Below are positions 1 through 40,652 of a stretch of DNA of 40,652 bases, piece by piece; position 1 is the stretch's first letter; each line of letters opens with the position of its first letter. The translations under genes were made by a program, and so were the position numbers. This DNA is from Emticicia sp. CRIBPO (GTDB taxonomy: Bacteria > Bacteroidota > Bacteroidia > Cytophagales > Spirosomataceae). The notes under the pieces are model-generated. The model made no database searches and had not been told where the DNA came from. It saw nothing but the letters and a program-made list of their open reading frames with translations. The stretch lies in NCBI RefSeq assembly GCF_009905725.1, contig NZ_JAAAKV010000020.1, positions 1-40,652 of the forward strand, given 5' to 3'.

Positions 1-1170
1 GCCTTTCACAGCAGGTGCAGGTGGAGGCGGGGGTGGAATACCGTGTCTCGCTTTTGGAGGTGGCGGAGGCGGTGGAGGAGGAGGTAAAACGAAATCCTCT
101 TCCCGCTGTGCATCACTCATAAGCGAATAAATGTAATCGAGGCGGTCTGCATCCGGGGAAGTAATCTTGTAATGGGTACTTCCGTTTACGGTTTTGGTTG
201 ACTTCTTGATGATTTGTTTATACTCTTCCATCATCTCCGGAGTGGCTCCTTTGGTGTTCACCGGGTTTTGTGTTGCCGGAGCCTTCGCTGCTGGCTTCTG
301 GGCGGCAATCCTGGTACTGAATGCCATAACGGCTAGTCCAATAACCGGAACAATCGCGAGCTTCACACAGAAAGCTTTTACGGGGTTGGTTGTTTTGACC
401 ATCATAATGAGGCGTTTTTTAGTGAGTGAAAAATTGATCTGACTGCTCAGGGAAGCACCGCTGAGCTGACTTACTTTGCCCAGCAAAAGATGCTGGTAAG
501 CGTAAGCATTGTTGTAAGTCCGGATGACGGCTTCGTCGGCAAGAAACTCGTGGTTTAGCCTGATGGCCCTTTTGTAAAAAATAAAGACAGGGTTAAACCA
601 GAATATGGTTTGTAACAATTCAATAAAAAGAACATCCAGGGAATGTTTCTGCGTTACATGGGTCAGCTCATGCAATAGAATTTCTTCTTCAATTTTACCC
701 TGCTGGTAGGCTTCGCGATGAACGAAAATGTAACCCAGGAAGCTGTGAGGTGTCAGTTTTTCATTAATCAGTACAATCTTTGAGTCCTGGTACGGAATTG
801 CTTCATTCTGAGGTATTCTCCTGAAAATGCTGAAAATGTTTTTTCCCAGTCGAAACAAAAGTAAGGCAACGATGACTGCATAAGCCGGCCACAGGAATCT
901 GCTGAAATCGAAATTAGCCCAGTTGCCTTCTGGGGAAGCCATTGTACTTAAATTTCTGTAAGAATTTGATCCCGGCAAAATGACGTTTACAGGTTTCAGG
1001 ATGTCATAGGACAGATCGAGCGTAAAAGCCGGTATTACGAAAGCCAGGACCAGGCTGCCCAGCAGGTAAAACCTGTTGAATTTGTGCATCTTTTCTTTCT
1101 CCAGCAAGAGATGATAGGCCTGCAGAAACAAGGCGGAGCACAAAATGACTTTGATAAGGTAGATAGTCAT
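1..1170 (-). CDS. M56-family (BlaR1-like) membrane metallopeptidase, 3' end outside window
   Basis: Antirepressor-type membrane protease. In the family it senses a signal and inactivates the partner BlaI repressor. I read 390 codons from the ATG at 1170 to the window edge with no stop, so the C-terminus is missing. Hydrophobic segments lie near residues 3-22, 35-52, 90-108 and 255-275. The zinc site is HELTH at residues 167-171, followed by a conserved downstream region with NHEFLADE. The C-terminal part is strongly proline-rich (two runs of seven or eight prolines), as in Bacteroidota M56 proteins with a periplasmic, sometimes TonB-like, extension. The start overlaps the stop of the upstream blaI-like gene by 4 bp (ATGA), so the two are translationally coupled. 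The signal sensed is unknown. Confidence 0.9.
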   Translation of the reverse strand, partial: MTIYLIKVILCSALFLQAYHLLLEKEKMHKFNRFYLLGSLVLAFVIPAFTLDLSYDILKPVNVILPGSNSYRNLSTMASPEGNWANFDFSRFLWPAYAVIVALLLFRLGKNIFSIFRRIPQNEAIPYQDSKIVLINEKLTPHSFLGYIFVHREAYQQGKIEEEILLHELTHVTQKHSLDVLFIELLQTIFWFNPVFIFYKRAIRLNHEFLADEAVIRTYNNAYAYQHLLLGKVSQLSGASLSSQINFSLTKKRLIMMVKTTNPVKAFCVKLAIVPVIGLAVMAFSTRIAAQKPAAKAPATQNPVNTKGATPEMMEEYKQIIKKSTKTVNGSTHYKITSPDADRLDYIYSLMSDAQREEDFVLPPPPPPPPPPKARHGIPPPPPPAPAVKG

Positions 1171-1538
1171 TTTTTCTTTTTGTTAATTTCCTGTTCAACG
1201 ATCTTCTTGAGTTCCTCCAGTTCTCCGGCCGACAGGTTCGTTGCGGTGGTAAAGAATGAGGCAAACTGCATGGGAGAATTATCAAAATAGTTTTTGATCA
1301 TCCCATTAACATGCCTTGAAAAATAGTCAGTCTTCTGAATCAGCGGATAGTACTCTCTTGAATTTCCGAAAAGAGTGTATCCTACAAAACCCTTGTCCTG
1401 CATACGTTTCAGCAAGGTAGCGATAGTGGTGGTAGCAGGTTTAGGGTCCGGATGAAGATCGATGAGGTCTTTCATAAAGACTTTTTCCTGTTTCCAGATC
1501 AGTTCCATCAGTTGTTCTTCTGCTTTCGAAAGTGCCAT
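1167..1538 (-). CDS. BlaI/MecI/CopY family transcriptional repressor
   Basis: 123-residue winged-helix repressor of the penicillinase-repressor family. The N-terminus (MALSKAEEQLMELIWKQEKV) and the following PATTTIATLLKRMQDKGFV recognition region match the family's DNA-binding domain. The C-terminal half is a dimerisation helix bundle ending in a lysine-rich tail. It is the first gene of a two-gene operon with the M56 protease, overlapping it by ATGA. A TACA-N2-TGTA operator lies 25 bp upstream of the start, so autoregulation is likely. In Bacteroidota these pairs are usually not linked to beta-lactamases, and no lactamase is visible here. Confidence 0.93.
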   Translation of the reverse strand: MALSKAEEQLMELIWKQEKVFMKDLIDLHPDPKPATTTIATLLKRMQDKGFVGYTLFGNSREYYPLIQKTDYFSRHVNGMIKNYFDNSPMQFASFFTTATNLSAGELEELKKIVEQEINKKKK

Positions 1539-1562
1539 TGCTCTATGTTTATGTATTATACT

Positions 1563-1574
1563 CTACAAATGTAG
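1563..1574 (-). promoter_or_regulatory. BlaI-type operator overlapping a -7 promoter element
   Basis: Inverted repeat CTACA-AA-TGTAG, matching the BlaI/MecI consensus TACANNTGTA. Read on the minus strand it contains TACATTTG, a match to the Bacteroidota -7 element TAnnTTTG. A repressor bound here would cover the promoter. The assignment is by pattern only. Confidence 0.65.
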
Positions 1575-1698
1575 AATTAAATTTCATATAAAAAAATGTT
1601 TTGACGTAAATTTTGATTTTCTTGATACAAAGAAATAGGGAGTTCAGACGAGAGTGGTTTTTTTATTATGCTATTTACTCCACATTTTTCCAGATTAA

Positions 1699-2253
1699 TC
1701 AGACTATTGCATTGATATAGGGAGTAAGGTCCAGATACATTTGACGGGTGTCTTTGTCATTATCTTCTTCTGAAAGGTACTCAAACCCCCTCTTTTCATA
1801 AAACGCCGGGGGTTTTTCATATGCATCAACCGTAATTAATTTACAGGCACAGGATTCATTGTGTTTTAAAGCCTGGGCTATAATATAGTTTACGAGCATC
1901 TTACCAAGTCCGGATTGTTTACTTGACACATCAACCGCTAAACGCCCGATTTTAATAGCCGGAAAACTCTTCAAGTGCCTTTTGGGGTGTGTGACCAAGC
2001 TCTTTAAAAAGCGTTTTAAAGAGGATCTGGAAGAAAAATCATTTTCTTCTACTTTTAAGCTGTCGTTAAAAATACTAAAATAAGCAATTGTTTTTTGCTC
2101 ACCCTCAATTAAAAAAGTAGTAGCTAAAAGTTCTTCTGAAAATGGTATGGATTTGTTAAACAGAAAATCGTTTAGGTCTTCGTCTCCGCAATCGAAAGGT
2201 TTTATTGAAGTATTTTTATCCACTTTTAGCAAGGATAAATCTTCAAATATCAT
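1699..2253 (-). CDS. GNAT acetyltransferase, TacT-like toxin candidate
   Basis: 184-residue GNAT-fold acetyltransferase. The N-terminal FDCGDEDLNDFL (residues 20-31) is the signature of GNAT toxins that acetylate aminoacyl-tRNA. The acetyl-CoA loop is at KQSGLGKML (112-120) after the strand IGRLAVDV, and the usual C-terminal tyrosine lies in PPAFYEKRGF (148-157). It sits 3 bp downstream of a 52-residue small gene, the usual order of antitoxin then toxin. The partner is not an obvious ribbon-helix-helix DUF1778 protein, so the toxin role is inferred from family signature and gene order. Confidence 0.8.
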   Translation of the reverse strand: MIFEDLSLLKVDKNTSIKPFDCGDEDLNDFLFNKSIPFSEELLATTFLIEGEQKTIAYFSIFNDSLKVEENDFSSRSSLKRFLKSLVTHPKRHLKSFPAIKIGRLAVDVSSKQSGLGKMLVNYIIAQALKHNESCACKLITVDAYEKPPAFYEKRGFEYLSEEDNDKDTRQMYLDLTPYINAIV

Positions 2254-2256
2254 TCA

Positions 2257-2415
2257 TTAATTTTTTAAAATAGCCTGGATTTTTTCAGCGTCTCTTTGAA
2301 TTGACAATAAAGTTTCTGCGTTAATTTTTTTCGAACTGTTGGATTTGAGTTTTCCGAAAAAATTAACGGCATCTTGTCCTTTTAAAACAGGAGTTATCTT
2401 AATAGGTTTTGCCAT
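2257..2415 (-). CDS. Small protein, putative antitoxin partner of the GNAT
   Basis: 52-residue ORF starting MAKPIKITPVLKGQDAVNFF and ending with a lysine-rich helix (AEKIQAILKN). A longer in-frame ATG exists at 2433 (58 residues). I prefer 2415 because a TACATTTG -7-like element lies at 2436-2443, which would put the transcript start at about the upstream ATG. The stop is 3 bp before the GNAT start, so the genes are co-transcribed. I do not recognise the family with certainty; similar small proteins with a KxTPVLKGxDA motif precede toxins in Bacteroidota. Antitoxin function is inferred. Confidence 0.6.
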   Translation of the reverse strand: MAKPIKITPVLKGQDAVNFFGKLKSNSSKKINAETLLSIQRDAEKIQAILKN

Positions 2416-2435
2416 TTCTTTGTTTATTTTCATCA

Positions 2436-2443
2436 CAAATGTA
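2436..2443 (-). promoter_or_regulatory. Bacteroidota -7 element (TAnnTTTG) for the small-protein/GNAT operon
   Basis: TACATTTG on the minus strand, 20 bp before the preferred ATG at 2415. It is identical to the element in the blaI promoter region. No clear -33 TTG was scored. Confidence 0.45.
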
Positions 2444-2757
2444 TAACATAATTTAATAAAAAAAGATTTTAACGGATGTGATTGGCATTATTCATTTCCA
2501 CATTTTAAAACTTTTCCCAGATATAATGAATGCAAGAGTATCACTTTCAGGCCAAATCCGTTCAAAATCTTAGGTAAGCAATTGCAAATTCTTTCTCTGT
2601 TTTAAATTTTAAATCAATTGATCTTTTTTTTCTGATCATACGTCGACAATCTGAATAATTTTACCCGTGCTAAAATACAATCATGTGAAAAATACAGTTA
2701 TTTTGGCCTGTTAATTTATTGAAAGTCTAATTTTTAAAATCAACAAACCAAAAAACG
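2444..2757. other. Gene-free AT-rich intergenic region
   Basis: About 310 bp between the divergent GNAT operon and the S41 protease gene. I see no ORF with coding character, no RNA gene and no clear hairpin. It presumably carries both promoters. Confidence 0.5.
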
Positions 2758-5700
2758 ATGAAAAAAGTAGCTATTACTTTAAAAATTGTCTTGTTATCAG
2801 TCTTTTACACCCAGGCCCAAACTCCCTTAATTCTACGCCAGCCTGCCATCAATGCAGATGGTTCTGTAGTGGCTTTTTCGTTTCAGGGCGATATCTGGAC
2901 AGTGCCGGCATCCGGCGGAAAAGGAACACGCCTTACCGTTCATGAAGCTTATGAGTCTAACCCGGTTTTTAGCCCGGATGGCAAACAAATCGCTTTCTCC
3001 GGTGCCAGATTCGGGAATAATGATGTTTTTGTGATGCCTGTTGAAGGAGGCTTACCGAAGCGTCTGACTTACCACTCTGGTATCGACAACATTGCCAGCT
3101 GGACACAGCCGGATAAAATCCTGTTTTCGACCAACCGCGAGTTCCGGCAGATCGAACGTCCCAATGAAGTGTATTCGATCAGTCCCAAAGGTGGTACAGA
3201 ATCACGCTTTCTGGATGCTGTAGGGTTTGACCCGGTATTGTCGCCCAACGGCCGTTTTCTGGCTTTTGTCAGGGGGGACATTAACCCGGTAGCCAGACAG
3301 GACTACAAAGGAAGTTCTGATCGTGACCTGTGGATTTATGACACCAAAAATAAAACGTATGCCCAGCTTCCCGGGTTTGAAACCAATGACGTGTTTCCGC
3401 AATGGGGAAGCAACGACGTTCTTTATTTCTTAAGCAGTAACGACGGAGCCTATAATATTTACAAACTGAAGATTGATGCTAACGGAAAAGCCGCTAATGC
3501 ACCTGAGAAGCTGACTAATTTCAAAGATGAATCCATCCGAGCCTTCAGCGTGTCTGCCAATGGCTCTGTTATTGTTTTTGAAAAGGATCTTAATCTTTAC
3601 ACCTTAAAAACCAGCGGTGGTTCTACCCAGAAACTGAACGTACAGATCAACGCTGATGAGCACCTGGACGCTACAGAACAAAAGACCCTGACCAGCGGAG
3701 CTACAGAGTATTCGGTATCTCCCAACGGAAAGCTAATGGCTTTCTCAGTAAGGGGTGAGGTATTTATCAAAGAAGCGGATAAGGAAAAATCAAGAAGCAT
3801 CAATGTTTCCAATCATGCTTTCCGGGACATCGAGCCGACCTGGCTGAATGATTCTACCTTGCTTTTTACGAGCGACAGGCTTAACGGGAATTATGATGTT
3901 TTTATGGTCAGTTCTGCCGATACAAGTCAGCGGAATATCTTCAAAACCATGAAGCACAAGCTTACTCAGATTACCAAAACCACGGAAGATGAAACATCCC
4001 TGGAGATTTCTCCGGACGGCAAAAAAATAGCTTATGTGAGGGGCAGAGGTACTTTTGTGGTAAGCGATATCAGTGCTGACGGCAAACTGACCAATGAAAA
4101 AATACTGAGTAACAGCTGGGATGCCCCGAACGGCATAGCCTGGAGTCCGGACAGCAAATGGCTGGCGTATGCCATCAGCGATCTGTATTTTAACCAGGAA
4201 ATCTTCATTCAGGCAGCTGATAACTCAGGTAAACCAGTGAACGTTACGATGCACCCGCGTACAGACAGCAGACCTTACTGGAGTGCAGATGGCTCAAAAT
4301 TAGGTTTTATTTCGGGCAGAAGTTCAGACAGAAGCAATGATGTCTGGTTTGTTTGGCTGAAAAAAGAAGACTGGGAAAAGGAAACCCAGGACTGGCAGGA
4401 GCGTGATACCCCGGCCGCAGACGCAGCCCCGGCTAAAGGTGAGAAAAAAGGACCGAAGCCGATCAAAATTGATTTTGATAAAATACACGAAAGAATCGTA
4501 CAGGTTACCAGTTTTCCGGGTGATGAAAGTGACCTGGTTATTTCTAAAGACGGCGAAACGTTTTATTATACCACGTCCAGCAGCAACGCTAAGGGCAGGG
4601 ATTTGTACAGCATTAAATGGGACGGCAAAGATCTGAAAGAAATAACGAAAGGAGGATCTGGTCCTGGAAATGTGAGGATGGATAAAGATGCCAAATACCT
4701 TTATTTCAGCCGGATGGGCGGTATCAGCCGGATAGATCTGAAATCAAATGCGACAGAGGGGCTGCCTTATGCTGCCAAAATGAAAATTGATTACAATGCC
4801 GAACGCACTCAGGTTTTTGAAGAGGCATGGAGGACCATTAGGGATGGGTTTTACGATCCGAAATTCCATGGTAACGATTGGGTGAAACTACACGATAAAT
4901 ACAAGGAACGTTGCGTTTACTCAAGTACCGGAAACGATTTCAGAGATATGTTTAACTTACTGCTTGGAGAACTGAACTCAAGCCATATGGGATTGACCGT
5001 CACAGACAGGACAGATACCCAGCGTGAGGCCACCGGATTGTTAGGGACTGAACTGGTGCCTGTTTCAGACGGTGTGAAAGTAAGTCACGTAGTGCCGGAA
5101 ACACCGGCGGATAAAGAAAGAAGCAAGCTCAATGAAGGAGATGTGATCACTGCCGTGAATGGTCAGAGCATTGGAGAGAATGACAATTTTCATGAAATGG
5201 TCAACGGGCTGGTGAATGAAAAAGTCTTGTTGAGCGTAAAAGGAACTGACGGCAAATCAAGAGAAGTGGTGATCCGTCTTACGGCCAGCATCGCTAATGA
5301 CCTATATAATGAATGGGTGGACGGAAGGAAAAAACTGGTAGAGAAATTCTCGAACGGTCGCCTTGGTTATATCCATATCAAAGGCATGGATTTTCCAAGT
5401 TTTGAAGTGGTTGAAAGAGAATTTACAGCAGCCGGTTTTGGAAAAGAAGGTTTGATCATTGACGTCCGCTATAACGGTGGCGGGTCTACCACCGACTACC
5501 TGATGACCATCCTGAACTATAAACAGCATGCTTACACCATCCCGAGAGGAGCGAGTGATAACCTGGAAAAAGACAAACTTAAGTTCAAGGATTATTACCC
5601 CATCGGAGAGCGTCTGGTGTATGCCGCCTGGACCAAGCCGTCTATCGCTCTTTGTAACGAAGGAAGTTATTCCAACGCGGAGATTTTCTCACACGCTTAC

Positions 5701-5967
5701 AAAACCCTTGGGATTGGCAAACTCGTGGGTGTTCCTACCAACGGATCTGTGATTTCTACAGGAGGTAAAGGCCTGATGGATGGTTCATTTGTAAGACTTC
5801 CCGGTCGCGGATGGTATACCAAAGCCACTGATAAAAACCAGGAATTGGGGCCTGCTGTACCGGATATTATCGTAGAAAACCAACCGGACTGGATCTCAAA
5901 AGGTACGGACGAGCAGCTGAAAGTAGCTGTTGATGAATTGTTGAAGGAAATCAGTGCGAAGAAGTAA
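2758..5967 (+). CDS. Tricorn-like S41 family peptidase, secreted
   Basis: 1069-residue periplasmic or secreted protease of the tricorn type. A signal peptide spans residues 1-20 and ends TQAQ. Two TolB/WD40-like beta-propellers follow (about 25-320 and 320-670, with repeated SPDGK and WSPDSK motifs). Then come the tricorn core-1 helical domain (from about 680, FEEAWRTIRDGFYD), a PDZ domain (about 765-855) and the S41 catalytic core. The catalytic His is in LNSSHMGL (H743), and the nucleophile is the Ser before NAE in GSYSNAE (probably S972). This full-length architecture is common in Bacteroidota and is thought to degrade peptides. It is monocistronic with a terminator 18 bp after the stop. 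Confidence 0.93.
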   Translation: MKKVAITLKIVLLSVFYTQAQTPLILRQPAINADGSVVAFSFQGDIWTVPASGGKGTRLTVHEAYESNPVFSPDGKQIAFSGARFGNNDVFVMPVEGGLPKRLTYHSGIDNIASWTQPDKILFSTNREFRQIERPNEVYSISPKGGTESRFLDAVGFDPVLSPNGRFLAFVRGDINPVARQDYKGSSDRDLWIYDTKNKTYAQLPGFETNDVFPQWGSNDVLYFLSSNDGAYNIYKLKIDANGKAANAPEKLTNFKDESIRAFSVSANGSVIVFEKDLNLYTLKTSGGSTQKLNVQINADEHLDATEQKTLTSGATEYSVSPNGKLMAFSVRGEVFIKEADKEKSRSINVSNHAFRDIEPTWLNDSTLLFTSDRLNGNYDVFMVSSADTSQRNIFKTMKHKLTQITKTTEDETSLEISPDGKKIAYVRGRGTFVVSDISADGKLTNEKILSNSWDAPNGIAWSPDSKWLAYAISDLYFNQEIFIQAADNSGKPVNVTMHPRTDSRPYWSADGSKLGFISGRSSDRSNDVWFVWLKKEDWEKETQDWQERDTPAADAAPAKGEKKGPKPIKIDFDKIHERIVQVTSFPGDESDLVISKDGETFYYTTSSSNAKGRDLYSIKWDGKDLKEITKGGSGPGNVRMDKDAKYLYFSRMGGISRIDLKSNATEGLPYAAKMKIDYNAERTQVFEEAWRTIRDGFYDPKFHGNDWVKLHDKYKERCVYSSTGNDFRDMFNLLLGELNSSHMGLTVTDRTDTQREATGLLGTELVPVSDGVKVSHVVPETPADKERSKLNEGDVITAVNGQSIGENDNFHEMVNGLVNEKVLLSVKGTDGKSREVVIRLTASIANDLYNEWVDGRKKLVEKFSNGRLGYIHIKGMDFPSFEVVEREFTAAGFGKEGLIIDVRYNGGGSTTDYLMTILNYKQHAYTIPRGASDNLEKDKLKFKDYYPIGERLVYAAWTKPSIALCNEGSYSNAEIFSHAYKTLGIGKLVGVPTNGSVISTGGKGLMDGSFVRLPGRGWYTKATDKNQELGPAVPDIIVENQPDWISKGTDEQLKVAVDELLKEISAKK

Positions 5968-5984
5968 TCAGGCACTTGAAAATA

Positions 5985-6022
5985 TGAAGAGGTCACCCGG
6001 ATTTTTTTGGGTGGCTTCTTTT
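5985..6022. terminator. Terminator between the S41 peptidase and HD protein genes
   Basis: GAAG..CACCC, T-rich loop, GGGTGGCTTC followed by TTTT. It lies between convergent genes, so it may serve both strands. Confidence 0.6.
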
Positions 6023-6025
6023 GTG

Positions 6026-6640
6026 TTAAAGAGTTTCCAGTTCTTTTTGAATGTTTTCTAAGGCTGCAGACTCATATAAATGAAAGAAGTAATCTGTTTT
6101 GTAAATTCTTTCCATGTTCAGGAAATGTTGCAATACTTTTTTCCTGCCGGGTTTGTACACAAAATCAGGATAAATAGAAAATTCTTTCCTGATCTGATGG
6201 CAATAGTTTTGATATGTTGTCCCGTCTTGTCCAAGAATGGCCAGGTCGGCGTCAGTGAAAAGATTTATATCATTGTTTGTACTTATAGAATGGCTTGCTG
6301 TTGCAAGTATAGTTTCATTAACCTGAGCGATTTTATCAGGAGGATAATTGATGTCCTTTAGTCTGTCTGTGGCTAATTCAGCACTTTTGCGTTCGTTGTT
6401 TTTGCTGGTCGTTTTGTATATGACATCATGATAGTAGAGAGAAAACAATAAAACATCCTGATTTACAATCTGGTCTTTTACTTTTTCCAACTGAATATAC
6501 AGATTTTCAAGATGGCCGAGTGTGTGATAATGTCTGCTTTTCTGGGAGTAATGTTTTTCAAATTCAAGCCAGAGTTTTTCCGAGAGTTGAATATTGTCGA
6601 AATAATTACCGACAAGAGACATGAAAGTTTGTTTCAGCAT
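6026..6640 (-). CDS. HD-domain predicted metal-dependent phosphohydrolase
   Basis: 204-residue cytoplasmic protein of the COG4339-type HD superfamily. Metal ligands visible are H39/H43 in YHTLGHL, the HD pair at 71-72 (YYHDVIY) and a later Asp in FTDADLAILG (130-132). The length fits the family and there is no signal peptide. The substrate is unknown. It is a single gene running convergent to the S41 peptidase. Confidence 0.85.
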   Translation of the reverse strand: MLKQTFMSLVGNYFDNIQLSEKLWLEFEKHYSQKSRHYHTLGHLENLYIQLEKVKDQIVNQDVLLFSLYYHDVIYKTTSKNNERKSAELATDRLKDINYPPDKIAQVNETILATASHSISTNNDINLFTDADLAILGQDGTTYQNYCHQIRKEFSIYPDFVYKPGRKKVLQHFLNMERIYKTDYFFHLYESAALENIQKELETL

Positions 6641-6699
6641 AAGATTTATTGAAATCGAATTATAATCTTAATTCGTATCTTTTGAAATTCAACTAATTT

Positions 6700-7839
6700 T
6701 CACAACCCTGTCACCGGCACTTTCACCGTCTTAATCACCGGTTCAGAAAATTCCTTTTTGCCATAACGGGGCGTTACCACCATTTCTTTAAACGGCTTGT
6801 CCTGGTAAATGCTGGTTTCCCAGATCACTGATATTTTCACATCCACGTCGATGGCCTGCACCTGGTTGTCATTTAGCAGGCCGATATAGAAGTTGTTCTT
6901 TTTCAGGACCGGGTTTTTGCCATAGGCGGCCACACCCTTACCCTTATCGAAGGCTTCGTAAGAGGCATCTTTCTTCATGAACTTTTCCGCGTTGCGGAGG
7001 TCAGGCAAAAAGCAATATTGTACATCTTCGCCTACCGAGGGCATGACCAGCGTCCCGACGGTGCCGATAGCAATACCCGCCAGCGGTCCGCCACCCAGTA
7101 TATATGAAGCTCCCTGTGCAATGTTTTTAAACAAACTCAGGTTTTTCTTCCACGCTTCGGAAGCCTCTTTACCTACACCGATCCAGTACGCCCAGCCGAT
7201 GATTTTCCGGGTCTTGTAAGCTGAAACTTCGTTGGCTGGGAATACCACCTCAATGGTTTTATAATTCTTATTTTCAAAATTCCTGGCCGAGTGTATCCTT
7301 TCCACTTTCTCGATAATCCTGTCTTCAGACAATTCTTTTTTGGCAAGTTCCTTCCTGGTTTTCTGAACGTAGGAAGTGTCATAACCCACGATGGCATCTT
7401 TGGTATAGCTGTTGTAAGTGGTTTGCTGCTGTTCCTGCCATACCACTGCCGTATTGAAAACCCGGGTATCATCATTTTCGGGAATACGCTGGATTTTGAT
7501 TTTACAGATACGACCGGAAATGGCGGAATTGTTGAATCGAAAAATATAAACCCCTTTTTGGGTCACCTGGATGACCTTGTTTTCGATCCTGGAGGTCTTA
7601 TAATCGGAAAACCTCGCGTTGGAAGGGTACTCCAGGATCTGAATTTCTTTTAATTCCTTCCCGTCATTTTCCTGGAAACTAAAGATAATCTTGTCGCCCT
7701 TCGCAAATCCGAAATAAAGTTCCTCGTCTTTCTTCGCCCCGATTTTAAAAGTCTGGTCGGTGACGTCGACAGGCTCTTGCCCGGATACAAAAGTCAGACG
7801 GAAGGCAAAGCAAAGCAAGAAGAGAATTTTCGGATACAT
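6700..7839 (-). CDS. Secreted protein of unknown function
   Basis: 379 residues from the ATG at 7839; an upstream in-frame TTG would add seven residues and weaken the signal peptide. The signal peptide MYPKILFLLCFAFRLTFVSG is followed by a beta-rich region resembling a periplasmic carbohydrate-binding or C2-like fold. A Gly/Ala-rich hydrophobic segment (YILGGGPLAGIAIGTVGTLV) sits near the middle and could insert in a membrane. I do not recognise the family. There is no operon partner. Confidence 0.6.
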   Translation of the reverse strand: MYPKILFLLCFAFRLTFVSGQEPVDVTDQTFKIGAKKDEELYFGFAKGDKIIFSFQENDGKELKEIQILEYPSNARFSDYKTSRIENKVIQVTQKGVYIFRFNNSAISGRICKIKIQRIPENDDTRVFNTAVVWQEQQQTTYNSYTKDAIVGYDTSYVQKTRKELAKKELSEDRIIEKVERIHSARNFENKNYKTIEVVFPANEVSAYKTRKIIGWAYWIGVGKEASEAWKKNLSLFKNIAQGASYILGGGPLAGIAIGTVGTLVMPSVGEDVQYCFLPDLRNAEKFMKKDASYEAFDKGKGVAAYGKNPVLKKNNFYIGLLNDNQVQAIDVDVKISVIWETSIYQDKPFKEMVVTPRYGKKEFSEPVIKTVKVPVTGL

Positions 7840-8115
7840 ATCGTAAAAGGCTGATACCAATATGAAGTGGTAATGGTTTTAATTCGGAGTTTGGGTGTAA
7901 AAGTACGAAAGAATCTTTTATCTTAAGGAAAGGTATTTTTCTTTACATGCAATTACTCCCACGCCTTGGTATTTTCTTTTTTAAGGCAAATTCTAATTTT
8001 TCGAATACAGGAGTTCTTTTCTTGAACGCCAGACGTGGTTATGTGAGTATTTCTTCTGAAATTTATCCCAGGGATTTTTCCCTGCAATTCAACCTTTAAA
8101 ATTTTAATGTATTCT

Positions 8116-8847
8116 ATGAAAAAATTACTTACCGGACTCGGTGTTTCACTTTGCTTTTTAACCATGGTGTCTTGTTCTTCCAAACCGGAGGAGGCCAAAG
8201 TCAATGAACTGACCGAACAGGAGAAGAAAGATGGGTGGGTTTCTCTTTTTGATGGTAAAACCACTGATGGCTGGCATTTGTACAACAAGGGCAAAGTTGC
8301 TTCAGCCTGGGTGGTTCAGGACAGCAGCCTGCATTGCAGGTTCGACACCACCGAAGTTGAACATGGAGACCTGGTTTCTGATAAAGAGTTCGAAAACTTT
8401 GATCTGAAATTTGAATGGAAGATCCCGAAAGAAGGTAACAGCGGTGTATTTATCAATGTGGTAGAAAAGCCTGAAATTCCTACAGCATGGGCTTCAGCAC
8501 CTGAATATCAGTTGCTTGAAGCCTCTCACCCGGATTATGCTACCAGCCCTAAAAAGCGTGCTGGTGGAATGTTCAACCTGTTTGAGCAAAAGAACCCGGT
8601 ATCACCCAAACCCGTTGGAGAATGGAACCAGTCGGAAATCAAACAGACAGGCGGTAAGATCGAGTTTTATCTGAACGGTGTTCTCACTGTACAGGAAGAC
8701 CTGACTAATCAGGCCTGGAAAGACCTGATCGCTTCTACCGGCTTCCAGCATTTCCCTGAATTCGGAAAGGCCACCAAAGGCCGGATCGGGCTACAGGAGT
8801 GGTCAAAAGGAATATCTTTCCGGAATATTAAAATCAAGACATTGTAA
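8116..8847 (+). CDS. DUF1080 (3-keto-disaccharide hydrolase-like) lipoprotein
   Basis: 243 residues from the ATG at 8116, preferred over the ATG at 8107 because it begins directly with MKKLL. A lipoprotein signal has the lipobox MVSC followed by a serine stretch. The DUF1080 domain fills the rest: GWVSLFDGKTTDGWHLYN at the start, FKWKIPKEGNSGVF-like strands, a PEYQLLE segment and the C-terminal GRIGLQEW. The fold is a concanavalin-like jelly roll found in glycoside-active periplasmic enzymes. It stands alone. Confidence 0.9.
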   Translation: MKKLLTGLGVSLCFLTMVSCSSKPEEAKVNELTEQEKKDGWVSLFDGKTTDGWHLYNKGKVASAWVVQDSSLHCRFDTTEVEHGDLVSDKEFENFDLKFEWKIPKEGNSGVFINVVEKPEIPTAWASAPEYQLLEASHPDYATSPKKRAGGMFNLFEQKNPVSPKPVGEWNQSEIKQTGGKIEFYLNGVLTVQEDLTNQAWKDLIASTGFQHFPEFGKATKGRIGLQEWSKGISFRNIKIKTL

Positions 8848-8870
8848 TCCTGCCCCTCAGGGACAGGATT
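8846..8870 (+). terminator. Stem-loop at the end of the DUF1080 gene
   Basis: AATCCTG-CCC-CTCA-GGG-A-CAGGATT overlaps the stop codon. There is no T-run after it, so it may be an mRNA 3'-end stabiliser rather than a classic terminator. Confidence 0.4.
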
Positions 8871-8880
8871 AACGACTCAC

Positions 8881-8924
8881 CGAGCCTTGCAGGCCCACCC
8901 TCGGGGTGCTGGCTACAAGGCTCG
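8881..8924. repeat. Long inverted repeat overlapping the receptor gene's stop
   Basis: Arms CGAGCCTTG and CAAGGCTCG are perfectly complementary (9 bp), with further internal pairing (ACCC/GGGT). The right arm encodes the last residues and stop of the minus-strand barrel receptor (8913). It is probably a shared 3'-end structure between the convergent genes. Confidence 0.55.
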
Positions 8925-11300
8925 GCTGTTTTCTGCCTGGCCTGTCGATCTGTTTTTATAGTTTACCTTTTTCAGCTGACCGAAACTATAGGTAAGCGTT
9001 ATCCGGTAATATTTGTTGTTATTCTTTCGGGCAAAATCAATATAAGTCTGCCCGATTTCATAGTGGCCTGAAGGTTTATCCAGCCTGAAGATATCGTTAG
9101 CCATCAAATTGACTTTCAGTGTCTTGTCAAAGAAATCTTTTTCAATACCCATAGCTGCCATGAGCTGGTTATGCCGGTAAAAAATGCCGTCATACTTGTC
9201 TCCGTTATACCTGCCGATGGCCTGTATTTTAAACAGATTGCTGATATTAAAGGTGTTGCCGGAATAGAGGTTCAGTTGAGGCCGGCTGGCTCTCAGAACA
9301 AATGAAAAGTCGTCGCTGGTGTATTTGTTGTAAATGATATCGACGGTGTTCATAGAATTCCACCAGGAAAGCGTAAACGGTGCTGATAAGGAAACATACC
9401 AGGCGTTTAAACGGGAGAAATTCATGGGCTTCAGGACATAGCTGTTTTCTGCTTCTCCCTGTACGGCTGCTCCCGAGATGGCATCTTTGGTGTGGGTGTA
9501 TCCTGCTTTTAAGTAATATTTATCATAAGTGGCACCTATTTCAAATGCATTGGTTTTTTCAGGCTTCAGAAAAGGATTGCCTTCAATACTTGTGTAGGCA
9601 TCCTGGTAAATGCCGGAAGGATTCAGGGCCTGGTACCGCGGCCTGGTGATCCTGGAAGTATAGGACAGGCTCAGCTGAAATTGATCAGACGGTTTAAGAG
9701 ATACCTGGGCATTGGGAAAGAGATTGAGGTAATTATCCCTAATCATTTCAAATCCTTTTACGTCCGTTTGCAGGGTGTAGCTGGTCCATTCACTTCTTAG
9801 TCCCAGGGTATAACTTAACTTTTTGTCCATTTCACTATTCAAACTCAGGTAGGCAGCAGGAATGTTCTCCAGGTATTTAAAGTCAGCAGACCGCGTATTG
9901 TCGGGTACGAGGTCTTTACCCTCGACGCCGGCATAAAAATCTGAATAAGAAGAATTGTGAGCGTTGCTGTATTTGACCCCAAAGTCAAGTTTATGATACT
10001 GATGAATGGCTCTGGAATAATCTGCCTGAATATTAGCCAGCCTGATATTGTAACCGGCTTTGTTGTTCAGAAGTCTGGACGATGCCAGCCCGCCGACCAG
10101 GTTTTTCTCCCTGATATCATCATCTGTGTCCGAAACATAGCCGGCATATTGTCCACCGACGAACAACGAAGAGCCCTTGTTGTCCGGAGTTAGGCTGTAG
10201 TTAAAGGTAAGAGCATTATTACGGACAATATTGTTATTGGACACGTCACTTTTAAACAGCCCGTTCATGGTGGCAGAGGTAATGGCGTTTTCACTCTGTG
10301 TGTTGCCTCCGAGGTGGTTGTATGAACCGCTGTATTCAGCTGAGATATAGCTTTTTTCGTTCAGGTCATATTGCCCGCCGAAGTTATAATTGGAGAAGTT
10401 GTCGTATCGCCTGTTCCAGTCGGTCATCAGGACAGACTGAAACAGGTCTGCCGATTTCAGCCTCGAACGGGTCGTATTCAGTATTTCGCGGGTTCTGCCC
10501 AGCAACAGCCCGTAGCTTCCGGTCAGGGAAAGTTTGTCTTTTTTATAATTGACATCCATGTTCGTGTTGCCGCTGGGCGGACTGAAATCTGAGGCCGTAA
10601 AGACCTGCCTGATATTGCCTTTGTAACCTTCGTCGGCATTGGTAATGGTGATTACGTTTATTACGGCCTTGCCTTCCGCATCGTATCTCGAAGACGGATT
10701 GGCGATGATCTCCATCTTTTTGATCTGGGATGCCGAAATGGAAGCGAATTGCTCGGTAGTGATACGCCTTCCGTTCAGGTAAATGATGGCTTCGCCTTTT
10801 CCCGGCACAAAGATGCCGTCTTCCGTCACGTTCACGCCGGGAGACCTGGAAAGAATTTCGATGGGAGAGGTGCTCGTGGCCAGCAGGGTGTTGGCCACAT
10901 TGACTTCCACCGTTCCATTGGCTTTGTTGCTGAACAAAGGGGCTTGTCCTGTCACTCTTACCTCGCCTAAAGTCTTTTGGCTGACCTGCATAGCCACCTC
11001 GCCAAGATCTGAAATCAGCTGAGCTGGGCTGATGGTCACCGGGCCTTTGTATGTTTTTTCGTATTCCACCGACGAAACCGCGAGCAGGTAAACTCCCTCC
11101 GGCACAAGGCTTATTTCAAATGCTCCTATAGCGTCTGTAAAAGTGCTTTTGATGATGGATGAATCCCTGGCATAAAGCAGGGAAACCGTCGCAAATTCTA
11201 CCCCTTTCCGGGTGTTGAGGTCGATGGCTTTTCCCTTGATAATTCCCTGCTGGGCGTAAGCATGAAGGCTGATGAAGAAAATCAGGAGTGTCTTGTACAT
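8913..11300 (-). CDS. Outer-membrane beta-barrel TonB-receptor-like protein
   Basis: 795 residues. A signal peptide (about 1-16, ending AYAQQ) is followed by a CarboxypepD_reg-like beta-sandwich (GIIKGKAIDLNTRKGVEFAT, about 18-100). Then come a plug-like domain (about 115-220, with VNVTEDGIFVPGKGEAIIYLNG) and a large C-terminal barrel of the OMP_b-brl_3 type. This is the shortened TonB-receptor relative common in Bacteroidota. The ligand is unknown. The gene upstream on the same strand, 98 bp away, is an AraC-type membrane regulator that may control it. I see no SusD partner. Confidence 0.88.
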   Translation of the reverse strand: MYKTLLIFFISLHAYAQQGIIKGKAIDLNTRKGVEFATVSLLYARDSSIIKSTFTDAIGAFEISLVPEGVYLLAVSSVEYEKTYKGPVTISPAQLISDLGEVAMQVSQKTLGEVRVTGQAPLFSNKANGTVEVNVANTLLATSTSPIEILSRSPGVNVTEDGIFVPGKGEAIIYLNGRRITTEQFASISASQIKKMEIIANPSSRYDAEGKAVINVITITNADEGYKGNIRQVFTASDFSPPSGNTNMDVNYKKDKLSLTGSYGLLLGRTREILNTTRSRLKSADLFQSVLMTDWNRRYDNFSNYNFGGQYDLNEKSYISAEYSGSYNHLGGNTQSENAITSATMNGLFKSDVSNNNIVRNNALTFNYSLTPDNKGSSLFVGGQYAGYVSDTDDDIREKNLVGGLASSRLLNNKAGYNIRLANIQADYSRAIHQYHKLDFGVKYSNAHNSSYSDFYAGVEGKDLVPDNTRSADFKYLENIPAAYLSLNSEMDKKLSYTLGLRSEWTSYTLQTDVKGFEMIRDNYLNLFPNAQVSLKPSDQFQLSLSYTSRITRPRYQALNPSGIYQDAYTSIEGNPFLKPEKTNAFEIGATYDKYYLKAGYTHTKDAISGAAVQGEAENSYVLKPMNFSRLNAWYVSLSAPFTLSWWNSMNTVDIIYNKYTSDDFSFVLRASRPQLNLYSGNTFNISNLFKIQAIGRYNGDKYDGIFYRHNQLMAAMGIEKDFFDKTLKVNLMANDIFRLDKPSGHYEIGQTYIDFARKNNNKYYRITLTYSFGQLKKVNYKNRSTGQAENSRAL

Positions 11301-11397
11301 AAGTTTGCTTTGGTTTTTTGTTCAAAATTCCAAAACAATCAGCGGATGGAAGGGGCATAATAAGGAATCAGGAGTACGGTTTTATAAATCCGCACCG

Positions 11398-12468
11398 TCA
11401 TACGGCAGGGTCTGACTGCGTCTTTTGCTGATAGGCAGCGGGAGTCTTGCCGGTAAGCTTCTTGAAAGCTGCAAAAAAGGTAGATTTGGAGTTGAATCCT
11501 ACTTCATAGCCTATCGACTCCAGAGTGAGGCGATTACTGGAAGCAATCATGCTGCAGGCCTCATTGATCCTGAATTCATTGACATAAGTAGTGAAGTTTT
11601 TGCCCAGGTTGTCGTTGAGGAGCTGTGACAACTGATGACCTGAGATATTGAGTTCTTTGGATACTTCATGCAGTTTGAGATCGGGATTTCTGTACAATCC
11701 TTTTTCTGTCATACTTTTCTCCAACCTGGCGATCAACCTGTCGGCATCTTCGTCGTTTACTTTCCGGGCCGGAGATTTGGGCTGACCTGGTATAAAAAAG
11801 TCGCTGCTCTTTTTCTTATGCAGAAGCATGAAGAGGATAAGATAAACACTGAAAGAAAAGGCCACCGCACCGTTGAGATACAATGAAAAAGAAGCGATCC
11901 ATAAAGCCAGCTGAAAGAAAGTGAAGATCAGGGCTGTGCATCCGAAGATCGCCAGCAGCCATATCTCGGTGGGTTTCATTTTGTAGTCGCGGGTAAAGAG
12001 ATTTTTGAACAAGCCTTTCAATACAAAGCCTGAAGCCACCATGTAGACAAACCATTCTGCGTAAATGAACTGGACAAAGTATTTATTCCAGAGTTTAGGA
12101 TAAGCAGGATAAGAGTAGACCACGCCGGTGATCAGGATAAAAGCTGTTAATATGATCAGGTTACGCCTGGATGACTTCGGAAAGGGATTGGCCGGGTTAA
12201 GGGCTGATCTCAGGAAATAATAGAGGAATGGTCCGATAAAAAAGCAGGCAGTGAGACCAATCTGCAGATAGATTTTGGGCAATGAACGGTCCAGCGAGGC
12301 AAAAATAGATTTGGTGATCCGCAGACTGAGCATCAGGAGCAGGCCGATAAATAAAATGGTCGACACATGCTTTTTCCGGGAGGTAACCAGAAAATACCCA
12401 CTCAGCACGAGCCCGTTGAAGGCCCCGAGAGCCCCCAGGAATAATAAAATTTCTTTGCCCGCAGTCAT
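11398..12468 (-). CDS. AraC-family regulator with N-terminal multi-pass membrane domain
   Basis: 356 residues. Residues 1-215 form about seven hydrophobic segments, starting EILLFLGALGAFNGLVLSGY. The C-terminal 120 residues are an HTH_18 AraC DNA-binding domain, with LKLHEVSKELNISGHQLSQLLND as first helix-turn-helix and LTLESIGYEVGFNSKSTFFAAF as second. A membrane sensor coupled directly to AraC is typical for Bacteroidota. Its position just upstream of the barrel gene suggests local control. Confidence 0.88.
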   Translation of the reverse strand: MTAGKEILLFLGALGAFNGLVLSGYFLVTSRKKHVSTILFIGLLLMLSLRITKSIFASLDRSLPKIYLQIGLTACFFIGPFLYYFLRSALNPANPFPKSSRRNLIILTAFILITGVVYSYPAYPKLWNKYFVQFIYAEWFVYMVASGFVLKGLFKNLFTRDYKMKPTEIWLLAIFGCTALIFTFFQLALWIASFSLYLNGAVAFSFSVYLILFMLLHKKKSSDFFIPGQPKSPARKVNDEDADRLIARLEKSMTEKGLYRNPDLKLHEVSKELNISGHQLSQLLNDNLGKNFTTYVNEFRINEACSMIASSNRLTLESIGYEVGFNSKSTFFAAFKKLTGKTPAAYQQKTQSDPAV

Positions 12469-12607
12469 AGCAACAGTATAGCTTTTACAGATGTAAAATA
12501 AGCGGAAAATTTTGGTTTATTGCTGGTGGATGGTGTTAAAAGTTGGAAAAATGAACTGAATCCTTTTCAAATTATGGGGAATGAAGGATATCAAGGAACT
12601 TCAACAA

Positions 12608-12636
12608 AAAAGCAAAACCCAACCGGTTTTGCTTTT
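12608..12636. terminator. Strong rho-independent terminator of the YceI/nitronate operon
   Basis: 12-bp perfect stem AAAAGCAAAACC / GGTTTTGCTTTT with loop CAACC and T/A tracts on both sides, 17 bp after the nitronate monooxygenase stop. Confidence 0.85.
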
Positions 12637-12652
12637 ACGAATCTGAATCTCC

Positions 12653-13825
12653 TCAGGCTTTATTCATTTCATTGATGATCGATAACATCAACTCTCCGGC
12701 ATCCCTGAATTTCAGGAGGGAGGCAGATTGGCCTGACCAGTAAGACCTGAAGGCTGAGTTGCTGCCTTCTGTGGCCGGGTAGGCTTTCAGATGGCCCATA
12801 AATTTGCCCTGAAGAGGATAAGGGGCCATCAGATGTTGGCTATCCTTTAATTCTTCCGTCAGCCTGTTTCGCAGTCCCCTGGCAAGTCTTCCCGTAAAAA
12901 CTTTGGTGAGTACGGTATCTTTTCCTTCTTCTGAAAACAGTTTGTCTTTGTGGTCCTGCGTGGCGTTAGACTGGTTGGTGGCTAAGAAGGCTGTCCCCAT
13001 CTGCACTGCGTCAGCCCCTAAGGCCAGGGCAGCTTTTACCCCTCTCACATCAGCAATGCCCCCTGCGGCTATCACCGGTATTTTTACATTGTCTGCCACT
13101 TGAGGAATCAGGGCGAAAGTCCCTGTCAGGGAATCTTCGGCTGATCTTAAGAACGAAACCCGGTGTCCGCCCGCTTCACAGCCTGTGGCGACGATGGCAT
13201 CCACGCCTGCTTTTTCCAGGGCGATGGCTTCATCAACAGTAGTGGCGGCCCCGACTGTTTTGATGCCCAGGCTTCTGCATTTCTCCAGGATATCTTCAGA
13301 CGGTATACCATACACAAAACTGAAAACCGCCGGTCTGACTTCATAAATGGCCTCTAACTGGTCTTCAAATTTAGCTCCCAGGTTAGTGGGTCTTTCGGGT
13401 ATGGGCAAATCGAGTTCTTTAAAATAAGGGGTGAACAAATCCGTCAATTTTTTATAATCCTCACTGTCAAATTCTGCCAGACGACGGTCCCTGTCATTGA
13501 CCCAAAGGTTGATATTGAAGGGCTTATCCGTTGCTTTTCTGATGGCCGCAGAGGTTTCAATGATTTCTTTTGCTGAATACGGTTGCCCGCCGAAAGAACC
13601 CAGCCCTCCGGCGTTCGACACTGCCGCCGTGAGGGCAACCGAGGACAAACCACCGCCAAACGGTCCCTGAACTATCGGGTATTGAATACCCAGCAGCCCC
13701 GTAAATTTTGTATTATTCCACATATTCTTGTTTGTTTTATGAGGGTTTACTGTTCCAAAACCAGGTAACGAATTTAATGAAATTCCGGCTATCGCCATGC
13801 CTTTCAATGCATTCCGCCGTTTCAT
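12653..13825 (-). CDS. Nitronate monooxygenase (2-nitropropane dioxygenase family) with Tat-like leader
   Basis: 390-residue FMN TIM barrel that oxidises alkyl nitronates. Visible motifs are GIQYPIVQGPFGGG (46-59), the active-site EAGGH (217-221), FMN phosphate binding AAGGI (253-257) and QMGTAFL (275-281). The first 34 residues precede the usual start of the domain and look like a twin-arginine leader (MKRRNALKGMAIAG). The long start is supported by a TGATG overlap with the yceI-like stop; an internal Met at 35 would give the standard enzyme. It is the second gene of an operon with YceI. Export is inferred, since the leader lacks a strict Tat consensus. Confidence 0.88.
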   Translation of the reverse strand: MKRRNALKGMAIAGISLNSLPGFGTVNPHKTNKNMWNNTKFTGLLGIQYPIVQGPFGGGLSSVALTAAVSNAGGLGSFGGQPYSAKEIIETSAAIRKATDKPFNINLWVNDRDRRLAEFDSEDYKKLTDLFTPYFKELDLPIPERPTNLGAKFEDQLEAIYEVRPAVFSFVYGIPSEDILEKCRSLGIKTVGAATTVDEAIALEKAGVDAIVATGCEAGGHRVSFLRSAEDSLTGTFALIPQVADNVKIPVIAAGGIADVRGVKAALALGADAVQMGTAFLATNQSNATQDHKDKLFSEEGKDTVLTKVFTGRLARGLRNRLTEELKDSQHLMAPYPLQGKFMGHLKAYPATEGSNSAFRSYWSGQSASLLKFRDAGELMLSIINEMNKA

Positions 13826-14355
13826 CAGCTTTCCTTTTGGGCGACTATCTTGAATTGCAGCACAAAATCATCGTGGATCAGCTTGTCTCCCAGGTTGGGA
13901 ATAAATTTACCGGAGCCATAACGGATGTTGTACAGCGTACGATCGATGACAATCTCACCAAGCGAATGCAGGGTATCAGTAAACACCTCTGTTCTGGCTA
14001 TGAAACTCGCCGGGTGGGCTATGCCCTTGATGGTGAGCATGCCCGTCAGTCTGAATTGATTGTCGTTCAGGGCTGTTCCATGTTCGATGAGGAGGCTGGA
14101 AGTGGGGAAATGATCCACTCCAAAAAAATCATCATGGAATAAATGGTCCTTAAAATCCTGGTTGGTTTTCAGGTCTTCGATGTCTGTAATGATGATCGAA
14201 GTCATGTCTATAACGACCTCTCCGCTATTGATTTTACCATTTTCCAGGTCGATATGACCGTCTGCAATACCGATGGTTCCGGTGTGCAGCCCCAATACTT
14301 TTTTGCCCGTCCAGTTGACGACGCTGCTTGTTTTCTGAATTTTGAACTTTGCCAT
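13825..14355 (-). CDS. YceI-family protein (lipocalin-like isoprenoid-binding fold)
   Basis: 176 residues from the ATG at 14355; the longer reading uses a TTG. There is no signal peptide, so it is a cytoplasmic YceI. The family fold is visible in WTGKKVLGLHTGTIGIADGHIDLENG, the VIDMTSI strand, LFHDDFFGVDHFPTSSLLIE and LTIKGIAHPASF. In the family it binds long isoprenoid or quinone-like lipids. It is coupled to the nitronate monooxygenase by TGATG. The perfect Crp-type palindrome 76 bp upstream suggests control by the neighbouring regulator. Confidence 0.9.
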   Translation of the reverse strand: MAKFKIQKTSSVVNWTGKKVLGLHTGTIGIADGHIDLENGKINSGEVVIDMTSIIITDIEDLKTNQDFKDHLFHDDFFGVDHFPTSSLLIEHGTALNDNQFRLTGMLTIKGIAHPASFIARTEVFTDTLHSLGEIVIDRTLYNIRYGSGKFIPNLGDKLIHDDFVLQFKIVAQKES

Positions 14356-14430
14356 TTTTTTTTGAATTATTTGATGATGCAAAGTTCTCCAGGGCAGTAA
14401 AAATCTGAAAGGACGTACCGCACAAGTTTC

Positions 14431-14448
14431 ATGTGAGGTACCTCACAT
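14431..14448. promoter_or_regulatory. Crp/Fnr-type operator, perfect palindrome
   Basis: ATGTGAGGTACCTCACAT is an 18-bp perfect palindrome that fits TGTGA-N6-TCACA exactly. It lies between the regulator stop (14450) and the YceI start (14355), the right place to control the YceI/nitronate operon. Confidence 0.7.
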
Positions 14449-14449
14449 T

Positions 14450-15022
14450 TTACTTTGAGGAAGCGTTGAAACGGCTGAGGGTTTCGCGGGTAACGCCGAG
14501 GTAAGAGGCGATCAGTTGTTTGGGTACTTTCTGGAAAAGCTGTGGATATTGCTCCAGCAGTTTGTCGTATCTTTCTTTCGCACTGCTGCTGAGTAAGGAG
14601 AGGATGCGTTGCTGCAGGGCCACATTTCTTTTGTTGGTTTTTTTTCGGAAAAAGTGTTCGATCTTATGCATCTCAGCACACAGTTTTTCCCGGTTTTGAT
14701 AAGACAGACAAAGCAGTTCGGTTTCTTCTACGCAGTCGATGTTGACCGTAGCCACACCCTGGTCGTAATAAGCCTGGTAATCGGTGATCCACCAGTCCTG
14801 CAGCCCGAACTGGATGATGTGTTCTTTGCCGTTGGCGTCTGTGCTGTAGGATTTCAGACAACCGCTCAGGATAAAAAAATCATTTTCAACAAGCAGCCCT
14901 TCCTGCACCACAAACTGGTGTTTTTTAAATTTCCTGAACCTGAAATGAGACAAAACATACTCAAACTCCGCATCGGTAAGCGAAATTATTTTTTCTATCT
15001 GATGTCTTAATATCTGGCTCAT
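14450..15022 (-). CDS. Crp/Fnr family transcriptional regulator
   Basis: 190 residues. A cyclic-nucleotide-binding-like beta-roll spans about 15-115 (HQFVVQEGLLVENDFFILSG), then a dimer helix and a compact helix-turn-helix at the C-terminus (PKQLIASYLGVTRETLSRF). No cysteine cluster of the Fnr type is present. It is the short Bacteroidota Crp-like form that often sits beside stress or quinone-handling genes. A matching palindrome lies just past its stop, in front of the YceI operon. Confidence 0.9.
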   Translation of the reverse strand: MSQILRHQIEKIISLTDAEFEYVLSHFRFRKFKKHQFVVQEGLLVENDFFILSGCLKSYSTDANGKEHIIQFGLQDWWITDYQAYYDQGVATVNIDCVEETELLCLSYQNREKLCAEMHKIEHFFRKKTNKRNVALQQRILSLLSSSAKERYDKLLEQYPQLFQKVPKQLIASYLGVTRETLSRFNASSK

Positions 15023-15087
15023 TACGGCTATATTTTTCTTTCAAATGTAGGAATAAGTTGCCTTAAATCCATTATGAAATTTCTCCT

Positions 15088-15663
15088 TCAGAACTGCTTC
15101 GGTTTCAATCCTTGCCCGGCCAGTTCGGCTATTTCATTGATCCGTCGCTGCCTGGTTTCCTGTTGTTTGGCGAGTAACAACCATTGCAGGATAGCTTTCC
15201 TGGAAGACTTGCTCAGGCTTAAAAAGAAATCTTCCGAGCCCGGCCGGGTTTGAAACGCGGCTGTCAGGTCGGCAGGAATGACCAGTTTTTCCGCCTCGTC
15301 CAATGTGGTCCAGGAGCCGTCGGCTTTGGCTGCTTCGATGACCGCCAAACCCGCTTGTGTCATCAGTCCTTCTTCTGTGAGCCGTTCTATTTTGTCTTTG
15401 TTTATTTTTGACCAGACGCTTTTCGCTTTCCTTTTGCTGAAAAACTGCATAAACATATCATTTTCCAGAGATCTGCGGGTACTGTCTATCCATCCGAAGC
15501 AAAGGGCTTCATCCACCGCATCACTCCAGGCCACCGAGGGCACGCCGGTTTTTTTCTTGTGATGAATCAGCCAGACAGACTGCTTTGAGCTGTGGTTTTC
15601 TGCCAGCCACTTCCGCCATTCATCGCGGTTTTCAGGGTAAAAAGTTTCTGTTTCTTTTTTCAT
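15088..15663 (-). CDS. YdeI/OmpD-associated (OmdA) family protein
   Basis: 191 residues. The N-terminal half has the DEWRKWLAENHSSKQSVWLIHHKKKTG region and DAVDEALCFGWIDS that mark the YdeI/OmdA family. The C-terminal half (PADLTAAFQTRP.. FFLSLSKSSRKAILQWLLLAK) is the OmdA bacteriocin-resistance-type domain. The molecular role is not established. It is a soluble protein with no signal peptide. Confidence 0.88.
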   Translation of the reverse strand: MKKETETFYPENRDEWRKWLAENHSSKQSVWLIHHKKKTGVPSVAWSDAVDEALCFGWIDSTRRSLENDMFMQFFSKRKAKSVWSKINKDKIERLTEEGLMTQAGLAVIEAAKADGSWTTLDEAEKLVIPADLTAAFQTRPGSEDFFLSLSKSSRKAILQWLLLAKQQETRQRRINEIAELAGQGLKPKQF

Positions 15664-15686
15664 TTGTTGTTATTGGAGAGAGCAGG

Positions 15687-15724
15687 AAGGAAAAAGGAGC
15701 AAGGACATGACAGGCTTTTTCCTT
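15687..15724. terminator. Inverted repeat between the YdeI and DUF1761 genes
   Basis: AAGGAAAAAG and CTTTTTCCTT arms (10 bp) with an 18-nt loop lie between the DUF1761 stop and the YdeI start. It may act as an attenuator or terminator on the minus strand. Confidence 0.4.
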
Positions 15725-15734
15725 TCTCCGGTTA

Positions 15735-16145
15735 TTATACCACTAAAATAACACTTACTATCAGAATACCCAATAAATGATAGGCCCCGCTGATAATTCC
15801 GTAAAGAATTGGTTTTGGAACGTTGGGATTGATGGCGATATTGACCGTATTGGCTACCAGGTATCCCACACCTACAATCAATGCAAACTCTATGGCTGCA
15901 TCGATAGTTTCAATGTGCAGGGCAGACATTAACACGGCAGTTGCGAGGGTAATCACGAGGGAACAAAGGGCAGGCCCGACGATAAAAATGGGTTTATTGG
16001 GTAGCACTTCGTTTTCTTTCCCTAAAGAAATTTTGTAGGGTTTGCTGAAGAACAACGTGAACCACAAGGCTCCGAGAATAAAGTACACGACAAAGGCGAC
16101 CAGGACGCTGATCCAGTTCAGATGGGCTAATTGATTCATCATCAT
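15735..16145 (-). CDS. DUF1761 membrane protein
   Basis: 136-residue integral membrane protein with four hydrophobic helices (about 10-32, 50-72, 80-100, 112-134). The family signature is FILGALWFTLFFSKPY near the start and GVGYLVANTVNIAIN later. Function is unknown. Three ATGs lie in a row at the start. It is downstream of the YafY/WYL regulator on the same strand. Confidence 0.85.
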   Translation of the reverse strand: MMMNQLAHLNWISVLVAFVVYFILGALWFTLFFSKPYKISLGKENEVLPNKPIFIVGPALCSLVITLATAVLMSALHIETIDAAIEFALIVGVGYLVANTVNIAINPNVPKPILYGIISGAYHLLGILIVSVILVV

Positions 16146-16290
16146 TTTGTTTTTTTTAGTTTATGATGCAAACCTAAGAGCGTGCTGTGACAGCGGTATG
16201 TCAAGGGTACAACATGGGTAAAAATAAAAAAAGGCTTTAAGCTATAGGCAGTAAGGAAGATGAATTGAGGCACACGGCTTCTGATCAAAG

Positions 16291-16335
16291 CTAATCGCCT
16301 GCAGCCTGTTGCTTAAAGCTTATCCTGCAGCTTAT
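16291..16335. repeat. Degenerate dispersed repeat, copy 1 (TTAAAGCTTAT / CCTGCAGCTTATCGC)
   Basis: Contains ATCGCCTGCAGC, TTAAAGCTTAT and CCTGCAGCTTATCGC, words shared with 30214-30275. Both copies lie directly at the 3' end of a minus-strand gene. Confidence 0.5.
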
Positions 16336-17033
16336 CGCTCCCCATGATTCCTGTCAAAAAACTCCTGCAAAGTCATTTTGTGAGGGGTGAATTTTTCGGT
16401 GAGGACTTCCAGTTTTCTGATCCTGTCGAGGCGGAAATACCGGAAGCCGTTTCTCAGACGGCACCAGGCTACCAGCAGCCAGTTTTCCTGGGTATGCAGC
16501 AAGGCAAAAGCTTCTATCAGCCTGACGGAGCCTTCATTGGCTTCGTTGATGTACTCAATTTTAGCCAGGTAAAAGCTGGTAATGCAAAATTGCAGATCGG
16601 ATAAATTATTGCTGTTTCTTTCACGGTTGATGTTCTGGTCAAACCGGGTGCGTTCGGCCAGGAGGTTGGCTTTTTCCTTCATTGTATTCCTAAGCACTGC
16701 CTTGATCTTGTCGATGGCCTCTGTATAATCTTTGATAAAAGAGGTGTCTTTGTTTTTAAGGACCAGTTGCTCGGCCAGGATCAGGGCATTGGCTTGATTC
16801 TCAGTAAACATCACCGGGGGTACCCGGTAACCTTCCATAAGGGTATAGCCTTTGCCATCTTCCGTAAGAATCGGTACCCCTGCCTGCTCCAGGGCCTTGA
16901 TGTCCCGGTAAATAGTCCTGTTGCTGACTGAGAATTTCAGGGCCAGTTCCGGAGCCGTCAGGATCCGTTTCGTCTGAAACTGCGTCAGTATCGCGACGAG
17001 CCGAGAAAGGCGTTTGGTGTCGTTGTCGTTCAT
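16332..17033 (-). CDS. YafY-type HTH/WYL transcriptional regulator
   Basis: 233 residues. An N-terminal HTH_11 winged helix (RLVAILTQFQTKRILTAPEL, then SNRTIYRDIKALEQAGVPI) is followed by a WYL domain (about 140-220, with NWLLVAWCRLRNGFRYFRLDRI). WYL domains sense nucleic acids or nucleotides. The stop codon lies within a dispersed repeat. A likely target is the DUF1761 gene downstream. Confidence 0.9.
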   Translation of the reverse strand: MNDNDTKRLSRLVAILTQFQTKRILTAPELALKFSVSNRTIYRDIKALEQAGVPILTEDGKGYTLMEGYRVPPVMFTENQANALILAEQLVLKNKDTSFIKDYTEAIDKIKAVLRNTMKEKANLLAERTRFDQNINRERNSNNLSDLQFCITSFYLAKIEYINEANEGSVRLIEAFALLHTQENWLLVAWCRLRNGFRYFRLDRIRKLEVLTEKFTPHKMTLQEFFDRNHGER

Positions 17034-17125
17034 CCGGGGTCAGATTTTCTTCATTAATGGCTGATGGATCAAAAGTAAGAGAAACTTGCGTGGGCTTCAA
17101 ATTTCTTGTTTGATCTTTTCTCAGA

Positions 17126-17299
17126 CTGTCCAACGTCTCCGACGTATCGGACGGTGTAACGCGGTCTCTGACCGGAGTGATGAGAATCTGCGTTATTGAC
17201 TTGCCGGAACTGTCTTTTAACAACGTCTGACGGCGGTCAGCGACCGCGTTTCGCCGACTGGGCGTCCGCTCTCCAGCGTCTCAGACGTTGGAGAGCGGA
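17126..17299. repeat. REP/MITE-like palindromic element, copy A
   Basis: About 174 bp built of nested hairpins: GTCCAACGTCTCCGACG at the left, CGGTC-tct-GACCG, GCGGTC-agc-GACCGC, and a right-end hairpin at 17266-17298 with 16-nt arms (CCGCTCTCCAGCGTCT). The left and right ends are related inverted sequences. Two related copies are at 22474-22648 and 23101-23159. No transposase is inside. The right hairpin is 3 bp past the stop of the ChaN-like gene and may terminate it. Confidence 0.7.
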
Positions 17300-17301
17300 G
17301 C

Positions 17302-18438
17302 TTATTTCATTACTTCCGGTGATACTACAACAAAATCATACTTATAAATAAGCTGATAGGTGTCTTCCGTGAGTGTTTTATCATTTTTATATCTGACCCT
17401 GAATGGACGTAAATCCACCACAACCCATTTTTCTTTGTCATATAACTTCAGAAACTCCTTTGGATATTCATTGTATTCACTTTCGAGATCATCGATGATT
17501 ACTCCCTTTTCTGTAGTGAATCTGTTGACAAAAAACACATTGGTAAAGTTGGTTTTATTCCGCTGGGTAAGTTCGTAAGCCGCGTTGCCGATGTCATACA
17601 AATGCGTTGTCAGGTTAAGCCCTTTGGCCAGGTGATTGGCCCCCATTTTAAAAAATACCTTTTCATTTTTAGACGGGGTACGGTCGTAATAATGGTAGAA
17701 ATTATTTTTCATCAGCGTGGCTCTCATCAGTGAATTGTCTTCGTAGTAGATCGTTCTGGATATTTTAATGTCTTCCAGGATCATTTTCAGGTCTTTCTGG
17801 GCAATACCGTTTTTCAGGCTGTCGAGCAACTTCACTTTCGGCATCCACCATTTGGCCAGCAAACTGTCGTACACCGCTTTGTATTGTGTCTTAACTTTTG
17901 GCGGCTGGGCATTGTAAACCTTTTCCAGGCAATAGGTAAAAGCCATCTGGTATTCCTGGTCGATGCCCCAGATCTTAAAATTGTGTTTATTGGCTGTGAC
18001 CAGCATGCTGGCATCCTCTTTGGTTTTAAAGAAAGGGAAGGTGCCGTAAGCTCCTTTGTCTTTGGATATTTCGAGAATTTCTCCCGCAGGGTCTTTCATT
18101 TTGGAAATCCGGGTCAGTTCGCCGGCTACAAACGGACTGGTTTCTACGCACCAGTTTTTGAACCCATTCTTTGCGGCCGTTTCAAGAGCATAGGTCGATA
18201 ATTGAGAAATCAAAGGCGAATTGTGGTATTCTCCCCAGGCCACAAACTGGTTGTCTGCAAATTGTTTTTCGAGGATGGTCCAGCCTTTGCCTTCGGGTTT
18301 TTGTCCGTCAAAAGTAAACGAGCTTGAATGTTGGAGTACATACTTATTGAATTTGGCAGAGTCGCTGACAGTCTTGCCTGTTTGTCCGAAGCCTTGAAAA
18401 TTGATCAGAAAAGCAGCAATAATTAAAAAATTCTTCAT
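17302..18438 (-). CDS. Secreted ChaN/erythromycin-esterase-like protein
   Basis: 378 residues from the ATG at 18438, which gives a clean signal peptide (MKNFLIIAAFLINFQGFGQ); an ATG at 18495 gives a longer, poorer leader. Motifs are WGEYHNSPLISQL, an ETSPF pair and a C-terminal MGANHLAKGLN. They recall the GExH...E...GxxH pattern of the ChaN and EreA-like superfamily of heme-binding or esterase-like proteins. The substrate is unknown. It is followed by a REP-like hairpin and stands 200 bp downstream of the GTPase cassette. Confidence 0.6.
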   Translation of the reverse strand: MKNFLIIAAFLINFQGFGQTGKTVSDSAKFNKYVLQHSSSFTFDGQKPEGKGWTILEKQFADNQFVAWGEYHNSPLISQLSTYALETAAKNGFKNWCVETSPFVAGELTRISKMKDPAGEILEISKDKGAYGTFPFFKTKEDASMLVTANKHNFKIWGIDQEYQMAFTYCLEKVYNAQPPKVKTQYKAVYDSLLAKWWMPKVKLLDSLKNGIAQKDLKMILEDIKISRTIYYEDNSLMRATLMKNNFYHYYDRTPSKNEKVFFKMGANHLAKGLNLTTHLYDIGNAAYELTQRNKTNFTNVFFVNRFTTEKGVIIDDLESEYNEYPKEFLKLYDKEKWVVVDLRPFRVRYKNDKTLTEDTYQLIYKYDFVVVSPEVMK

Positions 18439-18631
18439 TCCGGGTTTAGGGTGTTTAATTGTTTTCAGGGATATGCGAAGCAACCTCAGGGTCATTCCTC
18501 ACTCTGGGATACAAAATATAACCCGGAAGCTTATGTTGATCATCTTTTGACGTATAATTATATTCTTTCGTTGGATAGTGATAGACTTTCAGGTAATCCT
18601 AATTGTCAGGGTTGTTAAGAATATATTTTAT

Positions 18632-20158
18632 CTACTTCCGATAAGCCATCACCCTCCTCAGCGTATCCCCCACAAAATAAACGTCGTCTCCCTTTTTCTC
18701 AAAGCAAGTGGGGTTGAGTTTCGCGAGATGTCTGGCGTAGAGGTCTGTCTGGTTTGCGTATGACTGTTTTATGTCTCTGGGGTTGGCGTCAAAAATTGTT
18801 TTGACCACCTCGCTTATTTTGGTGCCGGGTTTTAGTTTCCGGGCCAGTTTCTGCCAGGCTTTTTTGTCCAGTTCATCGTTGGGTTTGGGATTAAGCTCTT
18901 CAAGAACAGTCACTAGGGGCTGAGGCTGGGTTATCTTGACAGGTACTTTTACAGTTTCTTTTTTATCGCCTGATAATAAGAAGAATAACAAGGTAAACAG
19001 CCATAACGCGAAGAACAACAGGGTCAGGGCCTTGTACATCTCAGGAGATATAGGGAGGTTGATACGGGACAGGAAAGTTTCTTTGTCTTCTGACCTTGCT
19101 TTCTTTTCAGTTTCTCTGACTCGCTCTGTCTGACTGATGTTCCTGATGGTTCCCGGCACTGTTTTGCCGTGGGCAGCTTCCAGTTGTCTTCTGCTTTCTT
19201 CGATGATGTCCCGGGCTGTGTCCGGAGCCTTTCTTTCTTCTTTGATTTGCAGGATGGCCTCTCCGAGTTGCCGGAGACTTTCTCCAAACTGCCGGCTTAC
19301 TTTTTCGTGCTGCAGCCTGGCGGCGTCCATCTGCTGACGGTTTTCTGCATGTTGTTTTTCATTTTCCTCCGTCTGGGTCCGGGTCCGGTTTTCGTAACGG
19401 TTCCTGGCCTCTGTCAGTTGGGTTCTTTCCCGTTCCAGTTGCTCTATGCCCTCTCTGATCTTTCTTTTTCTTTCTTCTTCCTTATGGATTCTATACGATT
19501 CGATCTCCCGGATAAAACCCTGGTAATCGACGATTTTAAACAGGCGTTTTTCTCTTACAAACTGACCCACTTCGGCACTGGCCGTGAAGAAGACGGTATC
19601 ATATAGACCCAGTAACTCCGTTGACTTCCGGAAAAGCTCCGTCAGCTTGCTTTCCGGTGTCACTTCGCTGTACACCACCAGGCTTTTCAGCGTATTTTCT
19701 TCAAAATTCAGGTCGTAGCTGATGTTCTTTAAGCTGTTGCCGATCTTATCAAACTGCCCTGGCTTTTTAGCTACGAGTTTATCGGAATGATTGACCTGCA
19801 GGATATCACCGGCCACATTGTCCTTCATCACATCACCGTGAAATTCCCGGAGACAACGGACCGTCAGACCCTCTTCTGCGATTTTCTCATAAAAAAGCAG
19901 GCTGGAACCTATAAAAGTACCGCCCCTGTCAGAGGTTCTTTCTTTGGCATAGGAATACACCGAGTAGGCGATGGCATTCAGGCCGTCGACGTGTTCTTTC
20001 CTGATGGAGTAAACAGTATTGCCGGGAAACAATTTGATGGCATTGGTGTTCAGGTCAAACGTTTTCACCTTCAGAAAATGAGGGTTTCTCAAAAACGAAC
20101 TTTGTCTGAATCCGTGTGGGGTTCCGAATGTACCAAATGCAATTAAATCTACATTCAT
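18632..20158 (-). CDS. GTPase-cassette effector: conserved N-terminal domain, coiled coil, TM anchor
   Basis: 508 residues, last gene of a three-gene cassette. Residues 1-215 are a globular domain (GTPHGFRQS, LFPGNTVYSIRKE, RGGTFIGSSLLF, LREFH) that resembles the N-terminal region of GTPase-associated GAP1-type proteins; this match is from memory and tentative. Residues 215-330 are a charged coiled coil rich in E, R and Q. A single membrane helix follows at about 375-395 (ALTLLFFALWLFTLLFFLL), then a 110-residue C-terminal domain of unknown fold. The start overlaps the GTPase stop by ATGA. It is probably membrane-tethered and controlled by the GTPase. Confidence 0.65.
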   Translation of the reverse strand: MNVDLIAFGTFGTPHGFRQSSFLRNPHFLKVKTFDLNTNAIKLFPGNTVYSIRKEHVDGLNAIAYSVYSYAKERTSDRGGTFIGSSLLFYEKIAEEGLTVRCLREFHGDVMKDNVAGDILQVNHSDKLVAKKPGQFDKIGNSLKNISYDLNFEENTLKSLVVYSEVTPESKLTELFRKSTELLGLYDTVFFTASAEVGQFVREKRLFKIVDYQGFIREIESYRIHKEEERKRKIREGIEQLERERTQLTEARNRYENRTRTQTEENEKQHAENRQQMDAARLQHEKVSRQFGESLRQLGEAILQIKEERKAPDTARDIIEESRRQLEAAHGKTVPGTIRNISQTERVRETEKKARSEDKETFLSRINLPISPEMYKALTLLFFALWLFTLLFFLLSGDKKETVKVPVKITQPQPLVTVLEELNPKPNDELDKKAWQKLARKLKPGTKISEVVKTIFDANPRDIKQSYANQTDLYARHLAKLNPTCFEKKGDDVYFVGDTLRRVMAYRK

Positions 20159-21093
20159 TTGAACAGACTGAATTTTATACGTTCCCAGAAGGTACCTTCA
20201 TAGTTGATGTCATACCCGGTAATGCTTCTGTACAGCCATTCCGACAACACCTGGGCGGTCTGCAGGTTCAGCGAGGTCAGTCTCTCTTCGCCTGTGCTGT
20301 TTTTCTCCAGGTTGCCGATGGTATAGTAGGTTTTGTTGAGGCCATAGGTGTCGAGCCGCTGGCTGGTCATCGGCAGGCGTTCCCTGATAAAGTTTTCGAG
20401 CTGCTCAGCGTTCGACACCCCGAATGAACCGGATTTATCCCACTTGGAAATGACCAGGATGGCATCTACTGATTTCAGACTTTTACCTTTTCTTTCCAGT
20501 TCGTTCAGAAATGTAAACATCAGGACGTCGTCATTGTGAGCCGTTTCATAGCTGGTAACCAGTATAAAACTCAGAGGAATGTTCGCACTCAGGTATTCTT
20601 CGATGCTGTTATGATAATGCCCGCCTCTCCTGATCTCATTGTGGTTTTCACCCGAGGTTTCGAGAAAGGTGAGGTTCACCGGTTTGACTTTTTTGGAGCG
20701 GTTGTTGGGCTCAAACACAAGGTCGAGCCGGGTGACCTGGTCGCGGGTGGTTCTGCTCGGCAGGATGCCCTTACGCAGGTTTTCCAGGAAATCATACAGC
20801 AATACTTCTGCTTCTTTCGTGTTGGGCGTGCTCAGTTTTGGTCTGAGGGCCCCGGCCTGGGAACTCAGGTAAAAAAGCATGGAAGACAATATCACTGATT
20901 TCCCTGATTCGGCGGTGCCGAAAAAGAAAACAAAGTTACTGTCCTTTTCCTTGATGGAATTGGTCGTGGTTTGGGCTATGGGCACAAAACCCCTGCTGTT
21001 ATTTTCCTGGTGGTCCAGGATCAGCGGTTGCAGGGTCTCTTCAGTATCATTATCAAAAGACAATGGGGTCAGTTGCTCTTTTTCTTCGCTCAT
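20155..21093 (-). CDS. TRAFAC-like GTPase of a three-gene cassette
   Basis: 312 residues from the ATG at 21093, which is 4 bp past the upstream stop; an ATG at 21147 would overlap the upstream gene by 50 bp. G1/P-loop is GTAESGKS (59-66), G3 is ETSG (145-148, Glu in place of the usual Asp), and G4 is SKWDK (216-220). A switch threonine may be in PSRTTRD (112-118). The sequence resembles the standalone GTPase domains found in predicted bacterial conflict systems. It is coupled to the downstream effector by ATGA. Confidence 0.75.
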   Translation of the reverse strand: MSEEKEQLTPLSFDNDTEETLQPLILDHQENNSRGFVPIAQTTTNSIKEKDSNFVFFFGTAESGKSVILSSMLFYLSSQAGALRPKLSTPNTKEAEVLLYDFLENLRKGILPSRTTRDQVTRLDLVFEPNNRSKKVKPVNLTFLETSGENHNEIRRGGHYHNSIEEYLSANIPLSFILVTSYETAHNDDVLMFTFLNELERKGKSLKSVDAILVISKWDKSGSFGVSNAEQLENFIRERLPMTSQRLDTYGLNKTYYTIGNLEKNSTGEERLTSLNLQTAQVLSEWLYRSITGYDINYEGTFWERIKFSLFK

Positions 21094-21097
21094 GGTC

Positions 21098-22126
21098 TCA
21101 GTGGTTAGGAATGAGGGTTGTCCCGCTGCGTTTGTTGTTAAATACACTGCCGCTCTGGTTGCTCCTGGTGGCCGGGTCGGTTACCAGCAGAATAAGGATC
21201 ACGATCAGGAAGTCCAGCAAAATACAACCCGCCAGCACAACGCCCTGGTAAATCCCGAAATGCTGCACCGCATGTTCAAAAGCATACCCGATTTTGCCTA
21301 CGTCCTGGGTTTTGGAGAAGACCGGCTCAAACCTGAAACTATCGCCGCCCAGCACAGAGCCTGCCCTGATGCCCAGTTTGTTATATTCACCGAGGGATTC
21401 ATCAATAAGGCCCTGGGAAACTTCGTCCTTTTCTTTTTTAGACAACAGGAGCGTTTCCTGTATCTTTTTGTTCCATTTCAAAACGGCCGTGTTGACATCC
21501 GCTTTCAGTTCCTGTTCATTGGTCGACAAGTCGTTCATCATATTATCAACCTGCCTGCCCATTCTTTCAGACAAGTCCTCGTAATCATTGTCCTGAGGGG
21601 TGAGGAAATCAACCTTTTGCCCCGTCAGTTTTTCGATGTCCTTGATCAGGGCCCTGGCTCTTTCGCCCAGGCCTTTGTTGCCCGGATCTTTGATCTGCTC
21701 CATCAGCTGTTTCTTCTTGATCTCGATGTTCTGGGTAGTTTCTTTATCGTATTTGTACCCCAGTTTGCTCTGTATGTCGGTTTCGAGGGTATTGTATTTC
21801 TGGTTAATGTCTCTTAACTCGCTGGTATAGATGTCTGTACGCATAAACCTCGTGTAAAGAGCGTTGAAATTGGCGATAAAACAAAACGAAGCGATAAAGA
21901 TGTAGATAAGGATGAGACTCACGGGCGAACGTCCTTCCAGTTTGGCTGCCCGGATCATCCAGCAAAGAAAAAGCAAAAGGAGAGAAAGGGCCAGTGCAAT
22001 AACAAGGGAGGCTTCTCCGAAAATTTGTTCAAGCCCAAGCCAGGTCTGGTAAAAACTTACGCTGATGAGGAGCAATGCCAGCATGAGCAGAAACAGATCG
22101 GTCGCATTAATCGATTTTTTAGTCAT
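21098..22126 (-). CDS. Four-TM membrane protein of the GTPase cassette
   Basis: 342 residues and first gene of the cassette. Hydrophobic helices lie at about 10-28, 40-61, 68-90 and 291-315. A 200-residue, charged, coiled-coil-like region lies between helices 3 and 4. With an even number of helices the two termini should be on the same side, with the long loop on the other or lying along the membrane. I do not recognise the family. The tight spacing (4 bp) to the GTPase gene implies a joint function, perhaps sensing envelope damage. Confidence 0.65.
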   Translation of the reverse strand: MTKKSINATDLFLLMLALLLISVSFYQTWLGLEQIFGEASLVIALALSLLLLFLCWMIRAAKLEGRSPVSLILIYIFIASFCFIANFNALYTRFMRTDIYTSELRDINQKYNTLETDIQSKLGYKYDKETTQNIEIKKKQLMEQIKDPGNKGLGERARALIKDIEKLTGQKVDFLTPQDNDYEDLSERMGRQVDNMMNDLSTNEQELKADVNTAVLKWNKKIQETLLLSKKEKDEVSQGLIDESLGEYNKLGIRAGSVLGGDSFRFEPVFSKTQDVGKIGYAFEHAVQHFGIYQGVVLAGCILLDFLIVILILLVTDPATRSNQSGSVFNNKRSGTTLIPNH

Positions 22127-22473
22127 TTTTAATAGTTAGTTTTTCAGGTGCTATAACAGGGTATTGCACTCAAAATGAGCGTAATGAGTGTCTTTTATGA
22201 GTAAATCCATGTTGTTTATCAGGAGAAGCGGTTTCGCTACGGGGGAGTGAAACCATCAGGCCCTCAGGCCATTGGCAGGGCAGGGTGAAAGCTTGTCAAT
22301 AATCATCCACTCCTTTATCTGTTTCGCTTCAAAATAAACAAAATGGATTTAAAATAACTGACTAACAATATTACTGAAAAAATAATAAATACAGGACATG
22401 ATTTGGCAGAGAAATCATGAGAAAATATAAATAATCTGATAAGTGGATTGGTTTGCTCAGGAATTTATGATCG

Positions 22474-22648
22474 CTGTCCAACGTCTCCGACGTGAAGACG
22501 GTGTCATCCGGTCTCTGACCGGAATAATATGAATCCGGGATTCTGACTTTTAGCTTTTAACTTTTAGTGCCCTCTGGCAAAGGTCAGAGACCGCATTTTC
22601 CCGACTGGCCGTCCCCCTCTTTACGTCAGAGAGGTCGTTGAGCGGGGC
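22474..22648. repeat. REP/MITE-like palindromic element, copy B
   Basis: The left end CTGTCCAACGTCTCCGACGT is identical to copy A over 20 bp, followed by GACGGTGT and CGGTCTCTGACCGG. The right part has GGTCAGAGACCGC, CCGACTGGCCGTCC and ACGTCAGAGAGGTCGTTGAGCG, the last being degenerate relative to copy A. Confidence 0.7.
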
Positions 22649-22650
22649 AA

Positions 22651-23031
22651 AATTGGAGCTCAAACCTCTGAATTAGAGCTTCATAGCTCTGATTTACAGC
22701 TATAATGCTGCAATTTGGAGCCCAAGGGCTCTAAATTGCAGCAACAGGGCTCTGATTTAGAGCTGTCACCCTCCAAATTAGAGCTCGATAGCTCGAATTT
22801 TGAGCCCTAAGGCTCTAATTTAGAGCATCAGAGCTCCGATTTAGAGCTATCAAGCTCCGATATTGGAGCTTTGACTCGCAAATTACAGCTTTTACCTCCA
22901 AATTGGAGCTCGGACCGTCAATGTTGGAGCTTTGACTGGCAAATTGGAGCTCGCACTGCCAATGTTAGAGCTTTGACTGCCAAATTGGAGCTCGGACTGC
23001 CAATTTGAAGGTAAAACATGAAATTGAGCAT
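22651..23031. repeat. Tandem array of about eighteen 20-21 bp palindromic units
   Basis: The word AATTnGAGCT or ATTTAGAGCT recurs with starts at 22651, 22671, 22692, 22713, 22734, 22755, 22776, 22797, 22818, 22839, 22861, 22881, 22901, 22922, 22942, 22963, 22983 and 23003. The period is 20-21 bp. In the first half most units are hairpins GAGCY-N4-RGCTC with matching changes in both arms. The second half loses the hairpin and shows a 41-bp higher-order repeat (GGAGCTCGGACTGCCAAT/GTTGGAGCTTTGACTGGC). Confidence 0.85.
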
Positions 23032-23100
23032 CAGAAATATCAGGATTTGGGAAGTTTAGGGCTAAAGTTGGCACTATTAGCCCGAATATCGGACCTGTAG

Positions 23101-23159
23101 GCGGTCATAGACCGCGGGACGCCCGCTTACGTCTGAGACGTTGGAGAGCTGTCCAACGG
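23101..23159. repeat. REP/MITE-like palindromic element, copy C (partial)
   Basis: GCGGTC-ata-GACCGC hairpin, ACGCCCGC, then ACGTCTGAGACGTTGGAGAGC followed by TGTCCAACG. It matches the right end of copy A and provides the last codons and stop of the VOC-family gene. Confidence 0.65.
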
Positions 23160-23537
23160 CTTGCCGATTTCCCAGATGTGGCCGGACGGATCGTAGAGTT
23201 TTCCTATCCTCCAGAATTCCTCTGTAGTCATCGGGCATATCTGCTTTGCTCCGGCGTTCATGGCTTTAGTAAACAGGGCATCCGGGTCTTCAACGGTCAG
23301 GACGAACCGTGCGGCAGTGCCACCCACGGTCTCAGGACTGAGGTTGTTGTATTCCGGTTCTTCGTCGCCCATCCAGAATTCTGCCCCGTCCACACTGATC
23401 CTGGCTGTCAGCCGCCCGTCAGGCCCTTCAAATCTGTCGAGAATCTCCGCACCGAAACCAGCCTTGTAAAACTCCGCCGCCTCTTTGCCGTTTTTAACTA
23501 CGAGGAATGGGGTGAGGGTTGTCAGTTTATTTTGCAT
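23127..23537 (-). CDS. VOC-family (glyoxalase/PhnB-like) protein
   Basis: 136 residues. Two beta-alpha-beta-beta-beta modules are visible: LTPFLVVKNGKEAAEFYKAGFGAEI first and FVLTVEDPDALFTKAMNAGA second, ending LYDPSGHIWEIGKP. This is the PhnB/glyoxalase-bleomycin-resistance type of small cytoplasmic protein. The last ten or so residues (LDSSPTSQT) are encoded by the inserted palindromic element C, so the native C-terminus has probably been replaced. The specific substrate is unknown. Confidence 0.88.
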   Translation of the reverse strand: MQNKLTTLTPFLVVKNGKEAAEFYKAGFGAEILDRFEGPDGRLTARISVDGAEFWMGDEEPEYNNLSPETVGGTAARFVLTVEDPDALFTKAMNAGAKQICPMTTEEFWRIGKLYDPSGHIWEIGKPLDSSPTSQT

Positions 23538-23994
23538 TGTTATTTTTTTGTTTTCATCGCTTTCAAATTTAGTGAATTTTCGTTTCTGTTGAGCGGAGGT
23601 TTCGCCTTCGTACTGTTAAAAGCCCTAAAGTCACTAAAATATGATCTGTTGAAACGCGTCATGAGTGTAATCACTTCCGGCAGCAACAATCCCTGCGGAT
23701 TTAAACGGTTCTTTTTCCGCTTCAATTCACAGATAAAACAGTCGGGAAGTCACATATGACAAAATATTTTAATTATTTCAATGCTCGAGGAATAAGCTGT
23801 ATTTTTTATTTAATGTGTTTATAATCAGTGTTTTGATGAGGTTTTTTTTTGATGACTGCACTATTTTAATGCGGGAGATTGTTTAATTTTTCACACTCTT
23901 ATGTTACTTTTTGTGACCCTTCACGTCTAAATGATTACATAAGCTATATGTAAAATATACCTGATGTGGTAATTTCTTACAAAAAATGTTTAAC
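23538..23994. other. Gene-free region upstream of the lasso peptide genes
   Basis: About 450 bp of AT-rich sequence. A 61-codon minus-strand ORF here lacks coding character. It presumably contains the divergent promoters of the VOC gene and the lasso precursor. Confidence 0.5.
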
Positions 23995-24156
23995 ATGAAA
24001 AAACAAAAAAAAGCCCCCTTTATTGAGATTGGTACGCCAAAGCGTGCCTACAAAAGCCCAAAACTTACAAAATTTGGACAAGTTTCAAAATTAACCATGG
24101 GCGGTGGTTCTCTTTTCCCTGACGGAGGCCCGTCTGAGTTTGAAAATGGAGCTTAA
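23995..24156 (+). CDS. Lasso peptide precursor
   Basis: 53-residue precursor, missed by ordinary length cut-offs. The leader has the lasso consensus Y-x2-P-x-L-x3-G-x5-T exactly: Y19, P22, L24, G28, T34 (YKSPKLTKFGQVSKLT). Thr at position -2 puts cleavage after Met35. The predicted core is GGGSLFPDGGPSEFENGA (18 residues), with Gly1 linked to Asp8 in an eight-residue ring. A bulky plug is not obvious; Phe14 is the best candidate. An in-frame ATG at 23986 would add three residues. The cyclase gene follows 27 bp later. Mass and fold are untested. Confidence 0.85.
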   Translation: MKKQKKAPFIEIGTPKRAYKSPKLTKFGQVSKLTMGGGSLFPDGGPSEFENGA

Positions 24157-24183
24157 GTCTCATTAAATTATTCATTACCGAAA

Positions 24184-26010
24184 ATGAATAATTTGCCGCC
24201 GGTTTTCCTTGACGGAAAGTACACGGGTACTCACTATTCCGGGGAACTATCGCTTTGGTGTGCTAAGCCGTGGTCTGCACAGGCTATTATAGAGGCTTAC
24301 ACCCAAAGCGAAATGTTTTATAGTGAAATTACATTCGATACTTCGTTTGTATTGATCGATTATGCCCGGAAACGAACTATTGCTTACCGTGATTTTTTCG
24401 GTTTAACTCCCCTGTTTTATGCCAATACCGGAAACAGGTATTTGTTTTCTTTTTCTATTAATGATGTTGTTACTTCCGGAGAAATGGCCGCCTTGGTTAA
24501 TTACAGGCACCTGGCAGATTTCTTAAACCCGGCGAAAAAGATCTCTATCGTTGACAACCAGACATTTTTTGAAGGAGTTCATCGCCTTTTACCGAATCAT
24601 GTTTTACTGCTTGAAGATGGGCAGGAGGATAGAATCTTCCCGGCAAAACCAATAGATGTTGAGAAATACAAAGGCCTTGATGAGGAGGATTATATCAGAC
24701 ATTTTGAACAGATTTTTACAGAGTCTGTTAAAAACGCAGTCAGACCTTTCTCACGGCTTGGTATCCATATAAGCGGAGGGATCGATTCTTCTTCCATTCT
24801 GGCAGTAACAGGCTCGGTATCTGAAAAACCAATTTATACTTCCTATTACGACATTGATTCTGTGCTCGCCTCTGAACAGGAATTTGTAGATATGATGCTG
24901 CGGAGGTATAAAACCACCCATAAAAATGTTAAACCGGCACAAAATGTTTATGAAATTTCTGAAGAAGTCATCAGGCAAACCGGCGTACCGGAAGCCATGC
25001 TGGTGCCGAGTTCGATGTTATCGACCAGTATTGATTTTTTCGCAGAGAACCACATCGATGGATTGCTTTCCGGCAGGGGGGGAGATCAGGTGGTAGGTAT
25101 AGGAAAGGGGTATCTGGACGAATTGTATAAGCAAAAAAAATGGAGGGCGTTGCAGGAAGCCATCTACCGGTTTGTGGATATCCGGTACGATTTTTATAAA
25201 AACCAGGATGTTCTTCATTTCTTTTGGGTGGCATCCGGTGTCATTGAAAGTGTGAAGAAGTTTGCTTGTGACTTTATGTTGAAAAAGGCAAAGCAAAACT
25301 TCAGTTTAAGAAATTCAATTGAAACGATATGGGTCTTGAACCGCTATTTTTCCTGTTGGGGCGGCGAGGTTTTTGAGACAATGTTCAGGTATTGGAAAGC
25401 AAAAAAAGAAAAGAAAAATGCTGCCGGCAGTGGCATATTTAAGCCTGCACTTTGGCAGAAAGCAGATGAAGAGCCTAATGATCTCATTGCTTTGGATACG
25501 GATAAACTCACAAACAAACCATTGTCTGCAGCACAAAAGAGTATGATCAGTGTTTTTTATTATGCCTTATCGGTGAGAGGGAGCGAAGCCGGTTTCAATT
25601 ATCTGCGAGCAAAATCAATGAAGCAGGAGCATCCTTTTTATAATACAGAATTGCTTTCTTTAACCCTGAACACCCCCTTAAAATTACAATTTAGCAAAGG
25701 GATATTGCGGGGGACGATCCGGGAGGCCATGAAAAACTATCTTCCTGAACAAATTAAAAACCGTGTAATAAAAGGGTCTTATGGTGAATACGGAGAAGTA
25801 GCTTTTAAAAGTATGTACGAAACTTTTCAGCAAAAAGAAGCCGGCAAAGACAGAAATCATGCTATCTGGGAGCTTGTTGACAAAGACAATTTCGACAAAC
25901 TGGCAACAAGAATACTTAACAAAACGGCCGACTTTGATGCCGTCGTTATTGCCCTTCGGGTTATCTACGCGAGCATCTGGCTGGACTATGTGGAAAGTTT
26001 GAAGCAATAG
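24184..26010 (+). CDS. Lasso peptide macrolactam synthetase (asparagine synthase-like, McjC/LasC type)
   Basis: 608 residues. The N-terminal half is a degenerate glutamine amidotransferase fold (RDFFGLTPLFY at about 69-79) without the catalytic Cys2, as in lasso cyclases. The C-terminal half is the ATP-pyrophosphatase synthetase domain with the PP-loop SGGIDSS (197-203), GLLSGRGGDQV and the C-terminal LPEQIKNRVIKGSYGE. It adenylates the ring Asp side chain and joins it to Gly1. Length fits the family. It is directly downstream of the precursor gene. The usual partners B1 (RRE) and B2 (protease) do not follow. Confidence 0.88.
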   Translation: MNNLPPVFLDGKYTGTHYSGELSLWCAKPWSAQAIIEAYTQSEMFYSEITFDTSFVLIDYARKRTIAYRDFFGLTPLFYANTGNRYLFSFSINDVVTSGEMAALVNYRHLADFLNPAKKISIVDNQTFFEGVHRLLPNHVLLLEDGQEDRIFPAKPIDVEKYKGLDEEDYIRHFEQIFTESVKNAVRPFSRLGIHISGGIDSSSILAVTGSVSEKPIYTSYYDIDSVLASEQEFVDMMLRRYKTTHKNVKPAQNVYEISEEVIRQTGVPEAMLVPSSMLSTSIDFFAENHIDGLLSGRGGDQVVGIGKGYLDELYKQKKWRALQEAIYRFVDIRYDFYKNQDVLHFFWVASGVIESVKKFACDFMLKKAKQNFSLRNSIETIWVLNRYFSCWGGEVFETMFRYWKAKKEKKNAAGSGIFKPALWQKADEEPNDLIALDTDKLTNKPLSAAQKSMISVFYYALSVRGSEAGFNYLRAKSMKQEHPFYNTELLSLTLNTPLKLQFSKGILRGTIREAMKNYLPEQIKNRVIKGSYGEYGEVAFKSMYETFQQKEAGKDRNHAIWELVDKDNFDKLATRILNKTADFDAVVIALRVIYASIWLDYVESLKQ

Positions 26011-26415
26011 TGGCGGGCGTTTTAATCAGCCAGTACCTGCAAAAATCTTTCGTCAGCAATTTTATACAATGGCTTCAGGAGGATTCTTTTTAGTAAGCTT
26101 ATTCATCTTCGCCAAAAATAAAGATGAAAATGTGGAATTAAGGCTTGGACTTTAATAAAATATCATTGGAAAGAAACCGTATGTAAAGTTTTCAATAATT
26201 GAGCGTATACAAAGCACCATTACTGATATACTTTTCTGAATCCGGTAGTGTTGTCCCCGAGTCGTCAAAATACCGCTTTCTTTGTTTTCCTGTTTTGTGG
26301 AAGGTGGTTTTTTTAATATATTGCCGAATGTTTCGTATGTCATTTTTGGTAAGCAAAAGCCTTGTTGTTTGATAACGTTGTATATTCTTACTTCGTTAAG
26401 ACTATCATTATCCTT
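26011..26415. other. Possible decayed lasso B1/B2 remnants
   Basis: About 400 bp with no intact gene. Directly after the cyclase stop, a GTG-started frame reads 27 codons (VLISQYLQKSFVSNFIQWLQ) similar in style to the C-terminal helix region of PqqD/RRE proteins. Further on, a plus-strand frame around 26206-26370 contains KYRFLCFPVLWKVVFLIY, which recalls the N-terminus of lasso B2 proteases (FLxLPxxxK). Both readings are weak and by eye. Confidence 0.3.
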
Positions 26416-29400
26416 ATGAAAATGCGTTTCCTCTTTTTTTATCTAGTTTTTCTGGTTCAGTTTACTTTTGGTCAACAAAACGAGAAATCGTTTATATGTG
26501 GAACAAGTGAAGAATTGAGTCCAGAGCTGCTAAATATAGTAAGATCGGCTCGGCCTGTCAAGTCTGCAAGACTAGCAAAGGATGAACTAAGAGAATTACG
26601 ACTAGCCGTCGTTATAGATTCTACTGTTTATAACTTTTTTAATAAGGATACTAATGCGATCAAGGAATCTATATATAACGCAATACGTTTTGCTTCATCC
26701 CAAGTTTTAGAAGCCCAATTGAACATTCGGGTAAATGTAAGCTACATTGAATTTTTAACAAAACCTCAAGGGTATAATTCATATCTTTCCTTTTTGAAAT
26801 TTCGCCAAGAATATGCGAAAAGATCAGATATAAAACGCGATGTCATGATGTTGTGGACAATTAGGAATAAAGAACCCTATTCCGGAATTGCAGGTTTAGC
26901 TGGAATAGGAGATGATTATGCCGCATTTCAGCTCCTTACTCAAGAGCACTCACCACATTTTTATCCTTCATTATTTTTGCATGAATTGGGACATGTATTG
27001 GGTTCTCCACACACACATTCCTGTGAATGGCCAGATGGCCCAATTGAAGTCTGTTGGACACCCGAATGGGATTGTGAAGGTTCTATAAGTACTATTTGGG
27101 GATCTGCTATGAGCTATTGCGGTTATCAAGTGCCTAGTTTTCATCCACTTAGTGTTGATGTAATCCAACGGATAAGCTACCCATTTTTAAAAAGAATGGA
27201 CGAAAAGCCAAAAGGAGTAGTTTCACCTTATTATCCAAGGAATAATATGACTGATTTTTATCCTACAGACTTTTTTTCTTGGTCCTCCGTTGAAAAAATC
27301 AACAATTATGAAGTAGTAGTTGCGGAAACAAATGATTTCTCTAAGATTGTCCTTGACACGCTTGTTCAAGAGAATACGTTTTATATGATGAAGAGCTTAA
27401 AAAGAAGTACAACATATTATTGGAGGGTAAGAGCTAAAAATCATTTAGGTAACGGAGAATGGTCGAGAGTATTTTCTTTTAGATCTCATTCGCAAGAGCA
27501 ACTGAGGACTCCCATTATAAATAGAGTGAATGATGTTAAAAAAGGAGCAGATCAAATAATGTCTTTCAAATCTATCAACGATGCCGAGCAATATGTAGTG
27601 CAATTCTCAGATGCTTGGGATGGCAAGATTTTATTTGAAAAGACTATTTCAAATAAATCTTTTCGGTTAGGGGAAATGGTAAATGACTATGGGAGGTACA
27701 ATTGGAGAGTTAAAGCTGTTAATAATAATAGTTCATCGTTATGGAGCAAAGCTCAACTTGGGGAAATAGAGCCTAAAACGGATTTGTATAAATATCCATA
27801 TTCGATTGGTAGCTATGTTCCTTTAAACTTTTTGGACAGAATTTTTAACATAGGTAACTTTTGGTTTAGGGAAGAGAATCTTAGTAAAACATATGATCTG
27901 GAATTGTCTGAAAGCAGTAAATTTAACCAGATTCTTGTCAAAAAGAGATTGCATTATGAATACAAGGGAAAATCAGCCAACGGTTGGGTTTTCAATACAA
28001 TGTTTGTAGATTCTTTACCGCCGAATAAAACTTTTTACTATCGTTATAAGGTAAAAACAGGCCTTGATAGTTCGGATTGGATATCTTCTGATTTTAGGAC
28101 AAGTTATGAGAAAAGATGGAGGATGTATAATTATGAAAACTCTATTCTGCCATTTAATCCAACAATGAATAATATTTTTCTAGATAAATTAAATAACAGA
28201 TGGATGTATGGAAATGGAGGTATGTACATAATTTCCTCCGATGGAAGTGAGCAAAAAGAAATCGTTCCTGGAGGACCTGAAAAATTAATGTCCTACGATG
28301 TTAATTTTATAAAGCAAGGCAACGATGGAAGACTTTGGGTGGGAGTTTCTAATGGTCTGATGACATATTATAATGGAAGTTGGAAAAGCTTCCCCCACAC
28401 ATTATGGACAAAAGATTTTATTGAAGGGCGTCCAGAGCATTTAGCGATTTCAAACAAAAATATTGTCTATTTTAATGGACAAAATACCAATCGGATCTTT
28501 CAATATGATGGAAAGGAGTTTAAAGATATAAGTGAAGGAAGTGATATTACCGAAGGACAAAGGATATTGTTAAGAACTGATAAAGAAGGTAATCTTTGGG
28601 TAACGGTCTATATAGGAGCATATGTTAGAGTCAGGATTTACGATGGTGCAAAATGGAATGATGATTCTGCTACTTCAGAGCTTTTTACCAAAACTAGATA
28701 CTCTTCCCCGCACATAGACAACGAAGGGAATATTTATATTATTTATGGAGATAGTTTGATACTTGTAAATGAGAAAGGAGGGAGACATAAATCAATCTAC
28801 GGACGATCTATTCAAGCAATTGATGATATGACAGGCGAGATGACTAATATTAATACTTACGGTGAAATTTCTGTCCAATCGGTATATAAGTCAGGTAATC
28901 ACACTTACTTTTTTATAGGCCCATGGCAATCTTATGCATATTTGGAAACAGATGGTAAGAATTGGTGGGCTCGTTATTCTTATGGAGGATTACACACGCT
29001 TTTTTTTAATCCTGTTGTTGACGACAAACAGAAAATGTCATATTTACAAGCACCAGGGTCGCTCCTTGAATTTGATAATAAAAGCATTATAGCTGGTTTT
29101 GAACAAAAAACCATTTTTGCGGGGTGCAGAATTAGATTCCAAGTGGGTGTTAGTTTGCCTCCAAAAGGAGATGCTCAACAAAATAATTTAAAAGTATATC
29201 TTTCAGATTCCTCGTCAAGCAATTTCCGTCGTTTAGATGCTTCTTATTCAAATGGTGAGATCAGTTTTATTATTCCTGGAAGTACCAGAGGTAAAGGATA
29301 TCGTTTTAAATATAGTATGGGTGAGAATTGGCTTGAAAGTAAGGAGAGTCAAGCGTTTGATATTCTAAATGAAATTGAAATTAAAGGGAATTCATTTTTT

Positions 29401-30120
29401 TGTTCAGGAGAGAGTACGGTATTGTCAGTTCCTGAAATGGATAGTCATTTTTTTTCTTACCAATGGTTCAAAGGGCTGGACACTGTAGGAACTAATTCAA
29501 GCAAATATTCAGTAAAAGAGACCGGTACATATACTGTATCAGTTAGGACCGACAATGGCTGCAAGCTGAGTTCTCAAGGCTATATAGTATCTGAAAGAAA
29601 ACTGGCAGCTATTGTTACTCCAGCTACTCCGGAAGTTATCTATAAACCGGGCACCATAAGCTTGGGAGTAGCGAAAATCGATAGTGCTCGCTATCAATGG
29701 AAAGTTAACAACTTAAATATTCCCGGAGCTACAGAAGCCATTTACGAGGCAAAAGAATCAGGGAATTATTCCGTTGAGGTGAAATCTCAGGGCTGTACCG
29801 CTTCTTCAAATGTCGTTAAGGTAAGCATCGAAACCCCCTTGGCTAATGAACCTGACGATAAGCCGGGAAACCTGGAGCTGACTATCGCTCCCAATCCCGC
29901 TCACGAGATGGTGGAGATTCGGCTGACTTCTTCCAAAGTATTTCCGGTGCACATTGAGCTGACGGATATAAATGGCAAAATCCTGAAAAAATGGATGCTG
30001 GATCAAATGTCTGATTCGCATCGCTTAAGCGTTAGTTTATCAGGTTACCCATCCGGTGTTTATTTCGTGAAAGCAAGCAATAAAGAAGACGTCCTGGTCA
30101 GGAAATTGTTGAAACAATAG
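26416..30120 (+). CDS. Secreted metzincin-like metalloprotease with T9SS sorting domain
   Basis: 1234 residues from the ATG at 26416, chosen because it gives a signal peptide (MKMRFLFFYLVFLVQFTFGQ). The metalloprotease domain has HELGHVLGSPH (189-199, the HExxHxxGxxH zinc site) and a Met-turn SAMSY (M232). After it come fibronectin-III-like segments (about 275-450), a region with repeated LWVGVSNGL/LWVTVYIGA motifs like a two-component-regulator propeller (about 590-850), and two Ig-like segments (YQWFKG, YQWKVN). A type IX secretion C-terminal domain starts at about 1155 (LTIAPNPAHEMVEIRL) and ends LLKQ. It is probably exported to the cell surface. Most of the gene is AT-rich, but the last 500 bp are host-like. 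Confidence 0.85.
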   Translation: MKMRFLFFYLVFLVQFTFGQQNEKSFICGTSEELSPELLNIVRSARPVKSARLAKDELRELRLAVVIDSTVYNFFNKDTNAIKESIYNAIRFASSQVLEAQLNIRVNVSYIEFLTKPQGYNSYLSFLKFRQEYAKRSDIKRDVMMLWTIRNKEPYSGIAGLAGIGDDYAAFQLLTQEHSPHFYPSLFLHELGHVLGSPHTHSCEWPDGPIEVCWTPEWDCEGSISTIWGSAMSYCGYQVPSFHPLSVDVIQRISYPFLKRMDEKPKGVVSPYYPRNNMTDFYPTDFFSWSSVEKINNYEVVVAETNDFSKIVLDTLVQENTFYMMKSLKRSTTYYWRVRAKNHLGNGEWSRVFSFRSHSQEQLRTPIINRVNDVKKGADQIMSFKSINDAEQYVVQFSDAWDGKILFEKTISNKSFRLGEMVNDYGRYNWRVKAVNNNSSSLWSKAQLGEIEPKTDLYKYPYSIGSYVPLNFLDRIFNIGNFWFREENLSKTYDLELSESSKFNQILVKKRLHYEYKGKSANGWVFNTMFVDSLPPNKTFYYRYKVKTGLDSSDWISSDFRTSYEKRWRMYNYENSILPFNPTMNNIFLDKLNNRWMYGNGGMYIISSDGSEQKEIVPGGPEKLMSYDVNFIKQGNDGRLWVGVSNGLMTYYNGSWKSFPHTLWTKDFIEGRPEHLAISNKNIVYFNGQNTNRIFQYDGKEFKDISEGSDITEGQRILLRTDKEGNLWVTVYIGAYVRVRIYDGAKWNDDSATSELFTKTRYSSPHIDNEGNIYIIYGDSLILVNEKGGRHKSIYGRSIQAIDDMTGEMTNINTYGEISVQSVYKSGNHTYFFIGPWQSYAYLETDGKNWWARYSYGGLHTLFFNPVVDDKQKMSYLQAPGSLLEFDNKSIIAGFEQKTIFAGCRIRFQVGVSLPPKGDAQQNNLKVYLSDSSSSNFRRLDASYSNGEISFIIPGSTRGKGYRFKYSMGENWLESKESQAFDILNEIEIKGNSFFCSGESTVLSVPEMDSHFFSYQWFKGLDTVGTNSSKYSVKETGTYTVSVRTDNGCKLSSQGYIVSERKLAAIVTPATPEVIYKPGTISLGVAKIDSARYQWKVNNLNIPGATEAIYEAKESGNYSVEVKSQGCTASSNVVKVSIETPLANEPDDKPGNLELTIAPNPAHEMVEIRLTSSKVFPVHIELTDINGKILKKWMLDQMSDSHRLSVSLSGYPSGVYFVKASNKEDVLVRKLLKQ

Positions 30121-30140
30121 AGGGATCGAGGTAGTTATAA

Positions 30141-30180
30141 AAAAAACTGCAACGCAGCTCTTTGCGTTGCAGTTTTTTTT
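30141..30180. terminator. Strong rho-independent terminator
   Basis: Stem AAAACTGCAACGCA / TGCGTTGCAGTTTT with a 6-nt loop followed by T8. It lies after the T9SS protein gene and before the convergent GH92 gene. Confidence 0.88.
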
Positions 30181-30213
30181 ATTGCTTAGCCAAATCCAGA
30201 CTTCGCAAACCTC

Positions 30214-30275
30214 AAAAAGCTTAAAGCTTATAACTTATCGCCTGCAGCTTATTGCTTACAGTCAATCGCTTCCCA
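30214..30275. repeat. Degenerate dispersed repeat, copy 2
   Basis: AGCTTAAAGCTTATAACTTATCG then CCTGCAGCTTATTGC, sharing TTAAAGCTTAT and ATCGCCTGCAGC with 16291-16335. It lies 3 bp past the GH92 stop. Confidence 0.5.
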
Positions 30276-30277
30276 CT

Positions 30278-32566
30278 TCACGGCCTTTTACTCCCCATAA
30301 AAAACTGCAGCTTGCCGCCGTTGACGATGTCCGCGTGTTTAAGGCGGAGGCTTTTCAGCGGCTGGCCATTTAACAGGACTTTCTGTACGTAGACGTTCTT
30401 TTCGCCGGGATTAATGCTTTCTACTGAAAACGTTTTGCCGTTTTCCAGGCGGATGTCGGCGTTGTGCACCAGGGGACTGCCCAGCCAGTATTCGTCTGAA
30501 CCCGGAGCAACCGGGTAGAAGCCCATGCTGTTAAACAGGTACCAGGCACTCATTTGTCCGGCGTCGTCATTGCCTCGCAGACCGTCTGACCCGTTATCGT
30601 ACTGGTTTTTCAGAATCATCCTGATCTTTTCCTGGGTTTTCCAGGGCTGAGTAGTGATGTTGTACAGGTAAGCCACGTGGTGGGCAGGTTCATTGCCATG
30701 CACATAGTTACCGATGATGCCCTCGCGGGTGATATCTTCCGTATTCGCAAAAAACGCATCCGGCAGGTGCATCGTAAAGAGCGAATCCAGGTAACGCACC
30801 AGTCTCTTTTCGCCGCCCATGGTCTGCATCAGGGCTTCGGGATTATGCGGTACATACAAACTGTAATTCCAGGTATTGCCCTCAATAAAACCCTGTCCGT
30901 GGGTTTCCAACACATCAAAATCCTTTCTGAAACTGCCGTCTGCAAGCCTCGGACGCATGAAGCCGATAGAAGCATCATAAACATTTTTCCAGTTTTCAGA
31001 GCGTTTGATAAACTCATCATAAATACTTGTTTTTCCCAGGTGTTTCGCCAGCCGGGCAATGCACCAGTCGTCGTAGGCGTATTCAAGCGTGTTAGATACT
31101 GAGGTGCTGTTGGTTTCGGACGGAATGTAACCCTTGTCCATATAAACGCCTATGCCTTCGTAACGTCTTTGCCTGGCGGTGGCTACACAGGCCTGCAGGG
31201 CTTCGTTGGCGTCACCTTTGTACACGCCTTTGATGATCGCATCGGCAATGACGGATACGCTGTGGTAACCGCTCATGCACCAGTTGTCGTTGGCATAATG
31301 TGACCAGATCGGCAGCATTTTCAGGTTGCTTTGCTGGTAATGTGCCATCATCGACTGCACCATGTCGGCGTTCCTCGACGGATTGACGATGTTAAGGTAA
31401 GGATGAAAAGCCCGGAACGTGTCCCAGAGTGAAAATGAGGTGTAATTCGTAAAACCTTTGGCCTGGTGTATCTCATGGTCAAGGCCTTTATAACTGCCAT
31501 CCGTGTCCATATATACGGTGGGCATCAGGGCGGCGTGGTACATCGCCGTATAGAAATTGACATAGTCTTTCTTTTCAGGAAGTTTCGCCGTGATCCTGCC
31601 CAATTCATTTTCCCAGAGGGTTTGGCCGTCGGTTTTGGTTTTGTCGAAGTTCCAGTGAGGGATTTCCGCCTGCCTGTTGGCCGTGGCATTCGACATGCTC
31701 ACAGGTGAAAGGGCAAATTTCACCATAATGGCTTCGCCCGCTTCCGCATCAAAATCAAAATGCAGACGGAGCTGATGTCCGGCCAGATCGGGGAAGTTGT
31801 CTTCCTGGTTGAATTTCCGCCAGAAACCCTTGTAAGCCTGGGCTTTGTCGTAATTTTTGCTGCCGTATGATTTGAAAGGTTTGGAGAAGGTCATTGAGAA
31901 ATAGACGGTGCGAGTTCGTGCCCAGCCTGTGGTCTGGCGGTAGCCTGTCACGGTGCTGTCGTTCAGGATGCTCACCACTGTCCACACATTTTTGGCCTCA
32001 TAGTTATAGATACCCGAAATCAGGTCCAGGATGATGTGGGCCTCGTCTTTTTTAGGAAAAGTATAGCGGTGAAAACCCGTGCGGGCACTGGTGGTCAGCT
32101 CCGCCTGAATGTTGTGGTCCTCCAGCAGTACCTTGTAATAATTGGGTTCTGCCTTTTCATTGGCATGGCTGTATCTCGACCTGAAACCTGTTTCCGGGTT
32201 CGTGGCGGTGCCGGGATTCATTTGCAGTTTACCTTGTGTAGGCATGATCAGGAAATCACCCAGATCGGAATGCCCCGTGCCACTGAAATGCGTATGACTG
32301 AAACCCACGATATTAGGGTCCTGATAACGGTATCCGGCACAGAAGGTGTACACTTCAGGATTGTATTTACCACCAAAATCATAAGAAACGGTATCTGTAT
32401 CCGGGCTTAGTTGCACCGCACCAAACGGCACCGTAGCTCCGGGAAAAGTATGTCCCATTTTGGCAGTACCAATGAGCGGGTCCACATATTGGATAAGGTT
32501 GTTTTTCTGGGCACTCACCGAAACGGCCAGGGCATAAAAAGGTATCAGTAAAAGAGGTCTACGCAT
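30278..32566 (-). CDS. GH92 family alpha-mannosidase
   Basis: 762-residue exo-acting, Ca-dependent inverting alpha-mannosidase of GH92. A signal peptide (MRRPLLLIPFYALAVSVSAQ) targets it to the periplasm or surface. Family motifs in order are YVDPLIGTAKMGHTFPGA (about 26-43), FSHTHFSGTGHSDLGD, SLWDTFRAFHP, EGNTWNYSLYVPHN (acid region) and GNDDAGQMSAWY (base region). The length is normal for the family. It may trim mannose from glycans. It is not in a visible PUL, because no SusC/D pair is adjacent. Confidence 0.94.
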   Translation of the reverse strand: MRRPLLLIPFYALAVSVSAQKNNLIQYVDPLIGTAKMGHTFPGATVPFGAVQLSPDTDTVSYDFGGKYNPEVYTFCAGYRYQDPNIVGFSHTHFSGTGHSDLGDFLIMPTQGKLQMNPGTATNPETGFRSRYSHANEKAEPNYYKVLLEDHNIQAELTTSARTGFHRYTFPKKDEAHIILDLISGIYNYEAKNVWTVVSILNDSTVTGYRQTTGWARTRTVYFSMTFSKPFKSYGSKNYDKAQAYKGFWRKFNQEDNFPDLAGHQLRLHFDFDAEAGEAIMVKFALSPVSMSNATANRQAEIPHWNFDKTKTDGQTLWENELGRITAKLPEKKDYVNFYTAMYHAALMPTVYMDTDGSYKGLDHEIHQAKGFTNYTSFSLWDTFRAFHPYLNIVNPSRNADMVQSMMAHYQQSNLKMLPIWSHYANDNWCMSGYHSVSVIADAIIKGVYKGDANEALQACVATARQRRYEGIGVYMDKGYIPSETNSTSVSNTLEYAYDDWCIARLAKHLGKTSIYDEFIKRSENWKNVYDASIGFMRPRLADGSFRKDFDVLETHGQGFIEGNTWNYSLYVPHNPEALMQTMGGEKRLVRYLDSLFTMHLPDAFFANTEDITREGIIGNYVHGNEPAHHVAYLYNITTQPWKTQEKIRMILKNQYDNGSDGLRGNDDAGQMSAWYLFNSMGFYPVAPGSDEYWLGSPLVHNADIRLENGKTFSVESINPGEKNVYVQKVLLNGQPLKSLRLKHADIVNGGKLQFFMGSKRP

Positions 32567-32740
32567 ATCAGGTTGGTTTAGGAGCGTAAAAATAGGGGAT
32601 AAGTTGAAAGGTAGGTTTATAAATTTGGGAATGTATGAAAATTGGAGGGTTGGTGCTGATTGAGACGATCAAAAACTGTAATACACTGATGAGGGTATAG
32701 AAACGGATATTCCACCAGTTAGCGGAGCAGGGATTTAGGC

Positions 32741-32896
32741 TTACGGCTTCTTTTTCGGAAGTTTTGCAGTTGAAAGGGTTTTGTTGGCCTTTTCTAATTT
32801 TTCAGGAAACATAATTTTGTCACGTAGTTTGTCGAGATTTTTGTCTACAACCACCAGTGGGAGGTTTTGTCTGGATATATTTTTTAATGTTTTCAT
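32741..32896 (-). CDS. Small protein downstream of the DUF6934 gene
   Basis: 51 residues beginning MKTLKNISRQNLPLVVVDKN and ending in a lysine-rich tail. It starts 11 bp after the DUF6934 stop and has good coding character. I do not know the family. The two genes look like a small co-transcribed pair, possibly a toxin-antitoxin-like unit, but nothing in the sequence proves that. Confidence 0.6.
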   Translation of the reverse strand: MKTLKNISRQNLPLVVVDKNLDKLRDKIMFPEKLEKANKTLSTAKLPKKKP

Positions 32897-32907
32897 TATT
32901 GTAGTAT

Positions 32908-33344
32908 TTAAAATTTTCTTTGTGCTAAAAATCCATCATATGCTGTGCCGGTTTTAAACTCCACGAAATCGTCACCAATTTGTCCATAAAGATAAAAATC
33001 TTTTTTCATTTTATCATAAAACCTCGTTATTCCCATTCTATATAATCTTGTCCGGGTTTTGGTACTTCCCGTTGCATAAATATATGCATCCGGATATTTG
33101 TTGAAAAATGTATAAACAGCATCGACAACTGTTGCTAAGACTTTCTCAGTATCTCCATTATCAGAAACAGCTAAATCATCAATTTGTTGTGTTTGAGGGT
33201 TAAAGTCTCCAAACGCCAGATTGTAAACACCGGGGATCGTCGTTTCCTGAAATTCAATCAACTTTCGTATTACACCTTTCGAGCCTTCGCTTATAAATTC
33301 GAAACGTGTGAATCTGCTTTCAGGTTATATTTTTCTGTTTTCAT
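32908..33344 (-). pseudogene. DUF6934 protein, apparently frameshifted near its N-terminus
   Basis: The body (IPGVYNLAFGDFN, LAVSDNGDTEKVLATVVDAVY, YIYATGSTKTRTRLYRMG, FYLYGQ) matches DUF6934. The frame extends upstream through RFEFISEGSKGVIRKLIEFQ, typical of the family N-terminus, to a TAA at about 33325. The natural start (MKTEKYNLKADS, ATG at 33344) is in another frame. A one-base loss or two-base gain around 33305-33314 would join them. Alternatively, translation starts at an internal TTG at 33261 (117 residues). Confidence 0.65.
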
Positions 33345-33469
33345 TGTCTTTCAAAAGTATGGGGATTAAAAGTCAGGATTATTTAAAAGTGCCGCTGCTA
33401 TTGGCCGGCAACGGCAATTAAATCAAAAAAAATCTAAAATACTAGAATGCCTTAATAGTGTATAACTAT

Positions 33470-34024
33470 CTATAACCGTCTAATCCATTCCTCCTTCAAT
33501 AAACCCGTAATTACCTCATCCTTTAACTCTCCATCGGCCATACAGCGATATTTCTTACGTCTTATTCCTTCTATTCTATATCCAAGCCCTTCCTGCATGC
33601 GTTTTGAGGCTTCGTTTCCTGTAAAAAAGCCGTTTTCCAGCTTTCTAAGACCAAGGTCTTCGAATGCAAACCGTATTTTTTCGGCAAATGTCTCTTTCCC
33701 GTAGCCGTGTCCATGAAAACTTTCGTTGATCCAAATGCCCCCTGTGGCGGTCCCGTGAATTTTACTGATGCCCGAAACACCGACGCCTCCGATCACCTTA
33801 TGAGCCGATTTTAACTCGACAGCCAGTTCATACCCGCCCTTATTACCATCTTGGTCGTTGTTCATACAATAGCTGATCCACCGCTCCGCGTCTTCCTTTG
33901 TGTAAGGAAAAGGCACAAAAGCCATCCATCTGGACACATTGAGGTTATTCAATCCCTCGACCAGGTCGTCCAGGTCCTTTTCCAGCCAGCTTCGGATAAT
34001 GAGTCTTTGGGTTTCGAGGATCAT
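33470..34024 (-). CDS. GNAT acetyltransferase, RimJ/RimL type
   Basis: 184 residues. Family features are the start MILETQRLIIRSWLEKDLDD, the strand GGIWINESFHGHGYGKETF carrying the acetyl-CoA loop (GHGYGKE) and the C-terminal LRKLENGFFTGNEASKRMQEGLGY. It probably acetylates a protein N-terminus or small amine. It is a single gene without operon partners. Confidence 0.88.
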   Translation of the reverse strand: MILETQRLIIRSWLEKDLDDLVEGLNNLNVSRWMAFVPFPYTKEDAERWISYCMNNDQDGNKGGYELAVELKSAHKVIGGVGVSGISKIHGTATGGIWINESFHGHGYGKETFAEKIRFAFEDLGLRKLENGFFTGNEASKRMQEGLGYRIEGIRRKKYRCMADGELKDEVITGLLKEEWIRRL

Positions 34025-34279
34025 TTGATTTTAATTGGTTGAAGACTGGATGATTCTGAGCAGATCTTTAGCCTCTTATGCCCACACCTTTTTTTTGCCA
34101 TCTGTGGCCTTCATTTCAACTGGGGTACAAATTGTACACCAGTTATTTTTAAGTATTTCGTACGTATAAATATTGTTCATAGTCGAATTTACATATTTTT
34201 ACTTTGTGTGAGCACACGGAGAGGTTTTATTTTTTGAAGTAGGCGTTGTGAGTATTTGCTTAAAATGGCTTGAATATAA

Positions 34280-35188
34280 TCACCATTTTTCAATTGTTCT
34301 GTCTTCGTCAAACCACAATTTAAGAAAGACATATTCTGTGATGGGCTTTCCTTTCCGTTTCACGATGTCGAATTGCAGGTCGCTCAATGATTTTTTGACG
34401 AAATTGATACAGTGTTTGTATTCTTTTCTGCTATAAAAGTCTTTCCATTTGTTATCAGTAAGGAGCATGGTAACCCGGTCGATTTTTCCATTTATGCTGA
34501 TCCTGATTTTATAAGTTTCGGAACAATCAAACTCGTTTTGCCTGGTCCATTTATAATTTTTGATTTTCTCAAAAAGAACGTCTGATATATCAGAAAGCTC
34601 ACTGTAGTTGCTTTTTCTGTTTATTCTGTCAGGGTCGTCCAGATAGTTTTCAACGATTTCTTCTTTTGTTATTTTACCATTTCTACTACTTATTAAAGTT
34701 TCGAAACGATAAATGACTTCAAAAACTCCGTCCCATCTGATTACTTCATTGGGCTTGTCTTTCAGACGAAAACTTATATCTCCTTTAAACCAGTCGATGA
34801 ATACCTTGCCATTTTTTACTTTGTCATTAAAGATTAAACTCAAGTTAGCATTTGACTCTCCCTTTCTGAAATTTTTAATCGAGCCACAGTCAATGATGGA
34901 GACTAAAAACAAACTGTCGTTTTCAATTTTATAGATTGCCTGGTATCCTCTCCAGCAGCTGAGAAGAACGCTGCCATCTTTATTCAAGGTGTTTCTGAAA
35001 CTCAGGCCGAACAATTTTTCGTCACCGGGGTATTTCTTCTGTAGATATTGCTCTACCAGCAAATGATAAGTAGGAAGGGTATCATTTTTGTAAATGATAT
35101 AATCAGGAAGTTGCGGACTGGCATATAAATCATTACAATTAGTGCTTACTATGAATAACACCAGAAGTTTTGTTATGAATTTTAACAT
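34280..35188 (-). CDS. Secreted protein of unknown function
   Basis: 302 residues with a signal peptide of about 24 residues (MLKFITKLLVLFIVSTNCND, then LYAS). The rest is a beta-rich globular protein with alternating charged strands, ending DEDRTIEKW. I recognise no family. It may be an envelope protein such as a TonB-like C-terminal or periplasmic protein. Upstream is a 17-bp tandem duplication in the 5' leader. Confidence 0.65.
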   Translation of the reverse strand: MLKFITKLLVLFIVSTNCNDLYASPQLPDYIIYKNDTLPTYHLLVEQYLQKKYPGDEKLFGLSFRNTLNKDGSVLLSCWRGYQAIYKIENDSLFLVSIIDCGSIKNFRKGESNANLSLIFNDKVKNGKVFIDWFKGDISFRLKDKPNEVIRWDGVFEVIYRFETLISSRNGKITKEEIVENYLDDPDRINRKSNYSELSDISDVLFEKIKNYKWTRQNEFDCSETYKIRISINGKIDRVTMLLTDNKWKDFYSRKEYKHCINFVKKSLSDLQFDIVKRKGKPITEYVFLKLWFDEDRTIEKW

Positions 35189-35193
35189 ATCAA

Positions 35194-35227
35194 CTGCTTT
35201 ACGTGGTCTTCTGCTTTACGTGGTCTT
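35194..35227. repeat. 17-bp tandem duplication upstream of 35188
   Basis: CTGCTTTACGTGGTCTT occurs twice back to back, 6 bp before the gene's start codon, in the region that should hold its leader and promoter. Confidence 0.8.
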
Positions 35228-35349
35228 CCTAATTAATCCTATCACTAAGTTAACTAAATAAGGTCTCCATCATCCAATAATTTACTCATTCAAAATTCAA
35301 AATTGACCCTCTTCTTCTTTTGACGGGTCTTTTTTGCAATAGTTAGATA

Positions 35350-36108
35350 CTAGGATAACTCGTAATCAGATGCAAGAATCAAATTAATCTCTTTAAGAAT
35401 TTTATCCCTTTTTCTTTCCCAAACATTTGGTATTACAGATGGTAATTGTAGCAAGGTCTCGACTTTTTCCTTCAAAGAGTTGAATTTATCCTTTTCGTTA
35501 ATTTTCATTCCGTGGGTAGTAGGAATTACCCCCTTGACATCCACGTATTCAAAGGGAGGGATAAGAATGGGTATGTGATTATTGGTCTTAACCCACGTGG
35601 CACCCATTTCGCAGATACTTATTGTACTTGCATAGAAATTAGTAGATAAAACAAACAGGACTAAAACATTATTGTTTAATTCTTTCTTTATTGTTTCCAG
35701 AAAATCGGAACCTAATTTTACGCCATAGCCTTCAAATGAGCTGCAGAATATTTTGTCACTAGGGACACCAATAGCTTCCAAAGTGTCGATGATTTGCTCC
35801 ACAATTTTACGGTCTAAACTTGAATGGCTTATAAATATCTTATCAGCTTTATGAGGAACTTCAATGTGTAGGGATTTTAAGCTTTCCGGAATTTTTAGAC
35901 CCAGACTTTTTGCCAGGTTTACAATTGTTTCCACGGACTGGTCCTGGAGTAGATCAATTACATACCCTTTCTTGTCGCGGACAAAACTTGTTTCTTTTAT
36001 TTTAATTCCGTATTCACTCAGCAATATATTAATGTTCGCAGTCGTATGATTTTGCTGAAGTTTTGAAGCGGTATTCCTCACAAGTTTTAATTTGTCTGTC
36101 AGGGGCAT
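35350..36108 (-). CDS. TIR-domain protein, probable NAD-consuming defence effector
   Basis: 252 residues. Residues 1-82 are a helical N-terminal region of unknown type (NILLSEYGIKIKETSF, ETIVNLAKSLGLKIPESL). The TIR domain runs from about 88: KIFISHSSLDR (90-100), SSFEGYGVKLG and VLVLFVLSTNFYAS. The catalytic glutamate is probably in ISICEMGATW (E167). In bacterial defence, TIR domains cleave NAD or make signalling nucleotides. No obvious sensor partner such as an Argonaute is adjacent. It lies in an AT-rich stretch near the DRT3 operon. Defence role is inferred. Confidence 0.85.
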   Translation of the reverse strand: MPLTDKLKLVRNTASKLQQNHTTANINILLSEYGIKIKETSFVRDKKGYVIDLLQDQSVETIVNLAKSLGLKIPESLKSLHIEVPHKADKIFISHSSLDRKIVEQIIDTLEAIGVPSDKIFCSSFEGYGVKLGSDFLETIKKELNNNVLVLFVLSTNFYASTISICEMGATWVKTNNHIPILIPPFEYVDVKGVIPTTHGMKINEKDKFNSLKEKVETLLQLPSVIPNVWERKRDKILKEINLILASDYELS

Positions 36109-36207
36109 ATTTAAATGTATTTAGATAAAAGTTAAAAGGGCTTTTTGTGGTAGAAGAACTACCGGGGGCGAATATATATATAACGTCTTACACAATCTAT
36201 TTTCTGC

Positions 36208-37377
36208 CTAGTCACTTCTCCGCCTGAAGTCAGCCGGTTTAAAGTTGCGGTCTACGAAGTTGTATCCCAAATCATAGGTCGTCGCCGGCTGCCTGTCACT
36301 AAATTCAAATGTAAAAAATTGGCCGTCTGTTGATATTGATTTAATGGAATGCTGGTATGCTTTTTTATTCGGATCAGGGCCCCAGTAAGCGTAATTACCT
36401 GTGAAGCTGACTTTGTATCTTGGTTTAAATGTCTTGTTGGTATGTTTTGATTTTATGAGTTCAGTCCACAGGAAGAAGCTTTCCGACTTTTCGAGCTCCA
36501 GCAATCGTCCATTTTTTTCAAATGCAAAGTAACGGAGTTTTGGGTAGTAGGGTTGGTCTGGAGGCAGGCTGTCAAGTTTAATGTGATCGTGGACGGTAGA
36601 GATCGGTACATAGGCCCAAATCAATTCATTTGTTGCTTTTTTCCCATAGTCATGAATGGTCTTAACTATCTTCCCAGACTGAATAAATGTTGTAGTCAGC
36701 GATTCATCATCCGTGTGATTAGCAGCATAGTAGTCTTTTAGTCTCAAGGGATTTGCTCGTCTGAATTTGTCAAAAATGTAATCCTTCATCCCTGCATCAA
36801 TGCGGCCCGAATAAAAGCCCAACGGCTTTGCATATCCTTCTCCCTGAAATAAAATGCTCCCTTGTTTGCTTACCGAAATGTCGATGATCGGGCAGGTGCC
36901 GTAACAGCCTGAACTGGAGTAAATAATCTGATCGAAGTCAGATAAGATGTCAGGTTTATTTAAAATTTTTCTGTATCGGACGATCGTTGAATCGTTAACG
37001 GCAAGTTGTAGCGTGTCGTTTTTTTTGCCGATAAATTTCCATTTTGCTCTCCATTTACCACTTATTGGATCTTTGATGATGATGTTGCCCTCATTCGTTT
37101 TATATGGAACAAAATTGGTCAAATGTCTACTTGTTCTTTTACCCGTAGTTTCGTCGTCTTTATAAAAACCAGTGTAAAACTCGATACTGTCGCTGTATAT
37201 GCTCATTCCCTCAGGAGAAATAAAGAAAGGTACTGGCAAATCATCCCCTTCAATAATTTCCTCCCAGTCGCCGGAAATGGCTTCTCTCAACCTTGCATCG
37301 GCCTTATGTTCTCCGGTAGTTTTGCAACAGATGAGCGAGAGGCTTGAAAGCAGAAGAATGATGATTTGCGTTTTCAT
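36208..37377 (-). CDS. DUF6438 lipoprotein
   Basis: 389 residues from the ATG at 37377, which yields a lipoprotein signal (MKTQIIILLLSSLSLICC); an ATG at 37443 is longer and less likely. The DUF6438 domain is recognisable by SSSGCYGTCPIIDISVSKQG and the following GYAKPLGFYSGRI strands (about 160-270). The N-terminal 150 residues are a separate beta domain. It is anchored to the membrane via the cysteine. Function is unknown. Confidence 0.8.
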   Translation of the reverse strand: MKTQIIILLLSSLSLICCKTTGEHKADARLREAISGDWEEIIEGDDLPVPFFISPEGMSIYSDSIEFYTGFYKDDETTGKRTSRHLTNFVPYKTNEGNIIIKDPISGKWRAKWKFIGKKNDTLQLAVNDSTIVRYRKILNKPDILSDFDQIIYSSSGCYGTCPIIDISVSKQGSILFQGEGYAKPLGFYSGRIDAGMKDYIFDKFRRANPLRLKDYYAANHTDDESLTTTFIQSGKIVKTIHDYGKKATNELIWAYVPISTVHDHIKLDSLPPDQPYYPKLRYFAFEKNGRLLELEKSESFFLWTELIKSKHTNKTFKPRYKVSFTGNYAYWGPDPNKKAYQHSIKSISTDGQFFTFEFSDRQPATTYDLGYNFVDRNFKPADFRRRSD

Positions 37378-37403
37378 GTAAGGTTTAGGGAAAGGATATA
37401 AAA

Positions 37404-37610
37404 ATGTTACAATATAAAAAAAGACACTCATTTTATTATTCAAAATTGTCTAATATATTGGATGCCGTGCATGATCTCCTGGGGCTTTTGAGAAAACAAA
37501 ACGCCTTTATAGAAAGAGTTAATGTGAAGTTGAGGTTTGAGTTGGAGGAAGTACCTGAGTCTATTTTGGGGAAAAGGCATGTAAATAATCAACTATTTAT
37601 TCAAATGTAG
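37404..37610 (+). CDS. Short hypothetical ORF, possibly a fragment
   Basis: 68 codons with plausible composition (LSNILDAVHDLLGLLRKQNA, then FELEEVPESILGKRHVNNQ). It diverges from the DUF6438 gene, 26 bp away. I do not recognise it. It could be the 3' end of a lost gene or a real small protein. Confidence 0.35.
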   Translation: MLQYKKRHSFYYSKLSNILDAVHDLLGLLRKQNAFIERVNVKLRFELEEVPESILGKRHVNNQLFIQM

Positions 37611-37637
37611 TAGCTATGAATAAATACATTTTCTAAT

Positions 37638-37670
37638 AAAAAAAAATAGGACAGGACTCCATCCCTGTCC
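37638..37670 (-). terminator. Terminator of the DRT3 operon
   Basis: On the minus strand GGACAGG-gatggagt-CCTGTCC is followed by TATTTTTTTTTA, a good rho-independent terminator about 110 nt after the second RT stop. Confidence 0.85.
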
Positions 37671-37779
37671 GTATAAAACTCTAAGAGTTTTTTAGGGCTT
37701 GTGTGTATTGGTTACCGTCTGCACCAAAAATTTGAAGGCGTTCAGAGTTACAATTTTAATTGCTTGCCCCATATGATCT
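37671..37779 (-). ncRNA. Candidate DRT3 template ncRNA with ACACAC
   Basis: Structured stretch between the RT stop and terminator. On the minus strand it holds a CAATT-aa-AATTG hairpin, then GGTAACCAAT-ACACAC-AAGCCC with the ACACAC at 37706-37701, then an AAAACTCT/AGAGTTTT hairpin (37675-37691). A GGGGC upstream can pair with the GCCC after ACACAC. From the literature as I recall it, DRT3 uses an ncRNA with an ACACAC template to make poly(GT) DNA. Exact 5' end unknown; it may begin inside the coding region. Confidence 0.5.
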
Positions 37780-40047
37780 TTAGTAAACACTATGGCCTCT
37801 TTTAGTATTTAATTCTATTCCGATATCGCTACCTTTCCAGGTAAAAAACAAATTAGAATAAACTCCCCCTATGTTTTCAATAATATTTTGTTTTTCAGAA
37901 TTAGTAGTGCCGTTATCGAAGAATTTAATTTGATTTAGAACTTTTTTTCTGAAATTGTTTGCGTCCGTATCTGTATTTGAAATATAAGGACAGGTTAATA
38001 CATCAATTAATAGGAATGTATCTTCTGCGTTATTGCTTTCAAATTTAGTAAATTTTTTAAGAATAATTTCTTGCAATTTTTGCCTCAAATGATTGAATTT
38101 TGAATTTCTTTTTATATGATTAAGTAATGATATTATTGTAAAATAATTTATGTCATAATTTAGTTTTGTGGTGTTTATATTAACGTTAAAATGCTTAGTA
38201 AGTAGTATCTCATCAAATTGATAATGATGTCCTAATTCATTTATTATTGGTAGCAAATAAAGAGTTTCAACTTCAGCATATTCAGATGACGAACTTCTTT
38301 TGAAAACAATAGAGATGCCGTCAAAAATTTTTTTAAACAAATTGTGTTTCTTGTCGAAATCATAGGCAATGAATTTTAATTCATCATCATTGACATAAGG
38401 TATTTTAGAGAGATAAGCTTTCTTTGTGCTTTCTTGATTTTTAATAAAATCTATTATCCTAAATAGGATATGGCACACCTTTATTGAGTAAGTAACTCGT
38501 GGTAGAACCGAATAGATAAAAAAAGTTAACTCGATTATTTCATTAAGGTTTTTATAAAGCTGTTGATGATAAATTTTAAGTACTTTTTCTTGATCTGCTT
38601 GTTTTTCTCTAGTAGATTGTAATTTCTTCTCATTCTCTTCTCTCTCTTCTCCAGATGAACTATTAATCTCTAATATTTTCAACCTTTTTTGAGAAAACAA
38701 GTCAAATAACACTTCTTGCTCAATTTGAATCTTTTTTATTAGCCCTTTTAGTTTGTTAAATATAATAGATAAAAAATAATTTTGTAAATCTTTATAACTT
38801 GTTTCGGTATTTGAAAGAATTAGCTTGTAGTTTGTTATAATGTCTTTGGAAGAATAATATTTCAGACCAATTTGACTTTTGGCTTCATTTTCATAAAATT
38901 GGAAAATCATTGAAAACTCAACAAGCTTTCTTATTTCTTCCTTCGCAATTGTAATATTTGTAATAATCGGTTTAGTGAAATTTTTTGTTTTAGATTCGTT
39001 GAAGAATAAGTTGTATTCCTGTAATTTTAGCTTATACGTATTAAGTATTTCTAATTTAATTTTTTCGTCAGTGTAAAAAACAAAAAAGTCATCTACATAC
39101 CTATAAACATCGTAGTCCTCCTTATATCTATAGCCCTTTTCATTCAGAGCTTTTTCAACATTCCTGTCAATTCTTTGAAGAATTAATTCAGCAAAAATTC
39201 TTGAAAATTCAGGACCAATAACTATCCCATTCGTTTCATTGTAATTCATTTGCTGCATAATTTTATCAAATTTGCCGCCAAATGAATTTTTAGCAGAGTA
39301 GATATTGTCTTTAACTATCTTTTTGTTTATCAATGCCCATGGAAGCGTGTGTGTATAGATACTATCAAAGCATCTGGAGACATCAAATTTTAATAAATTG
39401 TCGAATCTCTTTTCTGCTCTTTGATACTCATATGATTCATAGAATTTATATATATTACTATATTTTTTATACGAAAAAAATGTTTTTAAGCTTGTATATT
39501 CTTTATCGGTTGTCTCAATAATTTCAATTTCCGGACTTTTTGATTTTCTACTTTTGTTCGAAGAATCTTTGAAATACTTCAGAGATGATACCTTTGCTGC
39601 TCTTCTCAAAGAAAACTTACTTAATGAAGAGTTATCTAAAATTGTATTTCTATATTTATCGTAAAAACCAATTAAATGTAGTTGATTAATAGGGTGAATT
39701 ACTGTCAGTTCTCTGAAGTCATTGTCTTTATGAGTAACCTTAAATTTGAAAGGAATTGTAACTAGTGATTTCTCTAAATCTATTTTATAATAGTCATAAT
39801 TGGAGCTGTTTTTTTTTGGTTTATTCGAGTTGCCTAATCCAAATAAAATGGCAATTAACTTTTCTAACGTTCCTGAACGATCTTTTTTAAATCTGATTTC
39901 ATCCCCTACAATTGAAATTTTATGATTAATTAAGAAATTATAAAAGTATCTGTTTGAAAAAAAAGGGGGGACTTCGTAAGGGAGAATGTCTGAAAGCACA
40001 ACCCTTTCTTTTTTGTAACCAATATTTTTACTAGCTCTTTTTCTCAT
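37780..40047 (-). CDS. drt3b: Antiphage reverse transcriptase, Drt3b-like (UG8)
   Basis: 755 residues from the ATG at 40047, chosen because it forms an ATGA overlap with the upstream RT; a TTG at 40053 is two codons earlier. The RT palm shows RFDNLLKFDVSRCFDSIYTH (motif A, catalytic Asp) and YRYVDDFFVFY (YVDD at 317-320). The N-terminal LPYEVPPFFSNRYFYNF is characteristic of the second RT of DRT3. A long helical C-terminal region follows, with a coiled coil (about 450-500). In DRT3 the two RTs cooperate to make double-stranded dinucleotide-repeat DNA as antiphage defence. The gene is very AT-rich, consistent with transfer. Confidence 0.8.
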   Translation of the reverse strand: MRKRASKNIGYKKERVVLSDILPYEVPPFFSNRYFYNFLINHKISIVGDEIRFKKDRSGTLEKLIAILFGLGNSNKPKKNSSNYDYYKIDLEKSLVTIPFKFKVTHKDNDFRELTVIHPINQLHLIGFYDKYRNTILDNSSLSKFSLRRAAKVSSLKYFKDSSNKSRKSKSPEIEIIETTDKEYTSLKTFFSYKKYSNIYKFYESYEYQRAEKRFDNLLKFDVSRCFDSIYTHTLPWALINKKIVKDNIYSAKNSFGGKFDKIMQQMNYNETNGIVIGPEFSRIFAELILQRIDRNVEKALNEKGYRYKEDYDVYRYVDDFFVFYTDEKIKLEILNTYKLKLQEYNLFFNESKTKNFTKPIITNITIAKEEIRKLVEFSMIFQFYENEAKSQIGLKYYSSKDIITNYKLILSNTETSYKDLQNYFLSIIFNKLKGLIKKIQIEQEVLFDLFSQKRLKILEINSSSGEEREENEKKLQSTREKQADQEKVLKIYHQQLYKNLNEIIELTFFIYSVLPRVTYSIKVCHILFRIIDFIKNQESTKKAYLSKIPYVNDDELKFIAYDFDKKHNLFKKIFDGISIVFKRSSSSEYAEVETLYLLPIINELGHHYQFDEILLTKHFNVNINTTKLNYDINYFTIISLLNHIKRNSKFNHLRQKLQEIILKKFTKFESNNAEDTFLLIDVLTCPYISNTDTDANNFRKKVLNQIKFFDNGTTNSEKQNIIENIGGVYSNLFFTWKGSDIGIELNTKRGHSVY

Positions 40048-40652
40048 TTCCAAATTGAATTAATTTCTGCAAGTCCAAATTGCAAAATGCCTTTATTGTT
40101 TCTATTTGGAACATCGTTTTTTTTTCGATTATGAGATTTATATTTTTTATTTTTTAATGGCAGAAAATGAAAAGATCTATTTGTAAAGCCAAGAATAAAT
40201 GAATAATTTTCAATTATTGTTTTTTCGACTGCACTTAATTTTGCCCTAGAAATGTACCACTTTAATCTTTTTTGTAATTTTTCTAAAGAAGTGTGACTAT
40301 TTAAAAAAGGATTTGAGAAATAAATCCCTACAAACACTTTGTCTTTATTATTTTTTAATTTGGTATTAGATGTAAGATAACCAATTCTAGCACAAAGCAA
40401 TTTAAAAGCGTATTTTCGGTTGTGGTTCTTCTTTTTGTCAAAGTATTTAAACGACAGTTGTATTTTTTTTAAATATTTGTCAATTTTGTTATCTGATAGA
40501 TGAACGCAAAGTTCATAGGTCGTTTTGAGAGAAGAAGTTCCGGTTGAAGTACCAGTGCTATCGAATGTACTTTTTAATGAACCTATTTTATAACCCAAGA
40601 AATTGATGCTGTTTGATTTTTCAATTACTTTTTTTGACTGTAATATTTTATC
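40044..40652 (-). CDS. drt3a: Antiphage reverse transcriptase C-terminus, Drt3a-like (UG3), 5' part outside window
   Basis: 203 codons open to the window edge. The segment starts with an RT thumb-type motif (EKSNSINFLGYKIGS), then a basic helical region (KYLKKIQLSFKYFDKKKNHN) and ends AEINSIWK. The catalytic core lies beyond 40652. Translational coupling (ATGA) to the second RT and similar base composition show they form one operon. Assignment as the first DRT3 RT rests on this arrangement and on the identity of the downstream gene. Confidence 0.7.
   Translation of the reverse strand, partial: DKILQSKKVIEKSNSINFLGYKIGSLKSTFDSTGTSTGTSSLKTTYELCVHLSDNKIDKYLKKIQLSFKYFDKKKNHNRKYAFKLLCARIGYLTSNTKLKNNKDKVFVGIYFSNPFLNSHTSLEKLQKRLKWYISRAKLSAVEKTIIENYSFILGFTNRSFHFLPLKNKKYKSHNRKKNDVPNRNNKGILQFGLAEINSIWK

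Follow-up and report, generated by a model that had tools for sequence, protein, structure and literature searches.

The 142 nucleotides that follow the second reverse transcriptase (RT) gene of a DRT3 operon in Emticicia sp. CRIBPO are, judging from sequence comparison, very probably the template RNA of this anti-phage system. The window, that is, the whole stretch of DNA analysed (40,652 nt; contig NZ_JAAAKV010000020.1, here C13), carries drt3b, part of drt3a and, downstream of both, a predicted structured RNA that would present the motif ACACAC in a stem-closed loop. The RNA is placed in a known system because its position and motif are those published for E. coli DRT3 (PMC13174585); what is new here is the variant itself. 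As classified below, it is a compact, separate lineage of DRT3 noncoding RNA (ncRNA) that is not confined to Bacteroidota, and its terminator loop appears to pair back into the loop that holds the template.

The DRT3 operon

Drt3b scores 697 bits against the curated family NF041748 (cut-off 350). The drt3a gene lies upstream of it in two pieces at a contig break, the window ending where contig C13 ends (40652). The piece on contig C14 matches NF041747 with 257 bits, above the cut-off of 200, over profile positions 1-244 and contains the catalytic motif RYVDD. The piece in the window covers positions 246-412 with 94-101 bits, under the cut-off. These scores uphold the initial annotation of a DRT3 operon. 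The two pieces show 64% and 60% identity to Drt3a of the related locus L002, and both drt3a ends are open in frame. C13 and C14 presumably adjoin, with the break splitting drt3a; no exact overlap of 8-60 nt was found between the contig ends. Across the collected loci with an adjacent frame, all 35 of the 35 Drt3a pieces given match NF041747.

For residue comparisons the E. coli enzyme EcoDRT3b is represented by locus L040, whose protein is almost the same as PDB 26cz and whose residue numbers agree with those in print (PMC13174585). In EcoDRT3b, E22, R241 and R71 act in nucleotide gating, D182 and YVDD in catalysis, and Y666 in priming (PMC13174585). Window Drt3b residues E27, R114, D224, R285, YVDD 319-322 and Y757 align with E22, R71, D182, R241, YVDD and Y666, respectively, and all of these gate, catalytic and priming residues are invariant in the 15 Drt3b rows of alignment A1. 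Y757 is the last residue of the protein. Around residues 445-490 (window numbering), the proteins of the window and of L002-L004 carry a charged insertion that may be a coiled coil; it is absent or shorter in the other rows.

Table 1. Positions of the two RT genes and of the predicted RNA elements (window coordinates unless another contig is named)
Feature	Position	Strand	Evidence
drt3b, predicted protein-templated RT, 757 aa	37780..40053	minus	NF041748 match
drt3a, C-terminal part, cut by contig end	40044..40652	minus	NF041747 match, sub-cut-off
drt3a, N-terminal part with YVDD	contig C14:1-933 (= L078:1-933)	orientation matches C13 piece	
Candidate DRT3 template ncRNA, from stop codon to end of U run	37638..37779	minus	covariance model, fold z −2.4
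P1 5′ strand, UGGGGC	37766..37771	minus	fold
Small hairpin between P1 and pseudoknot strand	37750..37763	minus	same place predicted in L002-L004
Proposed pseudoknot strand 1, ACUCUG	37743..37748	minus	ACUCU invariant in 5/5 clade members
Putative template, ACACAC	37701..37706	minus	conservation in loci
P1 3′ strand, GCCCUA	37693..37698	minus	begins 2 nt past template
P2 hairpin	37675..37691	minus	fold
P3 terminator hairpin, then U run	37649..37670	minus	terminator scanner
Proposed pseudoknot strand 2, apical UGGAGU of P3	37661-37656	minus	

The RNA downstream of drt3b

The drt3b frame ends, stop codon included, at 37780, and non-coding sequence runs from 37779 for 142 nt to the end of the U run. 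The initial annotation gave this stretch as about 110 nt, which is too short; its description as structured and non-coding holds, as do the terminator at the end and the ACACAC on the transcribed strand. The motif sits 74 nt past the stop codon. The window contains nine copies of ACACAC and 11.2 are expected, so that the hexamer alone is uninformative and its position is what counts. The stretch folds with z = −2.4, and one of 200 shuffled sequences folds equally well. Both the fold and a partner-swap test across loci place the template in a loop closed by stem P1. A weak helix before the template in the minimum free energy structure covers the first two template bases, and the centroid structure leaves the template open. 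Two overlapping ACACAC copies inside drt3b (39347-39354) were considered as the template and rejected; by eye they encode a conserved Y-T-H motif.

Covariance model R1 was built from four flavobacterial relatives only (L002-L005), with the window left out. It matches 37777-37639 with 59.1 bits (E = 3.6e-12), and the next match in the window (E = 0.067) is the opposite strand of the same place. Genome-wide this is the only match at E ≤ 0.001, with 150 of 2075 first-look candidates scored. As the model is made of close relatives, the match speaks for homology and not for function. An Rfam scan of the window gave no match at gathering scores, and a search of the genome for a repeated-ACACAC pattern found none.

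Conservation of the template motif

Drt3b loci were gathered from genome contigs and whole genomes as well as from plasmids and viral contigs, and 500 nt after drt3b were read in each. ACACAC lies within this distance in 38 of 39 different loci, window included (28 of 29 loci in one batch and 11 of 11 rows in the next, where one row repeats an earlier locus). The loci fall into two groups, A (with the window) and B, described below. Among group-A loci, all 20 of those tested carry ACACAC in the first 100 nt after drt3b, where shuffled sequences give an expectation of 1.41; for group B the first 250 nt contain it in 14 of 15 loci, with 0.89 expected. Together, 34 of the 35 shuffle-tested loci have the motif, and about 2.3 would be expected. 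As for the refuting conditions set in the initial annotation, ACACAC and the hairpins prove to be conserved in orthologous loci, and the RNA lies downstream of the second RT.

The counts exclude L016-L039, whose RTs score below the family cut-off, and L066, L067 and L070. L048, L050, L054, L057, L073, L075 and L077 cover places already included, with different boundaries; L065 (a near copy of L064) and L068 (the same locus as L047) were dropped.

The sole exception is L015, whose Drt3b is below the family cut-off. This distant Drt3b-like RT has a Drt3a neighbour and no ACACAC within 500 nt downstream, and may use another template or RNA position. Two further loci have an interrupted drt3b: that of L042 (CP083496.1, an E. 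coli plasmid) is annotated as two proteins and that of L058 is broken by stops. The downstream ACACAC is kept in both.

Two lineages of DRT3

Before any tree was made, the loci had been sorted into the two groups by eye, on the strength of the RNA and of the C-terminus of the protein. ACACAC lies 25-81 nt after the stop codon in the 21 loci of group A and 102-367 nt after it in the 15 loci of group B, with no overlap. The Drt3b tree separates A from B by a single split (20 + 15 rows, support 100/99), and so does the Drt3a tree (18 + 12 rows, support 100/100). The long Drt3b branches of L072, L015 and L045 are uncertain in placement. L015 belongs to neither group, and L042 and L058, with their interrupted drt3b, were left out of the trees; the Drt3a tree is also without L005, L008, L012 (the window), L015, L072 and L014 (whose contig has no frame upstream).

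Group A is represented in Bacteroidota, in an Omnitrophota metagenome-assembled genome, on plasmids from Bacteroides, Zymomonas and E. coli, and on viral contigs. The initial annotation had proposed a Bacteroidota version of the known RNA; a DRT3 RNA it appears to be, but one of a separate compact lineage that extends beyond this phylum. A search of three further genomes from the genus of the window found no match to Drt3b at E ≤ 1e-20, from which we conclude that the system is probably mobile.

E. coli DRT3 (L040) falls in group B with both Drt3b and Drt3a, and its Drt3b and that of the window are therefore in different tree groups. Two distinct Drt3b proteins have solved structures. The protein of 26cz is in the longer-RNA group, and that of 9z6y has its nearest tested relative there: among four compared, it is closest to L063 (group B, 547 bits), with 309 bits to L040 and 284 bits to L045, and it is a homologue of the window's Drt3b at 213 bits. 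We take PDB 9z6y/9z6z to be the structures of Deng et al. 2026, known to us through reviews and citations. The published covariance model, for which the methods give 32 unique hits and a legend 41 systems, was seeded with close relatives of EcoDRT3 (PMC13174585).

Architecture of the compact RNAs

The group-A design consists of a loop closed by P1, with ACACAC just before the P1 3′ strand, followed by hairpin P2 and then by the terminator hairpin P3. It is predicted in eight of the 11 loci folded (window, L002-L004, L006, L010, L011 and L052), with z scores of −2.1 to −6.0. L055 shows P1 and P3 in a fold that does not surpass shuffled sequences (z = −0.6), that of L056 is good (z = −3.7) with different pairing around P1, and L060 adopts another fold, again no better than shuffles (z = −1.1). 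In the smallest RNAs (L006, L010 and L011) the P1 loop measures ~25 nt; 11-12 nt separate the proposed pseudoknot strand from the template, and no stem-loop is predicted between them.

When P1 strands were exchanged among loci, swapped partners scored as high as the true ones in five of 20,000 trials for group A and in none of 20,000 for group B. A locus's own strand ranks first among all partners in 4 of 20 group-A loci and in 13 of 15 group-B loci. Relatives share strands, so that single loci prove little, both for P1 (4/20) and for the P3 loop considered below (own loop the best partner in 3/16). L003, a near copy of L002, was dropped from the pseudoknot, P1 and shuffle tests, and L005, which contributes to R1 and to the Drt3b tree, was not in these tests.

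A second model, R2, was trained on L006, L010 and L011. Of the 14 other group-A loci supplied to it, six have a match that overlaps the RNA at E < 0.01. R2 misses the RNA of the window, where the P1 loop is longer, and by eye its fit is out of register in the 5′ part of L047 and L056. L058, which is outside the flavobacterial training set of R1, was searched with the models.

A proposed pseudoknot with the terminator loop

Inspection by eye of the group-A RNAs shows that the P3 loop could pair with a part of the P1 loop lying 5′ of the template, and that the letters change together: CCGUCC/GGACGG in L006, CAGUCC/GGACUG in L047, CUGAC/GUCAG in L052, CCAGAAA/UUUCUGG in L055 and AUCUCC/GGAGAU in L058. 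Of four loci fetched after the pattern had been noted (L059-L062), L060 displays it by the automated rule, L061 and L062 by eye and L059 weakly.

For the statistical test, the terminator was set by rule, and the best run of pairs was taken between the upstream segment and the P3 loop extended by two bases at either end. This rule, which was revised once, is passed by 16 of 20 group-A loci, and four fail it. True partners score 221.5. Swapped partners average 178.6 (sd 9.6), with none of 20,000 as high, and shuffled loops average 185.4 (sd 9.2), with none of 2,000 as high. Under two other scores, the true value is reached by 1 and 3 swaps in 20,000 and by 2 and 4 shuffles in 2,000. The first version of the rule, applied to 19 loci, likewise gave no swap of 20,000 as high; under it, the best run of the window used another upstream segment.

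The signal belongs to the group, and few single loci are significant alone. For the window by itself, the pseudoknot does not outscore shuffled loops (0.49-0.78). Scores are low for L049 and L043, where by eye the rule took another hairpin; L013 and L042 have no clear pseudoknot. Within the five-member clade of the window, ACUCU and the loop GAGUC are invariant in 5/5 members, and several P3 stem pairs have changed on both sides. The corresponding loop test in group B showed no signal, with 2536 of 20,000 swaps as high for eight loci and 3432 of 20,000 for three, too few loci for a comparison. Counting of pseudoknot pairs on the model-fitted alignment A5 was dropped in favor of the swap and shuffle tests, because the unmodelled 5′ part is, by eye, out of register in L047, L056 and L052.

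In the literature text that could be searched, neither a compact lineage of DRT3 RNAs nor a pseudoknot in them is described; the pseudoknot may be known to others.

Alternative explanations

A stretch that was just the operon's 3′ UTR and terminator would also end in a good terminator, and it could hold ACACAC by chance, the hexamer not being rare in the window as a whole. Chance does not account for its recurrence in 38 of 39 loci, for the match of a model made without the window or for the covariation of P1, and we regard this explanation as extremely improbable. Much the same can be said of an RNA that regulates drt3 expression, as an attenuator or antitoxin RNA, instead of serving as a template. 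Such a role would suit a structured element adjoining the operon, but this element lies downstream of both genes, and its motif and position equal those of the template demonstrated in E. coli (PMC13174585); a regulator is accordingly most improbable.

Two further alternatives concern the pairing of the P3 loop. C-rich upstream loops and G-rich terminator loops might produce it as an artefact of composition; most single loci are not significant alone, and GC-rich genomes raise the scores. Shuffles that keep composition and swaps that keep this bias both fall well below the true pairs, which makes an artefact rather improbable. The pairing might instead be real and join different RNA molecules, as a kissing contact within a multimeric complex. 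Covariation shows pairing and is silent on whether it occurs within or between molecules, and the published DRT3 complex has a 6:6:6 composition (also given in PMC13213688) with its RNAs along the central axis (PMC13314766). In L006, L010 and L011 the two strands are only ~70 nt apart, which makes pairing within one molecule easy. We consider the kissing contact unlikely and an intramolecular pseudoknot the better reading.

Proposed mechanism

In E. coli, the DRT3 ncRNA is encoded downstream of drt3b and changes to its ACACAC abolish defence. What is made, the role of ACACAC as template and how synthesis is primed have been shown, slipping is inferred there too, and the poly(dTdG)/poly(dCdA) duplex is tied to abortive infection (all PMC13174585). 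The statement in the initial annotation that the first RT copies a conserved ACACAC into poly(GT) agrees with this account. We infer that the same chemistry operates at the window locus, given the shared genes, residues and motif.

The template RNA would be transcribed with drt3b or just after it and end at its own terminator. A search of the last 250 nt of drt3b for a Bacteroidota-type promoter (≤1 mismatch) had hits in only 3 of 21 group-A loci and none in the window, so that no shared internal promoter was found. Drt3a would bind the ncRNA and repeatedly copy ACACAC into poly(dTdG). As ACACAC consists of dinucleotide repeats, the growing strand could slip back and re-pair on it, as in telomerase and DRT10. 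The complementary poly(dCdA) would come from Drt3b, which would use no template and prime synthesis on its C-terminal tyrosine; the two strands would anneal. P1 is predicted to close the loop that holds the template beside its 3′ strand; P2 follows, and the P3 loop would pair back into the P1 loop. This pseudoknot would hold the template in place within the enzyme, and it might contribute to defining where the template ends on its 5′ side.

On a broader reading, which we advance tentatively and with somewhat less than even confidence, DRT3 has two deeply separate RNA designs, and the terminator of the compact one is a working part: the RNA would become competent only after termination has produced the 3′ hairpin, and the pseudoknot, in place of a stem-loop, would mark where copying stops. 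If true, a telomerase-like combination of template and pseudoknot would be found in a bacterial RNA of ~105-150 nt, in a system whose double-stranded repeat DNA is the work of two enzymes, one templated by RNA and the other by protein. The compact group may provide natural minimal RNAs, showing the parts that the DRT3 machine cannot do without, and would allow one to test directly whether the boundary of the template is set by a pseudoknot, as has been described for certain telomerase RNAs (PMC12632851).

Comparison with related systems

The window shares with E. coli DRT3 (PMC13174585; PDB 26cz) the two RTs, a downstream ncRNA with ACACAC in a loop, and the gate, catalytic and priming residues. 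The RNAs differ in their layout. ACACAC is at +129 in EcoDRT3 (from L040) and at +74 in the window. The E. coli RNA has a stem-loop 4 next to the template, and readthrough into it is proposed to shorten the products (PMC13174585); a GAAA-capped terminator closely follows P1 (from L040). The window RNA has an additional hairpin, P2, and the loop of its terminator is complementary to the one that holds the template.

Two other defence RTs bear comparison with this arrangement. DRT10 is not known to have a Drt3b partner; DRT2 belongs to another RT family with another product and is not known to have an ACACAC template. DRT10 and telomerase share with DRT3 the synthesis of repeats, a short internal RNA template and, as proposed here for DRT3, a structured 5′ template boundary (PMC12632851). 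Telomerase boundaries can be a stem-loop or a pseudoknot, and for DRT10 a stem-loop just 5′ of the template has been suggested (PMC12632851). Unlike DRT3, DRT10 is protein-primed and uses a different, poorly conserved template, with a 9-nt repeat in Eco3DRT10 (PMC12632851). The DRT2 ncRNA has a 5-bp pseudoknot that connects distant segments (PMC12596737).

Genes beside the RNA

A DUF6438 protein (36208-37443) is encoded directly beyond the ncRNA. Further along, 35350-36108 encodes a TIR-domain protein resembling the SpbK phage-defence family (140 bits), near DRT3 and possibly part of a defence island. In Novosphingobium, the DRT3 operon is followed on the opposite strand by a nucleotidyltransferase-HEPN gene (L071:3631-4560).
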